NCBI GenBank assembly: GCA_016719755.1
Contig: JADJYM010000016.1
Span: forward strand, 310,001 to 374,000
DNA length: 64,000 bases
From: Novosphingobium sp.
GTDB taxonomy: Bacteria > Pseudomonadota > Alphaproteobacteria > Sphingomonadales > Sphingomonadaceae
Direction: 5' to 3'
The notes beneath the pieces are model-generated. The model saw nothing but the letters and a program-made list of their open reading frames with translations. It had not been told where the DNA came from and searched no databases. A program made the position numbers and the translations under genes. Of the stretch, positions 1 to 64,000 are shown piece by piece (position 1 is the stretch's first letter; every line of letters begins with the position of its first letter).

Positions 1-972
1 CTGGCGATTGCGACGCTAAGGCTGTTGCCGCTCCACGGCAGTTCCCGCGCGGATGGCCCGCTGGCAACCAGCGTGGCCGGCCTTGCCTTTCCCAATCCGC
101 TGGGCATGGCTGCCGGGTTCGACAAGAACGCCGAAGTGCCGGACGCGCTGCTGGGTATCGGCTTCGGCTTTGCCGAGGTTGGCTCGATCACCCCGCTGCC
201 CCAGGCCGGAAACCCGCGTCCCCGGCTGTTCCGGCTGACCGAGGACCAGGCAGTGATCAACCGCATGGGCTTCAACAACGCCGGGGCCGAAGCGGCAGTC
301 GAGCGGCTCGCCCGGCGGCGCGGGCGACCGGGAATCGTCGGGATCAACATCGGCGCGAACAAGGATTCGCTCGACCGGATCGCCGACTATGCCACCATGG
401 CGCGGCTGATGGCGCCACTCGCCAGCTATCTGGCGGTCAACGTCTCCAGCCCCAACACGCCTGGCTTGCGCGCGCTGCAGGACGAGGGCGCGCTGACCGC
501 GTTGCTCGATGCGGTGCTGGCCGCGCGCGGCGCCAAGGGCCCGCCGGTCTTCCTGAAAGTCGCGCCGGATTTGGAACCGGCGGATATCGACGCGATTGCG
601 CGAATCGCGCTCGACAAGCGGCTGGGCGGGCTGATCGTATCAAACACCACCATATCGCGCCCGCCGCTGGCTTCGGCCCATGCCGGGGAAGCGGGCGGCC
701 TGTCCGGGGCGCCGCTGCGCGACCTGGCCCAGCAGCGCCTGCGCGATTTCCGCCAGGCCACCGGCGGGGCGATCCCGTTGGTCGGCGTGGGCGGCGTTGC
801 CTGCGCCCAGGACGCCTGGGCGCGGATCCGCGCGGGCGCCAGTCTGGTCCAGCTCTACAGCGCCATGGCCTTCGCCGGACCGGGGATCGCGCGGCGGATC
901 GTGAAGGAGCTCGAGGCGCTGATGCGGCGCGATGGCTTTGCGACCATTGCCGAGGCGGTGGGAAGCGAATAG
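1..972 (+). CDS. pyrD: dihydroorotate dehydrogenase (quinone), 5'-truncated by window edge
   Basis: Class 2 dihydroorotate dehydrogenase, which oxidises dihydroorotate to orotate with quinone at the inner membrane in pyrimidine synthesis. The frame is already open at base 1 (fragment begins LAIATLRLLP), so the N-terminal membrane helix lies outside the window; 323 residues remain of the usual 340-350. Visible are the FMN-site segment GMAAGFDKNAEVPD, the loop GINIGANK, the catalytic-serine segment NVSSPNTPGLRALQ (fragment residues 147-160) and the C-terminal phosphate loop GVGGV. An in-frame TTG at 25 is not needed as a start. The stop is 10 bp before the next gene, so the two may be co-transcribed. 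Confidence 0.95.
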   Translation: MAIATLRLLPLHGSSRADGPLATSVAGLAFPNPLGMAAGFDKNAEVPDALLGIGFGFAEVGSITPLPQAGNPRPRLFRLTEDQAVINRMGFNNAGAEAAVERLARRRGRPGIVGINIGANKDSLDRIADYATMARLMAPLASYLAVNVSSPNTPGLRALQDEGALTALLDAVLAARGAKGPPVFLKVAPDLEPADIDAIARIALDKRLGGLIVSNTTISRPPLASAHAGEAGGLSGAPLRDLAQQRLRDFRQATGGAIPLVGVGGVACAQDAWARIRAGASLVQLYSAMAFAGPGIARRIVKELEALMRRDGFATIAEAVGSE

Positions 973-982
973 CCTTGGCGCC

Positions 983-2698
983 ATGAAACTGCGCCTGCTT
1001 GCCCTGATCGCCGCTCCGCTGCTTGCGGGCGGCTGTGCCACCACCACCACCGCGCCGCGCCCCGCCGCCGCTCCGCCGGTTTTCGACAAGGGCATGGTCA
1101 GCGCCGCCGATCCGCGCGCGGCGGAAGCTGGTGCCCAGATCCTGCGCCAGGGCGGCAGCGCGACCGACGCGGCGCTCGCAACGTTGCTGGCACTGACCGT
1201 CGTCGAGCCGCAAAGCTCCGGCATCGGCGGCGGCGGGTTCCTGATCGTCGATGACGGCAAGGGCAAGGTCGACACGCTGGACGGGCGCGAGACGGCGCCT
1301 GCCGCCGCCGGGCCCGACTGGTTCAAGGTGAACGGACAGTACCTTACCGTCCCTCAGGCAATTCCCGGCGGGAAAAGCGTGGGGGTGCCCGGCAACCTGG
1401 CCCTGATGGCAGAGGCGCACCGCCGCCATGGCAAGCTGGCGTGGAAGGACCTGTTCCAGCCCGCGATCCGCCTGGCGGGCGAGGGCTTCACCGTGACCCC
1501 GCGCCTCAACGCCTTCCTTGAGCGTTTTCGCGAATCCGCGGCGCTGAGCGCCGAAGGCCGCGCGATCTATTACCCGGACGGCAATCCGGTTGCGGCCGGC
1601 ACCACGCTGAAGAACCCCGCGCTCGCCGCATTCCTGGCCCGGTTGGCGGACGAAGGCCCCAGGGCGTTCTATTCCGGCGCCAATGCGCAGGCGATCGTTA
1701 CCGCCGTCAACACAGCGCCGCGCAATCCCTCGGCCATGACGCTGGGCGATGTCGGGGCCTACCGCGCCAAGGAACGTCCACCGGTCTGCGTCACCTACCG
1801 CCGCCACCGGATGTGCGGCATGGGCCCGCCAAGCTCGGGCGCGACCACGGTGTTCGGCGTGCTCGGCCTGCTTGAACGCTTTGACCTTCCCGCGCTGGGC
1901 AAGGACGATCCACGCGCCTGGCACCTCATCGCGGAAGCGCAGCGGCTGGCCTATGCCGACCGCGAACGCTATCTGGCCGACCCCGATTTTGTCGACGTGC
2001 CGGTCGCCGGGCTGCTCGCGCCGGACTATCTGGCGGCGCGCGCCCAGCTGATCGCGATCGACCGGACCATGGCCACGGTCGCGCCGGGCAATCCGGCGGG
2101 GGTCAAGGTCGCACTGGCCGACGGGCTGGTGCCGGACATCGTCTCCACCTCGCACTTCGTCGCGATCGACCGCAGCGGGCAGGCCGCGACGCTCACCTCG
2201 ACCATCGAAAGCGCGTTCGGTTCAGGGCTGGTGGTCAACGGCTACTTCCTCAACAACGAGCTGACCGACCTCAGCGTGATTCCCGACCGCAACGGAGTGC
2301 CGGTCGCCAACCGGGTCGAGGGCGGCAAACGGCCGCGCAGTTCGATGAGCCCGGTGCTGGTCTATGCGCCCGATGGCCGCCTGCGCCTTGCGCTGGGCGC
2401 GGCGGGTGGATCGACGATTCCCGCCCAGGTGCTGAAAGCGATCATCGGCGTGGTCGACTGGAACCTTTCCGCGCAGGACGCGATCGCGCTGCCGGTGATC
2501 TTCGCGCCGGGCGGCCAGACCGTGTTCGTCGAGCGCGGATCGCCGCACGAAGCGATGATCCCGGCGCTGAAGGCGCTGGGCCACGCGGACGTGCAACTGC
2601 GCGAACGCAGCTTCAAGGCAAATGCGGTCGAAGCCGTGAACGGGCGGCTGGCCGGGGCCGCCGATCCGCGCAGCGAAGGGCGTGCAGTCAGCGAGTAA
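983..2698 (+). CDS. ggt: gamma-glutamyltransferase, predicted lipoprotein
   Basis: N-terminal-nucleophile hydrolase that cleaves gamma-glutamyl amides such as glutathione. I chose ATG 983 because it opens a signal sequence with a lipobox-like LLAGGC; the longer open frame from 932 would run inside pyrD. The protein is 571 residues. The autoprocessing and catalytic threonine is T389 in STSHFVAID, matching the TTH segment of the family although the second Thr is Ser. NGYFLNNELTD, KRPRSSMSP and GAAGGSTIP are the substrate-binding segments of the small subunit. A lipid anchor would place it in the periplasm or outer membrane; this is inferred from the N-terminus. Confidence 0.92.
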   Translation: MKLRLLALIAAPLLAGGCATTTTAPRPAAAPPVFDKGMVSAADPRAAEAGAQILRQGGSATDAALATLLALTVVEPQSSGIGGGGFLIVDDGKGKVDTLDGRETAPAAAGPDWFKVNGQYLTVPQAIPGGKSVGVPGNLALMAEAHRRHGKLAWKDLFQPAIRLAGEGFTVTPRLNAFLERFRESAALSAEGRAIYYPDGNPVAAGTTLKNPALAAFLARLADEGPRAFYSGANAQAIVTAVNTAPRNPSAMTLGDVGAYRAKERPPVCVTYRRHRMCGMGPPSSGATTVFGVLGLLERFDLPALGKDDPRAWHLIAEAQRLAYADRERYLADPDFVDVPVAGLLAPDYLAARAQLIAIDRTMATVAPGNPAGVKVALADGLVPDIVSTSHFVAIDRSGQAATLTSTIESAFGSGLVVNGYFLNNELTDLSVIPDRNGVPVANRVEGGKRPRSSMSPVLVYAPDGRLRLALGAAGGSTIPAQVLKAIIGVVDWNLSAQDAIALPVIFAPGGQTVFVERGSPHEAMIPALKALGHADVQLRERSFKANAVEAVNGRLAGAADPRSEGRAVSE

Positions 2699-2737
2699 CC
2701 TTGAAGCGAACCGCAGTCCGGCATAGCTTGTCGGCGA

Positions 2738-4606
2738 GTGTCGCCGGACAAGCGGGCCGGCATCAGGGGATGGCTGCGAAAAGGGGCGCAAGCGGTGGTG
2801 GATATTTCGGATCTGGGAACCAGGCGCAATCTGGTCGAGCTGTTCCTCGCCCGCGCCGACGCAGGCGGGGAGAAACCCTTCCTGTGGGCCAAGCGCGAGG
2901 GGGAATGGCGCTCGATCAGCTGGGCTGAGGCCGCGCGGCAGGTCTGCCTGATCGCGGAAAGCCTGCGGGCGATGGGCCTGTCGCAGGGCGACCGGGTGAT
3001 GCTGGTGGCGGAAAACCGCCCCGAATGGTGCATCGCCGACTTCGCGATCATGGCGGCCGGCTGCCTGACCGTGCCCGCCTATGTCACCAATACCGAACGC
3101 GACCACCTGCACATCCTTGAGGATTCGGGCGCCAGCGCGGTGATCGTCGCCAGTGACAAGCTGGCCAAGCCGCTGCTTGGCGCGGTGCTGCGTTCCGGCC
3201 AGGCCCGGCACGTCATCGGGATCGAGCCGCTGCGCATCTCACAGACCGGCCTGTTCGAATATCACGACTGGCAGACGCTGATCGCCGGGGATGCGGGCGC
3301 GGCGCGCGCGGCGGTAGATGGGCGGATTGCCGGGATCGGGCGCGATGACATCGCCTGCCTGATCTATACCAGCGGCACCGGCGGGGCCCCGCGCGGGGTG
3401 ATGCTGCACCACGGCTCGATTCTCCACAATGTCGATGGTGCGGCGCGGGTCCTGGCCGAGGACTTTGGCCTGAACGACGAGGTCTGGCTGTCGTTCCTGC
3501 CGCTCAGCCATGCCTATGAACACACCGGCGGGCAAATGCTGCCGATCGGCTGCGCGGCGCAGATCTATTACGCCGAGGGGCTGGAAAAGCTCGCCAGCAA
3601 TATTGAGGAAGTGCGGCCGACCGTGATGGTGGTGGTGCCGCGCCTGTTCGAGGTGCTGCGCACCCGGATCATGAAACAGATCGAGAAGCAGGGCCGCTTT
3701 GCCAATTACCTGATGGGCCGGGCCATGGGGATCGGCGCGGTCAGGGCGCAGCGCGGCGGCAAGTCTCGGTTGCGCGACAAGCCGATGGACCTGTTCCTGG
3801 AAAAGACCCTGCGGCCCAAGATCCGCGCCAAGTTCGGCGGACGGATCAAGGCGATGGTATCGGGCGGGGCACCGCTCAGCCCGGAAGTGGGCGTGTTCTT
3901 CGAATCGATGGGGCTGACCATGCTCCAGGGCTATGGCCAGACCGAGGCGGGGCCGGTGATCAGCTGCAACCGCCCGCGCGTGGGGCTGAAGATGGACACC
4001 GTCGGCCCGCCGCTCCACGGGGTGGAGGTGAAGATCGCCGAAGACGGCGAGATTCTGGTGCGCGGCGAACTGGTGATGAAAGGCTACTGGCGCAACCAGG
4101 CGGAAACCGACAAGGCACTGGTCGGGGGCTGGCTGCACACCGGCGACATCGGCCATATCGACGAGGCCGGGCGGATCGTCATCACCGACCGCAAGAAGGA
4201 CATGATCGTCAACGACAAGGGCGACAATATCTCGCCCGCCAAGGTCGAGGGGTTGCTTACCCTCCAGCCGGAAATCGCCCAGGCGATGGTGGTGGGCGAC
4301 AAGCGGCCCTACGTGGTTGGCCTGATCGTGCCGGATGCCGAATGGGCACTGGAATGGGCGCGCGCCAACGACGAGAAGTTCGATCTTCACAAGCTGCAGG
4401 ACCTGCCCGCCTTCCGCTCCGCCCTGCGCACGGCGGTTGACCGGGTGAACCAGGACCTGTCGGTGATCGAAAAAGTCCGCCAGTTCGCCTTCGCGGACGA
4501 GGCCTTCACGATCGACAACGAGGAACTGACGCCGAAGCAGTCGATCCGCCGCCACAAGCTCAAGGCGCGCTACGGCGAACGGCTGGACGGGTTGTACAAG
4601 GGGTGA
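2738..4606 (+). CDS. AMP-dependent long-chain acyl-CoA synthetase
   Basis: Activates fatty acids to acyl-CoA through an acyl-adenylate (ANL superfamily, FadD15-like group). It has 622 residues from GTG 2738. Adenylation motifs seen are YTSGTGGAPRGV at about residue 210 (the usual SGTTG has become SGTGG), GYGQTEAGP at about 398, GWLHTGDIG, and the hinge region ITDRKKDMIVNDKGDNISP with the catalytic-lysine region following. The 39-bp gap after the transferase gene is compatible with one transcript, but no functional link between them is visible. The start is uncertain because other GTG codons occur nearby. Confidence 0.9.
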   Translation: MSPDKRAGIRGWLRKGAQAVVDISDLGTRRNLVELFLARADAGGEKPFLWAKREGEWRSISWAEAARQVCLIAESLRAMGLSQGDRVMLVAENRPEWCIADFAIMAAGCLTVPAYVTNTERDHLHILEDSGASAVIVASDKLAKPLLGAVLRSGQARHVIGIEPLRISQTGLFEYHDWQTLIAGDAGAARAAVDGRIAGIGRDDIACLIYTSGTGGAPRGVMLHHGSILHNVDGAARVLAEDFGLNDEVWLSFLPLSHAYEHTGGQMLPIGCAAQIYYAEGLEKLASNIEEVRPTVMVVVPRLFEVLRTRIMKQIEKQGRFANYLMGRAMGIGAVRAQRGGKSRLRDKPMDLFLEKTLRPKIRAKFGGRIKAMVSGGAPLSPEVGVFFESMGLTMLQGYGQTEAGPVISCNRPRVGLKMDTVGPPLHGVEVKIAEDGEILVRGELVMKGYWRNQAETDKALVGGWLHTGDIGHIDEAGRIVITDRKKDMIVNDKGDNISPAKVEGLLTLQPEIAQAMVVGDKRPYVVGLIVPDAEWALEWARANDEKFDLHKLQDLPAFRSALRTAVDRVNQDLSVIEKVRQFAFADEAFTIDNEELTPKQSIRRHKLKARYGERLDGLYKG

Positions 4607-4633
4607 GGATATGCGGTTATATGTGCAGCAAGC

Positions 4634-4963
4634 TTAGCCGGAGCCGTGATCCGCACTCTGCCGCTTCTGCTTGCTGGCCTCTAGGGCACGTCTCACTTGC
4701 TCCCCTCGTTCATTCAGAAATATAGCTGATCCGTTAAACTCATTGTGCGCCCGAACAGGGCTAACATGAGCAAGGTTTCTGGCCTGAAGGCGCAATCCGG
4801 CGCTTCGCGCTTCATCGTAAGTCGTCCCAAGGCGTTCCGCCAACCCGGTGTAACCCCAAGATGCGCGCCTCGAACACGACTCAACGATCCGGCGCTCGAT
4901 TTCAGTCAAACGCCTAGCATAAGCAGCGGCAGCTCTTTCATCTAACGGCGGTGGGATATTCAT
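4634..4963 (-). CDS. hypothetical protein, possible winged-helix DNA-binding protein
   Basis: A 109-residue soluble protein that I do not recognise. The middle part (YARRLTEIERRIVESC, then GLAERLGTTYDEARSAGLRL) has the rhythm of a helix-turn-helix followed by a short wing, so a small transcription factor is possible but only by pattern. Its ATG follows directly on the TAA stop of the upstream gene (stop at 4966-4964, start at 4963), so the two are probably translationally coupled. No signal peptide or membrane segment. Confidence 0.6.
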   Translation of the reverse strand: MNIPPPLDERAAAAYARRLTEIERRIVESCSRRASWGYTGLAERLGTTYDEARSAGLRLQARNLAHVSPVRAHNEFNGSAIFLNERGEQVRRALEASKQKRQSADHGSG

Positions 4964-5491
4964 TTAAGCCGCTTCCTTCTCCACCCACTCGGGATAGAAA
5001 CTCGGTTCGCGCTGCGACCAGCCGGGCGCGGTGGCGGCGGCTTCGCTGATCGATTGGAGCAGGTGCTTGCGCCGGTTGGGGCGGATCTGCGGCAGGGCGG
5101 CGGCGGCGCAGAAGGCCGCGGGAAGGAATGGCCGCACCTCTGCCCCCAGCAGGCGCTCGTAGAGGAAGCGGAAGGCCGAGAAGCCGTCGATCTTTTCCTG
5201 CGCCAGATCGAAGGCGGCAAGGCGGATCAGTTTGCCAAGGAATGCCTCGATCCCTTCCAGCGCGGTTTCGGACGGCACCGTGCCGCGCAGGATCTTGAGG
5301 TCCTGATAGGTCACGTACTGGCTGCGAATCGCGGCCATTTCCGCCGCATCGCGCGCCCACAGTTTGAACGCGTCCTGCCGCCCCAGCCCGACATCGAGAC
5401 TGCGCTTGATGTAACGCTGCTCGCAGGGCGAAAAGCTGGCGAACTCGCGCAGTTCGGCGATGGTCAGTGATGCGGTACCGGTCTTGGCCAT
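4964..5491 (-). CDS. hypothetical protein (175 aa), partner of downstream HTH-like gene
   Basis: Not recognised. It is a soluble, mostly helical 175-residue protein with an N-terminal stretch (LTIAELREFASFSPCEQRY) that could be a small DNA- or protein-binding helix bundle, and a C-terminus rich in aromatic residues. It is the first gene of a two-gene leftward unit with the HTH-like gene. Upstream, between it and the divergent methyltransferase, lies a CtrA-type sequence at 5533-5549. Function unknown. Confidence 0.65.
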   Translation of the reverse strand: MAKTGTASLTIAELREFASFSPCEQRYIKRSLDVGLGRQDAFKLWARDAAEMAAIRSQYVTYQDLKILRGTVPSETALEGIEAFLGKLIRLAAFDLAQEKIDGFSAFRFLYERLLGAEVRPFLPAAFCAAAALPQIRPNRRKHLLQSISEAAATAPGWSQREPSFYPEWVEKEAA

Positions 5492-5532
5492 GATGAAGCC
5501 CCTTGTTGCGGGGACAGATCACCAGAATATGG

Positions 5533-5549
5533 TTATGAAGCGGTTAACC
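5533..5549. promoter_or_regulatory. candidate CtrA-type binding site (TTAT-N7-TTAACC)
   Basis: TTAT, seven bases, then TTAACC in the 93-bp divergent region between the unknown gene at 4964-5491 and the methyltransferase at 5585. The alphaproteobacterial CtrA consensus is TTAA-N7-TTAA, so this is one mismatch away with the correct spacing. Matches this short occur by chance; binding is inferred only. Confidence 0.3.
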
Positions 5550-5584
5550 ACGCGCGCCTTGCGGGTTCCGGAGCGGGATGGAGG

Positions 5585-6193
5585 ATGGCCTTGCGGGATT
5601 TCGATCCGGACACCCTAGCCTTCTACGCCCACGAAGCGCGGGACTATGCCGCGAACGGCTTCACCGGGATTGGCCGCCACCTTGATGGCTTTCTTGACCG
5701 TCTGGCTCCGGGGGCGACGATTCTCGAGCTTGGTTGCGGTGCGGGACGCGATGCGGAGGCGATGGCCGCACGCGGCTTTCACGTCGATGCGACCGACGGG
5801 GTGCCGGAAATGGCCGCTCTTGCCTCTGCCCGGCTTGGCCGGCCGGTGCGGGTATTGCGCTTTGACCAGCTTGAGGCGGTCGAGGCCTATGACGGCGTCG
5901 TGGCGGCCTATTCGCTGCTTCACGTGCCGCGCGCCGGACTGCCGGGAGTGCTGCGCCGGGTCTGGCGCGCCTTGCGGCCGGGCGGCTGGCACATCGCCAT
6001 CTACAAAACCGCCGGCGCCGAAGGACGCGACCGGCTGGGGCGCTACTACAACTATCCGGACGAAGCGCAGCTGCGCGGGTTCTACGCCGCCGCCGGGCCG
6101 TGGTCGGAGATCGGAACCGAAAGCGGCGAAGGGCGCGGCTACGAAGGCGCCGCGGCGCGCTTTGTGTCGATCACCCTGCGCAAACCGGACTAG
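5585..6193 (+). CDS. class I SAM-dependent methyltransferase
   Basis: A 202-residue Rossmann-fold methyltransferase. SAM-binding motif I is [19 protein letters not shown] at about residues 43-61, followed by the acidic motif II (HVDATDG) and a [20 protein letters not shown] segment typical of the Methyltransf_11/25 group. Substrate unknown; small-molecule or tellurite-resistance-like (TehB-like) enzymes have this size. ATG 5585 is preceded by a GGATGGAGG ribosome-binding stretch. Its TAG stop overlaps tail-to-tail with the stop of thiSG: both are read from the same CTAG at 6190-6193. Confidence 0.8.
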
Positions 6194-7173
6194 ATCAGCC
6201 CGGCCAGCGGGCTTGACGGATCGGCATATTTGCGGGTGGCCATGCGCCCGGCGAGGTAAGCCTCGCGTCCGCCCTCGACCGCCAGGCGCATCGCGCGGGC
6301 CATGCGGATCGGGTCCTTGGCCTCGGCAATCGCGGTATTCATCAGCACCCCGTCGCAGCCCAGTTCCATCGCCACGGCGGCATCGCTGGCCGTGCCAACC
6401 CCGGCATCGACCAGCACCGGCACCGAGGCACCTTCGACGATCAGGCGGATGGTCACCCGGTTCTGGATGCCCAGGCCCGAGCCGATCGGCGCGCCCAGCG
6501 GCATAACCGCCACCGCGCCCGCGCTTTCCAGCTGCTTGGCGGCAATCGGATCATCGACGCAATAGACCATCGGCAGGAAGCCTTCGCCCGCAAGCACCTC
6601 GCAGGCCTTCAGCGTTTCGCGCATGTCGGGATAGAGCGTGCGCGCCTCGCCCAGCACTTCCAGCTTGACCAGGTCCCAGCCACCCGCCTCGCGCGCCAGG
6701 CGCAGGGTGCGGATCGCGTCTTCGGCAGTGAAGCAACCGGCGGTGTTGGGCAGGTAGGTGATCTTTTTCGGGTCGATGAAGTCGGTCAGCATCGGCGCGC
6801 CCCGATCGCTGATGTTGACCCGGCGCACCGCTACGGTGACGATTTCGGCGCCCGAAGCCTCAACCGCAGCGGCGTTTTGCGCGAAATCCTTGTACTTGCC
6901 CGTTCCTACGATCAGGCGCGAGCGGAAGGTCCGCCCAGCAACGGTCCAGGTATCGTCCTGGTGATCTCCGCCACCGACGAAATGGACGATTTCCAGCACG
7001 TCTCCATCGCCAAGGGCCACATCGGCCAGCGTCGAGCGCGGGACGATCGCGCCGTTGCACTCTACCGCGACCTTGGCGGGATCGAGATCGAGGCTGCGGA
7101 CGAGATCGGCGATCGATCCGGCTTCAGCGCGGCGAGGTTCGCCGTTGACGGTCAGGTTGAGCGTGGCGGTCAT
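6190..7173 (-). CDS. thiSG: fused sulfur carrier ThiS - thiazole synthase ThiG
   Basis: Bifunctional thiamin enzyme of 327 residues. Residues 1-69 are a ThiS-type ubiquitin-like domain ending in HFVGGG; from about residue 73 the ThiG (beta/alpha)8 barrel follows, with the Schiff-base lysine K170 in DLVKLEVLG and the phosphate loop [11 protein letters not shown]. ThiG builds thiazole phosphate from deoxyxylulose phosphate, dehydroglycine and the ThiS thiocarboxylate. In free ThiS the glycine pair is C-terminal and is activated by ThiF; here it is internal. The fusion is a recognised architecture, but how it is charged is not evident. No TPP riboswitch is visible upstream, where the MerC-family gene ends 18 bp away. 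Confidence 0.93.
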
Positions 7174-7191
7174 GCCAAGCGCAGATAGCGA

Positions 7192-7575
7192 TCAGCACGA
7201 ATGGCGCAAGTTGCGGATGTGCGCCCAACCAAGCAGCGCGACGCCGGCAATCGTGAACAGCGCCTCAGCGGCGCCGTGCCCGACCATCAGTGCGACGCTC
7301 ATCAGCGCGATCCCGGCGGCGCCCATCTGGAGCGGCCGGGCATCGCCATGGCGGGTTACGCCGATGACCAGGGTGATGGCGCCGACCACGATCGCCAGCC
7401 CCAGCCCGATGCGGTGGACCTCAGGTGCGAGCAGCACTTCGCCGCCCAGCCCGAGGCCTGCGACCAGCAGCAGGCCCGCGACGCAATGCAGCGCGCACAG
7501 CCCGGAGAGCAGCACGCCGACCCGGTCGAGCCGGTCACGAATCGAGAGCATCGCATTGCGCATTGGACGCCCCAT
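7192..7575 (-). CDS. MerC-domain membrane protein, probable Zur-regulated metal protein
   Basis: A 127-residue inner-membrane protein with four predicted hydrophobic helices and the MerC hallmark LSGLCALHC near residue 29. MerC carries mercuric ions in mer operons, but there is no other mer gene here; chromosomal MerC-like proteins of this type are more plausibly metal (zinc) related. A Zur-type palindrome at 7578-7594 lies directly upstream. The start is uncertain: ATG 7575 leaves only 2 bp to the box, while ATG 7563, preceded by GGGGCG, or ATG 7551 would leave room for a leader. thiSG follows 18 bp downstream and may share the transcript. Confidence 0.82.
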   Translation of the reverse strand: MGRPMRNAMLSIRDRLDRVGVLLSGLCALHCVAGLLLVAGLGLGGEVLLAPEVHRIGLGLAIVVGAITLVIGVTRHGDARPLQMGAAGIALMSVALMVGHGAAEALFTIAGVALLGWAHIRNLRHSC

Positions 7576-7577
7576 GT

Positions 7578-7594
7578 ATGTTATGGTGTAACAT
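7578..7594 (-). promoter_or_regulatory. candidate Zur box
   Basis: ATGTTATGGTGTAACAT: perfect 6-bp arms ATGTTA/TAACAT with a 5-bp spacer, which is the arm sequence and spacing of the Zur (zinc uptake regulator) operator of many proteobacteria. It sits immediately upstream of the MerC-family gene and 54 bp before the divergent heme A synthase start. No zur gene lies in the window, so regulation is inferred from the motif and the neighbouring metal-type gene. Confidence 0.65.
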
Positions 7595-7647
7595 CATGCA
7601 AGCGGGGCCTTGCGCTTCAGGCGGGTCCGACGCAGGAAGCGCTGGCA

Positions 7648-8730
7648 ATGACCGCCAAGATCATACCGCTCGAATCGCGCACCCTTCCAACGGGGCGCGG
7701 CCGCCCTCTGGCCCTTGCCCGCTGGCTGTTCATGGTCGCCGCACTGGTTGTCGCGATCGTCGCCGTGGGAGGGATCACCCGCCTGACCGAAAGCGGGCTT
7801 TCGATCACCGAGTGGAAACCGGTTACAGGCACCCTTCCCCCGCTCAATGACGCGCAGTGGCAGGCTGAATTCGAAGCCTACAAGCAGATTCCCCAGTACA
7901 CCAGGATGAACGGTCCCGCCGGCATGACGCTGGAGGAATACAAGTTCATCTACTTCTGGGAATGGGTCCACCGCCTTATCGCGCGGGTGATCGGCCTGGC
8001 CTTCGCCCTGCCGCTCGCCTGGTTCTGGATGCGCGGCGCCATTCCCGTCGGCTTCAAGCCCCGGCTGGTGGGCCTGCTGGCACTGGGCGGGATGCAGGGG
8101 GTGATCGGCTGGTGGATGGTTTCCTCCGGGCTCGATTCCGGGGCTGACGTCAAGGTTGCCCACTACCGGCTCGCCACCCACCTGCTGGTCGCGCTGACCA
8201 CGCTGTTCGGGCTGGTCTGGACCGCGCTCGACATGCGGGCGCTGGCGCGGGGCGAGCAACCGGCGCGAATCACCCGCTTCGGTGCGGTTGTGGTGGCCGT
8301 GCTGTTCCTTCAGCTGTTCTTCGGTGCCCTGGTGGCAGGAATGCGCGCGGGCTATGTCGCCGGGGCGGGCTGGTTCGAATGGAGTGCCTGGCCGCTGATG
8401 CAGGACCGCCTGTTCCCCGCCGGGATCGACTGGGCGCGCGGCGCGCTCCATGCCGTTATCAACGATCCCTTCCTTACTCATTTCATCCATCGTTGGTGGG
8501 CCTGGGTGGCCGTTGCCGTTCTGGTAGTCCTGGCCCGCAAGGTCCGGCGGGATCACCGTCCGGCCTCGATTGCGATCCATTCGGCCTTCGGCATCCAGAT
8601 CGTGCTGGGCATTGCCACCGTATGGAGCGGCGTCGCGCTGTGGCTTGCCGTGCTCCACCAGCTGACCGGGGCGCTGCTGGTTGCCGCCACCGCATGGGGG
8701 GTTCACGCGCAGGGACGGCGGCAAAGGTGA
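7648..8730 (+). CDS. ctaA: heme A synthase (COX15/CtaA family)
   Basis: Oxidises the C8 methyl of heme O to give heme A for aa3-type cytochrome oxidase. A 360-residue polytopic membrane protein (about eight helices) with the family segment GGITRLTESGLSITEWKP near the first helix and the paired histidine helices FWEWVHRLIARVIG, VAHYRLATHLL, THFIHRWWAW and VLHQLTGALL. ATG 7648 is chosen because it begins about 38 residues before the first helix; the open frame to 7201 overlaps the opposite-strand MerC-family gene. The GTG of the next gene overlaps its stop by 4 bp. Confidence 0.93.
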   Translation: MTAKIIPLESRTLPTGRGRPLALARWLFMVAALVVAIVAVGGITRLTESGLSITEWKPVTGTLPPLNDAQWQAEFEAYKQIPQYTRMNGPAGMTLEEYKFIYFWEWVHRLIARVIGLAFALPLAWFWMRGAIPVGFKPRLVGLLALGGMQGVIGWWMVSSGLDSGADVKVAHYRLATHLLVALTTLFGLVWTALDMRALARGEQPARITRFGAVVVAVLFLQLFFGALVAGMRAGYVAGAGWFEWSAWPLMQDRLFPAGIDWARGALHAVINDPFLTHFIHRWWAWVAVAVLVVLARKVRRDHRPASIAIHSAFGIQIVLGIATVWSGVALWLAVLHQLTGALLVAATAWGVHAQGRRQR

Positions 8731-8978
8731 ACCGCAGTGCGGCGAATGGCCCGGGGCTGGTCTGCTGCCCGATGCCCGCCGCGCAAACCGCAAGGGCCGT
8801 TGCCGCAACAATGCTTGACGAAGGGCTTGCACCCTGCGCCAATATCCTTGGGCAGGTGCCCTCGCTGCTCGCGTGGAATGGCGGGCGCGATGAAGCGGAG
8901 GGAACCGGCGTGTTGTTCAAGACCGACGCCGCACTGTTTGATCGCGCGATTGCCCGGTTGCCGGAGCTGCGCCCATGA
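8727..8978 (+). CDS. CutA-like divalent-cation tolerance protein, C-terminally truncated
   Basis: An 83-residue CutA1-family protein: VCCPMPAAQTARAVAATML, EGLAPCANILGQVPSLLAW and GVLFKTDAALFDRAIARL follow the first two thirds of the ferredoxin-like CutA fold. CutA proteins are normally about 105-115 residues and continue through an LHPYE-type strand to a C-terminal YLAWL helix. Here the frame stops with TGA just after ELRP, exactly where HPY should be. GTG 8727 overlaps the ctaA stop (GTGA) and its own stop overlaps the next start (ATGA), so the gene is embedded in an operon. Whether it still forms a trimer is unclear. Confidence 0.75.
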   Translation: MNRSAANGPGLVCCPMPAAQTARAVAATMLDEGLAPCANILGQVPSLLAWNGGRDEAEGTGVLFKTDAALFDRAIARLPELRP

Positions 8979-9715
8979 AGCGGTCCTCGCTCCTGCTGGC
9001 CGGCGTCGCCTCGCTGCTGCCCGCCCAGCTCGCCCCGTTGCTGGCCGAATCGGCACCCGCAGCCGAATCCCAGGCCTTTCAGCCACCGACCACGCCACAG
9101 GTGCTGACCCGGACCCTGTGGCGCAGCCTGCGTGATGGCCAGGAGATCATGGTGCGACGCAGCTACGAAGTCCGGTTCAGCCGCACCGATGGCGGCTTCC
9201 TTCTCGATGGGCGGCTGATCGACACCGCCGTCGATGCACCGGCGCCGCTGGCCCTGCTGGCCGAGATCGAGCGGAAACGGCCCGATCCGGGGATGTTTCC
9301 CCTGCGACTTGACGCGCATGGGCGGATTGTCGGCCAGCGCGCCCGGGCGGTTCCCGGCGATCCGCATCGCAGCGCCGAAGACCGCGCGCGCACCATCCTT
9401 GCCCGGTCGGCGCTGGAGGCCGAGGAACGCAAGCAGACCGAGCAGTTGGCGCGAAGCATCCTTGAAAGCTCCGTCGGCGCATCGGCCTGGCCCAGCGACC
9501 TGTTCAGCCCGGCGGCCCGCTCGCGCCGCGAGAAGCGCAGCCTGGCGCTGGATGGCGGGCAGAACGGCGTGATCGAGGTGTCCGTCGATGTGCGCGGCAC
9601 TGGCGATGGCGGCTTGCCGAAGACGGTCGAACGGCGCGTCGCCACCGAAATCGGCGGCAGCGCCCGCTTCTCTCGCGAGGTCTGGACCATGACCCCGGCA
9701 ACGCCAGGAATTTGA
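8975..9715 (+). CDS. hypothetical secreted protein
   Basis: Not recognised. A 246-residue protein with an N-terminal signal sequence (positively charged start, hydrophobic stretch to about residue 25, then an Ala-rich region). The mature part has paired beta-strand-like segments (IMVRRSYEVRFSR, GGFLLDGRLIDT) and a charged helical middle section. It overlaps the CutA-like gene by 4 bp, suggesting co-expression with heme A synthase, but no role can be assigned. Confidence 0.7.
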   Translation: MKRSSLLLAGVASLLPAQLAPLLAESAPAAESQAFQPPTTPQVLTRTLWRSLRDGQEIMVRRSYEVRFSRTDGGFLLDGRLIDTAVDAPAPLALLAEIERKRPDPGMFPLRLDAHGRIVGQRARAVPGDPHRSAEDRARTILARSALEAEERKQTEQLARSILESSVGASAWPSDLFSPAARSRREKRSLALDGGQNGVIEVSVDVRGTGDGGLPKTVERRVATEIGGSARFSREVWTMTPATPGI

Positions 9716-9877
9716 CCTTCCTGCGCTAGCGGTATTATTTTACCTCTCCGCAAACCCGCCGGAAACCTTGACTTGCACCGCCAGTTGCACGAAGGGGCCG
9801 CATTCCCGCAAGTCCGGCTCGCCCGGTGGGGATTCGCAACAAGGGATTTCGACCCCTTTTTCAGGAAAGGGAGGGCC

Positions 9878-10357
9878 ATGAAGGCGCTCAGCAAAATCAC
9901 CCGGTCGATCAAGCCGGCCGAGGTGGAAAAGAAATGGCATCTGATCGATGCCAACGGGCTGGTGGTCGGGCGTCTCGCCGTGATCATTGCCAATCATCTG
10001 CGCGGCAAGCACAAGCCGAGCTTCACCCCCCACGTCGATTGCGGTGACCATGTCGTCGTGATCAATGCGGACAAGGTGCGGCTGACCGGCAACAAGCTGA
10101 AGCAGAAGACCTATTACAAGCACACCGGCTATGCCGGCGGGATCAAGGAAGTCACCGCCGACAAGGTGCTGGACGGCCGTTTCCCCGAGCGTGTGCTCGA
10201 AAAGGCGGTTGAACGCATGATCCCGCGCGGTCCGCTGGGCCGTGCGCAGATGCGGGCCCTTCACCTTTACGCCGGTGCCGAGCATCCGCATGCGGGTACC
10301 CAGCCCCAGCCGCTCGACGTTGCTGCCATGAACCGCAAGAACAAGGTGGGTGCCTGA
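9878..10357 (+). CDS. rplM: 50S ribosomal protein L13
   Basis: Large-subunit ribosomal protein L13, 159 residues. Family segments seen: [44 protein letters not shown] and the C-terminal [15 protein letters not shown] 9878 has the ribosome-binding stretch GGAAAGGGAGGGCC in front of it. It is followed by rpsI with a one-base stop/start overlap, the usual rplM-rpsI operon. The 162-bp leader upstream holds no other gene and may carry the operon promoter. Confidence 0.98.
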
Positions 10358-10851
10358 TGTCTGAAACCACTCTCACCGATCTGGCCGATCTCGGCGCTGC
10401 CGCCGACGTTCCCGCCACCCCTGCCGCTCCCGCCGCGCCGCTGCGCGAGCGTGAAGTCGATGCCCAGGGCCGTGCCTATGCCACCGGACGCCGCAAGGAC
10501 GCGGTTGCCCGCGTCTGGATCAAGCCGGGCTCGGGCAAGGTCGTGGTCAATGGCCGCGATCAGGAAGTCTACTTCGCCCGTCCGACCCTGCGCCTGGTGC
10601 TGAACCAGCCGTTCCAGGTCGCCGAGCGTGAAGGCCAGTACGACGTCATTGCCACCGTCAAGGGCGGCGGGCTGTCGGGCCAGGCCGGCGCGGTCAAGCA
10701 CGGCATTTCGCAGGCGCTCGCCAAGTTCGAGCCTGCCCTGCGCGGTGCGGTGAAGGCCGCCGGCTTCCTCACCCGCGACCCTCGCGTGGTCGAGCGCAAG
10801 AAGTACGGCCGCGCCAAGGCGCGTCGCAGCTTCCAGTTCTCGAAGCGCTGA
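10357..10851 (+). CDS. rpsI: 30S ribosomal protein S9
   Basis: Small-subunit ribosomal protein S9, 164 residues. An Ala/Pro-rich N-terminal extension of about 40 residues precedes the conserved [19 protein letters not shown], and the C-terminal tail [17 protein letters not shown] is the tRNA-contacting end. Such N-terminal extensions are common in this bacterial group. ATG 10357 shares its A with the rplM stop. An intrinsic terminator follows at 10875. Confidence 0.98.
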
Positions 10852-10874
10852 TCCTTCGCCTTCGGGCGGATTCG

Positions 10875-10907
10875 AAAGGGGCGGTCCGGCAACGGGCTGC
10901 CCCTTTT
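10875..10907 (+). terminator. intrinsic terminator of rplM-rpsI
   Basis: AAAGGGGC at 10875-10882 pairs with GCCCCTTT at 10899-10906. The loop contains a further CCG/CGG pair closed by GCAA, and a T run ends the stem. It starts 23 bp after the rpsI stop. Confidence 0.8.
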
Positions 10908-10954
10908 CATGTGGAAGCCCTTGCGCATGGCCCGCGTTCTGCCATGCTTGCGCG

Positions 10955-11290
10955 GTGAGGGGGCTCTCGTTCATTCGCAAGGCGTTGCCGGGCCACGCGG
11001 TCCAGCTTGGCCTGCTGCCGCTGGCAACGCTTTACGCGGCGCTTCCGCCTGCGCTGGCCACCTGGATCGACATCCCCTGCCTGTGGACCGCGCTGCTGGG
11101 CGTGACTTGCCCGGGATGCGGCCTCAAATCCGCGCTTGCCCGCCTGCTGCACGGCGATCTCGCGGGCGGCGTGGCGATCAACGCCTTGTCGCCGGTTGTG
11201 CTGGCGCTGGTTGTCTACCTGTTCATCACATCGCTTCACGCAACACTGACTTCACAACACCTGGGGGAGAGACGGGCATGGCCGAACTGA
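10955..11290 (+). CDS. DUF2752 domain membrane protein
   Basis: A 111-residue protein with three hydrophobic segments and the DUF2752 signature CPGCGLKSALARLLHGD in the middle. Function of the family is unknown. GTG 10955 is the only start that precedes the first helix. It overlaps the next gene, which encodes a TM2-domain protein, by 13 bp; this pairing suggests a membrane complex but says nothing about its job. Confidence 0.8.
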   Translation: MRGLSFIRKALPGHAVQLGLLPLATLYAALPPALATWIDIPCLWTALLGVTCPGCGLKSALARLLHGDLAGGVAINALSPVVLALVVYLFITSLHATLTSQHLGERRAWPN

Positions 11291-11595
11291 CACCGATGGA
11301 AGTGCAAATGATGACCAGGGATCTGGCACCCGAACAGAAGATGCTGTTCTCCAGTCAGCTTGCGGCATCGAGCAAGGATCGCAGCACTGCGCTGATCCTG
11401 TCCGTCCTGCTGGGTACGCTCGGGGTCGACCGCTTCTATGTCGGGGACATTGGCCTTGGACTGCTGAAGCTGTTCACCATCGGCCTCTGCGGGATCATGT
11501 GGCTGATCGACCTGTTCATCATTCGCGGCCGGGCCGATGAACTCAACCGCCGCAAGGCGCAGGAAATCCTCGACTCGATCAAGATGACCTCCTGA
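11278..11595 (+). CDS. TM2 domain-containing protein
   Basis: A 105-residue protein: a soluble N-terminal 40 residues, then two transmembrane helices joined by the TM2 signature (LLGTLGVDRFYVGDIGLGLL) and a short charged tail. The TM2 family has no settled biochemical role in bacteria. ATG 11278 follows the ribosome-binding stretch GGGGGAGA. Translation is probably coupled to the overlapping DUF2752 gene. Confidence 0.88.
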   Translation: MAELTPMEVQMMTRDLAPEQKMLFSSQLAASSKDRSTALILSVLLGTLGVDRFYVGDIGLGLLKLFTIGLCGIMWLIDLFIIRGRADELNRRKAQEILDSIKMTS

Positions 11596-11606
11596 ATCAG
11601 CTCGGG

Positions 11607-12356
11607 TCACCTGTCGGCTTGCCGGACAGTGACCCGCAGATCATCGCCTGGTGTCCAGACCAGCCGGTTGTAACTCGGCCGGCTTGAACGCAGCCGCTGC
11701 GAAAGCGTGCCCGCGCCAATCAGCCGCAGGGGCTGTCCTTCGCAGTCGATTGTCAGATCGAAGGGGTCGTGGACGTGTCCCGACAGCACGACCGTTGCTC
11801 CAGCCCGGGCGAGCGCAGCGACCGCGCGGGCGCCGCCGCGCGTCGATGGGGATTTCCCCCCGGGTTCGGCGATCAGGGGATGATGGCAGGCCACCAGCCT
11901 GAGCGAAGCATCGCCGTGATGGGCAAGCCCGTGCAGCGCGGCATCGAGATCGGCCTCGCTCACCCGGCCCTTGGACCAATTGAGCCGCAATTGCGCTCGT
12001 GCCACCGTCTTGAGCGGAACGATCGCCAGCCCCTCGGGCGCAAGGGCGCCGCCTACCGCCGCATCGAGCCCGCGAAACCGGCTGTAGGGCCGGGTCAGGC
12101 GGCGCAACATGTGATGGTAATAGGGCACGTCGTGATTTCCCGGAACCAGCCACAGCGGTGCTTGCAGCGCAGCGAGATAGTCCTGCGCGGCGGCATATTC
12201 GCGCGCCGATCCACGCATGGTGAGATCGCCGGTGCAGATGATCGCCTCTGGCCGGTCGCGCGCAACCTCCTGCGCGAACCAGTCAAGCGCGGCGCGGTCC
12301 TCGTTGCCGAAGTGCAGGTCGCTGACATGAAACAGCAGGCGCGGTGCGGCGGTCAT
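11607..12356 (-). CDS. metallophosphoesterase
   Basis: A 249-residue calcineurin-like phosphoesterase. Metal-ligand motifs in order: HVSDLHFG (residue 10), CTGDLTMRG, VPGNHDVPY, ACHHPLI and LSGHVHDPFDL, matching the D-x-H / GD / GNHD / H / GHxH pattern of this superfamily, with two divalent metals. The substrate is unknown; cyclic-nucleotide or nucleoside polyphosphate esterases share this layout. ATG 12356 overlaps the stop of the upstream membrane gene by 4 bp; the longer frame to 12752 runs into that gene and is rejected. Confidence 0.9.
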   Translation of the reverse strand: MTAAPRLLFHVSDLHFGNEDRAALDWFAQEVARDRPEAIICTGDLTMRGSAREYAAAQDYLAALQAPLWLVPGNHDVPYYHHMLRRLTRPYSRFRGLDAAVGGALAPEGLAIVPLKTVARAQLRLNWSKGRVSEADLDAALHGLAHHGDASLRLVACHHPLIAEPGGKSPSTRGGARAVAALARAGATVVLSGHVHDPFDLTIDCEGQPLRLIGAGTLSQRLRSSRPSYNRLVWTPGDDLRVTVRQADR

Positions 12357-12619
12357 ATGCGCCTCGTCAGGATCAGCCAGGCGGACAGGCAGTTGATCGC
12401 GCTGTAGCCGGCGTAGAACCAGGCCCAGTTTGGCGATCCCCCCTGGACCATCAGCAGCGCGCCCAGCAGCATGGCGAACTCTACCATCATGCTGAAACGG
12501 CCGCCCAGCAGATGGAAGAACCACGGCACTTGGCCCAGCAGGGGGTGACGGCTTTCCAATACCGCCTTGTGGACGGTGAAGTTGCCGATTCCGAGCAGGA
12601 AGATAAGGATCAGCGCCAT
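12353..12619 (-). CDS. small hypothetical membrane protein
   Basis: 88 residues with three or four hydrophobic helices (ALILIFLLGIGNFTV, FSMMVEFAMLLGALLMV, WAWFYAGYSAINCLSAWLI). No family recognised. It precedes the phosphoesterase with a 4-bp ATGA overlap, so the two are probably made together. Confidence 0.7.
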   Translation of the reverse strand: MALILIFLLGIGNFTVHKAVLESRHPLLGQVPWFFHLLGGRFSMMVEFAMLLGALLMVQGGSPNWAWFYAGYSAINCLSAWLILTRRI

Positions 12620-12817
12620 GGCGGGCCGACTCTAGCGTTTCGCCCCGCGCTTGCCAGCCCGGAGTTGCGTTCGTCCGGCCCGGTTGGCTGCTCGTCGGAC
12701 CTCCGCGTCCCCGGTCGGCGCGGATCCCGCACAAGTCGAGCATCTGCTGCAAGCCGCCGCCCTGCCTGCGATGAAGGCTGCGAGGACGCGGTCAAACACC
12801 CCCGACCCGGCCGCGTC

Positions 12818-12847
12818 CCAAACCACAGGATGCCAAACCACAGGATG
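12818..12847 (+). repeat. 15-bp tandem duplication in the leader of the UrcA gene
   Basis: CCAAACCACAGGATG occurs twice without a gap (12818-12832 and 12833-12847), ending 11 bp before the UrcA-family start. The second copy runs into the ribosome-binding stretch GGATGGGAG. Both copies are identical. Confidence 0.9.
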
Positions 12848-12858
12848 GGAGCACTGCC

Positions 12859-13149
12859 ATGACCAGGACCTTCACTCTCGCACTTGCCCTTGCGGGCGCC
12901 CTTGCCACCGGCAGCACTGCCGCCATGGCCAGCCAGGCCGACCAGACCAGTGAAGTGCGGGTTGGCGATCTCGACCTCTCCAGCGCTTCGGGACAGGCCG
13001 CCCTCGACCGGCGCATTTCCGCCGCGGCGAAGAAGATCTGCGGTGATGGCAGGCGCACCGGCAGCAACATTCCCGACAGTTCCTGGCTGCGCAGCTGCAC
13101 TGCCCAGGTCCGCAATCAGGTGACCGCCCGGCTCGACCAGCGGGGCTGA
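12859..13149 (+). CDS. UrcA family secreted protein
   Basis: 96 residues: a cleavable signal peptide (about residues 1-25, ending AMA-SQA) followed by the UrcA-family core (VRVGDLDLSSASGQAALDRR, then ISAAAKKICGD) with two cysteines (in KKICGD and RSCTAQ) that could form a disulfide. Role unknown; the family is small, periplasmic and common in sphingomonads and caulobacters. A solitary gene with a 15-bp tandem repeat in its leader and a strong terminator after it. Confidence 0.9.
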   Translation: MTRTFTLALALAGALATGSTAAMASQADQTSEVRVGDLDLSSASGQAALDRRISAAAKKICGDGRRTGSNIPDSSWLRSCTAQVRNQVTARLDQRG

Positions 13150-13186
13150 ACCCCACAGCCCGCTCCTTTGACGCAGGACCGGGCCA

Positions 13187-13226
13187 GGCCCGGACCGGAG
13201 TAGCCCCCGGTCCGGGCCGCTTTCTT
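13187..13226 (+). terminator. intrinsic terminator after UrcA gene
   Basis: Perfect 12-bp stem, GGCCCGGACCGG (13187-13198) with CCGGTCCGGGCC (13207-13218), an 8-base loop, then GCTTTCTT. It lies between the convergent UrcA and response-regulator genes and may serve both. Confidence 0.8.
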
Positions 13227-13264
13227 GTCCGATTGCGGAAACCGCTAAACCGGGATGAGCGGCG

Positions 13265-13999
13265 TCAGCGCCCGGCCATGGCCTTGGCGCGGGCCAGATA
13301 GGTCCGCCCGATCCGCACCGCGCTGCCATCGTCCAGCTCCGCCGACCAGACTCCCAGCCCGTCGTGGCGCAGGCCGGTGATCCGGTCGCGCCGAAGGATG
13401 GTCGAGCGGTGGAGGCGGATGAAGCGGTCAGGATCGAGCCGGGCTTCCAGCCCGGATACCGTCTGGAGCAACAGATAGCTGCGCGGCCCGACGTGCAGGC
13501 GAACATAGTCGCGTTCGGCATCGATGCGGTCGACATCGGCAGCGGCAATGCGCAGCAGTTCGGAGCGGTAGGGCACCCAGAACTCGCTCAGCCATTCGGT
13601 GCCGCCCGAGGCCCGGGTGCCGCGCCGCGCCACGGCCCGCGCCACCGCGCGTTCGAGCCGCTCCGGGGTCACCGGCTTCAGGACATAGTCGACCGCATCG
13701 AGATCGAACGCCTCGACCGCGAAATTGTCATGCGCGGTGACGAAGATGACTGCCGGGGGATTGTCCGCACGGGCCAGGCTGCGGGCGACCGACAGGCCAT
13801 CCAGTTCGGGCATGGTCATGTCAAGCAGGACCAGGTCCGGCGCCAGCGCCCCGGCCAGGCGCAGCGCCTCCGCGCCATCAAGCGCGCTTCCCGCCACCTC
13901 GATATCGGGCAGATCGCGGCAGATCACCTTAAGCCGTTCGATCGCCAGCGGTTCGTCATCGACGATCAGGGTGCGGAGCGTGGAGCTCGTTTCAGTCAT
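13265..13999 (-). CDS. LytTR-family response regulator
   Basis: A 244-residue two-component regulator: receiver domain (residues 8-120) with acidic pair D14/D15, phospho-acceptor D60 in VLLDMTMPELDG, T88 and K108, followed by a LytTR DNA-binding domain from about residue 140 (AERDYVRLHVG, FIRLHRSTI). ATG 13999 was chosen because the receiver begins eight residues later and it overlaps the end of the sensor kinase gene by 8 bp. It presumably regulates genes recognised by direct-repeat LytTR sites; no target is evident here. Confidence 0.93.
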   Translation of the reverse strand: MTETSSTLRTLIVDDEPLAIERLKVICRDLPDIEVAGSALDGAEALRLAGALAPDLVLLDMTMPELDGLSVARSLARADNPPAVIFVTAHDNFAVEAFDLDAVDYVLKPVTPERLERAVARAVARRGTRASGGTEWLSEFWVPYRSELLRIAAADVDRIDAERDYVRLHVGPRSYLLLQTVSGLEARLDPDRFIRLHRSTILRRDRITGLRHDGLGVWSAELDDGSAVRIGRTYLARAKAMAGR

Positions 14000-15236
14000 G
14001 GGCCACCAGAGGCATGCGGATGAGCGCCAGCCAGCCGCCGCCCTGCGCGGGGCCGGCGGTGAGGCTGGCCCCATCGCCATAACGTGCGGCAAGCCGGTCG
14101 TGGACATTGGCAAGGCCGATCCCGAAGCCGCCATCGGCACCCGCAGCCTTGCCCGGGCCATCGTCACGCACTTCAAGCACCAGCATTCCATTTTCCTCTC
14201 GCGCGGAGATCCGCAGCGTGACCGCCCGGGCTGTCGGCGCGACGGCGTATTTCACCGCGTTCTCGACCAGCGGCTGGAGAATCATGCCGGGCACCCGCGC
14301 TTCACCCAGAGCTTCGGGGATGTCGAAATGGACCACCAGCCGCTCGGGGAACCGCACCGCCTCGATCTCGAGGTAAAGCCGCTGCAGCGCCACTTCCTGT
14401 TCCAGCGCGACGTCTCCGGTCGGATCGCCCGCGAGGCTGCGGCGGTAGAAACCCGACAACGTCTGGATCATCTTCTCGGCCTCGGCGGTCTTGCCGGTGA
14501 TGACCAGTGCGGACAGCGAATTGAGCGTGTTGAACAGGAAATGCGGGTTGACCTGATACCGCAGCGAACGCAGCTCCGCCGCCTTGGCCGCGCGGCGATA
14601 GGCGCCCTCGCGCCGCTCCGCCATGCGGGCCTGTTCGGCAGCGACCAGCGCGAAATAGAGCGCGCCCCAGGCGAGCAGCAGGAAATAGCGGCCAAAGGCA
14701 AGATCGGCCAATTGACGCAGCCGGTTGTCCTCGCGGATTTCCGCCGCGATGGTGATCGCCGCACGCTTGCCCTCTTGTGGCAGGGGCTGGGTTCCGATCG
14801 CCACCCGTTCGGCATCCCGCTCCAGCGGATCGACCATCAGGTTCCCGGCTTCGTCGCTGCGGATTCTGAGGCCCTCGCGCTCGCCGATCTTGGTCGTGAC
14901 GGTGTTTTCGATGGGGGCGAAGACCCGCTGGTTGATAGCCGCGAGCAGCAGCGAGGCGGGTAAAGCAATGACGATCACTGCCAGGCTCTTGATCCACAGC
15001 CGCCGCCGGTCGAGCAGGCGGAAGAGCGGCCAGAGCGCGACGGTCACCGCCATCGAGGCAAGGATGACCACGGCGCGCCGCCACAGCAGCTCGTCGAACA
15101 TGCCCAGGCCAACCAGCCAGCCGCGCAGCGTGGCAAGACCGAAATAGCAGATCCACAGCGCCGCGATCGAGGCGAGCACGATGCGCGCGGGCACGCGCTC
15201 TGCGGTTTCAGGGGCGTGGGCTGGGGCAGCGTCCAT
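13992..15236 (-). CDS. LytS/YehU-type sensor histidine kinase
   Basis: 414 residues. Four hydrophobic segments (about 18-38, 53-73, 83-101, 184-202) enclose a likely periplasmic loop of about 80 residues between the third and fourth. The His_kinase segment has the phospho-acceptor H232 in NPHFLFNTLNSL. A HATPase domain follows with the N-box LVENAVKYA and glycine boxes DDGPG and GIGLANVHDR. It autophosphorylates and passes phosphate to the LytTR regulator encoded immediately downstream. The signal is unknown. Confidence 0.92.
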   Translation of the reverse strand: MDAAPAHAPETAERVPARIVLASIAALWICYFGLATLRGWLVGLGMFDELLWRRAVVILASMAVTVALWPLFRLLDRRRLWIKSLAVIVIALPASLLLAAINQRVFAPIENTVTTKIGEREGLRIRSDEAGNLMVDPLERDAERVAIGTQPLPQEGKRAAITIAAEIREDNRLRQLADLAFGRYFLLLAWGALYFALVAAEQARMAERREGAYRRAAKAAELRSLRYQVNPHFLFNTLNSLSALVITGKTAEAEKMIQTLSGFYRRSLAGDPTGDVALEQEVALQRLYLEIEAVRFPERLVVHFDIPEALGEARVPGMILQPLVENAVKYAVAPTARAVTLRISAREENGMLVLEVRDDGPGKAAGADGGFGIGLANVHDRLAARYGDGASLTAGPAQGGGWLALIRMPLVAHD

Positions 15237-15319
15237 GGTGTTCCCGCATTAGCCCGCACGGCTGCCGCAAGGCCAGTTGCTTCGTCGAGCGGCAAGCAAC
15301 CTTGGTCGATGGACTGGCG

Positions 15320-16843
15320 CTATTTCGCCAGCAGCCCCTCGCGCGCGATCTTTTCCTGCCAGACCAGCGGGGCGAGCTTGTGGACGTTGTTGCCTTCGCT
15401 ATCGACGGCAACCGTCACCGGCATGTCTTCCACCGCGAACTCGTAGATCGCTTCCATGCCAAGGTCCTCGAACGCGACCACCCGGGCCTCGCGAATCGCG
15501 CGCGCCACCAGATAGGCCGCCCCGCCGACCGCCATCAGGTAGGCGACCTTGTGCTTGGCGATGCAGTCAACCGCGCCCTGCCCGCGTTCGGCCTTGCCGA
15601 TCATGGTCAGCAAGCCAAGATCGAGCATCATGTCGGTGAACTTGTCCATCCGGGTGGCGGTAGTCGGGCCCGCCGGGCCGACAACTTCGCCAAGGACGGG
15701 ATCGACCGGGCCGACGTAGTAGATCGCCCGGCCCCTGAAATCGACCGGCAGTTCCTCGCCCTTGGCGAGCATGTCCTGGATGCGCTTGTGGGCCGCATCG
15801 CGCCCGGTCAGCATCTTGCCGTTGAGCAGCAGCCGGTCACCCTGTTTCCAGCCGCGCACTTCCTCGGCCGTCAGCGTATCGAGGTTTACCCGCTTGGCCG
15901 CCGCATCGGGTGCCCAGTTGACCTTGGGCCATTCGTCGAGCTTGGGCGTCTCGAGGAAGCTCGGCCCCGAGCCATCGAGCGTGAAGTGGGCGTGGCGGGT
16001 CGCCGCGCAATTGGGAATCATCGCCACCGGCTTGGAGGCGGCATGGCACGGCGCGTCGTGGATCTTGACGTCGAGGATGGTCGACAGCCCGCCCAGCCCC
16101 TGGGCGCCAATGCCCAGCGCGTTGACCTTGTCGAAGATTTCGATCCGCAAGGCCTCGATATCGGTCTTCGCCCCGCGTGCCTTGAGCTGGGCCATGTCGA
16201 TCGGTTCCATCAGACTTTTCTTGGCCAGCATCATGCAATGTTCGGCCGTGCCCCCGATGCCGATGCCCAGCATCCCCGGCGGGCACCAGCCGGCGCCCAT
16301 CTGGGGCAGCATTTCCAGCACCCAGTCGACGATGTTGTCGCTGGGGTTCATCATCTTGAACTTCGACTTGTTTTCGCTACCACCGCCCTTGGCCGCGACA
16401 TCGATCGAGACCTTGCTGCCCGGCACCATGGTCACCGACAATACGCAGGGAGTGTTGTCGCGGGTGTTGCGGCGGGTGAAGGCGGGGTCCGCCAGCACCG
16501 AGGCGCGCAGCTTGTTCTCCGGGTTGAGATAGGCCCGGCGCACGCCTTCATCGACCACGTCCTGCAGCGAGCGGGCCGACTCGAGCCGGCAGTCCTGGCC
16601 CCATTCGACAAACACGTTGACGATGCCGGTATCCTGGCAGATCGGGCGATGCCCTTCGGCGCACATCCGGCTGTTGGTCAGGATCTGGGCGATGGCATCC
16701 TTGGCCGCCGGGCCCTGCTCCGCCTCGTAGGCGTCGCCGAGCGCGCGGATGTAGTCCATCGGGTGGAAATAGCTGATGTACTGCAGCGCGTCGGCCACGC
16801 TTGCGATCAGGTCTTCCTCGCGGATCGTCACCATGCCGGTCAT
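15320..16843 (-). CDS. class I (iron-sulfur) fumarate hydratase
   Basis: Interconverts fumarate and malate in the TCA cycle using a [4Fe-4S] cluster. 507 residues from ATG 16843; the open frame continues upstream to 17437 only by overlapping the PIMT-like gene. Cluster cysteines fit C69 (HRPICQDTG), C187 (GAGWCPPG) and C279 (IPNCAATRH), with the alpha-domain KGGGSENKSKF and the C-terminal beta-domain (GRAIYYVGPVDP, GPAGPTTATRMD). Single-polypeptide FumA/FumB type. Oxygen-sensitive by family. Confidence 0.95.
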   Translation of the reverse strand: MTGMVTIREEDLIASVADALQYISYFHPMDYIRALGDAYEAEQGPAAKDAIAQILTNSRMCAEGHRPICQDTGIVNVFVEWGQDCRLESARSLQDVVDEGVRRAYLNPENKLRASVLADPAFTRRNTRDNTPCVLSVTMVPGSKVSIDVAAKGGGSENKSKFKMMNPSDNIVDWVLEMLPQMGAGWCPPGMLGIGIGGTAEHCMMLAKKSLMEPIDMAQLKARGAKTDIEALRIEIFDKVNALGIGAQGLGGLSTILDVKIHDAPCHAASKPVAMIPNCAATRHAHFTLDGSGPSFLETPKLDEWPKVNWAPDAAAKRVNLDTLTAEEVRGWKQGDRLLLNGKMLTGRDAAHKRIQDMLAKGEELPVDFRGRAIYYVGPVDPVLGEVVGPAGPTTATRMDKFTDMMLDLGLLTMIGKAERGQGAVDCIAKHKVAYLMAVGGAAYLVARAIREARVVAFEDLGMEAIYEFAVEDMPVTVAVDSEGNNVHKLAPLVWQEKIAREGLLAK

Positions 16844-16950
16844 TGCTTGCTCCCATGGGCCAGAACAGTCGTGCGCCCGCCCATAGGCCCGCCTCCCCCG
16901 TCCGTCAAAGCGCTTGGCGCGGCGGGTGCCTTCGCCTAGAAGCGAGGCGA

Positions 16951-16979
16951 TTGCCTTGCTGTGTTGTTCATGCAATACA
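16951..16979 (+). promoter_or_regulatory. possible promoter for the PIMT-like/tolC unit
   Basis: TTGCCT (16951-16956), 17 bases, then AATACA (16974-16979), just upstream of the PIMT-like start at 17003 and outside any gene. Both hexamers are partial matches to sigma-70 consensus, so this is weak. Confidence 0.3.
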
Positions 16980-17002
16980 GTGCCGCGAAAGCCAATGAGA
17001 CC

Positions 17003-17623
17003 ATGACCCTGACCGCCACCCGACCCGCTTCCACCGATACCACCGCCGCCCAGGCCAGTGCACGCCGGGCCATGATCGACAGCCAGCTGCGCGTCAGCGG
17101 GGTGAACGAGGAATGGGTGCTCGCCGCCATGGCCAGCGTCCCGCGTGAGGATTTCGTGCCTGCAGCGGCGCGCGGCCACGCCTATATCGACCGGGCGATC
17201 CCGCTGGATGACAGCCATTCCCTGCCCGCGCCGCTGGTCCAGGGGATGATGCTGGTTGAAGCCGCGCCCCGCAGCGATGACCGGGTGTTGCTGGTCAGCT
17301 GTGGCAGCGGCTACCTTGGCGAACTTCTCCGTCCGCAAGTGGCCGTGCTCGATACGGTCCCCGCAGCCGATGCCGCCGCGCAGGCCGGGGGCATGGGTCA
17401 GTACACGCTGGTGCTGGTTGACGGCGCGATCGAACATCTGCCCGCCGGCCTTGCCGCGGAACTGGCGGAAGGCGGCCGGATCGTCACCGGCCTGGTCGAA
17501 CGCGGGGTGACCCGCCTTGCCACCGGGCGCAAGCAGGGCGGCGAGGTGGCGCTGCTGCCGCTGGCCGACATCGGCATCCCGATTCTGCGCGAATTCGCCG
17601 CGCCCAAGCGCTGGAGCTTCTGA
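17003..17623 (+). CDS. protein-L-isoaspartate methyltransferase-like protein, reduced SAM site
   Basis: 206 residues resembling PIMT (Pcm), which repairs isoaspartyl residues. The N-terminal recognition part is well kept (ARRAMIDSQLRVSGVNEEWV, VPREDFVP, SLPAPLVQGMM). The SAM-binding motif I region is VLLVSCGSGYLGELL, but the usual acidic ribose-binding residue and the following roughly 40-50 residues are missing, going quickly to TLVLVDGAIEHLP. It may therefore be an inactive or altered paralogue. It stands directly upstream of tolC (2 bp between stop and start), so they are probably one operon. Confidence 0.8.
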   Translation: MTLTATRPASTDTTAAQASARRAMIDSQLRVSGVNEEWVLAAMASVPREDFVPAAARGHAYIDRAIPLDDSHSLPAPLVQGMMLVEAAPRSDDRVLLVSCGSGYLGELLRPQVAVLDTVPAADAAAQAGGMGQYTLVLVDGAIEHLPAGLAAELAEGGRIVTGLVERGVTRLATGRKQGGEVALLPLADIGIPILREFAAPKRWSF

Positions 17624-17625
17624 TC

Positions 17626-19083
17626 ATGACGGGAAGGCGGAGCCGCGCCATGACGCGGTGGGGAATTGGCGCAGGCTTCGCGGCGGGGCTTGTCCTGGCT
17701 GCCGTTCCGGCCATGGCCGACGATCTGCGTAGCGCGCTGGTGATGGCCTATACCACCAATCCCACGCTCCAGTCGGCCCGCGCCCAGCAGCGCGCAGTCG
17801 ATGAAGGCGTGCCGATCGCGCGTTCGGCCAGCCTCCCCTCGCTCAGCGGGACCGCAACCTACACCGAATTCCTCCATGACAGCTCGTCGAACGCGCTGGC
17901 GCCGGATCGCAATCTGGGCGTGGGCGTCGATGCTGGCATGCCGCTTTACGCTGGCGGAGCGATCAGGAACTCGATCCGCGCCGCCCGCACCCGGGTAGAG
18001 GCCGGACAGGCCGACCTGCGCGGGGTCGAATCGCTGGTCTTCACGCAGACCGTCGCCGCCTACATGGACGTTATCCTGGGCGAGGCGATCGTCCGGCTCA
18101 ACCGCAGCAACGCCGGGCGGCTCGAAGTCAACCTCCAGGCCACCCGCGACCGGTTCGAGATCGGCGACCTGACCCGCACCGACGTCGCCCAGTCGCAATC
18201 GCGCCTTGCGCTGGCCCAGGGCCAGACCCGCTCTGCCGAAGCCAACCTGATCGCCGCGCGCGAACGCTATGTCCAGGTGGTGGGCAAGGCGCCCGGCACG
18301 CTTGAGCCGCCCCCGCCCTTGCCGGGGCTTCCCGCCACTGCCGACGAGGCGGTCACCGTTGCGCTCGACAGCAATCCCGATCTGATCGCCGCGCGTGAAC
18401 GCGCCAAGGCGGCCGGCTACGATGTCAACGTGGCGAGCGCCGGACGCCTGCCCAAGGTCAGCGTCTTCGCTGGCGCCGACTACGGCGACTTCCTGGGTTC
18501 TAACAAGATTCCCGGCGCCGACCAGAGCTCGACCAGCGCGGTTGCCGGTGTGCGGGCCACGATCCCGCTGTTCCAGGGCGGCCTTCCCGCCGCCCAGCGC
18601 CGTCAGGCCCAGGCGCGCGAAAGCATCGCGCTGGAGCAGGAAATCGGCGCCGAACGCGAGGTGATCGCCTCGGTCCGCGCCGCCTATGCCCAGTGGCAAG
18701 CGGCACAATCGCTGATCTCCTCGTCGCAATCGGCAGTCGATGCGGCCTCGCTGAGCCTCGAAGGCGTGCGGGCCGAGAACACCGTGGGCAACCGCACGAT
18801 CCTCGACATCCTCAATGCCGAGAATGAGCTGCTCAACGCCCAGGTTCAGCTCGTTACAGCGCGCCGCAATGCCTACGTCGCGGGCTTCAACCTGCTTTCG
18901 GCGATGGGCAAGGGCGAATCGCGCGATCTCGGGCTTGACGGCGGGGTTCTCTACGATCCCCACGTCAACTACCGCCGCGTCGAGGGTGCCGTCTGGGACT
19001 GGTCGAGCGATCCTGCTCCGACCCCCAAGGCCACGCGCACCGTTGACAGCAAAGCGCAGGACGGTTCAGTAACCGGCGAGTGA
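17626..19083 (+). CDS. tolC: TolC-family outer-membrane efflux/secretion channel
   Basis: 485 residues with a signal peptide cleaved after about AVPAMA. It carries two outer-membrane-efflux repeats: the first with GVGVDAGMPLYAGGAIRNSI, the second with VAGVRATIPLFQGGLPAAQR, each leading into long coiled-coil helices (VFTQTVAAYMDVILGEA; IASVRAAYAQWQAAQSLISS). It would form the trimeric exit duct for type I secretion or RND pumps. ATG 17650 (nine residues in) is an equally good start. No pump or adaptor gene is adjacent. Confidence 0.93.
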   Translation: MTGRRSRAMTRWGIGAGFAAGLVLAAVPAMADDLRSALVMAYTTNPTLQSARAQQRAVDEGVPIARSASLPSLSGTATYTEFLHDSSSNALAPDRNLGVGVDAGMPLYAGGAIRNSIRAARTRVEAGQADLRGVESLVFTQTVAAYMDVILGEAIVRLNRSNAGRLEVNLQATRDRFEIGDLTRTDVAQSQSRLALAQGQTRSAEANLIAARERYVQVVGKAPGTLEPPPPLPGLPATADEAVTVALDSNPDLIAARERAKAAGYDVNVASAGRLPKVSVFAGADYGDFLGSNKIPGADQSSTSAVAGVRATIPLFQGGLPAAQRRQAQARESIALEQEIGAEREVIASVRAAYAQWQAAQSLISSSQSAVDAASLSLEGVRAENTVGNRTILDILNAENELLNAQVQLVTARRNAYVAGFNLLSAMGKGESRDLGLDGGVLYDPHVNYRRVEGAVWDWSSDPAPTPKATRTVDSKAQDGSVTGE

Positions 19084-19129
19084 TTCCGTCCCGATCCGGG
19101 ACAGCGAATCAGCGTGGAGTTGGGGCAAC

Positions 19130-19573
19130 ATGCGGCAGGTGGGCGAACCTTCGGTCGAGGAAATCCTTGAATCGATCAAGAAAGTCATCGCGCGCGACAA
19201 CCGCGTTCCGGCAGCGGACGAGCGGCGCCAGCGCGAAGAGCGCGGCCCGGCAAGCGGCACTTCAGGCTCTGGCGACGAGATTCTCGACCTGTCCGATGCG
19301 GTTGAATATCTCGGCGACAGCACCGAGCAGGATTCGCCGCTGATCCCCGAACAGACCGCCAGTTCGATGCGCGAATCGCTGGCCGCGCTTGCCATGCTGG
19401 CCGAACCGGGCGCCACTCCGCAGATCGTCCGTTCGGGCGAGACCTCGCTGGAAGGGCTGACCCGCGAATTGCTCCGCCCGGCGCTGGCCGAATGGCTCGA
19501 CAAGAACCTGCCGCCGCTGGTCGAACGGATGGTCGCCGCCGAAATCGCACGGATCGTCGGCAAGAAGGGCTAG
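19130..19573 (+). CDS. DUF2497/PopZ-like polar organising protein
   Basis: 147 residues. The N-terminal helix EPSVEEILESIKKVIARD and the C-terminal oligomerisation region LTRELLRPALAEWLDKNLPP-LVERMVAAEIARIVG are the two conserved parts of the PopZ/DUF2497 family; the middle is acidic and Ser/Pro-rich, likely disordered, as in PopZ. In Caulobacter PopZ forms a polar matrix that captures ParB at parS. A homologue here would fit the parABS system at 37.8-42.1 kb, but its role is inferred. It starts 46 bp after tolC. Confidence 0.82.
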   Translation: MRQVGEPSVEEILESIKKVIARDNRVPAADERRQREERGPASGTSGSGDEILDLSDAVEYLGDSTEQDSPLIPEQTASSMRESLAALAMLAEPGATPQIVRSGETSLEGLTRELLRPALAEWLDKNLPPLVERMVAAEIARIVGKKG

Positions 19574-19606
19574 GACCGGAGCCCGTCTGGCGGTAACTCC
19601 GTCGGC

Positions 19607-21727
19607 ATGAAACTGTCCCTCACCGCATTGACCGTCCCGGCATTCGGGGCTCTGGCCCTTTCGCTCTGCCCCGCACCCGCGTTCGGCCAAACGGCGGAGC
19701 GCCCGATGAGCGTTCAGGATCTCCTTACCCTCAAGCGGATTGCCGCCCCGGTGGCATCGCCGGACAGCACGTGGGTAGTCTGGCAGCAGACCGATACCGA
19801 TCCCGTCAGCCTCAAGCGCGCACCGGGCCTGTGGCGCATCCCGATTCAGGGCGGAACGGCGGAACGGATCGCCGACCTGCCCGATGCGGGAGAGAGCGCA
19901 CCCGCCTTCAGCCCAGACGGCAAGCGGCTTTATTTTCTCTCTGGCAAATCGGGATCGGACCAGTTGTGGGTGCTCGATCTGGCAACCCCCGGTGCCTCGC
20001 CGCAACAGGCCAGCGCCTTCAAAACCGATGTCGCCGGGTTCCTGCTCTCGCCCGACGGCAGCCGGGTTCTCGTCTGGGGGGATACCGCGCGCGATTGCCC
20101 GACGCTGGGCTGCGAGCACGATGGCGACACCAGCAAACCCGGCCCCGGCTCTGGCCGCCTTTACCGCGACGGGGCGGGCTTTGTGCGGCACTGGGATGCC
20201 TGGGAAACACCGGGCAACTACAGTCGCGGCTTTGCCTTCGCGCTGGATGCGGCGGGCAAGGTAAGCGGCGAAGCGGTGGCGATCGACGGACCCGCCGACA
20301 CCCTCACCGGCGACACTCCCACCAAGCCGATGGGCGGGGCCGAGGAACTGGCCTGGGCGCCCGATTCGCGCAGCGTGTTCTTCGTCGCCCGTCAGGCCGA
20401 CCGCAACGAGCCGCTCTCGACCGATACCAACGTGTGGCACTCGATGCTGGACGGCAAGGCGCCGCACAGCCCGACACTGACCAACCGGGGCAGCGACACT
20501 CTGCCCGCACCCTCGCCAGACGGGCAGTGGCTGGCCTGGGCGGCGATGGAGCGACCGGGCTATGAGTCCGACCGGCTGGTGATCCAGCTCCTCAATCTCA
20601 GAACGAAAGAGCGGCGCGCGCTGACCCAGGGCTGGGACCGCTCGGTCGGCTCGATCGCCTGGACCGCCGATTCGAGCGCGCTGATCGTCACCGCCGGGGA
20701 CGTGCTCGACACGCCAGCCTTCCGGGTTGAACTCGTCAGCGGCAAGGTCACCCGCCTGAAACTCGCTCCCAAGGGCGTCAGCGAGGGCCATGTCGCCAAC
20801 CTCTCGGTGCTGAAGGACGGCGGCCTGCTCTACACCCGCGATTCGCTGAACGGACCGGCCGAGGTCTTCATCGCGCCGCGCGGCAAGGCGGGCCGCCAGC
20901 TAAGCAAGGCCAACGCAGAGCAACTTGGCGCGCTGCAGGCCATCGAGGCAAGCCGGTTCAGCTTCGCGGGGGCAGCCGGGGACACGGTCTGGGGCCAGAT
21001 CATCAAGCCCGCCGGTGCCACCGGCAAGCTGCCAGTCCTGCTGTTCGTCCACGGCGGGCCGCAGGGCAGCTTTGGCGATGGCTGGTCGTTCCGCTGGAAC
21101 CCGCGCGTCTTCGCCAGCCAGGGCTATGCCGTTGTCACGGTCGATTTTCACGGATCGACCGGATACGGCCAGGCCTTTACCGATTCGATCAACCGCGACT
21201 GGGGCGGCAAACCGCTGGAAGATTTGCAGAAGGGCCTTGCCGCAGCGCTGGCGCGTGATCCGGCGCTGGATGGCGAAAAGGCCTGCGCACTGGGCGCCTC
21301 CTACGGCGGCTACATGATGAACTGGATCGCCGGCAAATGGCCGGACCGGTTCAAGTGTCTGGTCCAGCACGACGGCGTGTTCGATTCTCGCGCCATGGCC
21401 TATGAAACCGAGGAACTGTGGTTCAACGAATGGGAACACGGTGGCAAGCCCTATCACGAGGCGCCGGAAGAGTACGAAAAGTGGAACCCGGTGCACCACG
21501 TGAACAAGTGGCAAACGCCGATGCTGGTCATCACCAGCGAGAAGGACTTCCGCATTCCCTATACCCAGGGCCTCGCCGCCTTTACCGCGCTGCAACGGCG
21601 CGGTGTGCCGAGCGAACTGTTGATCTTCCCGGACGAAAACCACTGGGTGCTCAAGCCGAAGAATTCGCAGCAATGGCACGAAACCGTACTTGGCTGGCTT
21701 GACCGCTGGCTGCGGCAAGGCAAGTAG
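19607..21727 (+). CDS. secreted S9-family prolyl oligopeptidase-like peptidase
   Basis: 706 residues: signal peptide (to about residue 27, PAFG-QT), an N-terminal WD40-like/TolB beta-propeller (repeated SPDG segments, residues 40-430) and a C-terminal alpha/beta-hydrolase domain. The catalytic triad fits S565 in GASYGGYMMN, D647 in TSEKDFRIPY and H679 in ENHWVL. Family S9C acyl-aminoacyl/dipeptidyl peptidases process short peptides. Probably periplasmic. Confidence 0.92.
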   Translation: MKLSLTALTVPAFGALALSLCPAPAFGQTAERPMSVQDLLTLKRIAAPVASPDSTWVVWQQTDTDPVSLKRAPGLWRIPIQGGTAERIADLPDAGESAPAFSPDGKRLYFLSGKSGSDQLWVLDLATPGASPQQASAFKTDVAGFLLSPDGSRVLVWGDTARDCPTLGCEHDGDTSKPGPGSGRLYRDGAGFVRHWDAWETPGNYSRGFAFALDAAGKVSGEAVAIDGPADTLTGDTPTKPMGGAEELAWAPDSRSVFFVARQADRNEPLSTDTNVWHSMLDGKAPHSPTLTNRGSDTLPAPSPDGQWLAWAAMERPGYESDRLVIQLLNLRTKERRALTQGWDRSVGSIAWTADSSALIVTAGDVLDTPAFRVELVSGKVTRLKLAPKGVSEGHVANLSVLKDGGLLYTRDSLNGPAEVFIAPRGKAGRQLSKANAEQLGALQAIEASRFSFAGAAGDTVWGQIIKPAGATGKLPVLLFVHGGPQGSFGDGWSFRWNPRVFASQGYAVVTVDFHGSTGYGQAFTDSINRDWGGKPLEDLQKGLAAALARDPALDGEKACALGASYGGYMMNWIAGKWPDRFKCLVQHDGVFDSRAMAYETEELWFNEWEHGGKPYHEAPEEYEKWNPVHHVNKWQTPMLVITSEKDFRIPYTQGLAAFTALQRRGVPSELLIFPDENHWVLKPKNSQQWHETVLGWLDRWLRQGK

Positions 21728-21734
21728 CACGGCC

Positions 21735-22169
21735 ATGGCCAGACCCGACCCCGCCCTGCTTGATCCCGCACGCTATCCCTTTCACCACACCATCACGACG
21801 CGGTTTTCCGACGTCGATCCCAACCAGCACCTCAACAACGTGGCGTTGGCGGCCATGATGGAAGACGGGCGGGTGCGCTTCAATGTCGGCATGGGAATGC
21901 GTGTCGCACTCGGCCAGCGCCGCGCGATGGTGGCGAGCATGGGAATCGAGTATCTCTCCGAAGGCCATTTCCCTGGTCCGGTAGAGGTGTTCTGCGCGAT
22001 CGAAGCGGTCGGACGGACCAGCTGGACCATCGTTCAGGTACTGATGCAGGAGGGCCGCGCCGTCGCCTTCGCGCGCTCGATCATCGTCTCGATCGCGGAT
22101 GGTCGCCCCGCACCGGTGCCGGACGATTTCCGCGCCGAACTGACCGGCGCCTGGAGCCTCAGGCCGTGA
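21735..22169 (+). CDS. acyl-CoA thioesterase (4HBT hot-dog fold)
   Basis: 144 residues with the 4HBT-type segment [19 protein letters not shown] (catalytic Asp in DVDP and Asn/His region) and a hydrophobic strand pattern typical of single-domain hot-dog thioesterases (YbgC/FcbC-like). Hydrolyses acyl-CoA; substrate unknown. ATG 21735 lies 7 bp after the peptidase stop; the longer frame to 21690 overlaps that gene. It overlaps the next gene by 4 bp. Confidence 0.85.
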
Positions 22170-22537
22170 GCCCGGACCCTGCGGAACTGGCGCGCGCCCG
22201 GGCGGCGCTGGCCACCAATGGCGGGGACGGTATCCGGCGCCACATCTTCCTGTGCGCCGAAGCGGACAAAGGGGAATGCTGCAGCCGTGCGGAAGGCACT
22301 CCGGCCTGGAAGTACCTCAAGAAGCGGCTCAAGGAACTCAGGCTCGACCGTGATGGCGGTATCGCCCGGACCAAGGCCGATTGCCTGAAGATCTGCGCTG
22401 CGGGGCCGGTGGCGGTGGTCTGGCCCGAAGGCGTCTGGTACCATTCCTGCCGCGAGGACGTGCTGGAACGGATCATCCAGGAACACCTGGTCGGCGGCAA
22501 ACCGGTCGAGGATTTCAGGCTCTATCCGGAGGGCTGA
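22166..22537 (+). CDS. thioredoxin-like [2Fe-2S] ferredoxin
   Basis: 123 residues. [13 protein letters not shown] near residue 29 and [24 protein letters not shown] later carry the C-x(8)-C ... C-x(3)-C pattern of thioredoxin-fold [2Fe-2S] ferredoxins (Shethna-protein/NuoE-like). Electron carrier; partner unknown. It starts with GTG overlapping the thioesterase stop (GTGA). Confidence 0.85.
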
Positions 22538-22542
22538 GTGCG

Positions 22543-22827
22543 TCAGTCGTTCGGCTCGGACCAGTCCTGCACGGCCTCATCGTGGCCCGCGCCGCTGGAC
22601 AGGAACACCAGCCCCATCAGCGCCCCGGTCAGTAGCACGATGAACCCTGCCGCGAGCGCGACCGCGATGTACATATGCAGCCAGTCGGCACCGAAGGACT
22701 GCCAGACGATTGCCAGCGCGGCGAGCACAGTTGCCAGCGCGGCCAGCGCCGACCAGCGCAGGAAACCCTTGTAGCGCTCCCAGGCGAAGCGCGAGGCGGG
22801 ACTCTCATCGAGCGGGATACGGGACAT
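22543..22827 (-). CDS. small hypothetical membrane protein
   Basis: 94 residues: a charged cytoplasmic N-terminus (SRIPLDESPASRFAWERYKG) and two or three transmembrane helices (ALAALATVLAALAIVW; MYIAVALAAGFIVLLTGALMGLVF split between two segments), ending in an acidic tail. No family recognised with certainty. ATG 22827 is chosen because upstream in-frame sequence overlaps the leader of the CBS gene. It converges with the ferredoxin gene (5 bp between stops). Confidence 0.7.
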   Translation of the reverse strand: MSRIPLDESPASRFAWERYKGFLRWSALAALATVLAALAIVWQSFGADWLHMYIAVALAAGFIVLLTGALMGLVFLSSGAGHDEAVQDWSEPND

Positions 22828-22941
22828 GACGCCGACATGGGCGGGCCAGCCGATGATGGCAAGCCCGCAATGCACCCGGACTCGCCAAGCGGGCGGGTTC
22901 ATGTCATCCTCGCCTGCGGGAGAACAGCCGGGAGAGGCGCT

Positions 22942-23370
22942 ATGACGATTGCGCGAATGATCGAGGGGCGAACCACTGATATCGTGAGCTGCGATGCCGC
23001 GACCAGCGTCAGGGACGCGGTGCGGATTCTGGCCGAACGGCGGATCGGTGCAATGCCAGTCTATGCGGAGGGGCGGATTGCCGGAATCTTTTCCGAGCGC
23101 GACGTGGTCTATCAGCTTTCCGAACACGGGCCGGCCATGCTGGAACGCAGCGTGGGCGAGGTGATGACCGCCCCCGCGATCACCGTGGTCCGCGCGACCG
23201 GCGTTCTGGAAGCGCTGGGGCTGATGACCCGGCGGCGCATCCGCCACCTGCCGGTCGTCGAAGCGGACCGGGTGATCGGCTTCGTTTCGATTGGCGACCT
23301 GGTGAAATACCGGATCGAACGCATCGAATCCGAAGCCGAAGCGATGCGCAGTTATATCCAGAGCGCCTGA
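22942..23370 (+). CDS. CBS-domain pair protein
   Basis: 142 residues made of two CBS motifs (about 8-62 and 75-128; GAMPVYAEGRIAGIFSERDV and RHLPVVEADRVIGFVSIGDL) that form one Bateman module binding adenosine nucleotides. No attached catalytic domain, so a stand-alone regulator or sensor. ATG 22942 follows GGGAGAGG. Confidence 0.9.
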   Translation: MTIARMIEGRTTDIVSCDAATSVRDAVRILAERRIGAMPVYAEGRIAGIFSERDVVYQLSEHGPAMLERSVGEVMTAPAITVVRATGVLEALGLMTRRRIRHLPVVEADRVIGFVSIGDLVKYRIERIESEAEAMRSYIQSA

Positions 23371-23424
23371 CCGGGGCGCCGCCGCGCCTTGCCGGGCGCC
23401 ACGCCAGCGCCTACATCGCTGTGC

Positions 23425-23757
23425 ATGGACGCGCCAACAATGAACTTCAGCCCTTCCGCCGCCGCCAGGGTCGCGGCGATAGCCGCCAAGCAGGGCAGGC
23501 CCGCGATTCTGCGCCTTTCGGTTGAGGGCGGAGGGTGTTCGGGTTTCCAGTACCGCTTCGGCCTGGCCGACGCCCCCGAGCCTGACGACCTGATCGTCGA
23601 ACAGGGCGGGGCATCCCTGGTGGTCGATCCGGTCAGTCTTGATCTGGTTGCCGGCAGTGTCGTCGATTATGTCGAATCGCTCGGCGGCGCGGCCTTCAAG
23701 GTGGAAAATCCCAACGCGGCTTCGGGTTGCGGCTGCGGTTCGTCGTTCGCGATCTGA
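23425..23757 (+). CDS. A-type iron-sulfur carrier (IscA/ErpA family)
   Basis: 110 residues of HesB/IscA fold: RVAAIAAKQGRPAILRLSVEG-GGCSGFQYRFG and the C-terminal SGCGCGSSF give the three conserved cysteines that hold the transferred Fe-S cluster. Probably an ErpA- or IscA-type carrier delivering clusters to apo-proteins. Possible starts are TTG 23389, ATG 23425 and ATG 23440; the middle one is an unforced choice. The stop shares its last base with the xthA start. Confidence 0.88.
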   Translation: MDAPTMNFSPSAAARVAAIAAKQGRPAILRLSVEGGGCSGFQYRFGLADAPEPDDLIVEQGGASLVVDPVSLDLVAGSVVDYVESLGGAAFKVENPNAASGCGCGSSFAI

Positions 23758-24533
23758 TGAAGATCGCCACGTTCAACATCAACGGGATCAAGGCGCGCCT
23801 CCCACGCTTGCTGGAATGGCTGGAAGAAACCCGCCCGGCAGTTGCCTGCCTGCAAGAGATCAAGACCCAGGACGAGGGCTTTCCCGCCGCCGAATTCGAG
23901 AAGATCGGCTATCACGCGATCTGGCATGGCCAGAAAGGATTCAACGGCGTGGCAATCCTCGCCGATGGCACAGCGCCCGTCGAAGTGATGCGCGGGCTGC
24001 CGGGCGATCCTGAGGACGAACAGGCCCGCTATCTGGAGGCCGAAGTCTTCGACACCCGCATCGCCTGCATCTACCTGCCCAACGGCAACCCGCATCCCGG
24101 TCCGAAGTTCGATTACAAGCTGGCCTGGATGGAGCGCCTGCGCACCCGGATGCGCGCGCTGGCAGCGGAGGAGGTGCCCGCGCTGGTGATCGGGGATTTC
24201 AACGTGATCCCGCACGATCATGATGTTTGGTCACCCCGCGCCATGGCGGATGACGCGCTGATGCAGCCCGGATCGCGCGACGCCTATGCCCGGCTGCTGG
24301 CCGACGGCTGGACCGACGCGCTGGCAGCGCACCATCCGGCAGGCGGGATCTGGACGTTCTGGGACTATCAGGCCGGGGCCTGGCAGCGCGACCATGGTTT
24401 CCGCATCGATCACGCGCTGCTCTCGCCGGAACTGGCCGACCGGATGCAGGCCTGCGGCGTCGACAAGGCCTATCGCGGACGCGAAAAGGCCAGCGACCAC
24501 GCGCCGGTATGGGTCACTTTCGGCAGGGCGTGA
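23757..24533 (+). CDS. xthA: exodeoxyribonuclease III
   Basis: 258 residues, AP endonuclease/3'-5' exonuclease of base-excision repair. Exo/endo/phosphatase motifs: MKIATFNINGIKARL, CLQEIKTQDEGFP (catalytic Glu), GDFNVIPHDHD (Asp/Asn), and the C-terminal RIDHALLSP and SDHAPVWV (catalytic Asp-His). The start is ATGA overlapping the upstream stop. A bidirectional hairpin follows. Confidence 0.95.
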   Translation: MKIATFNINGIKARLPRLLEWLEETRPAVACLQEIKTQDEGFPAAEFEKIGYHAIWHGQKGFNGVAILADGTAPVEVMRGLPGDPEDEQARYLEAEVFDTRIACIYLPNGNPHPGPKFDYKLAWMERLRTRMRALAAEEVPALVIGDFNVIPHDHDVWSPRAMADDALMQPGSRDAYARLLADGWTDALAAHHPAGGIWTFWDYQAGAWQRDHGFRIDHALLSPELADRMQACGVDKAYRGREKASDHAPVWVTFGRA

Positions 24534-24540
24534 AGGAACG

Positions 24541-24563
24541 GGGCGGGAGGATTGCTCCCGCCC
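24541..24563. terminator. bidirectional terminator-like hairpin between xthA and cell-wall hydrolase
   Basis: GGGCGGGAG (24541-24549), five-base loop, CTCCCGCCC (24555-24563), between two convergent genes. No long T run on either side, so the efficiency is uncertain. Confidence 0.6.
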
Positions 24564-24576
24564 GCCCGTTCGGTCT

Positions 24577-25215
24577 TCAGCGATAGAAGACGTGGTTGTC
24601 GATCCGGGCGAGGCGCTTCAGGCGCCAGCCGGGCGAAACATAGGCCGCGTGAAAGAACAGCGCGCCTTCGGCCGGGCTTTGCCAGGTTCCGGCATGGGCA
24701 ATCTGCGCGATCGCCACAGCTTCCTTCCAGTCGCGCGAAGCCTTCGGGATCGCCGGCATGGTGCCGCCGCGCACGAAGGAAAACTGCGAACGCTGGAACA
24801 CGACGCCGCAGTAGCTTTCCGGGAAGCGGCCCGATTTCGAGCGGGCGACGACCACGCGGCCCACTGCAAGCTGGCCAACCAGCGATTCGCTCTTCGCTTC
24901 GAAGTAGATCGCCCCGGCAAGACAGTTCAGCTCACGCGAGAGGTCTGCAGGCTGGGGCTGGGCGGAAACCAGCGCGGCAAGGCTCTGCGCCTTGGGCTCG
25001 GTCACCGGCAGCTGCACCTCGGCCGAATCGGTTCCGGGGGCAAGCACCGTGTCGGTTTCGACCGGCTGAATGATGATCTGGGGAGCCGGTTCCTGATTAG
25101 CGGTGACAGGAGAGAGACTCTCCGCCGCTGCGCCCGAACCGCCGGCGCTGGCAAGAATGGAAAGGATCATGGCGCCAGTCGCAATGATGCTGGCGTTTTT
25201 CAACTTGGGGCTCAT
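24577..25215 (-). CDS. cell-wall hydrolase (SleB-type)
   Basis: 212 residues: N-terminal signal/anchor helix (residues 8-30), a Pro/Thr-rich linker, then the hydrolase_2/SleB domain from about residue 93 (LNCLAGAIYFEAKSE, GQLAVGRVVVARSKSGRFP, SYCGVVFQRSQFSFV, ALFFHAAYVSPGW). The Glu in YFEA is the likely catalytic acid. Cleaves peptidoglycan glycan strands in the periplasm. In the 212 bp upstream, on the minus strand, a TTGACT hexamer at about 25413-25418 could belong to its promoter. Confidence 0.88.
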   Translation of the reverse strand: MSPKLKNASIIATGAMILSILASAGGSGAAAESLSPVTANQEPAPQIIIQPVETDTVLAPGTDSAEVQLPVTEPKAQSLAALVSAQPQPADLSRELNCLAGAIYFEAKSESLVGQLAVGRVVVARSKSGRFPESYCGVVFQRSQFSFVRGGTMPAIPKASRDWKEAVAIAQIAHAGTWQSPAEGALFFHAAYVSPGWRLKRLARIDNHVFYR

Positions 25216-25427
25216 TAAGCAAACTTACTGGGCGGTGGACGCACCCGACGCAGGCTGGACTGACGGCGTGAACCCGCAAAGCGGATCCTTGCCTCCAGCC
25301 GGAAAACCTGCCGGCTATCCCCCGTCTGCGTGCTAGCGAAAATGGCCGAAACGCCGCCTCCGCCGCCTGCGCACAAACTTGAGTGGCGCGCCTTTCATGC
25401 GGCAGCGCACAAAAGTCAACCCACGCG

Positions 25428-25757
25428 CTAGAGCAAGGCGATGAGCCGTTCACCATCCGCGATATCCAGTTCAACAATCCACAGATCGGGGTCGCGTTCC
25501 CCGCGCCGTGTCAGGTAATCATGAAATTCCATTGGATTTTCAGTGTCCTGTGACCTCGAAAGGACCCATTTGCGCGTCCCATCAGCACTGGGCATACGCT
25601 CGAAAAGCCGCGCATTTGCGCCGTTTTCCGCCAGTACGGCCAGGATGGTGCCCCCATCCCGTTCACCTTTGCGCAGCACCGTGGCGAAGCCACCAGCGGC
25701 TTCCACCGCGCGCCGCAGCGCCGCGACTTCAAGATGGGCAGGCAGGCGAGCGTCCAT
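25428..25757 (-). CDS. DUF1491 family protein
   Basis: 109 residues, soluble, matching the DUF1491 pattern: LPAHLEVAALRRAVEAAGGF, ATVLRKGERDGGTILAVLAE, then NGANARLFERMP and a C-terminal DPDLWIVELDIADGERLI. Function unknown; typically one copy per genome in Alphaproteobacteria. It lies 28 bp downstream of ptsN on the same strand, so it may be the last gene of the hpf-ptsN unit. Confidence 0.88.
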   Translation of the reverse strand: MDARLPAHLEVAALRRAVEAAGGFATVLRKGERDGGTILAVLAENGANARLFERMPSADGTRKWVLSRSQDTENPMEFHDYLTRRGERDPDLWIVELDIADGERLIALL

Positions 25758-25785
25758 CGATCAACCAGCGCCCGCAGCGCGGCAA

Positions 25786-26247
25786 TCAGGCTGCGTCGCG
25801 ATCAATGCCATTAGCCAGCAGCGCATAGAGCGCTTCCGCACCCGGGGCTTCGCCCAGCGCGGCGTGGAGGGCTTCGTCGCGCATCATCCGGCTGATCGCG
25901 GCAAGCGCGTGCAGATGGGCGGCGCCCGCCTGTTCCGGGGAGAGCAGGCCGAACACCATATCAACCGGCATGCCGTCCGCCGCGTCAAACGCAACGGGCG
26001 AGGTCAGGCGGAAGAAGGCGGCAACCGGCCGGCTAAGCTCCGGAATTCGCGCATGGGGAATTGCGACCCCGCGACCGAAACCAGTGCTGCCGAGCTTTTC
26101 GCGCTCTTCGATACGTTCCAGCACGAGTACGGGATTTAGTCCGTAAACCGCCGCGAATCGCTGGGCCAGCTGTTCCAGGATCGCCTGCTTGCTGTCAGCA
26201 TCGATCGTGCCGACAGCCTCGGGCTGGAGAGTGAAAAGTGCGGTCAT
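25786..26247 (-). CDS. ptsN: nitrogen PTS phosphoacceptor EIIA-Ntr
   Basis: 153 residues of PTS EIIA-2 fold with the phosphorylated His at H65 in GVAIPHARIPEL. Part of the regulatory PTS-Ntr phosphorelay that links nitrogen, potassium and envelope state; no sugar permease is present. ATG 26247 chosen: the core begins a few residues later. It follows hpf, the usual proteobacterial neighbour. Confidence 0.93.
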   Translation of the reverse strand: MTALFTLQPEAVGTIDADSKQAILEQLAQRFAAVYGLNPVLVLERIEEREKLGSTGFGRGVAIPHARIPELSRPVAAFFRLTSPVAFDAADGMPVDMVFGLLSPEQAGAAHLHALAAISRMMRDEALHAALGEAPGAEALYALLANGIDRDAA

Positions 26248-26370
26248 GGGCAAGCGCTGTGTCCAATAATTGCGCCAGGCACGAGCGCAGGGGGATTTGG
26301 AGCGGCCAATCACCGCGTCCAAAACCCCCTGCCCCTTACCTGGAAATTGCGCGCGCCTTTACAGCGGCTG

Positions 26371-26937
26371 TCAGGAAGGTTCAACCCAGCCAATCGAACC
26401 GTCGCCGCGACGGTAGACCATATTGTGCTTGCCGGTGCCAGCATTTTTGAAAAGCAGCGCGTTGGTGTTGCGCAGATCGAGCATCATCACCGCATCGGAT
26501 ACGGTTGCCTCGGGCACGTCGACCCGGGTTTCGGCAATTACCACCGGAGCATCGACGGTCACCTCCTCTTCCGCCTCGTCGGGTTCGACGAACACGGTGT
26601 AGGAGGCTTCCTCGGCGCGCAGGGCGTGGCTGGTCTGGGCGTGGCGATCCTTGATCCGGCGCTTGTAGCGGCGCAGCTGCTTGTCGATCTTTTCCGCCGC
26701 CTGATCGAGCGCGACATGGGCATCATGCGCGATGCCGGCCCCCTTCAGCACCAGCCCCTGCATCGGATGGGTTACGATGTCGCAGCGAAAGGCGCCTGCG
26801 GGCGCGCGGTTGAAAGTCACACTCGACGACAGCGCCTGGCCGAAATACTTCTCGACGATCGCAGTAATCCGCTCCTGCGCATGGGTCTGCAGGGCTCCGC
26901 CGGTCTCGACCTGGTGGCCTGAAACGCGAATCTCCAT
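26371..26937 (-). CDS. hpf: ribosome hibernation promoting factor, long form
   Basis: 188 residues. N-terminal S30AE/YfiA domain (residues 1-100: MEIRVSGHQVETGGALQTHA, AHDAHVALDQAAEKIDKQLRR) and a C-terminal dimerisation domain (about 125-185: DAVMMLDLRNTNALLFKNAG, MVYRRGDGSIGWVEP) joined by an acidic linker. Long HPF dimerises 70S ribosomes into 100S particles in stationary phase. First gene of an hpf-ptsN unit. Confidence 0.95.
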   Translation of the reverse strand: MEIRVSGHQVETGGALQTHAQERITAIVEKYFGQALSSSVTFNRAPAGAFRCDIVTHPMQGLVLKGAGIAHDAHVALDQAAEKIDKQLRRYKRRIKDRHAQTSHALRAEEASYTVFVEPDEAEEEVTVDAPVVIAETRVDVPEATVSDAVMMLDLRNTNALLFKNAGTGKHNMVYRRGDGSIGWVEPS

Positions 26938-26973
26938 CTTTAGCCTTCTCCTGTCGCAATCGAGTGAAACGGT

Positions 26974-27657
26974 TCAGTCGCTCCAGAGTGGAGCCTTCAC
27001 CGTTTCGAGAAAGGCGGCATGTGCCGCCAGTTCCGCCTCGCTCGCCTGATGAGGGCGGGCGGGGCGAAAGGTTCGCTCGCGCACCGGTGCGGCTACCGGC
27101 TGCACGAGAATCTCGGTGTTGTCGGCCACCAGCGAGAGGCCAATCTGGCGTCCCCCGGTCAGCTCGACATAGACCTGGGCCAGCAGCTCCGCGTCGAGCA
27201 GTGCGCCATGGAGCGTACGGTGGCTGCGATCGATCCCGTAACGGGTACACAGCGCATCAAGGCTGAGCTTGGCCCCGGGATGGCGGACCCTGGCGAGGGC
27301 CACCGTATCGATCATCCGGCTGCGATCGACCGGATCGAGCCCACAGGCTTCCAGTTCCATGTTGATGAAGCCGAAATCAAACCCCGCATTGTGCGCGACC
27401 AGCATCGAATCGCCGATGAAATCGAGGAAATCTGCGGCTTTTTCGTGAAAGCGCGGCTTGTCGGCAAGGAACGCGGCGGACAGGCCGTGCACCGCCTCTG
27501 CGGCGGCCGGCATGTCGCGATCAGGATTGAAGTAGCAGTGGAAAGTCTGACCGGTCGTCACCCGGTTGACCATTTCGATACAACCGATTTCCACCAGACG
27601 ATCGCCAGTGCGAGGATCGAGGCCGGTGGTTTCCGTATCGAAGATGATCTCACGCAT
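26974..27657 (-). CDS. dnaQ: DNA polymerase III epsilon subunit, 3'-5' proofreading exonuclease
   Basis: 227 residues. DEDDh exonuclease motifs: Exo I FDTETTGLD (D7, E9), Exo II VAHNAGFDFGFIN, Exo III RTLHGALLDAELLAQVY. A short C-terminal tail would contact the alpha subunit. Belongs to the leftward origin-proximal gene group PPSR-maf-aroE-coaE-dnaQ. Confidence 0.95.
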   Translation of the reverse strand: MREIIFDTETTGLDPRTGDRLVEIGCIEMVNRVTTGQTFHCYFNPDRDMPAAAEAVHGLSAAFLADKPRFHEKAADFLDFIGDSMLVAHNAGFDFGFINMELEACGLDPVDRSRMIDTVALARVRHPGAKLSLDALCTRYGIDRSHRTLHGALLDAELLAQVYVELTGGRQIGLSLVADNTEILVQPVAAPVRERTFRPARPHQASEAELAAHAAFLETVKAPLWSD

Positions 27658-27708
27658 TACACGTCAGACATGGGCCTCTTGCCCCCGGCTGACAAGAGGG
27701 CGAATCCG

Positions 27709-28314
27709 CTATCCAGGCAGCTTTTCAGCGAGGATCGCATGAACCAGCCGCTGAACGGCGTGGCGCGTTTCGGCGAGCGAGGTGCCGGTGTCGATGACGT
27801 GATCGGCAAGGCGGCGCTTTTCCGCATCGGGCACTTGCAGGGCAAGGATCCGCTCGAACTTCTCTTCGGTCATGCCGGGCCGGGCGAGCACCCGCTCACG
27901 CTGCATTTCCGGCGGTGCCGAAACCACCACCACGGCATCAAGCCCATGCTGACCGGTCTTTTCATAGAGCAGCGGGATGTCGAACACGATCAGCGCACGG
28001 TCGGCGTTGTCCGCCAGGAAAGCACGGCGCATTTCGGCGACTTCCGGGTGGACGATAGCCTCAAGCCGGGCGAGTGCCTCGGCATTGCCGAACACGGCGG
28101 CCCCAAGCTTTTGCCGGTCGACCCCTTGCGGGCCGGTGGTCCCGGGAAAGGCGCGTTCGATCGGTTCGATCAGCGCGCCGTCCGGGCCTTGCAATTCATG
28201 GACTGCCGCATCGGCATCGAATACCGGCACGCCAAGCCCCTGGAACATCGCCGCGACGGCGGACTTGCCCATGCCGATCGAACCGGTAAGGCCAAGGATA
28301 TAGGGACGGGTCAT
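27709..28314 (-). CDS. coaE: dephospho-CoA kinase
   Basis: 201 residues. Last step of coenzyme A synthesis. P-loop GLTGSIGMGKSAVAAMF at residue 7, substrate segments PVFDADAAVHELQGPDG and IVHPEVAEMR, and the lid IVFDIPLLYEKTG. Start ATG overlaps the aroE stop by 4 bp (TCATG on the plus strand). Confidence 0.95.
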   Translation of the reverse strand: MTRPYILGLTGSIGMGKSAVAAMFQGLGVPVFDADAAVHELQGPDGALIEPIERAFPGTTGPQGVDRQKLGAAVFGNAEALARLEAIVHPEVAEMRRAFLADNADRALIVFDIPLLYEKTGQHGLDAVVVVSAPPEMQRERVLARPGMTEEKFERILALQVPDAEKRRLADHVIDTGTSLAETRHAVQRLVHAILAEKLPG

Positions 28315-29162
28315 GCCAGCAACAGGCTCCTCAGGTCAGCGTCGGCATCTTTCGGAGCCTCCGCTCCGTAGAACCGGCGAAACGCCTCGCGCGCCTGCCC
28401 GACGAGCATTTCCAGCCCGTCATGCGTGCGCAGGCCGCGCGCGGCGGCGGCGCGCAGCAGCGGCGTATCGTGGGGATGGGTGACGATGTCGTAGACGATG
28501 GCGTCTTCGCGCAGCGAATCCACGGCCAGCGGCAGCGGCGGCATCCCCGCCATGCCCAGCGAGGTGGCATTGGCGATCAGCCGGCTTTCGTTCGCCAGCT
28601 TCTGCGCATCGCCCCAGTCGGCCGCGATGACCTCGCACCCGGCGACCGTGTCGGCTAGGTCGTCCAGTAGGCGGGCGGTGCCTTCGGCGGTGCGGTTGAC
28701 GACGGCGAGCCGCCGCGCGCCAAGCGAGACAAGTCCGGCAATCACCGCTGCCGCCGCCCCGCCCGCGCCGAGCACGGTCACTTGTTCACCCGTCAGGTCG
28801 AGCCCGGCGAGCGGTTCGATGAAACCGGGCAGGTCGGTGTTCTCGCCGGTCAGCGAGCCGTCGTCCTCGACGATCACGGTGTTGACCGCGCCAAGCGCCC
28901 TGGCCGCCGGCGTGTGATGATCGACGAGATCATAGCAGGCGCGCTTGTGCGGCATGGTCGCCTGCACCCCGGCAAAGCCGAGCGCGACCATCCCGCGAAA
29001 GGCCCGTGCCACTTCGCCCGGACGGACAGGGAGCCGGATGTAATGACCATCAATCCCCAGGCGCCTGAGCCAGAATTCGTGGATCAACTGCGATTTGGAC
29101 TGCGCCACCGGCCAGCCGATCAGGCCGGCCAGCAAGGGCAGGGGGCGTTCCTCACGGCTCAT
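28311..29162 (-). CDS. aroE: shikimate 5-dehydrogenase
   Basis: 283 residues, NADPH-dependent reduction of 3-dehydroshikimate in aromatic amino-acid synthesis. Substrate motif [12 protein letters not shown], catalytic lysine in [20 protein letters not shown], the nucleotide loop [20 protein letters not shown] and [14 protein letters not shown] 29162 overlaps the maf stop by 4 bp; the longer upstream frame lies inside maf. Confidence 0.95.
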
Positions 29163-29743
29163 GCGGCAAGTTCTCTCTGCTCGCGCAGCGCGCCCAGCAC
29201 TGCCAGCAGCGGCATGCCCAGCACGGTGAAATGATCGCCCGCGATTGCATCGAACAGTTGCACGCCCAGCCCCTCGATCCGGAAAACCCCGACACAGCCC
29301 GCAACCGCAGGCCATTCGGCGGCGAGATAGCTGGCGATGAACGCTTCGGATAGGGGGCGCACCGCAAGCTGAGCCACGGCGTGGTGACGCCAGACCACCA
29401 CGCCATCGCGGGCCAGGGCCGCTGCCGAGTGGAGCCGCATCGTCCGGCCGGAAAAGAAGCGCAAATGATCGGCCGCGTTCTCCTTGCTGGCAGGCTTGTC
29501 GAACCGCTGCCCTTCAACTTCGACGAGGGAATCGCTGCCCAGCACCAGTCGTCCGGGCTGTTCGCGACTGACCGCCATGGCTTTTGCTTCGGCGAGGGCG
29601 AGCGCCACCGTATCCGGCGAGACGTTCCCCAGACCAGCTTCGAGCGCACGCTCATCCACATGGGCGGGGCAGGGCTCGAAAGCCACGCCGGCAGCTTCGA
29701 GCATTGCCTTGCGCGAGGCACTTTGCGAGGCGAGCACCAGCAT
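29159..29743 (-). CDS. maf: Maf family nucleoside-triphosphate pyrophosphatase
   Basis: 194 residues. [16 protein letters not shown] (Maf N-terminal signature), [27 protein letters not shown] (catalytic Asp) and [13 protein letters not shown]. Hydrolyses non-canonical or modified NTPs. Overlaps aroE by 4 bp and shares one base with the upstream gene, in the origin-left operon. Confidence 0.94.
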
Positions 29744-30573
29744 CAGGTCGGCCCTCCTTCCTTGGGCGCGCGGTGTTCATTGTAGAGGTTGATGATCGCG
29801 GCGGCGGCTTCCTCGATCGAGCGACGGGTCACATCGATCACCGGCCAGCCATTGTCGGCGAACATTCGCCGCGCGAACTGCAGTTCGGCATTGACCCGGT
29901 CCTGATCGACATAGGCGGTCTCGGGCGCCTGGCCAAGCGTAAGCAGCCGGTTGCGGCGCACCTGCACCAGCCGTTCGGGCGCGGTCGTGAGCCCGACGAC
30001 CAGCGGATGCTTGAGGCCATAGAGCGCCGGAGGCGGGGGGCTTTCGACCACGATCGGGATATTGGCCACCTTGTAGCCGCGCTGGGCGAGATAGATCGAG
30101 GTTGGCGTCTTGGAGCTGCGCGACACTCCGGCCAGCACGATGTCCGCCTCTTCCCAGTCCTCCCAGCCAACGCCGTCGTCATGCGCGATGGTATAGTGGA
30201 CCGCATCAACCCGCGCGAAATAGGCATCGTCCATCGCGTGCTGACGGCCGGGCCGGGCGCGCGGAATCTGGCCAAGCGCCGCTTCCAGCGCATGGACCGC
30301 GGCATCGAGCACCGGCACCACCGGCAAGCCAAGCGTGCGGCAGTGTTCTTCCAGCCGGGCCCGGGTATCGGAGTTGACCAGCGTGTAGAACACCAGTCCC
30401 GGATTGGCGGCAATTTCGCGCATGATCCGGTCAAGGTGCTGCTGCGAGCGGACCATCGGCCAGAAATGACGGATCACCTCGGCCCCCTCGAACTGGGCGA
30501 GCGCGGCCTTGGCGAGCATCTCGAGTGTCTCGCCGGTTGAATCCGACAGCAAGTGGAGGTGAAGACGGGGCAT
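29743..30573 (-). CDS. pyruvate, water dikinase regulatory protein (DUF299, kinase/pyrophosphorylase)
   Basis: 276 residues. Bifunctional serine/threonine kinase and phosphorylase family (PPSR/PDRP): [17 protein letters not shown] at the N-terminus and the P-loop-like [20 protein letters not shown] near residue 150. Would switch phosphoenolpyruvate synthase or PPDK by phosphorylating a threonine next to the catalytic His. In Caulobacter and Rickettsia the homologue (RP001-like gene) flanks the replication origin opposite hemE, as here. Confidence 0.93.
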
Positions 30574-30891
30574 ATCAGGTGTTCAGGAGCGCCCTGTGGA
30601 TGATTTGCGGCATAAACCACGGGACAGGCACGGGCACAAGTTCGGCGCGGGATTCACTCCCCGCTCGCAGGAGTCCCCGAGGCGACTTGTGGACATGTCC
30701 AAAACGTTTCCCACAGGCTGGGGATAGGGCGGATAAGCCGTGCTTGACGCGTGGCCGTGCAGAGTCGGTTGCCGCTTCCCCCTGTTCAGCACGGGACAAT
30801 TCGGGCAAGGCGCGGCTGTTCCCGCTATCCACAGCCCAACTACTATCAACATCCTATAGAATCTAATTTGTATTTGATTGGAATCCGCACG
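30574..30891. other. oriC: candidate chromosomal replication origin (oriC)
   Basis: A 318-bp non-coding region between the divergent PPSR and hemE genes, the position of the Caulobacter origin. It contains two nine-mers one base from the DnaA box TTATCCACA (TGTGGATGA at 30595-30603, read on the minus strand; CTATCCACA at 30825-30833), several weaker ones (30688-30696, 30707-30715, 30720-30728), five GANTC sites, and a 45-bp stretch at 30838-30882 with only 12 G/C that could unwind. TATCAACATCCTA at 30844 is one base from an IHF site. No TTAA-based CtrA site is present. Origin function is inferred from synteny and motifs. The hemE promoter must also lie here. Confidence 0.72.
30838..30882. other. 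AT-rich stretch, candidate DNA unwinding element
   Basis: 12 of 45 bases are G or C in an otherwise very G+C-rich sequence. It lies at the hemE side of the putative origin, 4 bp after the DnaA-box-like CTATCCACA. It could equally be the hemE promoter region. Confidence 0.45.
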
Positions 30892-31917
30892 ATGCCCGGT
30901 TTGCTCCTTCGTACCTTGCGTGGTGAAAATGGCGATCGTCGGCCGATCTGGCTGATGCGTCAGGCCGGCCGTTATCTGCCGGAATACCGGGCGCTGAGGG
31001 CCCAGAAAGGCGGCTTCCTGCCGCTGGTCTACGATGCCGAAGCCGCTGCCGAGATAACGCTTCAGCCGATCCGGCGCTATGGGCTGGACGGGGCGATCCT
31101 GTTTTCCGACATCCTGATCGTGCCCTATGCGATGGGGCAGGATCTGGAGTTCCTCGCCGGGGAAGGTCCGCACCTCTCGCCGCGGCTTGCCGATGCGGCG
31201 CTGTCCAGCCTTCATGCGGTGCCGCAGCGGCTTTCGCCGATCTACGACACGGTCAAGCTGGTGCGCGCACAGCTGCCCGCCGACAAGACGATGCTGGGCT
31301 TTGCCGGATCGCCCTGGACCGTGGCGACCTACATGGTGAACGGCGAGGGCAGCCGCGACCAGCATGAAACACGGGCCATGGCTTACCGCGACCGCGCAGC
31401 CTTCCAGGCGATCATCGATGCCATCGTGAGCGTGACGGTGGACTATCTCGCGGGTCAGGTGCTGGCCGGGGCCGAGGCGGTGCAGCTGTTCGATTCCTGG
31501 GCCGGAAGCCTGGCCCCCAGCGAGTTCGAACGCTGGGTGATTGCGCCCAATGCCGCGATCGTATCCGCCCTGAAGAAGCGATTCCCCGAACTTCCGGTGA
31601 TCGGCTTCCCCAAGGGTGCGGGCGAGAAACTGCCAGCCTATGCCCGCGAAACGGGTGTTCACGCCGTCGGTATCGACGAGACGATCGATCCGGTCTGGGC
31701 CGCGCGGGAACTGCCTGCCGGCCTGCCGGTGCAGGGCAATCTCGATCCGCTGCTGCTGCTGTCGGGAGGTGACGAGATGGAGCGCGAGACTCTGCGTATC
31801 CTCGATGCCTTCGCTGATCGGCCCCACGTATTCAACCTTGGCCACGGGATCGGGCAGACGACTCCGGTCGAACATGTCGCCCAGTTGCTTGGGGTAGTGC
31901 GCGGGTGGAGCCGATAG
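30892..31917 (+). CDS. hemE: uroporphyrinogen decarboxylase
   Basis: 341 residues. Converts uroporphyrinogen III to coproporphyrinogen III. Signatures: RRPIWLMRQAGRYLPEYR, AILFSDILIVPYAMGQ (active-site Asp), GFAGSPWTVATYM, and GVHAVGIDETIDP followed by NLGHGIGQTTPVEHV. ATG 30892 fits the family N-terminus. First gene of the rightward group at the origin, followed by hemJ, so both are heme-biosynthetic. Confidence 0.96.
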   Translation: MPGLLLRTLRGENGDRRPIWLMRQAGRYLPEYRALRAQKGGFLPLVYDAEAAAEITLQPIRRYGLDGAILFSDILIVPYAMGQDLEFLAGEGPHLSPRLADAALSSLHAVPQRLSPIYDTVKLVRAQLPADKTMLGFAGSPWTVATYMVNGEGSRDQHETRAMAYRDRAAFQAIIDAIVSVTVDYLAGQVLAGAEAVQLFDSWAGSLAPSEFERWVIAPNAAIVSALKKRFPELPVIGFPKGAGEKLPAYARETGVHAVGIDETIDPVWAARELPAGLPVQGNLDPLLLLSGGDEMERETLRILDAFADRPHVFNLGHGIGQTTPVEHVAQLLGVVRGWSR

Positions 31918-31931
31918 GCTATATGCCTGGC

Positions 31932-32378
31932 ATGGAATGGGTGCTTGCAATGACCTACCTGTGGCTGAAGGCCGGCCATCTGATCTTCGTGATCTTCTGG
32001 ATGTCGGGGCTGTTCATGCTTCCGCGCTTCTTCGTCTACCACCAGGAAGCCGCGCCGGATTCGCCCGAGAACGCGATCTGGACCGACCGTGAGCGCAAGC
32101 TGCTGCGGATCATCATGTGGCCTTCGCTGGTGGTGCTGTGGGCGCTGGGCCTGGCAATGGCCTGGTCGATGGATTTCTTCCCCGACAGCTTCTGGTTCCA
32201 CGTGAAACTTGCTCTGGTGCTGGTGCTGACGGCCTATCACGTCTGGCTGGCAGGTTATCACCAAGCGCTGGCGCGCGGTGAGCGGCGGCTTTCCGGCAAG
32301 GCGCTGCGGATGATCAACGAGATTCCGGGCGTGACTGCGGCGCTGATCGTGGTGCTGGTGATCGTCAAGCCGTTCTGA
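31932..32378 (+). CDS. hemJ: protoporphyrinogen oxidase HemJ
   Basis: 148 residues, four or five transmembrane helices, oxidises protoporphyrinogen IX. The conserved heme-ligand His sits in YLWLKAGHLIFVIFWMSGLF and the conserved Lys in FWFHVKLALVLVL; GYHQALARGERRLSGKALR and NEIPGVTAALIVVLV follow the family end. Start uncertain: ATG 31923, 31932 and 31950 all precede the first helix. The HVK codons contain a parS-like sequence (32195-32208). Confidence 0.9.
   Translation: MEWVLAMTYLWLKAGHLIFVIFWMSGLFMLPRFFVYHQEAAPDSPENAIWTDRERKLLRIIMWPSLVVLWALGLAMAWSMDFFPDSFWFHVKLALVLVLTAYHVWLAGYHQALARGERRLSGKALRMINEIPGVTAALIVVLVIVKPF
32195..32208. other. parS: parS-like site within hemJ
   Basis: GTTCCACGTGAAAC, one base from the perfect 14-bp parS palindrome GTTTCACGTGAAAC. 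It is about 1.3 kb right of the putative oriC and inside codons for F-H-V-K, which constrains it for another reason, so chance is possible. Confidence 0.5.
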
Positions 32379-32535
32379 GCGCAGCGACGCTTATCGTTGA
32401 CCTGACAGCGAGCTGGGCCTAGACGCGGGCCTGACCGGCACCTGGCCGCGCCTCTGCGCGGCGATCCGCTTTCCCCAAGCCCTTCGATCGGCCGGCCATT
32501 TCCAGACTGACTCATCCCATGGATGGACGATTGCA

Positions 32536-33792
<1,257 letters not shown>

Positions 33793-33804
33793 TCAGCTAC
33801 CGCG

Positions 33805-33839
33805 CGTCCTGCACCCCGCCTTGTCGCGGATGCAGGACG
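33805..33839 (+). terminator. hairpin downstream of rho
   Basis: CGTCCTGCA (33805-33813) pairs with TGCAGGACG (33831-33839), a 9-bp stem with a 17-base loop, 12 bp after the rho stop and before the convergent NTF2-like gene. No T run, so it may be a transcript-end stabiliser rather than an intrinsic terminator. Confidence 0.4.
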
Positions 33840-33870
33840 GGCGGGGCCGCTGCTTTGCCGCCGCCGCGTT

Positions 33871-34266
33871 CTAGGACGCCTGCTGAAGCTGCGCCGCCAT
33901 CATTTCCCATAGCTTGTTCATCGCCTTCATCGGGCGAACCATAACCTTGAAATCCTTTATTTTTCCGTCCGGTGCAAAGCGGATCAGATCGATTCCGTTG
34001 ATGTGGATCCCGTCGATCTCGGCGGTGAATTCAAGGCAGGCGTCGTCGCCATCGACCAGTTCGCGGACATAGCGGAAACTGTCGTTCCCCAGCACCACCG
34101 CCGCCGCGCCGAGGTAGGCCATGACCTTGGCCTTGCCCTCCTGCGGGGTGTGGACCACGGGGGAGTGGAACACCGCATCATCGGCCAGCATATCCGATAG
34201 CAGGGCCAGATCGCTGCCGCCCTGCATATAGGCGTGCCAGCGGGCCACGCGGGGATCGTTGCTCAT
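33871..34266 (-). CDS. NTF2-like/SnoaL-fold protein
   Basis: 131 residues of the NTF2-like superfamily (cone-shaped alpha+beta barrel): ARWHAYMQGGSDLALLSDML, AVFHSPVVHTPQEGKAKVMAYL, CLEFTAEIDGIHINGIDLIRF. These folds bind small hydrophobic ligands or act as isomerases; activity cannot be read from the sequence. ATG 34266 chosen because the ribosome-binding stretch AGGAGAGGA lies in front of it. Divergent from the hydroxylase gene. Confidence 0.8.
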   Translation of the reverse strand: MSNDPRVARWHAYMQGGSDLALLSDMLADDAVFHSPVVHTPQEGKAKVMAYLGAAAVVLGNDSFRYVRELVDGDDACLEFTAEIDGIHINGIDLIRFAPDGKIKDFKVMVRPMKAMNKLWEMMAAQLQQAS

Positions 34267-34324
34267 TGTGTCCTCTCCTGTTGTTCGGATCACCATGCCT
34301 TGGCTTGGGGCTGAATTCCAGCTT

Positions 34325-35464
34325 ATGAACCAGGCTATGAGCAGCGATCCATCCGCCAGCCTGTCCGCCGGTCTCCAGGCCCTGCAGCAGCGCGACCCGG
34401 CCCGGGCTGCGGGCCTGCTGCGCGAAGCGGCCACCGGGCTCCCGCGAGAAGCGATGAATTGGGTAGCCTTGTCGAATGCCGAGATGGCGCTGGGCAATCG
34501 CGATGCGGCCGAAGCTGCCCTTGAAGCCCAGCTGGAACTGGCCCCGCGCGATATCGGTGCCCTGCTGATGAAGGGCCTCCTGCGCGAGCAGGCGGGGGAC
34601 CCGCGTGCGGCGTCCAGTTTCTACCGCGCCGCCACCAACCAGGCAGCGGTGAGCGGAGACGTGCCCACGCCGCTGGCGGCGCTGCACAACCACGCCAGGA
34701 CCTTTCTGGCCAGCAGCAGTGCCGATTTCGAAGCCCACCTTCTCGAAAACCTGGGAAGCGATCTGTCACCGGCCATGATCGAGGCGGTCGAACTGCTGAC
34801 CGGCAAGCGTGAGCTTTATCTTCAGCAGCCGTCAGTGCTGTATTACCCCGGCTTGCCGCAGAAGCGGTTCTATGATCCGGCGGATTTCCCCTGGTTTGCC
34901 CCGATGTTGAAGCTTGTTCCGCAGATGCGGGCCGAACTTGCCACGGAACTGGAGCGCGGGGCGGCGGGCTTTTCGCCCTATGTTCACCGCAGGCGCCACC
35001 GCCCAGCGCCCAACAGCCCCTTGCTCGATAATCAGGCCTGGACCGCGTTCCATTTCTGGCGGGACGGCGAATTGCAGGAAGTGAATGCCGCGCGCTGCCC
35101 GGCAACGATGGAGGCCCTGGGCCACGCGCCGCTGGTGCGAATCCCGGGGCGCAGTCCCAACGCCCATTGGTCGCGGCTGCTGCCGGGCGCCCATATTGCG
35201 CCGCATGTCGGCATGCTCAACACCCGGCTGATCTGCCATATTCCGATCCTCACCGCGCCCCGTTGCTGGTTCCGGGTGGGTAGCGAACGGCGCGAGTGGA
35301 TCGACGGCGTACCGCTGGTATTCGACGATTCGATCGATCACGAGGCAAAGAACGATGGCCCGCAGGAGCGGGTCATCCTGTTGTTCGAAATCTGGCGACC
35401 CGAGATCGATGCGGCCGACCGCGAGGCGATCGGCCGCATTTTCCAGATCGTCGGCGAAGTCTGA
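34325..35464 (+). CDS. TPR protein with aspartyl/arginyl (asparaginyl) beta-hydroxylase domain
   Basis: 379 residues from ATG 34325 (ATG 34337 also possible). An N-terminal helical part (residues 10-120) with TPR-like spacing (GLLREAATGLPREAMNWVAL, GNRDAAEAALEAQLELAPRD) precedes an Asp_Arg_Hydrox domain: PGAHIAPHVGMLNTRLICHI supplies the first iron-binding His plus 2-oxoglutarate-contacting residues and DDSIDHEAKND the second His. Fe(II)/2-oxoglutarate oxygenase, target protein or metabolite unknown. Confidence 0.87.
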   Translation: MNQAMSSDPSASLSAGLQALQQRDPARAAGLLREAATGLPREAMNWVALSNAEMALGNRDAAEAALEAQLELAPRDIGALLMKGLLREQAGDPRAASSFYRAATNQAAVSGDVPTPLAALHNHARTFLASSSADFEAHLLENLGSDLSPAMIEAVELLTGKRELYLQQPSVLYYPGLPQKRFYDPADFPWFAPMLKLVPQMRAELATELERGAAGFSPYVHRRRHRPAPNSPLLDNQAWTAFHFWRDGELQEVNAARCPATMEALGHAPLVRIPGRSPNAHWSRLLPGAHIAPHVGMLNTRLICHIPILTAPRCWFRVGSERREWIDGVPLVFDDSIDHEAKNDGPQERVILLFEIWRPEIDAADREAIGRIFQIVGEV

Positions 35465-35468
35465 TCCC

Positions 35469-36167
35469 TTAGCCGAGGTGTTCCTTCAGGAACGCTTCGG
35501 TGCGGCTGTCCGCCAACTGTGCCCCGGCTTCGTCCCGGCGGTCGCCCATTTCGGCGGCAAAGCCATGGTCCAGCCCGTCATAGTCATGAAGCGTGACCTT
35601 GGGATGGTCATCCAGCCCGGCATGGATCGCTGCCTGGGCTTCCGGGCCGACGAAGTGATCGGCGGTCGGGATGTGGAGCATCAGCGGATTGGCAATGGCA
35701 TGGGCTTCGTCCAGCATCTGGTCGATCATCACGCCGTAATAGCCGACCGAAGCGTCAATGTCGGTCCGAGCTGCGGCCATATAGGCAAGCCGTCCGCCCA
35801 GGCAGTAACCCGCGCAGCCGGCCTTGCCGACACCCTGGGTGCCGCGAATCCAGCGGATCGTGGCCTCGATGTCGTAAACCCCGTTGTTCGCATCGTAGCG
35901 CTGGAAATAGCCAAAGGCTTCCTGGAGTTCCGCTTCGATATCGGGATTGAGTTCGACTCCTGGTGCGAACCGCCAGAACAGGTCTGGTGCAACCGCAAGA
36001 TAGCCTTCGGCAGCCCACTTGTCGCACTTCTGGCGAATGCCCGGGTTCACGCCGAAGATTTCCGGTATGACGATGATCGCGGCGCGCGGCGTACCGGCAG
36101 GGCGCGCGACATAGGCGGGAATCGATCCCGCGTGGTCATAGGCGGGGATCTGCACGGTCTCGGTCAT
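35469..36167 (-). CDS. dienelactone hydrolase family protein
   Basis: 232 residues, alpha/beta hydrolase. Catalytic triad C122 (GYCLGGRLAYM), D170 (PTADHFVGP) and H201 (LDHGFAAEMGD), with E36 (PEIFGVNPGIR) as in dienelactone hydrolase. May hydrolyse dienelactone-like or other esters. ATG 36167 (MTETVQIP) is preferred over the upstream in-frame starts. Convergent with the hydroxylase gene (4 bp apart). Confidence 0.9.
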   Translation of the reverse strand: MTETVQIPAYDHAGSIPAYVARPAGTPRAAIIVIPEIFGVNPGIRQKCDKWAAEGYLAVAPDLFWRFAPGVELNPDIEAELQEAFGYFQRYDANNGVYDIEATIRWIRGTQGVGKAGCAGYCLGGRLAYMAAARTDIDASVGYYGVMIDQMLDEAHAIANPLMLHIPTADHFVGPEAQAAIHAGLDDHPKVTLHDYDGLDHGFAAEMGDRRDEAGAQLADSRTEAFLKEHLG

Positions 36168-36296
36168 GGGTTTTGCTCCGGTTGGCTGAATGGGGGAAGG
36201 CATCACCCTTACGCTTGGCGTGGACTTTGCCAAGGGCGTGTGTCAGCAAGGGCAGGCAGGGGCGGGGGGACAACCGGGCCGGCACAAGGAGATGCC

Positions 36297-36557
36297 ATGA
36301 AGATCCATGTCGAAATCGACTGCACCCCGGAAGAGGCGCGCACGTTTCTCGGTCTGCCGGACGTTGGCAAGGCCAACCAGTTCTATGTCGATGCCGTTGC
36401 CAAGGCGATGAAGGGCGCGGGCTCGGTTGACCAGCTCCAGGAATTTGCCAAGGGCCTGGCTCCGATGGGCCAGGTCGGGCTCAGCCTGTTCCAGCAGTTC
36501 ATGGAAGGCGGCGGTCTTGGCTCCGGCAAAGGCGGCAAGAAGAAGGACGCTGACTAG
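36297..36557 (+). CDS. DUF6489 family small protein
   Basis: 86 residues beginning MKIHVEIDCTPEEARTFLGL, the mark of DUF6489, then an amphipathic helix (QFYVDAVAKAMKGAG) and a Gly/Lys-rich tail. Function unknown. Small soluble protein placed 42 bp before mnmE. Confidence 0.8.
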   Translation: MKIHVEIDCTPEEARTFLGLPDVGKANQFYVDAVAKAMKGAGSVDQLQEFAKGLAPMGQVGLSLFQQFMEGGGLGSGKGGKKKDAD

Positions 36558-36599
36558 GACGAAGCGCTGCGGCGTTCGTACCCGTCTGCGGGACAGGCC

Positions 36600-37877
36600 A
36601 TGACCGATACGATTTTCGCGCTTTCCAGCGGCAGTCCGCCAGCGGCCATCGCGGTGGTCCGCGTCAGCGGGCCGGAAGCGGGCAATACATTGCGGGCGCT
36701 ATGTGGCCGCATCCCGCCGCCGCGCCGTGCGGTCAGCGCCCGGCTGATCGATGGTGAGGGTGAGCAGATCGACCGTGCGCTGGTGCTGTGGCTACCGGGT
36801 CCGGGAACCGCAACGGGGGATGACATTGCCGAATTTCACCTCCACGGCGGGCGGGCCGTCGTTCGCGCGCTTGAGCGGAGCCTGACCTGTCTTCCGGGCC
36901 TTCGCCCGGCCACGGCTGGTGAATTTACCCGGCGCGCCTTCGCCAACGGGCGGATCGATCTGGCCGAGGCGGAGGGCCTGGCCGACCTGCTCTCGGCGGA
37001 GACCGAATTGCAGCGGCGCAGCGCGATGGCCATGGCTGGCGGTGCCTTTTCCGCTACGGTCGCAACCTGGCGGGAACGGCTGCTTGCGGCATCGGCCGGC
37101 CTGGAGGCGGTACTCGATTTCGGCGATGAAGACGATGTCGCGCCGCTTCCGCCAAGTTTCCAGAGCGGCCTTGCGGTGCTGCAGGACGATATCGCGGCAT
37201 GGCTCGCCCGGCCCCGCGCGGAAGTCCTGCGTGAAGGGTACCGGGTGGTCATCGCCGGGCCGCCAAACCTGGGCAAGAGTACGCTGTTCAATGTTCTGGT
37301 CGGTTCCGAAGCGGCAATCGCCACGCCGATTGCCGGGACGACCCGTGACGTGCTGACCCGCCCGGTATCGCTGGGAGGGATTCCGTTCCTGTTTGCCGAT
37401 ACTGCCGGGTTGCATGACAACGCGGGGGACGAGGTGGAGGCGATCGGCATTGAGCGGGCGTTGGAGGCGCTTGACCGGGCCGATCTTGTCCTGTGGCTCG
37501 GACCGGAAGGAATGGGCCCGCAAGGCTGCTGGGAGATTGCATCGCAGATCGATCGCGCCGACGCGCTGGTCAAGCGCCGTGCCCGGCACCGGATTTCGGC
37601 GATCAGCGGGGCAGGGCTTGATGCGCTGCGCCAGGACCTGATCGAAACCGCGCGAAAGGCAATGCCCAGGCCAGGGGAGGCCGCCTTGAACGAGCGCCAG
37701 CATGGCCTGCTAGCGGATGCCTCGCGGGCCCTTGCCGGTGCCCGCAGCGAGCGCGATCCCTTGCTGATCGCCGAGAATCTGAGGCTGGCGCGGGTCGCGT
37801 TTGATGGTCTGCTTGGCCGAACCACGACAGAGGATATGCTCGACACCCTGTTTGGACGCTTCTGCATCGGCAAATAG
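36600..37877 (+). CDS. mnmE: tRNA modification GTPase MnmE
   Basis: 425 residues, shorter than the usual ~450. With MnmG it makes the 5-carboxymethylaminomethyl/taurine-type modification of wobble uridine. N-terminal TrmE domain (TIFALSSGSPPAAIAVVRVSG, DDIAEFHLHGG), G domain with G1 AGPPNLGKSTLFN, G2 IAGTTRD, G3 DTAGLHD, and the C-terminal FCIGK that carries the one-carbon-binding Cys. A G4 NKxD motif is not visible: the matching place reads IASQIDRADALVKRRARH. Ends immediately before a perfect parS. Confidence 0.94.
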   Translation: MTDTIFALSSGSPPAAIAVVRVSGPEAGNTLRALCGRIPPPRRAVSARLIDGEGEQIDRALVLWLPGPGTATGDDIAEFHLHGGRAVVRALERSLTCLPGLRPATAGEFTRRAFANGRIDLAEAEGLADLLSAETELQRRSAMAMAGGAFSATVATWRERLLAASAGLEAVLDFGDEDDVAPLPPSFQSGLAVLQDDIAAWLARPRAEVLREGYRVVIAGPPNLGKSTLFNVLVGSEAAIATPIAGTTRDVLTRPVSLGGIPFLFADTAGLHDNAGDEVEAIGIERALEALDRADLVLWLGPEGMGPQGCWEIASQIDRADALVKRRARHRISAISGAGLDALRQDLIETARKAMPRPGEAALNERQHGLLADASRALAGARSERDPLLIAENLRLARVAFDGLLGRTTTEDMLDTLFGRFCIGK

Positions 37878-37893
37878 TGTTTCACGTGAAACA
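37878..37893. other. parS: parS site, perfect palindrome between mnmE and mnmG
   Basis: TGTTTCACGTGAAACA, a perfect 16-bp palindrome identical to the general bacterial parS consensus, starting on the base after the mnmE stop and ending 23 bp before mnmG. It is the best ParB-binding site in the window, 7 kb right of the putative oriC and 2.5 kb left of parA. Confidence 0.9.
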
Positions 37894-37916
37894 CGGCTGC
37901 GCTAAAGCCGCCGGAC

Positions 37917-39779
37917 ATGCAGCAGTTCGATATCATCGTGGTCGGCGGCGGACACGCCGGTGTCGAGGCGGCGGCCGTTGCCGCGCGGATGGGCGCGCGG
38001 GCCGCGCTGGTCAGCTTCGATCTCGACGCGATCGGAGCGATGAGCTGCAATCCGGCTATTGGCGGTCTTGGCAAAGGCCATCTGGTGCGCGAGGTCGATG
38101 CCTTCGACGGGATCATCGCCCGCGCGGCTGATGCCGGAGCCATTCACTATCGCATGCTCAACCGCTCGAAGGGCAGCGCCGTGCAGGGCCCGCGAATCCA
38201 GGCTGACCGCAAGAGGTTCAAGGCTGCGGTGCAGGCGCTCCTCGCGCGGCAGGGCGATCTCACCCGGATCGCGGGAGAAGTTGCGGCGCTTCGGCTTGAA
38301 GGCGGCAGGGCTGCCGGCGTTGTGCTGGCCGACGGAACCGAACTCTGCGCCCGGGCTGTCGTGCTGTGTACCGGCACTTTTCTGGGCGGCATCTTGTTTC
38401 GCGGCGAGGAACGGATCGTCGGCGGACGGATCGGTGAAGCTTCCGCCCAGCGGCTGGCCGCCCAACTGCGCGAGGCGGAACTGCCGATGGCGCGGCTCAA
38501 GACCGGGACGCCGCCACGGCTCGACGGGCGCACGATCGATTGGGCACGGCTGGAGGAGCAGCCGAGCGATGCCGAGCCCTGGACCATGTCCGCGCTGCCC
38601 CCGCAGCACGGCGGGGCCGGAAGGGCCCTGCCCCAGGTGTTCTGCGCGATCACCCGCACCAATGCACGCAGTCACGACGTCATCCGCGCCAATCTGCATC
38701 GCTCCCCCCTGTTCTCAGGCGCCATCGGAGCCCTGGGACCACGCTATTGCCCCTCGATCGAGGACAAGATCCACCGCTTTGCCGACCGCGACGGCCATCA
38801 GGTGTTTCTGGAGCCTGAAGGGCTCGATACCCCGCTGGTCTATCCCAACGGGATCAGCACTTCGCTGCCCGCCGACGTCCAGCTTGATATGCTGCGCACG
38901 ATGGAGGGGCTTGAAGCGGTCGAAATGGTCGTGCCGGGTTATGCGGTGGAATACGATCACATCGATCCGCGCGCCTTGCGGCCGAGCCTTGAGCTCAGGG
39001 CGATCCCGGGGCTCCACTGCGCCGGGCAGCTTAACGGCACCACGGGTTACGAGGAGGCCGCAGCCCAGGGCCTGGTTGCGGGGATGCACGCCGCCGCCGC
39101 GGTGCTGGGGAGCGAGGCGGCGCCGCTTGACCGGGGCAACAGCTACCTTGCCGTGATGATCGACGATCTCACTTTGCACGGGGTGACAGAGCCTTACCGG
39201 ATGCTAACCGCGCGGGCTGAATACCGGCTCCGGCTGCGCGCCAGCAATGCCAGCAGCCGCCTTACTCCGCTGGCCATGGCCGCCGGATGTGTGGGCAGCG
39301 AGCGAGCGGCGTGGTTTTCTCGCCGCATGGCTGATCGTGAGCGGCTTGAGGCAGGGCTTGAGCGGACCGCGACCAGCGCGGAGCTGGCGGCGTCTGGCTT
39401 GCCGGTTCGTCCCGATACTGGCCGACTTTCCCTTCGGGAATGGCTGCGCTTTGGCGGGGTAACGCTTGACGATCTGGCGCCTTGGCTGGACGGCGAACTG
39501 CCCGATGATGCCGACCTGCGCACCGAAGTGAGCGAAGACGCGGCCTACGCGCCCTATCTCAGCCGTCAGGAAAGCGAGCTGAGGGAGCTGCGCGCGGGTG
39601 AGGGGTTGCGGCTGGGCGATGACTTTCCCTACGCGTCGATTCCGGGGCTTTCGCGCGAGATGGTCGAACGCCTGACTGCGGCGCGGCCCGCCACGCTGGC
39701 AGCTGCTGGTCGGATTCCTGGGATCACCCCGGCGGCCCTGGCGGCCTTGCTGGTCCATGCCCGGAGGCGGGCGGCATGA
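37917..39779 (+). CDS. mnmG: tRNA uridine-5-carboxymethylaminomethyl modification enzyme MnmG
   Basis: 620 residues, FAD- and NADH-binding partner of MnmE. FAD motif [82 protein letters not shown] and the C-terminal [10 protein letters not shown]-type helical domain. ATG 37917 has the full N-terminal Rossmann strand right after it. Confidence 0.97.
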
Positions 39780-40420
39780 TGCTGGTGGATGAAGGCGATG
39801 CCCTGACCTGGCTCCATAGCCTACCCGAATGGAATGCTGCGGCAGAGGAGCGGCTCGCCACCCTGGTTGAGCTGCTTGGCGAGGAGAATGGCCGGCAGAA
39901 CCTCGTTTCAGCCGCAAGTCTGGCCGAGGTGTGGCGCCGCCATATCGCGGATTCAGCACAGCTCCTGCGCCATGTTCCACGTGAAACATCCGGCCCGTGG
40001 CTTGATCTTGGAACCGGGGCGGGATTTCCCGGTCTGGTCGTTGCCGCCTTGCGGCCCGAGTGCGAGGTCTTGCTGGTCGAATCGCGCAAGCGGCGGGTTG
40101 AGTGGCTGGAGCGGGCGCGAATCGCCATGGACCTTGCGGCAGTTACGGTGATTGGTGCGCGTGTCGAACTGGTCGAAACCCGCAAGGTTCGCACCATTTC
40201 GGCACGGGCTTTCGCCCCCTTGCCTCGGCTCATCGAATTGTCCGCCCGATTTTCCACAGCGGAGACGGTCTGGCTGTTGCCGAAAGGGCGTTCCGCGCAG
40301 CAGGAACTGGACGAACTCACCGGCTGGGCGCACAAGTTCCACGTGGAACCATCGCTGACCGATCCCGAGGCCGGAGTCATCGTCGGAACACTCACCGGAA
40401 GGAAGGGCAAAAAGTCGTGA
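39776..40420 (+). CDS. rsmG: 16S rRNA (guanine527-N7)-methyltransferase
   Basis: 214 residues. GidB/RsmG fold with SAM loop [28 protein letters not shown], and [16 protein letters not shown]. Overlaps mnmG by 4 bp (ATGA) and parA by 4 bp (GTGA). Two parS-type palindromes fall within its codons (39973 and 40336). Confidence 0.95.
39973..39988. other. parS: parS site within rsmG
   Basis: TGTTCCACGTGAAACA, one base from the perfect parS palindrome; this exact form is a common parS variant. Encodes part of H-V-P-R-E-T in RsmG. Confidence 0.8.
40336..40349. other. parS: parS-like palindrome near the end of rsmG
   Basis: GTTCCACGTGGAAC, a perfect 14-bp palindrome that differs from consensus symmetrically in one base of each arm, 81 bp before the parA start. 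Encodes F-H-V-E. Confidence 0.65.
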
Positions 40421-41193
40421 TTTGCGTGGCAATCGCCAACCAGAAGGGCGGCGTGGGCAAGACCACGACGGCAATCAACATCGCCACGGCGATGGCCGCA
40501 ACCGGCTGGAAGGTGCTGCTGATCGACCTCGATCCCCAGGGCAATGCCTCGACCGGGATCGGAATTGGCGCGGCGGATCGCACCGCAAGCTCCTACGACC
40601 TGCTGGTCGATCAGGCGCCGCTGGCCGATTGCATCCAGCCGACGCGCATCCCTGGCCTCGACATCGTTCCCGCCACAGTCGATCTTTCCGGCGCCGAGGT
40701 GGAACTGGTTTCGGTTGACGATCGCACCAGCCGCCTGCGCAATGCGCTGGCGGGCGATGCCGGGCATGATATTGCGTTCATCGATTGTCCGCCCTCGCTC
40801 GGCCTGCTGACGCTCAACGCGCTTTGCGCTGCGGACACCCTGCTGGTTCCCTTGCAGTGTGAATTCTTCGCGCTGGAGGGGCTGTCGCAGCTGCTCCAGA
40901 CGGTCGAGCGGGTCCAGCAGCGCTTCAACCCCGATCTGGGCATTATCGGTGTGGCGCTGACCATGTTCGACCGGCGCAACCGCTTGACCGATCAGGTTTC
41001 CGATGATGTCCGCTCGTGCCTTGGCAATCTGGTGTTCGAGGCGGTGATCCCGCGCAACGTCCGCCTGTCAGAGGCGCCCAGCCATGGTCTTCCGGCGCTG
41101 GTCTACGACCACGCCTGCGCCGGTAGCCGCGCCTACATGGCGCTGGCCCGCGAACTGATTTCCCGCCTGCCCGCACAAAGGAAGGCCGCATGA
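40417..41193 (+). CDS. parA: chromosome partitioning ATPase ParA
   Basis: 258 residues. Deviant Walker A KGGVGKTTTAINIATAMA with the signature lysine, IDLDPQGNASTGIGI, Walker B-type IAFIDCPPSLGLLT, and no N-terminal HTH domain, so the chromosomal Soj/ParA type. GTG 40417 overlaps the rsmG stop and follows the ribosome-binding stretch GGAAGGAAGGG. ATP-bound ParA drives ParB-parS complexes, here likely the origin region. Confidence 0.95.
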   Translation: MICVAIANQKGGVGKTTTAINIATAMAATGWKVLLIDLDPQGNASTGIGIGAADRTASSYDLLVDQAPLADCIQPTRIPGLDIVPATVDLSGAEVELVSVDDRTSRLRNALAGDAGHDIAFIDCPPSLGLLTLNALCAADTLLVPLQCEFFALEGLSQLLQTVERVQQRFNPDLGIIGVALTMFDRRNRLTDQVSDDVRSCLGNLVFEAVIPRNVRLSEAPSHGLPALVYDHACAGSRAYMALARELISRLPAQRKAA

Positions 41194-42155
41194 GCGACGA
41201 TCCGATCATCCGCATTACCGCGCCGCGCAACGATGCCCCCGCCAAGCGCCCGGCGCTGGGGCGCGGGCTTGGCGCGCTGCTGGGCGATACCCGGCGCGAG
41301 GAACCGCTCGTCACTTCCACGCCAAGGGGTGAGTCGGCGGTGTCGCTACCGGCGGGGCAGGGGCTGGCCATGCTGGCGGTCGCGGCGATCGCACCGCATC
41401 CGGAGCAGCCGCGCCGGCATTTCGACGACGCCGCACTGGATGAGCTGGCCGCTTCGATTGCTGCGCGCGGAGTGATCCAGCCGGTGATCGTCCGACCGTT
41501 GGGGCCGGGTAGATGGCAGCTGGTGGCGGGCGAGCGGCGGTGGCGCGCGGCCCAGCGCGCCCAGCTTCACGAAATCCCGGCGATTATCCGCGACCTTTCC
41601 GAGCGCGAGGTCATGGCGCTGGCGCTGATCGAGAACCTTCAGCGCGAAGATCTCAACCCGGTCGAGGAGGCACGTGCCTACAACCGGCTGGCCGAGGATG
41701 AAGGGCTGACCCAGGCAGAGATCGCCCGGATGGTCGACAAGAGCCGTAGCCATGTCGCCAACCTGATGCGCCTGCTGGCATTGCCGGGCGAGGTGCTGGC
41801 GATGGTCGAGGACGGGCAGCTTTCGATGGGCCACGCCCGCGCCCTGATCGGCGCCGAGGATGCCGTTGCCCTGGCGCACGAAGCGGTCGGCAAGGGTCTG
41901 TCGGTGCGCGAGGTTGAAAAGCTGCTGCGCCGCCGCAGCCAGGCGCCAGCCGCACCGCGCCGCGCCCGGGCCGAGCGCGAACCGGCGGCATCCGCCGATA
42001 TCGCGGCAGTCCAGGCGCATCTGGAAGAGTTCCTCGGCCTGTCGGTTCGAATCAACACCGATGCGGATCCCCGGTCGGGTTCGGTAACCATTCGCTACCG
42101 GACGCTCGATCAGCTTGACCTGATTTGTCAGCGCCTGACCGGCGGCGGGATCTAG
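41190..42155 (+). CDS. parB: chromosome partitioning protein ParB
   Basis: 321 residues. N-terminal ParA-interaction box KRPALGRGLGALLGD, the CTP-binding ParB/Srx domain with GERRWRAAQRAQLHEIPAII and LALIENLQREDLNPVEEA, the HTH region (LTQAEIARMVDKSRSHVANL, MGHARALIG) that reads parS, and a C-terminal dimerisation segment (SGSVTIRYRTLDQLDLIC). Start overlaps parA by 4 bp. Last gene of the rightward origin cluster. Confidence 0.96.
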   Translation: MSDDPIIRITAPRNDAPAKRPALGRGLGALLGDTRREEPLVTSTPRGESAVSLPAGQGLAMLAVAAIAPHPEQPRRHFDDAALDELAASIAARGVIQPVIVRPLGPGRWQLVAGERRWRAAQRAQLHEIPAIIRDLSEREVMALALIENLQREDLNPVEEARAYNRLAEDEGLTQAEIARMVDKSRSHVANLMRLLALPGEVLAMVEDGQLSMGHARALIGAEDAVALAHEAVGKGLSVREVEKLLRRRSQAPAAPRRARAEREPAASADIAAVQAHLEEFLGLSVRINTDADPRSGSVTIRYRTLDQLDLICQRLTGGGI

Positions 42156-42360
42156 AAACCCGCAGAATCCCCTCAATTCAGTCTCTTGCGCCCACCGGCT
42201 TCGTTAACAAACGGGGCCGGTCGGTTAACTATGGTTGCAAGCAAAGGCTGAAGAGACCCTCCGTAAAAGCACCTAATGAATGGGGGGTCTGCCGGCCATT
42301 CGGGCAGCGCTGCCAGGCGTTGTCGGCTTATTCGTACTGCTTTTGAAGGGACCAGATTAC

Positions 42361-42867
42361 ATGCGCAATTCGCTCCGTATCGCCGCTCTCGGCGCCGCTC
42401 TCGCCGCCGGTTCGCTCGCGACTTCGGCCCATGCCGCTGCCACCGCCACCGCCACCGCCACGGCGGAAGTGCTTGAAACGCTGACGCTGACCGCTGTCGA
42501 CGATCTGAACTTTGGCCAGATCGCGGCCAACACCGGCGGCACCGTGACCGTCAACGCCGATTCGACCGTTGCGTCGACCGGCACCCTGATCTCCACTGGC
42601 ACCCGTGCTCCGGCGACCTTCACCGTCACTGGCAGCGCCAGCACCAGCGTCGTCGTGACCCTGCCCAGCGCCGCCGTCAACCTGACCCGTTCGGGCGGCA
42701 CCGAAACGATGTCGCTCGACACGTTCAACTCGAACCCCAATGGCGCCTTCCAGCTCAGCGCTGCCGGCACCGGCGCCTTCTCGGTTGGCGGCACGCTGAC
42801 TGTTGCCAACGGCCAGGTTCCGGGTTCCTACTCGGGCACCTTCCCGGTTTCGGTCGAATACCAGTAA
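42361..42867 (+). CDS. DUF4402 pilin-like secreted protein
   Basis: 168 residues: Sec signal peptide (to about residue 25, SAHA-AA) then a Thr/Ser/Ala-rich beta-strand domain of the DUF4402 family (LTAVDDLNFGQI at the start, PGSYSGTFPVSVEYQ at the end). The closing YSGTFPVSVEYQ resembles the G strand of chaperone-usher pilins that is completed by a neighbouring subunit. No cysteines in the mature part. Followed by a PapD-like chaperone and an usher-like gene, so it is the likely fibre subunit. The 205-bp upstream region carries two GTTAAC sequences 21 bp apart (42203, 42224). Confidence 0.85.
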   Translation: MRNSLRIAALGAALAAGSLATSAHAAATATATATAEVLETLTLTAVDDLNFGQIAANTGGTVTVNADSTVASTGTLISTGTRAPATFTVTGSASTSVVVTLPSAAVNLTRSGGTETMSLDTFNSNPNGAFQLSAAGTGAFSVGGTLTVANGQVPGSYSGTFPVSVEYQ

Positions 42868-42901
42868 GGCATTCGCGCCCCCGCCATCGGTGAGGGACAG
42901 C

Positions 42902-42936
42902 AAGGGCCGCATCCGCCAGGCGCGGGTGCGGCCCTT
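42902..42936 (+). terminator. hairpin between pilin-like and chaperone genes (partial terminator?)
   Basis: AAGGGCCGCATCCGC (42902-42916) pairs with GCGGGTGCGGCCCTT (42922-42936), 15 bp with one G-T pair and a 5-base loop; the next bases, CGCTTGT, are not a strong T run. A leaky terminator here would give much pilin and little chaperone/usher transcript. Confidence 0.55.
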
Positions 42937-42960
42937 CGCTTGTCCGCCACCGCCGCATGG

Positions 42961-42975
42961 TTATCCGAAAATTAA
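42961..42975. promoter_or_regulatory. candidate CtrA-type site upstream of chaperone gene
   Basis: TTAT-CCGAAAA-TTAA, one mismatch from TTAA-N7-TTAA with the correct spacing, 78 bp before the chaperone start. CtrA controls pili and surface structures in several alphaproteobacteria; binding here is inference. Confidence 0.3.
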
Positions 42976-43053
42976 CCCTGATTTCCTAGACCCTAGGTGT
43001 TTCTCCGGCGCTGCCTGTTTGCGCGCTGGCAAGCAATTATATCGGGGGTTTGA

Positions 43054-43893
43054 ATGCTGCATCCTTACCGTTTGACGTCGACCCTGCTCGGGGCTGGCGT
43101 TCTGGCTGCCTCAAGCTGGTCCGCGCCCGCTGCGGCGCAGGGCGATCTGCTGGTGGCGCCGACCCGGGTGATCGTCAGCGGGGCGGGCAGCTCGGAAGTG
43201 GTGCTCAGCAACATCGGCAACACGGCGGCAACCTACCGGATCAGCCTGGAGCTCAGGCGGATGGAGGCGGACGGCAACTTCAAGGAAGTGACCGAAACCG
43301 AAGCCACCCCGGCCGAGAAGGCCGCGCTTGAAATGGTGCGCCATGCTCCCCGGCGCATCACGCTCATGCCGGGCCAGCCGCAGGCGGTGCGAATCTCCGC
43401 GCGTCCGGCGCCGGAGCTGCCCGATGGCGAATACCGCGTGCACATGAGCTTCCGGGCCGTGCCTCCAGCAGTTGCGCCGGAAGACGCGGCCAGGGAAGCC
43501 GCCGCTGCTGGCGGAGGGCTGACCATCAAGCTGACCCCGGTCTACGGGATCACCATCCCGGTTTTCGTGCGCAAGGGCAATCTTGAAGGAAAGGCGGGCA
43601 TCGCCAATGCCCAGCTCGTCCGTAGCCCGGCCGGTGCCTATGTCGAACTCGACATGACGCGCAGCGGTCAGCGTTCGGTCTATGGCGAGCTGATCGGCAA
43701 GTCGCCCTCGGGCGAAGTCCTGTTCAACATGCGCGGCGTCGCGGTCTACGCGGAGCTGACCAGGCGCTCCGTGCGCGTTCCCATCGCTTCGGACCAGCTT
43801 GCCAGGCTGCGCGGACCAGTGCGGATCGAATACCGCGAACTGCCCGAAAATGGCGGCCAGCTTCTTGCCGATACGACCGCAAACCTCAATTAA
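43054..43893 (+). CDS. PapD-like fimbrial periplasmic chaperone
   Basis: 279 residues with a signal peptide (cut near AAA-QG). Two immunoglobulin-like domains: the first has LLVAPTRVIVSGAGSSEVVL, NIGNTAATYRISLELRRM, RITLMPGQPQAVRIS and the G1-strand region EYRVHMSFRAVPP; the second has LKPVYG-type KLTPVYGITIPVFVRKGNLE. Would fold DUF4402 subunits by donor-strand complementation. Preceded by GGGGG as ribosome-binding stretch. Confidence 0.87.
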   Translation: MLHPYRLTSTLLGAGVLAASSWSAPAAAQGDLLVAPTRVIVSGAGSSEVVLSNIGNTAATYRISLELRRMEADGNFKEVTETEATPAEKAALEMVRHAPRRITLMPGQPQAVRISARPAPELPDGEYRVHMSFRAVPPAVAPEDAAREAAAAGGGLTIKLTPVYGITIPVFVRKGNLEGKAGIANAQLVRSPAGAYVELDMTRSGQRSVYGELIGKSPSGEVLFNMRGVAVYAELTRRSVRVPIASDQLARLRGPVRIEYRELPENGGQLLADTTANLN

Positions 43894-43931
43894 CATACTG
43901 ATAAAAAGGCAAATAACCGGACCGTGACGTC

Positions 43932-46667
43932 ATGAGGCGCACCTTTCCCTGGCTGAGGCACGCCGTCGCACTGGTTGCGGCGGCTGTTGCCGTTCATGCC
44001 GGGGAGGGCGCGCAGGCCGCGACCTGGACGCCGAGCGAGGACGATGCGCTGCTGCTTGAGCTGCACAGCGGCAAGTACAAGCTTGGCCAGCCGCTGCGCG
44101 GTTACCAGACCCCTGGTGGAACCTGCGTCGATTTTGCCGACCTAATCCAGGCGCTCGACCTGCCGGTGCGACTTGACAAGAAGTCGCGCCGCGCAACCGG
44201 GTGGCTGTTCGCCGAGGATCAGCGGCTGATCATCGACCGCGATGCAAATACAGTACAAAACGTGAACGGAGAACGCTCGATCCCTGATGGCGCGATCCAT
44301 GACACGCCCGAGGGCTGGTGCATGGACACCGGCGCGCTCTCCACCTGGTTCGGCGTGCGGTTCAAGCCCGATCTCGGCAATCTCGCGCTCAAGCTCGAAT
44401 CCGACCGCAAGTTGCCGTTTCTCGAAGCGATCGAGCGTAAGAGTCGCGCCGCGCAACTTCGCACGCCGACATTCGGCGATTTCGACCTCGCGCGTTTGCC
44501 GCAGGCCGAGCTGCCCTATCGCAACTGGCGCACGCCTTCGGTCGATGTCCAGATCCAGGCCCAGTGGCACAACAGCCGCGGCACACAGGTGCAATACGAA
44601 GCGCTGGCGAGCGGCGAGGCGCTGGGACTGAGCTATAACGCCCGTCTTGCGGGCAATCTCGATGGCAAAGCGGCGCTGCGGCTCAAACTGTTCCGCAACG
44701 ATCCCGCAGGCGGGCTGCTTGGCCCGCTGAAGGCCACGCAGGTGGCGCTTGGCGATGTCGAGACGCAGCGCGGCGGACTGACCGGGCAGGGCGGTTATGG
44801 CCGGGGCGCGTTCATTTCGAACCGCCCGCTCAATCTGCCCGGACGCTTCGGCAAGACGACGCTGCGCGGCACCCTGCCTTCGGGCTGGGATGCGGAGCTT
44901 TATCGCAATGGCGAACTGCGCGCCTGGCAGGCCGATCGCGGCGACGGGCGCTATGAATTCGCCGATATCGAGCTGCTGTTCGGCGACAATGAATTCGACG
45001 TGGTGCTCTATGGCCCGCAAGGCCAGGTCCGTCACGAGCGTTCCAGTCTGCCGGTCGGGATCGAGAGCATTCCCGCTGGCAAGACCTGGTACTGGGCGGG
45101 AATCGTCCAGCAGAACCGCGACCTGATCGATTTTTCGAAGACGATCGGCGATCCGTTGACCGGATGGCGCTGGGGAGTGGGCGTCGAACGCGGCATCGAC
45201 AAACGCACCACGGTGGCCGCCGAGTATCAGAGCCTGATGCTCGAGGGCCGCCGGCGCGACTATATCGAGGCAACTTTGCGCCGGGCGCTTGGTCCGGTGC
45301 TGTTCGATCTGTCCGGCGCGCAGCAGCTGGGCGGCGGACGCGCGCTGCGCGGGCAGGCGCTGGGCCGGATCGGCGGAATCCGCTTCGATGCGCAGGTCCT
45401 GTGGGTCGATGGCGAGTTCGAAAGCGAGCTGGTCGACCGCTTCCAGAGCCGCGAATACAGTCTGAAGGCCAGCACGCGGCTGAATCTGGGCAAGTGGCAG
45501 CTGCCGGTGGAGGGCGGAGTCAGCCAGAAGCTCTCCCGCGACGGCGAAAAGGTTAACGAATGGTTGCTGCGCAGCTCGCTGCACGTCAGTCGCGTGGCGC
45601 TCACGGCGGAATTGCTGGGCCGCAGCGCCCGTGCCGCGCCGGGTCGGCCGGTCAGCGCCGAAACCGGCACCCGGCTTGCCCTGATCGGCAACACCTCGAT
45701 CGGCAAGCTGCGGCTGCGCGGATCGGCCGAATTCGGGCTGGGCGGGGGGTTTAAAGGGCTGCAGCGCGTCCAGATGGTGGCGGAAGCCGCGCTCAACGCG
45801 CGTTCGACCCTGCGTGCCGGGATCGAGCACGAGGCCGCCGCGAAGCAGACCGATTTCAAGCTTGCCTACATCCACCAGTTCGACAAGCTGGCGCTGCGTT
45901 TTGAAGGCAGGGCCGACAATCGCGGCCGGATCGGCGCGGGCCTGACCCTCGCGTTCAGCCTGGGGCCGGACCCGGTGGATGGCGGCTGGCGGATGACCCG
46001 CGACCGGCTGGCCGAGGAAGGCCAGGCGGCGGTCGAAGTGTTCCGCGATGACAACGGCGATGGCTATCGCCAGGCCAACGAAGGCCTGGTCGAGGGCGTG
46101 GTGGTCGAGGCGGGCTTCCGCCACACCGACAAGCCGACCAACAAGCAGGGCCGGGCGGTGATCAACGGCCTCAGGCCCTATGTCCCGGTGCTGGTTTCGA
46201 TTGACGGCGGCAGCCTCAGCGATCCGTTGCTCCAGCCCAAGGGCCCGGGACGGGTGGTGGTGCCGCGCCCGGGGGTTGCCGCCACGCTTTCGCTGCCGCT
46301 TTCGCCGACAGGCGAGATCGAGGCGCTGGTGCTGGGCAGCGATGGCGAGCCGCACGGGGGATCTCGGTGGAACTGGTCGATGCTTCGGGAATCGTGCTGC
46401 GCCGCGCGCAGGTCGATTTCGATGGCTACCTGCTGTTCGATGCCGTGCCTTATGGCGATTACCGGCTGCGCGTGGCTCCGGCCTCGGCCGCGGCAGCGGG
46501 CCTGCGCCCGGCGTTTGGTCCGGCGCTGCGGATCGATCGGGCGAATCCCTCGCTGCGGCTTGGCCGGATCCGGCTGGAGGATGCCCCGCCGCCCGCACAG
46601 GTGGCTTCGGCACGACCTTAATCGCGCGATTAAATTCGGGTTGACCGCCCGCCGCGCACCCGCCTAG
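43932..46667 (+). CDS. usher-like outer-membrane protein, frameshifted near its end
   Basis: The open frame is 911 codons: signal peptide, N-terminal periplasmic region with two Cys (GGTCVDFADL, EGWCMDTG), then a long run of alternating beta strands from about residue 200 to 690, as in ushers (LFGDNEFDVVLYGPQGQVRHE), an SdrD/EF-hand-like calcium segment FRDDNGDGYRQANEG and a carboxypeptidase-like beta domain. After residue ~810 the frame becomes Arg/Cys-rich and implausible. Shifting by one base inside the G run at 46356-46360 restores ISVELVDASGIVLRRAQ ... GYLLFDAVPYGDYRLRV, ending at 46621 (about 896 residues). Either a sequencing error or a real mutation. Usher role is inferred from neighbours. 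Confidence 0.8.
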   Translation: MRRTFPWLRHAVALVAAAVAVHAGEGAQAATWTPSEDDALLLELHSGKYKLGQPLRGYQTPGGTCVDFADLIQALDLPVRLDKKSRRATGWLFAEDQRLIIDRDANTVQNVNGERSIPDGAIHDTPEGWCMDTGALSTWFGVRFKPDLGNLALKLESDRKLPFLEAIERKSRAAQLRTPTFGDFDLARLPQAELPYRNWRTPSVDVQIQAQWHNSRGTQVQYEALASGEALGLSYNARLAGNLDGKAALRLKLFRNDPAGGLLGPLKATQVALGDVETQRGGLTGQGGYGRGAFISNRPLNLPGRFGKTTLRGTLPSGWDAELYRNGELRAWQADRGDGRYEFADIELLFGDNEFDVVLYGPQGQVRHERSSLPVGIESIPAGKTWYWAGIVQQNRDLIDFSKTIGDPLTGWRWGVGVERGIDKRTTVAAEYQSLMLEGRRRDYIEATLRRALGPVLFDLSGAQQLGGGRALRGQALGRIGGIRFDAQVLWVDGEFESELVDRFQSREYSLKASTRLNLGKWQLPVEGGVSQKLSRDGEKVNEWLLRSSLHVSRVALTAELLGRSARAAPGRPVSAETGTRLALIGNTSIGKLRLRGSAEFGLGGGFKGLQRVQMVAEAALNARSTLRAGIEHEAAAKQTDFKLAYIHQFDKLALRFEGRADNRGRIGAGLTLAFSLGPDPVDGGWRMTRDRLAEEGQAAVEVFRDDNGDGYRQANEGLVEGVVVEAGFRHTDKPTNKQGRAVINGLRPYVPVLVSIDGGSLSDPLLQPKGPGRVVVPRPGVAATLSLPLSPTGEIEALVLGSDGEPHGGSRWNWSMLRESCCAARRSISMATCCSMPCLMAITGCAWLRPRPRQRACARRLVRRCGSIGRIPRCGLAGSGWRMPRRPHRWLRHDLNRAIKFGLTARRAPA
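46618..46633. promoter_or_regulatory. perfect 16-bp palindrome, candidate operator of the acyl-CoA dehydrogenase gene
   Basis: TTAATCGCGCGATTAA is fully symmetric. It lies 73 bp before the start of the acyl-CoA dehydrogenase and just upstream of a promoter-like TTGACC-N17-CTAGGT, where a repressor or activator could act. Its regulator is unknown. Confidence 0.5.
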
Positions 46668-46669
46668 GT
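46641..46669 (+). promoter_or_regulatory. promoter-like sequence of the acyl-CoA dehydrogenase gene
   Basis: TTGACC (46641-46646), 17 bases, CTAGGT (46664-46669), 37 bp before the start codon. A good -35 and a fair -10 for an alphaproteobacterial housekeeping promoter. Confidence 0.5.
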
Positions 46670-46705
46670 CCTTGGCAACGAAACCCCAAGGAAGAGGACG
46701 CGTCA

Positions 46706-47860
46706 ATGTCGCTCGATTCGCTTGCCCGCACTTGTTACAACGAAGATCATGAGGCGTTCCGCTCCACGGTGCGCCGCTTTGTCGCCGAGGAACTCGAACC
46801 CCATGCCGCGAAGTGGGACGAGGACGGCATCATCCCGCGCGAAGTCTGGCCCAAGGCGGGCGAGCTTGGCCTGCTGTGCCCCACCGTTCCCGAAGCATAC
46901 GGCGGGCTGGGCCTGGATTTCGGCTATAACGCGATCATCGACGAGGAGATCGGTTACGGCACCGATGTCGCCACCGGATTCTCGCTCCAGTCGGACATCG
47001 TCGCCAATTATCTGATCCAGTACGGTTCCGAAGAGCAGAAGCAGACCTGGCTACCCAGGATGGTCTCGGGCGAGGTCATCACCGCCATCGCGATGACCGA
47101 ACCGGGCACCGGTTCGGACCTGCAGGGCCTGCGCACCACCGCGCGCAAGGACGGCAATCACTATGTCATCAATGGGTCGAAGACCTACATCACCAATGGC
47201 CAGAACGCCGACCTGATCCTGGTCTGCTGCAAGACCGATACCGAAGTGAAGCCGGCGTGGAAGGGCGTTTCGGTCATCCTGGTTGAGGCCAGCCGCGACG
47301 GTTTCAAGCGCGGCCGCAATCTCGACAAGGTCGGGCTGGACGCCGCCGATACTTCGGAACTTTTCTTCGAAGACGTCCGCGTGCCGATCACCAATTGCCT
47401 GGGCGAGGAAGGCAAGGGCTTCATCTATCTGATGAGCGAACTGCCGCAGGAACGCACCGGCATCGCCATTTCCGCCCAGACCGCCGCACAGCGCGCTTTC
47501 GACATGACCGTCGAATTCTGCCGCGAGCGCAAGGCGTTCGGCCAGTCGGTGCTCGATTTCCAGAACACCCGTTTCGTCCTGGCCGATCTCAAGGCCAAGC
47601 TGCAGGTCGGCTGGGCGCACCTTGACTGGGTGATCGCGCGCCACCTCAAGCACGAACTGACCCCGGTCGAGGCATCGGCGGCCAAGCTGTGGCACACCGA
47701 GCTGCAGGGCGAAGTGGTCGACAAGTGCCTCCAGCTGCACGGCGGGGCGGGCTTCATGAACGAATACCCGATTGCCAAGCAGTGGCGCGGCGCCCGCGTG
47801 ACCCGCATTTTCGGCGGGACCAGCGAGATCATGAAGGAACTGATCGGCCGCTCGCTCTGA
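46706..47860 (+). CDS. acyl-CoA dehydrogenase
   Basis: 384 residues, FAD enzyme of beta-oxidation or branched-chain acid catabolism. N-terminal helical domain, ITAIAMTEPGTGSDLQGLRT (FAD/substrate), INGSKTYITNGQNADLILV, and the C-terminal QLHGGAGFMNEYPIAKQWRG with the catalytic Glu in NEYP, then ARVTRIFGGTSEIMKELI. Chain-length preference cannot be read. Preceded by a palindrome and promoter-like sequence, followed by two hairpins, so a single-gene unit. Confidence 0.93.
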   Translation: MSLDSLARTCYNEDHEAFRSTVRRFVAEELEPHAAKWDEDGIIPREVWPKAGELGLLCPTVPEAYGGLGLDFGYNAIIDEEIGYGTDVATGFSLQSDIVANYLIQYGSEEQKQTWLPRMVSGEVITAIAMTEPGTGSDLQGLRTTARKDGNHYVINGSKTYITNGQNADLILVCCKTDTEVKPAWKGVSVILVEASRDGFKRGRNLDKVGLDAADTSELFFEDVRVPITNCLGEEGKGFIYLMSELPQERTGIAISAQTAAQRAFDMTVEFCRERKAFGQSVLDFQNTRFVLADLKAKLQVGWAHLDWVIARHLKHELTPVEASAAKLWHTELQGEVVDKCLQLHGGAGFMNEYPIAKQWRGARVTRIFGGTSEIMKELIGRSL

Positions 47861-47867
47861 TGCGAAA

Positions 47868-47893
47868 AGGCCCCCGGCGGGTGCCGGGGGCCT
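47868..47893 (+). terminator. hairpin after acyl-CoA dehydrogenase gene (first of two)
   Basis: AGGCCCCCGGC (47868-47878), GGGT loop, GCCGGGGGCCT (47883-47893): a perfect 11-bp stem 7 bp after the stop, without a T run. Confidence 0.65.
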
Positions 47894-47910
47894 GTGATGT
47901 CATTCCAAGC

Positions 47911-47938
47911 GGGGGAGGGCCTTGCTCTCCCCCTTTTT
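47911..47938 (+). terminator. intrinsic terminator (second hairpin)
   Basis: GGGGGAG (47911-47917) pairs with CTCCCCC (47927-47933) across a 9-base loop and is followed by TTTTT. A conventional terminator 18 bp beyond the first hairpin. Confidence 0.8.
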
Positions 47939-47948
47939 CGTGTGCGAA

Positions 47949-48719
47949 TCAGTTCACCCGAACGCGCTTGTCGGGAACGATCCGCACCCGCTTGTCGGGC
48001 ACCGGGCGCGCCGGGACATAGCGGCGGTGCGGACGGGCGACCGGCACCCATTCCTCGGTGACGATCGTTTCCTTGCATTCCTTCTGGCGCGGCGCGGGGG
48101 CGGCCTGCATCTGCACAGCCATCATCGGCACCATCATGGGCACCATCACCGGCTGGTAGCCATAGCCATAGCCATATCCCGCTGCCGGGTAGGGCTGGCC
48201 GTAACCCATGGCCGGGCCGCGTGCCATATGACGTTCCAGATAGCTTTCGCACCAGTCCATCCGGCTGCGCTTGTCGGCGCCCGCGCCGATTGCGCCGCCA
48301 GCCACCGCGCCGACCGCCGCGCCCGCGACAGTGCCCAGTGTCTTGTCGCCCCGGCCCGCGATCTCATGCCCGATCACGCCGCCCAGCACGCCGCCGACGA
48401 TTGCCCCACCGACCTTGTTGCCGTTGCCGTGACGGCTGCGGCATTCGGCAAGCCAGTCGGCCCGGGCGCGATCAAATCCGGCCTGGTCGTATCCGGGCTG
48501 ATTGTGGCCGCCTTGCCCGTACTGGCCGGGCAGGGCCGGGCCGCCGCGCCATTCGGGGCGCGGATCGCCCTGACCGGGGCCTGCCTGACTGGCGTCATAG
48601 CTGCCGGGCGGAGGAAGCGGCGGCATCTGTTCGTGGGCGGCGGCAGGCGCGGCAAGCGCCAGGGTTCCCGCCATGGCGGCCGCGCCCAGCAGGCGGGTGG
48701 AGGCAAAGACGTTTCGCAT
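47949..48719 (-). CDS. secreted glycine-zipper (2TM) domain protein
   Basis: 256 residues. Signal peptide to about AAAA-HEQ, a Pro/Gly/Gln-rich low-complexity section, then a glycine-zipper helix pair (VGGAIVGGVLGGVIGHEIAG; TVAGAAVGAVAGGAIGAGAD) that inserts in or lies on a membrane, a Met/Pro/Tyr-rich part (GYGYGYQPVMVPMMVPMM) and a C-terminal duplicated PDKRVR-I-V-PDKRVR. Function unknown. ATG 48719 puts the signal peptide at the N-terminus. Confidence 0.8.
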   Translation of the reverse strand: MRNVFASTRLLGAAAMAGTLALAAPAAAHEQMPPLPPPGSYDASQAGPGQGDPRPEWRGGPALPGQYGQGGHNQPGYDQAGFDRARADWLAECRSRHGNGNKVGGAIVGGVLGGVIGHEIAGRGDKTLGTVAGAAVGAVAGGAIGAGADKRSRMDWCESYLERHMARGPAMGYGQPYPAAGYGYGYGYQPVMVPMMVPMMAVQMQAAPAPRQKECKETIVTEEWVPVARPHRRYVPARPVPDKRVRIVPDKRVRVN

Positions 48720-48868
48720 GGCAGTCCCCTGAACCGGAAGCTTTACCGGAAGATTCACCGGGCGATTCCGGCGTTAACCCGGAATTTAACATCGGAAGGG
48801 GCGGCAAACCAAGGCCTCGCGGCCATGACTCTGCGCCCTGTCCCGATTCGGAGCAGGACTCGCGAGGG

Positions 48869-49351
48869 TCAGATCGCCGCTGCGATGGCCGCGGCCAGCG
48901 CCTCGATGCCTGCCGCGTCCTCCTCGTCGAAGCGCGCGGGCTCGGGACTGTCGAGGTCGATCACCGCGATGACCCTGCCGTCACGCCGCACCGGAACCAC
49001 CAGTTCCGAGGCGCTGGCGCCATCGCAGGCGATGTGGCCGGGGAAGGCGTGGACATCGGGGACCAGCTGCGTCTCTCCGCTCTGCGCCGCCGTGCCGCAC
49101 ACCCCCTTGCCCAGCGGGATACGGATGCAGGCGGGTTTGCCCTGGAACGGTCCGAGCACCAGTTCGCCATCAATCATCCGGTAAAAGCCCGCCCAGTTGA
49201 GCCGGGGCACGAACTGCCAGATCAGCGCGGCAAGGTTGGCCATGTTGGCGACCGGATCGGGTTCGCCCGCCGTCAGCGCCCGTGCCGCTTCCACCAGTTC
49301 GCGGTAGACATCGGCCTTGGGCTGGGCGGGATCGGGTTCGAAAGCAAACAT
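48869..49351 (-). CDS. free methionine-(R)-sulfoxide reductase (GAF domain)
   Basis: 160 residues. A GAF-fold fRMsr: C75, C85 and C109 (KPACIRIPLGKGVCGTAA; HIACDGAS) have the 10- and 24-residue spacing of the catalytic cysteines of the family, with NWAGFYRMIDGELVLGPFQG before them. Reduces free methionine sulfoxide, thioredoxin-dependent. Monocistronic. Confidence 0.92.
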   Translation of the reverse strand: MFAFEPDPAQPKADVYRELVEAARALTAGEPDPVANMANLAALIWQFVPRLNWAGFYRMIDGELVLGPFQGKPACIRIPLGKGVCGTAAQSGETQLVPDVHAFPGHIACDGASASELVVPVRRDGRVIAVIDLDSPEPARFDEEDAAGIEALAAAIAAAI

Positions 49352-49414
49352 CGCGCCGCTTGTAGCCGCGAGAGCAGTTGCCGCCTAGGCCGCTTCGCCC
49401 TATCCACTGCGCCC

Positions 49415-50881
49415 ATGTCGACCAAACGCAAACTGCTTGTCGCCCTGGGTGTGTTCCTGCTGGTCATCGCCGGGCTGGTTTTCTGGGTCTGGCGCGGGGT
49501 TCCCGCGGAGCACACGCTTGAACAGCTCTCCGGCAAGGACCCGGTTATCGCCGAACCGAAGGAAGAGACGATCCCCAGCGTCCGGATCGCCACGCCGATC
49601 GGCTGGGCGGCAGGCGAAGCGCCAGAGACGGCGAAGGGTCTGACCGTGGGCCGCTTTGCCGAAGGGCTGGATCACCCCCGGGTGATCCACACCCTGCCCA
49701 ACGGCGACGTGATCGTGGCCGAGGCCGACGCGCCCGAAGGCAGCATGGGCAGCGGGCTGGTCGCGGTTGTCGGCAAGTGGCTGATGGAGCGGGCCGGCGC
49801 TCGCGGCGAATCGGCTGACCGCCTGGTGCTGCTGCGCGATGCCGACGGCGATGGCCGGGCGGAGGCCCGCTTCACCCTGCGCGAGAAGAATGGCCTCGCC
49901 TCGCCCTCGGGCCTCGCATGGGCGGCGGATACACTCTACGTCGCCAATCACGATGCCGTGCTGGCTTTCCCCTACAAGCTGGGTGAAACCGCCATTACCG
50001 CCGCGCCGGAAAAGCTGATGGATCTGCCCGCCGGTGGCAATCACTGGATGCGCAACCTGCTGCTCAGCGAAGACGGCAAGCGGCTCTACGTTGCGGTCGG
50101 CTCGGCCTCGAACATCGGCGAAAACGGCATGGAGATCGAAAAGGGCCGCGCCGCGATCTGGGAACTGACGCTCGGCTCGGGCAAGTATCCCCGCCAGTTC
50201 GCGCAAGGCCTGCGCAATCCCAATGGACTCGCCTGGAACCCCTCCAGCGGAGAGCTGTGGACCACGGTGAACGAGCGCGACATGCTCGGCCCGGATCTGG
50301 TCCCCGATTATCTTACCAACGTGCCGGTTGGCGCGCACTATGGCTGGCCGTGGGTCTACTGGAAGAAGTACGACGATGACCGGGTCGACGCGCTGCCGCC
50401 CGAATTTCTCGACGATTTCGTGCGCAAGCCGGAATATGCCATGGGCGCTCACACCGCTTCGCTTGGCCTCGCTTTCGTGCGCGGCGGGGAACGGATGGGG
50501 GCGGACTTCGCCAACGGCGCGTTCATCGCCCGCCACGGTTCGTGGAACCGCAAGCCGCTTTCGGGCTATGACGTGGTCTTCGTGAGGTTCGATGCCAACG
50601 GCAATCCGCAGGGGCTGCCGGTGCCAGTGCTGACCGGTTTCCTCAACGGCGAGGGCCAGACGCGCGGTCGCCCGACCTGGGTGGCTTTCGACAAGGGCGG
50701 TGCGCTGCTGGTCAGCGATGACACTGCCGGGATCATCTGGCGCGCAGTCGCCCCCGGTGCTGCTCCTGCCGCTGCGGTGAAGCCGGTGGTAACCGCCCGG
50801 ATGCCGCCGCAGCGCTCGCTGGAAGGCGATCCGAACGCGCGCTTCTCGGCGGGCTTCCGCAAGGATGACAAGGGGCAGTAA
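49415..50881 (+). CDS. membrane-anchored sorbosone dehydrogenase-like (PQQ/GDH beta-propeller) protein
   Basis: 488 residues: one N-terminal transmembrane helix (LLVALGVFLLVIAGLVFWVW) then a GdhB-type six-bladed propeller (GLDHPRVIHTLPNGDVIVAE, LASPSGLAWAADTLYVANHD, FAQGLRNPNGLAWNPSSGEL, GAHYGWPWVYWKKYDDDR). The family includes PQQ-dependent aldose and sorbosone dehydrogenases; cofactor use here is not proven. Periplasmic. ATG 49415 chosen at the start of the anchor. Confidence 0.88.
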   Translation: MSTKRKLLVALGVFLLVIAGLVFWVWRGVPAEHTLEQLSGKDPVIAEPKEETIPSVRIATPIGWAAGEAPETAKGLTVGRFAEGLDHPRVIHTLPNGDVIVAEADAPEGSMGSGLVAVVGKWLMERAGARGESADRLVLLRDADGDGRAEARFTLREKNGLASPSGLAWAADTLYVANHDAVLAFPYKLGETAITAAPEKLMDLPAGGNHWMRNLLLSEDGKRLYVAVGSASNIGENGMEIEKGRAAIWELTLGSGKYPRQFAQGLRNPNGLAWNPSSGELWTTVNERDMLGPDLVPDYLTNVPVGAHYGWPWVYWKKYDDDRVDALPPEFLDDFVRKPEYAMGAHTASLGLAFVRGGERMGADFANGAFIARHGSWNRKPLSGYDVVFVRFDANGNPQGLPVPVLTGFLNGEGQTRGRPTWVAFDKGGALLVSDDTAGIIWRAVAPGAAPAAAVKPVVTARMPPQRSLEGDPNARFSAGFRKDDKGQ

Positions 50882-50910
50882 CCTCCAGCCGGTGCTGGCG
50901 GGAAGCGTCG

Positions 50911-51735
50911 TTAAAGTTGTTTGCCCGCCCGCCCGGCAAGTTCGGTGACGAACTGCCATGCCACGCGGCCTGAACGCGCACCCCGGCGCTTGGACCATTC
51001 CAGCGCCTCGCCGGGCTCCCAGGTAAGCCCATGCGCATCGCAATAGCCGGCGATGATCGCCAGGTAATCGTCCTGGCTGCAATTGTGGAAGCCGATCGAC
51101 AGACCGAAGCGGTCGGCCAGCGCCAGACGGTCATCCACCGCGTCGCGCGGGTTGATCGGATCGTCCTGTTCGGACAGGTGGCGCGGCACGATCGCGCGGC
51201 GGTTGGAAGTCACGGCCAGCCTGACATTGGCCGGGCGTGCCTCGACCCCGCCTTCGAGCCACGAGCGCAGCGCGCGCGGCCCGCTGGAATCGCCGTCCTC
51301 AAAGCCCAGATCGTCGATGAACACCAGGAACCGGCGTTGCTGGCCGCGCAGCCTGGCGAACAGCGCCGCCAGCGAGGCCAGTGCCTCCGGCGCGACCTGG
51401 ACCAGGGCGATGGCGGTCGGATTGGCCTTCTGCGCCGCGTGAATGCCCGCGCGCAGCAGTGCCGACTTGCCCATGCCGCGCGATCCCCACAGCAGCATGT
51501 CATGCGCCGCGTGGCCAGCGGCAAGGCGGTTGATATTGGCCGTAACCACCTGTTTTTGCGCGTCTATGCCCTTCAGCAGATCGAGCGGCGGCGCGACCAG
51601 TTCCGCCACGGCGCGCGCGGTCCCGTCCCAGACGTAGGCGGGGGCTGCGGCCCAGTCGATTGGCGAAGGCGGCGGGGGCGCGAGCCGCTCCAGCGCATCG
51701 GCGATCCGGGCGAGGGGGTCTCCCTGGTCGCTCAT
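50911..51735 (-). CDS. DUF815 AAA-type ATPase
   Basis: 274 residues. P-loop LLWGSRGMGKSALLRAGIHA near residue 85, Walker B FLVFIDDLGFED, and the DUF815 pattern RPANVRLAVTSNRRAIVPRH with a C-terminal helical lid (CDAHGLTWEPGEALEWSKRR, GARSGRVAWQFVTELAGRA). Role unknown; soluble ATPase. Overlaps the acyl-CoA dehydrogenase gene by 4 bp (downstream partner). Confidence 0.9.
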   Translation of the reverse strand: MSDQGDPLARIADALERLAPPPPSPIDWAAAPAYVWDGTARAVAELVAPPLDLLKGIDAQKQVVTANINRLAAGHAAHDMLLWGSRGMGKSALLRAGIHAAQKANPTAIALVQVAPEALASLAALFARLRGQQRRFLVFIDDLGFEDGDSSGPRALRSWLEGGVEARPANVRLAVTSNRRAIVPRHLSEQDDPINPRDAVDDRLALADRFGLSIGFHNCSQDDYLAIIAGYCDAHGLTWEPGEALEWSKRRGARSGRVAWQFVTELAGRAGKQL

Positions 51736-53468
51736 CCGGCCAGCGTCTCGGCATCGAGGGCGTAAAGCAGGCCGGATCCGGCAGTTGCGGCGGCCTTCAG
51801 GCCCAGTGCCTCGGTGGCGATATGGTCCGCAAAATAGCGCGCGACGACCTGCTTGGCCGGGGCAAGGGGGCTGTTCTCAGCCGACAAGGCCCGCGCCTGG
51901 CGCAAAAGCTGCCAGCCGGCAATCGCCACCGCGCTCATCGTGGTGAAAGCCACCGATCCCGCCAGCCGGTCATCCAGGCTGGCATCGCTCGCCATCCAGC
52001 GGGCGATGGCGGCGCACTCGCTGGCCAGCGCCGCAATCGCGGGCATATCGGCGCAGTCGCGCGCGGCTTCCTCCAGCAGCGCGGTCACAACCGCACCGCC
52101 TTCGTACCCCAGCTTGCGGGTGACGAAATCGGCGGCCTGGATGCCGTTGGTGCCTTCATAGATCGGGGCGATGCGGGCATCGCGGTAATGCTGCGCGGCG
52201 CCGGTTTCCTCGACGAAGCCCATGCCGCCGTGGATCTGCACGCCCAGACTGGCGACTTCGCAGCCGATGTCGGTGCCCCAGGCCTTGATCAGCGGAACCA
52301 GGCAGTCAGCCCGGGCCTGCGCGCCCTCGATCCCCAGTGCGCCGCGATCAACCAGTCCTGCGGTATAGTAAAGCAGGGCGCGCGCGCCTTCGGTCAGGGC
52401 GCGCATCCGCAGCAGCATGCGCCGCACGTCGGGATGCTGGATGATGGCCACCGGGTTCTTGTCGGCCGCACCGGCCCGGGCCGACTGGACGCGGTCGCGG
52501 GCATAGCCGCGCGCCTGTTGCCATGCCCGCTCGGCAATTTGCACACCCTGGTTGCCGACGTTGATCCGGGCCGAGTTCATCATCGTGAACATGGCCTTCA
52601 GGCCTTCGTTCTCGTGCCCGATCAGTTCGCCGATGCATTCATCGTTGTCGCCGAAGGTCATCACGCAGGTCGGGCTGGCCATGATCCCCAGCTTGTGTTC
52701 CAGCCCGGCGCAGCGCAGATCGTTGCGCGGTCCCAGCGATCCATCGGCGTGCACGTGGTACTTGGGCACGATGAACAGGCTGATCCCGCGCGTGCCCGCC
52801 GGGGCGCCCGGAGTGCGAGCAAGAACCAGGTGGACGATATTGCCCGACAGCTCGTGCTCGCCCCAGGTGATGAAGATCTTGGTGCCCTTGATCCGGTAGC
52901 GCCCGGCGTGCTCGCCCTCTGCAATCGGCGTCGCGGTGCTGCGCAGCGCGCCGACATCGGACCCGGCCTGCGGTTCGGTCAGGTTCATGGTGCCTGACCA
53001 TTCGCCGCTGACCAGGCGCGGCAGATAAAGCGCCTGCTGCGCGGGGCTGCCGTGGTGCTGCAGGGATTCGATCGCGCCAACCGTCAGCATCGGCAGCAGT
53101 GAAAACGCCATGTTCGCGCTGCCAAGATTTTCCAGAACATTGGCCGCCAGAGTGAAGGGCAGGCCCTGTCCACCATGCTCGACCGGCCCGGAGATCGCGT
53201 TCCACCCCTGCTCGACGAAAGCGCGGTAGGCCTCGGCGAAGCCATCCGGAAGCGAGACGGTGCCATTGGCCAGCTTCGCACCCTGCTGGTCGCCGATCCG
53301 GTTGAGCGGCGCCCATTCCCCGGCGGCGAACTGGCCGATGCCTTCGACAATCGCCTCGACCATGTCCTCGCTCGCTCCGGCGAAGCGCTCGTGCGCGGCA
53401 AGGTCGGCGATTCCGGCGTTGATGCGGATGGCGGTGATCTGGTCGGCGGTAGGGGCGGTGAAATCCAT
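51732..53468 (-). CDS. acyl-CoA dehydrogenase, long form (DmdC-like)
   Basis: 578 residues, longer than the ~385 of ordinary acyl-CoA dehydrogenases because of an extra C-terminal domain, as in the DmdC/FadE5 branch. Segments: MNLTEPQAGSDVGALRSTAT, IKGTKIFITWGEHELSGNIV, SPTCVMTFGDNDECIGELIG-type cap, QIHGGMGFVEETGAAQHYRD and IAPIYEGTNGIQAADFVTRK. FAD-dependent alpha,beta-dehydrogenation; substrate unknown. Precedes the DUF815 gene in an overlapping pair. Confidence 0.92.
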   Translation of the reverse strand: MDFTAPTADQITAIRINAGIADLAAHERFAGASEDMVEAIVEGIGQFAAGEWAPLNRIGDQQGAKLANGTVSLPDGFAEAYRAFVEQGWNAISGPVEHGGQGLPFTLAANVLENLGSANMAFSLLPMLTVGAIESLQHHGSPAQQALYLPRLVSGEWSGTMNLTEPQAGSDVGALRSTATPIAEGEHAGRYRIKGTKIFITWGEHELSGNIVHLVLARTPGAPAGTRGISLFIVPKYHVHADGSLGPRNDLRCAGLEHKLGIMASPTCVMTFGDNDECIGELIGHENEGLKAMFTMMNSARINVGNQGVQIAERAWQQARGYARDRVQSARAGAADKNPVAIIQHPDVRRMLLRMRALTEGARALLYYTAGLVDRGALGIEGAQARADCLVPLIKAWGTDIGCEVASLGVQIHGGMGFVEETGAAQHYRDARIAPIYEGTNGIQAADFVTRKLGYEGGAVVTALLEEAARDCADMPAIAALASECAAIARWMASDASLDDRLAGSVAFTTMSAVAIAGWQLLRQARALSAENSPLAPAKQVVARYFADHIATEALGLKAAATAGSGLLYALDAETLAG

Positions 53469-53516
53469 GGCGCGCTTTCCCTTGGCTTTGCGGCTTTCCG
53501 CCTATAGCGGGAGAGA

Positions 53517-54467
53517 ATGTCCGGCAAGGTGCCAGCCCCTGAAATCCGCGCTCCCGATGCCGGGGGAATCGCCGCCGCTGCTGCCGCCTTGCGCGCCGGA
53601 GGGCTGGTCGCCCTGCCGACCGAGACGGTCTATGGCCTTGCCGCGCGGGCCGACAGCGACGATGCCGTAGCGTCGATTTACCGTGCCAAGGGCCGGCCCG
53701 ATTTCAACCCGCTGATCGTCCATGTGCCCACGCTGGAGACGGCGCGCGAACTGGCGTTGTTCGACCAGCGGGCCGAAATGCTTGCCCGCGCTTTCTGGCC
53801 GGGCGCACTGACCCTGGTCCTGCCGCTGCGCGAGGGCGCGCGAATCGCCCCCGCCGTAACGGCTGGCCTGCCGACCATCGCCCTGCGCTGTCCAGCGCAT
53901 CCGGTGATGCGGGCGGTTCTGGAGGAATGCGGCCTGCCGCTGGCCGCGCCGTCGGCCAATCGCAGCGGCGGGGTCAGCCCGACCGAGGCGGCGCACGTTG
54001 CGGCCTCGCTGGGCGCGGCGGTGCCCCTGGTGCTTGATGGCGGGCCGTGCGGCGCGGGACTCGAAAGCACCATCATTGCCCTGCGCGGTGACGGATCGTG
54101 GCAGGTTCTGCGCCCTGGCCCGATCGAAGAGGCCAGGATTTCCGCCATTCTGGGCGCACCGCCCGCCGCCGTGACGTCAGCCGCGATCGAAGCGCCGGGC
54201 CAGCTCGCCAGCCATTACGCGCCGGGAAAGCCGCTGCGGCTGGACGCGCGCGAGGCGGCGGGGGACGAGTTCCTGATCGGGTTTGGCGGGGTGGAAGGCG
54301 ATGCCAGTCTTTCGCCGGGGGGCGATCTCGCCGAAGCGGCGGCGCGGCTCTATGCCTGCCTGCATCTCGCCGCTGCCGCGCCGCAGGGCCGGATCGCGGT
54401 CGCGCCGATCCCCGCAGACGGCATCGGCGCGGCGATCATGGACCGCCTGCGCCGCGCCGCCGCCTGA
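53517..54467 (+). CDS. L-threonylcarbamoyladenylate synthase (Sua5/YwlC type)
   Basis: 316 residues. N-terminal YrdC domain (GGLVALPTETVYGLAARADS, YRAKGRPDFNPLIVHVPTLE, GLPTIALRCPAHPVMRAVLE, AAPSANRSGGVSPTEAAHVA) plus a C-terminal Sua5 domain, so the two-domain Sua5 form. Makes threonylcarbamoyl-AMP for t6A37 of ANN-decoding tRNAs. Divergent from the long acyl-CoA dehydrogenase. Confidence 0.94.
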   Translation: MSGKVPAPEIRAPDAGGIAAAAAALRAGGLVALPTETVYGLAARADSDDAVASIYRAKGRPDFNPLIVHVPTLETARELALFDQRAEMLARAFWPGALTLVLPLREGARIAPAVTAGLPTIALRCPAHPVMRAVLEECGLPLAAPSANRSGGVSPTEAAHVAASLGAAVPLVLDGGPCGAGLESTIIALRGDGSWQVLRPGPIEEARISAILGAPPAAVTSAAIEAPGQLASHYAPGKPLRLDAREAAGDEFLIGFGGVEGDASLSPGGDLAEAAARLYACLHLAAAAPQGRIAVAPIPADGIGAAIMDRLRRAAA

Positions 54468-54471
54468 GTGC

Positions 54472-55251
54472 TTACTTCTTTTCCGGCGCTGCGTCCGCGT
54501 CGGTCGCGCCGTTTTCGCAGACCAGCTTGCCCGAACCGACCGCGCTGACCGTGCAGGTGGCGCGGCCCTTTACCCGGACCTCGCCCGATCCGACCATGCT
54601 GGCCTTGACCTTGCCGTCCGAGGCGAAGCGGGCATTGCCCGAACCGGCGATCGAAATGTCCGCGCTGTCGACCCTGAGGCCCTCCATCTCCGCTGAACCG
54701 CTGCCCGCGATGCTGAGTTCCAGCGCCTTGGCCGCGCCTGCGCCGCGATAGCTGCCCGAACCGGCGATGCTGAGTTCCAGCGATTCGGCCTCGACCACGG
54801 CGGTTTCGACCGAGCCGGACCCGCCGATCGAGACGCTGGCCTTGCCGCCGATCCGGTCGGCGCTGACCGATCCCGATCCCATCGCCGCGATCTCGCTGAG
54901 TGCCGGCAGGGTGACGTTCACGGATACGGCCTTGTCGCGGCCCCAGTTGCCATCCTTGCGCAGGATGCCCAGCTTGCCGTCCTTCAGGGTGAAGCGCATC
55001 GCGCTTGCGGCTTCGGGATCGCCGTCGATCCTGATCGTCAGCGTGTCGCCGCGCGTGATGCGGACCGTGTCGGGGCCAAGCAGCGCCACGCCGGTGGGTG
55101 CCGCGCCGGTGAGGTCGAGTTCCTCCAGAGGCTTGCCCTGTTCGCCGTCGAATGTGACCTTGGCGCCATCGCACCCGGCCAGCGCCGCCGCCAGGCCGAT
55201 TGCCACGATCGGGCCCAGTCCGCGCGCGAAGCTTCCGAAATTCATGCCCAT
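54472..55251 (-). CDS. DUF2807 (GIN domain) lipoprotein
   Basis: 259 residues. Lipobox IGLAAALAGCDG at about residue 27, then a right-handed beta-helix-like DUF2807 domain with repeated GSGS/SIAGSG turns (ALSEIAAMGSGSVSADRIGG, LELSIAGSGSYRGAG, ISIAGSGNARFAS) and a short acidic C-terminal tail. Probably an envelope stress or adhesion-type surface lipoprotein; role unknown. ATG 55251 preferred; promoter-like sequence and a GGTG/CACC inverted repeat lie upstream. Confidence 0.87.
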   Translation of the reverse strand: MGMNFGSFARGLGPIVAIGLAAALAGCDGAKVTFDGEQGKPLEELDLTGAAPTGVALLGPDTVRITRGDTLTIRIDGDPEAASAMRFTLKDGKLGILRKDGNWGRDKAVSVNVTLPALSEIAAMGSGSVSADRIGGKASVSIGGSGSVETAVVEAESLELSIAGSGSYRGAGAAKALELSIAGSGSAEMEGLRVDSADISIAGSGNARFASDGKVKASMVGSGEVRVKGRATCTVSAVGSGKLVCENGATDADAAPEKK

Positions 55252-55284
55252 TGCCGTTCTCCCGAATGAATGCCTTACTGTAGT

Positions 55285-55317
55285 GGTGATATAATACACC
55301 AAGGCAGGCAATTCAAG
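55285..55317 (-). promoter_or_regulatory. promoter with possible operator for the DUF2807 gene
   Basis: On the minus strand TTGAAT (55317-55312) is followed after 16-17 bases by an AT-rich TTATAT/TATATC -10. The -10 lies inside GGTGATATAATACACC (55285-55300), with GGTG/CACC arms 8 bp apart that could be a repressor operator. Candidate only. Confidence 0.4.
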
Positions 55318-55326
55318 CCGGGCACG

Positions 55327-55362
55327 AAAAAGGGGCCGTTCCCCGGCGGGAACGGCCCCTTT
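55327..55362 (-). terminator. intrinsic terminator of carD
   Basis: AAAGGGGCCGTTCCC (55329-55343) and GGGAACGGCCCCTTT (55348-55362) form a perfect 15-bp stem with a CGGC loop. On the minus strand it ends in TTTTT, 22 bp after the carD stop: a strong terminator. Confidence 0.85.
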
Positions 55363-55384
55363 CAAGCCCGAAGGCTGCGGCAGA

Positions 55385-55918
55385 TCAGGCGGTTGCCTGC
55401 TCCGCGTAGTACTTGGGCGCGTGTTCGTTGAGAATCGCGAGGATCTTCTTGAGCGCGGCCGGCTCGTCGGTCTTTTCCATCGCCGCCAGCTCGCGGGCGA
55501 GGCGCGAGGAGGCCGCTTCGAAGATCTGGCGTTCGGAATAGGACTGTTCCGGCTGATCATCGGCGCGGAACAGGTCGCGGGTTACTTCGGCGATCGAAAC
55601 CAGATCGCCCGAATTGATCTTCGCTTCGTATTCCTGGGCGCGGCGCGACCACATCGTGCGCTTCACGCGCGGCTTGCCCTTCAGCGTATCGAGCGCCTCA
55701 CGCAGGGTCTTGTCCGAAGACAGCTTGCGCATGCCGATCGCCTCGACCTTGTTCGTGGGGACACGCAGGGTCATGCGTTCCTTCTCGAACCGCAGCACGT
55801 AAAGTTCCAGAGTCATCCCGGCGATTTCCTGCTCGAGCAGTTCGATCACCCGGCCAACGCCGTGCTTGGGATAAACGACGTAATCACCAACATCGAAGGC
55901 GTGCGCCTTGGCCACCAT
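55385..55918 (-). CDS. carD: CarD-family transcription regulator
   Basis: 177 residues. N-terminal RNA-polymerase-interacting domain (FDVGDYVVYPKHGVGRVIEL, LRFEKERMTLRVPTNKVEA) and a helical C-terminal DNA-binding region (RKLSSDKTLREALDTLKGKP, RRAQEYEAKINSGDLVSIAE). CarD/CdnL binds the polymerase beta subunit and stabilises open complexes at rRNA and other promoters. ATG 55918 chosen because GAAAGGACGTTAC gives a spaced ribosome-binding site; ATG 55933 would leave none. Confidence 0.93.
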   Translation of the reverse strand: MVAKAHAFDVGDYVVYPKHGVGRVIELLEQEIAGMTLELYVLRFEKERMTLRVPTNKVEAIGMRKLSSDKTLREALDTLKGKPRVKRTMWSRRAQEYEAKINSGDLVSIAEVTRDLFRADDQPEQSYSERQIFEAASSRLARELAAMEKTDEPAALKKILAILNEHAPKYYAEQATA

Positions 55919-56257
55919 GTAACGTCCTTTCATTCGTCAGGACCGGCGCGCGTATCCGCGCCAAAGCAGCAAAATGGATCTGGGAAACGGGAAATGCGCC
56001 TTGCGGCTCGGTCCGATGCCCCCCACCAACCGTGCTGTCGTCCTGCCTTTCAATGATCGTCGGCTGCCATGCGGGGCAAGCAGGCCCCGGCAGTCAAAGC
56101 TTATATAGCGCATCCGCAACAAAATTACCAGCTTGGAGAATCCCAAGCCGGGACAGGGACTTAGATACGCCTAGCGGTGCCGGGGGTGCGGCACGATCTG
56201 TTTGATTCGCTTACAAAAACAAGCGGAGCACGGCCCGATGGCCGCACTGGCCAAATC
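55919..56257. promoter_or_regulatory. 339-bp non-coding region upstream of carD
   Basis: No gene is seen. On the minus strand TGGTAA (56130-56125) and TATATA (56107-56102) stand 17 bp apart as a possible carD promoter, implying a leader of about 175 nt. A weak 5-bp hairpin near 56208-56226 (CGCTT/AAGCG with an A/C-rich loop) lies just after the ferredoxin stop. Nothing else stands out. Confidence 0.4.
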
Positions 56258-56596
56258 TCAGTCGCCCTCGCCGGGTTCGGCCGAGAAGTACTTGTCGAAC
56301 TTGCCGTCCACGCCCTTGAAATCGTCGGCATCGGCCGGCGAATCCTTCTTGGAGGTCAGGTTTGGCCATTCGCCCGAATACTTGGCGTTGAGCTCAAGCC
56401 ACTGCTCCAGGCCGCTTTCGGTATCGGGCAGGATCGCTTCGGCCGGGCATTCCGGCTCGCACACGCCGCAGTCGATGCATTCGGACGGGTTGATGACGAG
56501 CATATTCTCGCCCTCATAGAAGCAATCGACCGGGCAGACCTCGACGCAGTCCATGTACTTGCACTTGATGCAGGCCTCGGTGACGACATAGGTCAT
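56258..56596 (-). CDS. fdxA: seven-iron ferredoxin FdxA
   Basis: 112 residues. First cluster [20 protein letters not shown], second [16 protein letters not shown], and the long C-terminal tail ([20 protein letters not shown]) of [3Fe-4S][4Fe-4S] FdxA ferredoxins. Low-potential electron carrier. Overlaps the upstream S4-protein gene by 4 bp. Confidence 0.95.
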
Positions 56597-56901
56597 GGCA
56601 GATTTGTTCCCTCAGGCGTTGGTTCCCCGCCTGCTATGGGATTTGCGGCGCGCTCGTCAAGCGTGCGATAGCAGGCTTGCGCCTCGCTGGCCGGTCCGCG
56701 CCGCACCGGCAAGGCGATCAGCTCGACAATTATCACCCCGCGCGGCAGCGGCAGGACCAGCACATCCCCCGGGGCGATGCCCTGCGCCGAACGCTCCACC
56801 CGCCTGCCGTTGAGCCGGATATGGCCCTCTGCCACCATTGCCTGGGCGAGCCCGCGCGTCTTCGCGAAGCGCAGGAACCAGAGGGCCTTGTCGATCCTCA
56901 T
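56593..56901 (-). CDS. S4-domain RNA-binding protein (HslR-like)
   Basis: 102 residues: an S4 fold ([40 protein letters not shown]) and a Pro/Arg-rich tail. HslR/Hsp15-type proteins rescue stalled 50S-peptidyl-tRNA complexes; the assignment is by domain only. Lies directly downstream of the helicase gene and overlaps fdxA. Confidence 0.88.
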
Positions 56902-56931
56902 GAGCCGATCCCCATGCTGGCCCGAAGCGCC

Positions 56932-59454
56932 TTACCGCACCAGTGCGGCCAGCGCGGCGAAAGCGCTGCCGGGCGGCGGCGGTGCGGGCGGCTGTGCGGC
57001 GCGCACCTCGCGCCGGGGCGGGCGCCAGCGCCAGCGCGGCGGCGCGGGCGGGCCGAAAGCTCCCGTGGCAAGGGCGCGCGGCACGCCGGGCTGGAACCCG
57101 GCGAGGCGCAGCAGCTGGGCATAGCTGGCCGTGGTCAGCCCCGTGGAGATCGCCAGGGCCGGATCGAGCACGAAGCTTTTGCTGCCGGCAGTCACGCGCA
57201 CGCCGTGCGCCGTGCGCAGCAGTTTTTCCGCAAGGTCGATCCGCAGCGCCTGCCTGCCCAGGGCGCGATAACCCGGCGGCGGCCGGTCCTTGCCGGTAAG
57301 GGCGACGACCGGCGGCATCGCCGGGACCGGCGCGCCCATCGCTTCGCCGCGTACGGCCAGCAGGGTCCGCCAGGCGGCCAGCGGGGCGGGGCGCAGCATG
57401 GCGGGAACGAACAGGTCGAGCGCGCCGACCCGCACCCCCAGCTGCCGCAGCCGCTCGCGCTGAGCCTTGTCGAGCCGGTCGAGGGCGGAGCCGGCCCGTT
57501 CGAGCAGGCCGCCCGATTCGGTAAGGCGGATCAGCAGGGCCCGCAGTTCCGGCCCGGCACCGGGATCGCTGCTTGCCGCGTCCGGCTTGCGCAGGGGGTC
57601 GAGCGGGGCGAGTTCACGCAGCAGCCAGCCCTGAAGCGCCGCCAGCAACCGTTGCCGAGCCGCAGCCCCCGCCGATTCGAGTGCGGCATCGGGTTCGATC
57701 TGCGGCGCAAGCAGCGTCTTGCCCGGAACCAGCCGGGCAATCGCCTCGCCATGCCAGTAGAACCCGGCTCCCTGAAGCGTCAGCTCCGCCTCGCCCGCAT
57801 CAAGCCTGGCTGCCAGCTGTATGGCCCGCTCGGCCAGCAGCGCGGGCAGGTGGCGTTCGGCGGCGGCGAGCAGCAGCTTGCGGTCCGCAAGCCGCGCCTG
57901 GGGATCGACCCGGAAGCGGAACCCGGTGAGCTGGCCGATGTGCTCGCCATCGACCAGCACCTCGTTTTCCGCCACGGTTACCGGCAGCAGTGCGGCATCG
58001 GAGCCGAGCTTCTTCATCAGCACGGTGGTGCGGCGGTTGACGAAGCGTTCGGTCAGCCGGGCGTGGAGCGCATCGGACAGCCGCGATTCCACGGCGCGGG
58101 CCCGCGCCGCCATTTCCTCGCGCGCCAGCACCCAGTCGGGCCGCTGGGTGATGTAGGACCAGCTGCGGATCGCGGCGATCCGCATCTGCAGGGTGTCGAT
58201 ATCGCCGCCGGGATTGTCGAGTTCGGCAATCGAGCGCGCGACATAGTCACCGCCCAGATGCCCGCGCCGCAGGTCGTCCCACAGCCGGGCGACAAAGCGC
58301 GAATGGGTGTCGACCCCTGCACTGCGGAAATCGGGGAGCGAGGAGACTTCCCAGAACCGGCGCACCGCCGCCTTGCCGCGCACGGTGTCCGCAATCGCGG
58401 GATCTTCGGCCAGCCGCTTCAGCACGGCGAGGTCGATGGCCTCCGGCGCGGGGGCAAGCTCTGGCCGGTCGGGCTTTGTTTCAAGGTCGGCGATCAGGTG
58501 GGTAAGCGAATCGAAGCGCGGTTCCGCCTCGCGCCAGTAAAGGCGGGTCAACGGCGGGAAGCGGTGTTCCTCGATCGCATAGACCTCTTCGGCGGTGAAC
58601 TCCGCGTCATGCCCGCCGGTCCCCGCGAGCGTGCCGAACGTGCCGTCGCGCTGGTGGCGCCCCGCGCGGCCCGCGATCTGCGCCATTTCCGGCGTGGTCA
58701 GGCGCCGTTGGCGCTGGCCGTCGAATTTCGAGAGGCCGGCGAAGGCGACATGGTCGATATCGAGATTGAGCCCCATGCCGATCGCATCGGTGGCGACGAG
58801 GTAATCGACTTCGCCCGACTGGTATAATGCTACCTGCCGATTGCGGGTTTCGGGCGAAAGCGCGCCCATCACGACCGCCGCCCCGCCCCGGAAGCGTCGC
58901 AGCATTTCCGCCACGGCATAGACCTGCTCGGCCGAGAAGGCGACAATCGCGCTGCGCGGCGGAATGCGCGAGAGCTTGCGCGCGCCGGTATGGGTGAGCG
59001 TGGAAAAACGCGGGCGGCTGACAATCTCGGCCTCCGGCAGCAGGGCGCGGATCATCGGCTCGATCGTTGCGGAGCCCAGCAGCATCGTCTCGTCGCGGCC
59101 GCGCGCGTGGAGCAGGCGGTCGGTGAACAGGTGGCCGCGCTCGCGGTCGGCACACAGCTGCGCCTCGTCCAGCGCGACGAAGGCAAGGTCCGCGCCCACC
59201 GGCATGGCCTCTGCCGTGCACAGCAGCCAGCGCGCATGGGGCGGCTCGATCCGTTCCTCGCCGGTGATCAGCGCGACCCGTTCGGCGCCCTTGATCGCGC
59301 AGACCCGGTCATAAACCTCACGCGCCAGCAGTCGCAGCGGAAAGCCGATTGCGCCAGACGAATGGGCGCACAGCCGTTCGATCGCGAGGTGGGTCTTGCC
59401 GGTGTTGGTCGGACCCAACACCGCCTTGACGCGGGATTGCTCAGGTGCGCGCAT
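56932..59454 (-). CDS. SUV3-like superfamily 2 RNA/DNA helicase
   Basis: 840 residues. Walker A AVLGPTNTGKTHLAIERL, motif Ia GFPLRLLAREVYDRV, DEAQ box FVALDEAQLCAD, motif III LLGSATIEPMIR, motif V LVATDAIGMGLNLDIDHVAF and VI MAQIAGRAGRHQRDG, followed by a long helical C-terminal part and a Pro-rich tail. Related to mitochondrial SUV3, which degrades or unwinds RNA with PNPase. ATG 59454 is right before the P-loop; the frame to 59841 overlaps the M23 gene. Confidence 0.93.
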   Translation of the reverse strand: MRAPEQSRVKAVLGPTNTGKTHLAIERLCAHSSGAIGFPLRLLAREVYDRVCAIKGAERVALITGEERIEPPHARWLLCTAEAMPVGADLAFVALDEAQLCADRERGHLFTDRLLHARGRDETMLLGSATIEPMIRALLPEAEIVSRPRFSTLTHTGARKLSRIPPRSAIVAFSAEQVYAVAEMLRRFRGGAAVVMGALSPETRNRQVALYQSGEVDYLVATDAIGMGLNLDIDHVAFAGLSKFDGQRQRRLTTPEMAQIAGRAGRHQRDGTFGTLAGTGGHDAEFTAEEVYAIEEHRFPPLTRLYWREAEPRFDSLTHLIADLETKPDRPELAPAPEAIDLAVLKRLAEDPAIADTVRGKAAVRRFWEVSSLPDFRSAGVDTHSRFVARLWDDLRRGHLGGDYVARSIAELDNPGGDIDTLQMRIAAIRSWSYITQRPDWVLAREEMAARARAVESRLSDALHARLTERFVNRRTTVLMKKLGSDAALLPVTVAENEVLVDGEHIGQLTGFRFRVDPQARLADRKLLLAAAERHLPALLAERAIQLAARLDAGEAELTLQGAGFYWHGEAIARLVPGKTLLAPQIEPDAALESAGAAARQRLLAALQGWLLRELAPLDPLRKPDAASSDPGAGPELRALLIRLTESGGLLERAGSALDRLDKAQRERLRQLGVRVGALDLFVPAMLRPAPLAAWRTLLAVRGEAMGAPVPAMPPVVALTGKDRPPPGYRALGRQALRIDLAEKLLRTAHGVRVTAGSKSFVLDPALAISTGLTTASYAQLLRLAGFQPGVPRALATGAFGPPAPPRWRWRPPRREVRAAQPPAPPPPGSAFAALAALVR

Positions 59455-59614
59455 CGTCAGCCCTATCTGGCGTGTCGCAGGCGTGGCTGCAAGGCGCGCG
59501 GGGCGGACTTCCCCAATGGCCGTCAATCGGCCCGCGCTTAGGCGATCGTTAACCGTGTCTGGTGCAGGAAATGGCGGCGCCCGCACCGTTCGTGCGCGGC
59601 CAGCAGGGGGCCCA

Positions 59615-61144
59615 GTGTCAGAACCGCTTTCGCAGCCGCAGCCGAGCCTGACCGGGGCCGACATGGTCGCCGCGCGCGCCAGGCATTGGCTCGACCGCGC
59701 CAGGGCGATGCGCGCGGACCTCGATGCCTGTGGCTGGACCGTCGATCTGGCTGACGACATCGGCAGCGCGCGCTGGTTTCGCGGACTTGGCGGAATGCTG
59801 GGACTGAGCCTTGCGGCGCTGTCGTTCTGGCCCGATTTCACCGCTATTGTCGCGGCACCGGCGATGCCGCTCGATGCCGCCGCGCGTGACGAATTCCGCA
59901 GCCAGATGATCGCCCCGCTCGCGCTGGGGGCGGACAGCGGGCGCCGGATGGGCCCTTCCGCGCTGGTAGTGCCGCTTGCTTCCGCGCCGGAACGCCCGCT
60001 GGTGCAGCTTACCGCGACCTTCAGCCAGGGCGACAGCTTCTATTCCCTGCTCCAGCGCGCCGGGGCGAGCGCCAGCGATGCCGACCGCGCGGCCGCGCTG
60101 GTGGCTGGCACCCTTCCGCCCGGAGGCCTTGCACCCGGCACGCAGATCGACATCACCCTGGGACGCCGCAGCGCGCCCGGCGCTCCGCGTCCGCTCGACC
60201 GGGTGGCATTCCGCGCGCGGTTCGATCTTGACCTCACCATCGCCCGTTCGGGCGGGGTGCTGATCGCCCAGCCGCGTCCCATCGCCGTCGACGCGACGCC
60301 CTTGCGGATTCGCGGCACGGTGGGGGCCAGCCTCTATCGCTCGGCCCGCGCGGCGGGGGCGCCGATCGAGGCGATCCAGCAGTATCTTCAGGCGCTCGAC
60401 CAGCACCTCAGCCTCGATACGGCGATCGCGCCGGGCGACACCTTTGACCTGGTAGTCTCCTACAAGCGGTCCGCGGGCGGCGAGAGCCAGGTTGGCGAAC
60501 TGCTCTATGCCGGGCTTGAGCGCGGCGGCCGCGCGCAGGCGCAGCTGCTGCGCTGGGGCGGGGACGGCCAGTTCTTCGAGGCATCGGGCATGGGCCAGCA
60601 GCGCACCGGGCTGATCATGCCGGTGGTCGGGCGGATCACGTCGAACTTCGGTGCGCGGCGTCACCCGATTCTGGGCTATACCCGGATGCACGGCGGGGTC
60701 GATTTCGGCGCGCCGCACGGGGCGCCGATCTATGCCGTGGGCGATGCCACGGTTGCCTATGCCGGGTGGCACGGCGGGCATGGCAACTACGTCAAGCTTG
60801 ACCACGGCAGCGGTTATGGCACCGGCTATGCGCACATGAGCCGCATCGCGGTAAGCCCCGGCACGCGGGTGCGCGCTGGCCAGGTGATCGGTTATGTCGG
60901 CTCGACGGGCCTCTCGACCGGGCCGCACCTCCACTATGAGCTTTATCGCGGCGGGCAGAAGGTCAATCCGCTGTCGGTGCGCTTCACCGTGTCAAACCAG
61001 GTCGATCCGGCCGAGCTGGCGCGGTTCAAGGCAAGGCTGGCGGAACTCAAGGCGGTGACGCCGGGCGCCGCGCTGTCGAGCCTCGCGCCGACCCAGGCCA
61101 GTGTGGCCGCCGCCCCGCAGCGCGAGATCGACCGGCTGGATTGA
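59615..61144 (+). CDS. M23-family metallopeptidase (peptidoglycan endopeptidase)
   Basis: 509 residues from GTG 59615, which has the ribosome-binding stretch AGGGGG at a good distance. An N-terminal transmembrane segment (FRGLGGMLGLSLAALSFW) anchors it; a LysM/OapA-like middle domain (LTATFSQGDSFYSLLQRAG) precedes the LytM/peptidase_M23 domain. Zn ligands fit H359 and D363 (MHGGVDFGAPHG) and H440, with H438 in GPHLHYELYRGG. Cuts cross-links or, with a partner, activates amidases during division. Earlier in-frame ATG 59516 is possible. Confidence 0.9.
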   Translation: MSEPLSQPQPSLTGADMVAARARHWLDRARAMRADLDACGWTVDLADDIGSARWFRGLGGMLGLSLAALSFWPDFTAIVAAPAMPLDAAARDEFRSQMIAPLALGADSGRRMGPSALVVPLASAPERPLVQLTATFSQGDSFYSLLQRAGASASDADRAAALVAGTLPPGGLAPGTQIDITLGRRSAPGAPRPLDRVAFRARFDLDLTIARSGGVLIAQPRPIAVDATPLRIRGTVGASLYRSARAAGAPIEAIQQYLQALDQHLSLDTAIAPGDTFDLVVSYKRSAGGESQVGELLYAGLERGGRAQAQLLRWGGDGQFFEASGMGQQRTGLIMPVVGRITSNFGARRHPILGYTRMHGGVDFGAPHGAPIYAVGDATVAYAGWHGGHGNYVKLDHGSGYGTGYAHMSRIAVSPGTRVRAGQVIGYVGSTGLSTGPHLHYELYRGGQKVNPLSVRFTVSNQVDPAELARFKARLAELKAVTPGAALSSLAPTQASVAAAPQREIDRLD

Positions 61145-61174
61145 GGGGGGATTCTGTCCGCCTTGCAGCGGTGC

Positions 61175-61306
61175 GGACAGGCCGTCCGGCCTGTCCTTGC
61201 AACGCCAGCCCGCTCCCCCGGCCCGGCCACCCGTTCATGGTACCCTGTGGGTGGCCGGGCCGGGGGAGCGGGCTGGCGTTGCAAGCCAATCGCGGAGGCG
61301 ATTGGC
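61175..61306. repeat. compound palindromic element: three abutting inverted repeats
   Basis: Three perfect hairpins touch end to end. First GGACAGGCC (61175-61183)/GGCCTGTCC (61188-61196); then a 36-bp arm (61197-61232) that is exactly complementary to 61249-61284 around a 16-base centre containing GGTACC; then GCCAATCGC (61285-61293)/GCGATTGGC (61298-61306). The whole piece lies in the 226 bp between the M23 gene and hemB. It looks like a repetitive extragenic palindrome or tiny mobile repeat, and would also act as a strong transcript end. Small open frames in it are not genes. Confidence 0.9.
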
Positions 61307-61331
61307 GCACCAAACTAAGACCCTTCTCTAG

Positions 61332-62895
<1,564 letters not shown>

Positions 62896-62899
<4 letters not shown>

Positions 62900-64000
62900 C
62901 CGCCGCCGCGACGTCACAGCCGCCGGTGCGGCGCTGGCTGTTCGCGGTCACCATCCTGACCGGCAGTTTCCTGCTGTTCCTGATCCAGCCGATGGTCGCG
63001 CGCATGGCGCTGCCGCGCCTGGGCGGGGCGCCCAACGTCTGGAACAGCGCGATGCTGGTCTATCAGGCGCTGCTGCTGGCGGGCTATGCCTATGCCCACT
63101 GGATCGGCGGGCTGAGCCTGCGGCGGCAGGGGCAGGTCCATCTGGCGCTGTTCGCGTTCGCCGCGCTGACCCTGCCGGTCGCCCTGGCGGAGCTGCCGCC
63201 GCCTGCGCCGGGCAGCGAGGTGTTCTGGGTGCCTGCGCTGCTCGCGCTGTCGATCGGGCCGGTGTTTTTCCTGGTTTCGGCGCAGGCGCCGCTGATGCAG
63301 CGCTGGTACGCCGCCCATCCGCAGGCGGGTGAGCCGTGGGCGCTTTATGCCGCGTCCAATCTGGGCAGCTTTGGCGGGCTGATCGCCTATCCCCTGCTGG
63401 CCGAACCGCTGCTCAGCCTGCATGCCCAGGCCTGGGCGTGGAGCGCGGGCTATCTGCTGCTGCTTGGCCTGATTGCCGCCGCCGCATGGATGCGGCGGGG
63501 TCTCGACGTCACGATCGAACCCGGGCCGACCGGGCATGGCGAAGCCGCCCCGCCGGTGCCGCGCCGCCGGATCGCGCTGTGGCTGGCACTGGCGGCGGTC
63601 CCGTCGGGGCTGATGCTGTCGACCACCACGCACCTCACCACCGATATTGTCGCGATGCCGCTGCTGTGGGTGATTCCGCTGGGCATCTACCTGCTCAGCT
63701 TCGCGGTCGCCTTTGCCGAGCGGCGGCAGGCGGCGCGCCTGCTTGCGGCGCTGGCCTGGGTGGCGGTGCTGGGGGCGGGCGGGCTCGCCATGATCTCGAC
63801 CCATTCGGCGGGGCTGGTGCCGGTCTTCGCCAGCCTCGCGCTGCTGTTCTTCGTCTGCGTCGCGCTGCACGCGCGGCTTTATGACCTGCGGCCCGATTCG
63901 CGGCATCTCACGCTGTTCTACCTGACGATGTCGGCGGGGGGCGCGCTGGGCGGGCTGTTCACCGCGCTGATTGCGCCGCTGGTGTTCGACTGGGTCTGGG
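62896..64000 (+). CDS. polytopic membrane protein, spermidine synthase-like N-terminal part, cut by window edge
   Basis: The frame from ATG 62896 stays open to base 64000 (at least 368 residues). About ten hydrophobic segments, beginning with WLFAVTILTGSFLLFLIQPM and later including YAASNLGSFGGLIAYPLLAE, LSTTTHLTTDIVAMPLLWVI and LTLFYLTMSAGGALGGLFTA. This resembles the membrane half of fused membrane/spermidine-synthase-like proteins; the enzyme domain, if any, lies outside. Overlaps the GNAT gene (ATGA). Confidence 0.8.

Follow-up and report, generated by a model that had tools for sequence, protein, structure and literature searches.

The closest described systems are origins that lie beside hemE. 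In Caulobacter crescentus the origin, Cori, sits at the junction of hemE and a COG1806 gene and holds five DnaA boxes and an AT-rich stretch as well as sites for CtrA (five, with the consensus TTAA-N7-TTAA) and for IHF (one), while putative alphaproteobacterial origins without CtrA sites, for example that of Ehrlichia ruminantium, are mentioned in the same source (PMC1914354, in excerpt). Stronger DnaA sites are mixed with weak ones in Cori (PMC4468827, in excerpt). Closer to the present case, Sphingopyxis has been described as having its oriC beside hemE, with DnaA boxes and an unwinding element that are both putative, and DoriC predicts a hemE-side oriC for most Sphingomonadaceae (excerpts of PMC4741004); because this is already published, such a position is ordinary for the group. 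In Sphingomonadales, dnaA is stated not to be kept near the origin (PMC8116508, in excerpt). Here, we place the origin in a draft genome; parS sites, GC skew and an alignment of 75 gaps add to the earlier prediction that put the sphingomonad origin at the hemE junction. We regard it as very probable that chromosome replication in this Novosphingobium-like bacterium starts at positions 30574-30891, its putative oriC.

The stretch of DNA analysed (the window, 64,000 nucleotides) comprises bases 310001-374000 of contig C16 (702,789 bp) in a genome of 3.71 Mb and 16 contigs; among the best 80 of 580 relatives, the loci closest by HemE are mostly Novosphingobium, with a top identity of 87%. The putative oriC, to which no strand is assigned, is a gap of 318 bp between two divergent genes, exactly as the preliminary description had it. 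On one side the gene for PPSR (pyruvate,phosphate dikinase/PEP synthase regulator, COG1806/RP001 type; 29743-30573, minus strand; NF003742, 325.8 bits, above cut-off) starts at 30573, and on the other hemE (uroporphyrinogen decarboxylase; 30892-31917, plus strand; TIGR01464, 384 bits, above cut-off) has its ATG at 30892. By best NCBIfam matches, which for ptsN, aroE, maf, hemJ and parA fall under the curated cut-offs, the PPSR arm reads ptsN-hpf-dnaQ-coaE-aroE-maf-PPSR and the hemE arm hemE-hemJ-rho-(two other genes)-mnmE-mnmG-rsmG-parA-parB. The flanking order named in the preliminary description is present in the window, and the flanks of the Caulobacter origin are taken, as in that description, to follow the same gene order beyond the hemE/COG1806 junction. 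For the junction itself, the equivalence has a published source (PMC1914354, in excerpt).

The interval from rho to mnmE (34259-36557) encodes an aspartyl/asparaginyl beta-hydroxylase, which also has TPR-like matches, and contains an overlapping frame that matches DUF6489 over a short length. Elsewhere in the genome, two receiver-domain matches of equal score and length (G000:C2:2572-2940 and, outside the window, G000:C16:509418-509786), each with one in-frame TGA and one of them near a contig start, are possibly a repeated element.

The gap contains two DnaA boxes at one mismatch and five at two mismatches to the reference TTATCCACA, of which there is no perfect copy in the gap. The one-mismatch sites read TGTGGATGA at 30595-30603 (minus strand, as a box TCATCCACA) and CTATCCACA at 30825-30833 (plus strand), the former on the PPSR side and the latter adjoining an AT-rich stretch. 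Three weak boxes lie centrally: ATGTCCACA (30688-30696, minus strand), TTTCCCACA (30707-30715, plus strand) and CTATCCCCA, with a TCCCCA core (30719-30727, minus strand). Two further box-like sequences are very weak and doubtful, TTATCCGCC (30728-30736, minus strand) and CTATCAACA (30843-30851, plus strand, within the AT-rich stretch). The two degenerate boxes one base off, as first reported, are thus in place, and weaker boxes are indeed present, but the count of three given for them becomes five at two mismatches. None of 2000 dinucleotide shuffles of the gap reached two boxes at one mismatch or fewer, and none reached seven at two or fewer. In a scan of the whole contig, seven boxes (two mismatches or fewer) within 318 bp occur only over the hemE/PPSR gap. 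Two boxes at one mismatch or fewer within 318 bp recur at one other place, near 656,925, beside an integrated element, and an intergenic stretch of 907 bp at C16:601,433 (crude gene call) holds six two-mismatch boxes over nearly three times the length of the gap.

We compared 110 loci (80 plus 30, the window's own among the 30) to see how far this arrangement is shared. PPSR is divergent from hemE over a short gap in 102 of them; it was not found beside hemE in the remaining eight (L047, L055, L068, L077, L078, L087, L089 and the truncated L084). In six of the first seven, a 40-mer of at most 13 G/C stands upstream of hemE, and one-mismatch boxes are present there in five, the exceptions being L047 and L087. 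L087 has neither such boxes nor an AT-rich stretch upstream of hemE, and its origin may have moved elsewhere.

For alignment we used gaps of 250-440 bp with HemE identity of at least 59%, leaving out the remoter alphaproteobacteria and the 492-bp gap of L108; this gave 77 sequences including the window, 75 of them distinct, which are not 75 independent events because many are close kin. Boxes at one mismatch or fewer number 2.09 per gap against 0.055 in shuffled sequence, and at two or fewer 5.11 against 0.75. With 3.12 copies per gap on average, at a mean gap length of 334 bp, TCCACA reaches a density of about 9.3 per kb, compared with 0.29 per kb on the contig; TCCCCA and CCCACA show a roughly nine- to ten-fold enrichment in the gaps, and in 42 of the 75 the box closest to the AT-rich stretch carries TCCCCG or TCCCCA within the nine bases immediately upstream of it. 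Conservation of 80% or more extends over four or more adjacent columns in eight runs, and the three longest are DnaA-box cores: TGTGGA at 30595, CCACAG at 30711 (30711-30716) and TCCACAG at 30828 (30828-30834). The other five are ATAAA (30612), GGGA (30621), GGCA (30804), CCCG (30821) and CCAAC (30836). Columns conserved at 95% or more make up 6.0% of the 318 gap positions, against none of 94 four-fold sites and 2.7% of 334 third positions in hemE; at 85% or more, the gap reaches 22.0% and the four-fold sites 6.4%. Mean column conservation, however, is nearly equal (gap 0.615, four-fold sites 0.597, third positions 0.608), so that only blocks stand out in the gap. At least one copy of a GGGACAA element, on either strand, is found in 42 of the 75 gaps, and at least two forward copies in 11.

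The stretch of 45 bp with 12 G/C that had been described was located at 30838-30882 (no strand assigned) and is a putative duplex unwinding element. Of the 702,745 overlapping 45-mers on the contig, 79 are as poor in G/C or poorer. The lowest-GC 40-mer falls in the hemE-proximal third in all 75 sphingomonad gaps and in 21 of 24 remoter alphaproteobacterial gaps. In the window, CTATCCACA is followed after a spacer of 4 bp by a run of five NAN triplets, a run of five or more being reached in 3.7% of shuffles, and the published BUS search pattern of box, spacer and DnaA-trios (PMC8287927, in excerpt) is matched, as applied here with a box of at most two mismatches, a spacer of 0-16 and at least three NAN, whatever the strand polarity of the trios. 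Among the relatives, three or more NAN occur in 32 of 75 gaps against about 33% of shuffles, near chance, so that DnaA-trios are not clearly a shared feature. The IHF site is not convincing: the IHF-like sequence reported earlier exists as a single one-mismatch match in the gap (30844-30856), but it has no support as a conserved feature, the consensus being exact in none of the 75 gaps and within one mismatch in 32.

Two parS sites, neither assigned a strand, are the only ones in the genome at two mismatches or fewer, and both lie 7-9 kb from the gap: TGTTTCACGTGAAACA between mnmE and mnmG (37878-37893) and TGTTCCACGTGAAACA inside rsmG (39973-39988). They are followed by a parA open frame (40102-41193, plus strand) whose start codon is not settled and which, as listed, overlaps rsmG (ParA/MinD-family matches, best TIGR03453 at 109.6 bits, under cut-off), and by parB (41190-42155, plus strand; TIGR00180, 188.7 bits, above cut-off). 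A stricter parS pattern is present in 57 of 61 genomes, counting that of the window. Among 31 relatives with listed sites, all those listed for the 28 with parS on the hemE contig fall within 38 kb of hemE; the fragmented G048 and G056 (listed sites off the hemE contig) and G044 (hemE in two pieces) were omitted from this comparison.

Cumulative GC skew, proposed earlier as a check, agrees weakly on the contig itself: mean skew is -0.0059 (SE 0.0028) to the left and +0.0062 (SE 0.0033) to the right, and the CUSUM minimum was reached by 41 of 10,000 block permutations, but the minimum, at 286,362, misses the gap by 54 kb to the left and belongs to a flat trough that spans about 200 to 460 kb. 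The orientation bias of GGGNAGGG, which we take to be a KOPS-like motif, is one-sided on this contig (44:16 to the right, 48:50 to the left). We also sampled skew every 200 kb along the main contigs of two relatives, G005 (3.91 Mb) and G027 (3.67 Mb), treating each as circular with the terminus opposite the origin. Oriented on hemE, skew averages 0.0354 (SE 0.0057; 17 of 20 stretches positive) in G005 and 0.0247 (SE 0.0051; 15 of 19) in G027. The best-fit origin falls at 3.45-3.60 Mb in G005, with the optimum at 3.60 Mb by a hair and hemE at 3.477 Mb, and at 2.25-2.40 Mb in G027, where hemE is at 2.306 Mb and skew near it is noisy, two stretches to its left being slightly positive.

As dnaA-linked origins are common among bacteria, an oriC adjoining dnaA has to be considered. 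The 3' end of dnaA has five two-mismatch boxes in a 318-bp span, and skew in G005 oriented on dnaA is still positive (0.0251, SE 0.0081; 15 of 20 stretches), hemE being preferred there through just the two stretches at 3.61 and 3.81 Mb, each close to +0.05. Against this, dnaA is on another contig (C4:398078-399454) that has no parS at two mismatches or fewer, skew keeps one sign in the surrounding 40 kb (-0.027 to -0.014 in four stretches of 10 kb), and the one-mismatch boxes there, three in number, are spread out over 40 kb. In G027, where dnaA is 575 kb from hemE, the dnaA fit is poor (0.0054, SE 0.0076; 9 of 19 stretches). On the main contig of G005 the numbering starts at dnaA, which is about 433 kb away from hemE if the contig is circular; position 1 there would therefore not be the origin. 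Sampled skew thus fits hemE better than dnaA, clearly in one relative and modestly in the other, and we give an origin at dnaA next to no credence. The same holds for a second chromosomal origin from an integrated element near C16:656,000, which we consider exceedingly improbable. That element carries a replication initiator A gene (RepA; PF10134, 287.5 bits), behind which come three direct repeats of 17 nt (76-100% identical to the reference copy) and an exact DnaA box, TTATCCACA; yet next to these lie a signal peptidase, a transglycosylase and a protein with a relaxase domain, as in a conjugative element or plasmid, parS is absent there at two mismatches or fewer, and the cumulative skew maximum at 650,547 adjoins it, where an origin would give a minimum. 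This plasmid- or ICE-like module (L202:8167-13641, C16 about 656,045-661,519) lies outside the window.

The gap might instead be a mere divergent promoter region for PPSR and hemE, with synteny left over from old operons. Promoters for both genes must sit in it, and on the minus strand the TTTATG of a 13-mer block described below stands 17 bp from a TTGTCC-like consensus sequence (TTGTGC in the window), which by eye would suit a PPSR promoter. A scan of 30400-31000 for the sigma-70 consensus alone nevertheless returned no promoter-like site, and a terminator scan returned none either. The box cluster is unique on the contig, and the three longest of the eight conserved blocks are DnaA-box cores. 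Promoters alone do not account for the clustering of parS or for the skew, and we judge this explanation very unlikely. The origin at hemE/PPSR put forward in the preliminary description is upheld by what is observed of its anatomy, conservation, contig uniqueness, parS proximity and the sampled skew of two relatives: parS occurs here alone, the gap is kept with its conserved blocks, the box cluster has no equal on the contig, the AT-rich stretch is in place in 75 of 75 gaps, and relatives' skew favours hemE over dnaA.

If the gap is the origin, its layout suggests how initiation would proceed. DnaA would first load on the one-mismatch boxes near both ends of the gap (30595 and 30825), and would then extend over the weaker central boxes (30688-30727). 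The resulting complex would open the AT-rich stretch at 30838-30882, starting 4 bp past the 30825 box, after which the helicase could be loaded. ParB, bound at the two parS sites 7-9 kb away, would with ParA partition the sister origins.

One conserved block belongs to none of these parts. The 13-mer ATAAACCACGGGA (30612-30624, plus strand), 8 bp from the PPSR-side DnaA box, occurs exactly once in each of 27 of 37 genomes of the genus, always 268-307 bp upstream of hemE and on the hemE strand; the other ten have no exact match. In 24 genomes of other families there are two occurrences, both far from hemE; as a control, the reversed pattern matched twice in 61 genomes. Among 78 sphingomonad gaps the 13-mer is exact in 46 and without a match at three mismatches or fewer in 10; variants include ATAAATCAAGG in Blastomonas and others and ATAAATCAAGGGA in some other gaps. 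It fits neither the DnaA box nor the IHF or CtrA consensus. Nor do we read it as a CtrA half-site, because TTAACCAT, which we take to be that half-site, is exact in none of the 75 gaps, within one mismatch in nine, and absent from the window gap. A text search with the first 12 letters returned no literature match, sequence in figures being invisible to such a search. The 13-mer could be part of the PPSR promoter or a site for an origin protein. That it is a candidate binding site of a dedicated sphingomonad origin regulator, replacing gating by CtrA, we put forward as a speculative and rather unlikely idea. If it were true, a regulator bound at ATAAACCACGGGA and conserved GANTC sites would form a control layer at the origin, and the literature searched here gave no description of a layer of this kind at an alphaproteobacterial origin.

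The preliminary description had also remarked on the lack of TTAA-type CtrA sites, and rightly: TTAA-N7-TTAA is absent from the window gap even at one mismatch, is exact in none of the 75 gaps and comes within one mismatch in seven. CtrA is nonetheless encoded in the genome (NF045991, 424.7 bits, above cut-off), as are GcrA (PF07750, 126.3 bits) and one RAMA-domain protein (PF18755, 70.7 bits) that we infer to be CcrM-like. The locus thereby provides a concrete case of alphaproteobacterial origin timing with CtrA encoded but without its canonical sites at the origin. In Sphingomonas melonis, loss of CtrA is described as having no negative effect on growth or viability, with an influence on replication reported (PMC8116508, in excerpt). 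GANTC occurs five times in the gap, at 30651-30655, 30671-30675, 30762-30766, 30859-30863 (within the AT-rich stretch) and 30881-30885 (at the hemE end). At the columns of the third, GAGTC or GATTC is found in 59 of 75 gaps, and at those of the fourth, counted over the eight commonest strings, GAATC or GATTC in at least 32 of 75. Each of the 75 gaps has at least two such sites, and the mean is 4.33, compared with 1.37 for shuffled sequence. On the contig, five or more within 318 bp occur at nine separate places, this gap included; by a crude gene call, density is 2.32 per kb in intergenic against 1.46 in genic sequence, and among the 96 intergenic stretches that are 250 bp or longer, two hold five or more and none reaches 5 per 318 bp, the hemE/PPSR gap itself falling outside the 96 because an open frame upstream of hemE shortened it in that call. 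Such dense GANTC is at most compatible with methylation-linked control. The preliminary description took control of this origin to differ from that in Caulobacter, which may be so although the CtrA, GcrA and RAMA-domain genes are all present; CtrA acting on TTAA-N7-TTAA sites is probably not what controls it, and timing may depend on the level or ATP state of DnaA, and possibly on GANTC methylation.

Compared with known systems, the locus combines familiar parts with a few that are not. The sequence that we take to be the Caulobacter G-box, TGATCCACA, is not in the window gap and occurs in two of the 75 gaps. Box, short GC-rich spacer and AT-rich stretch follow one another in the window, an order that we presume oriC of Escherichia coli to share. 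The unwinding module (BUS) of Bacillus subtilis is alike in these three elements (PMC8287927, in excerpt), but differs in that the NAN runs of the sphingomonad relatives are not clearly above those of shuffles. With Cori the window shares the hemE/COG1806 junction, an AT-rich stretch and stronger alongside weak DnaA sites (PMC1914354 and PMC4468827, both in excerpt), whereas the window gap has neither a CtrA site nor a convincing IHF site. The likeness to the oriC of Sphingopyxis and other Sphingomonadaceae lies in the junction, the conserved putative DnaA boxes and the putative unwinding element (PMC4741004, in excerpt), although the exact 13-mer is not universal among sphingomonad origins. 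The 13-mer and timing without canonical CtrA sites are the parts of this origin that reach beyond the known picture of a hemE-side oriC.
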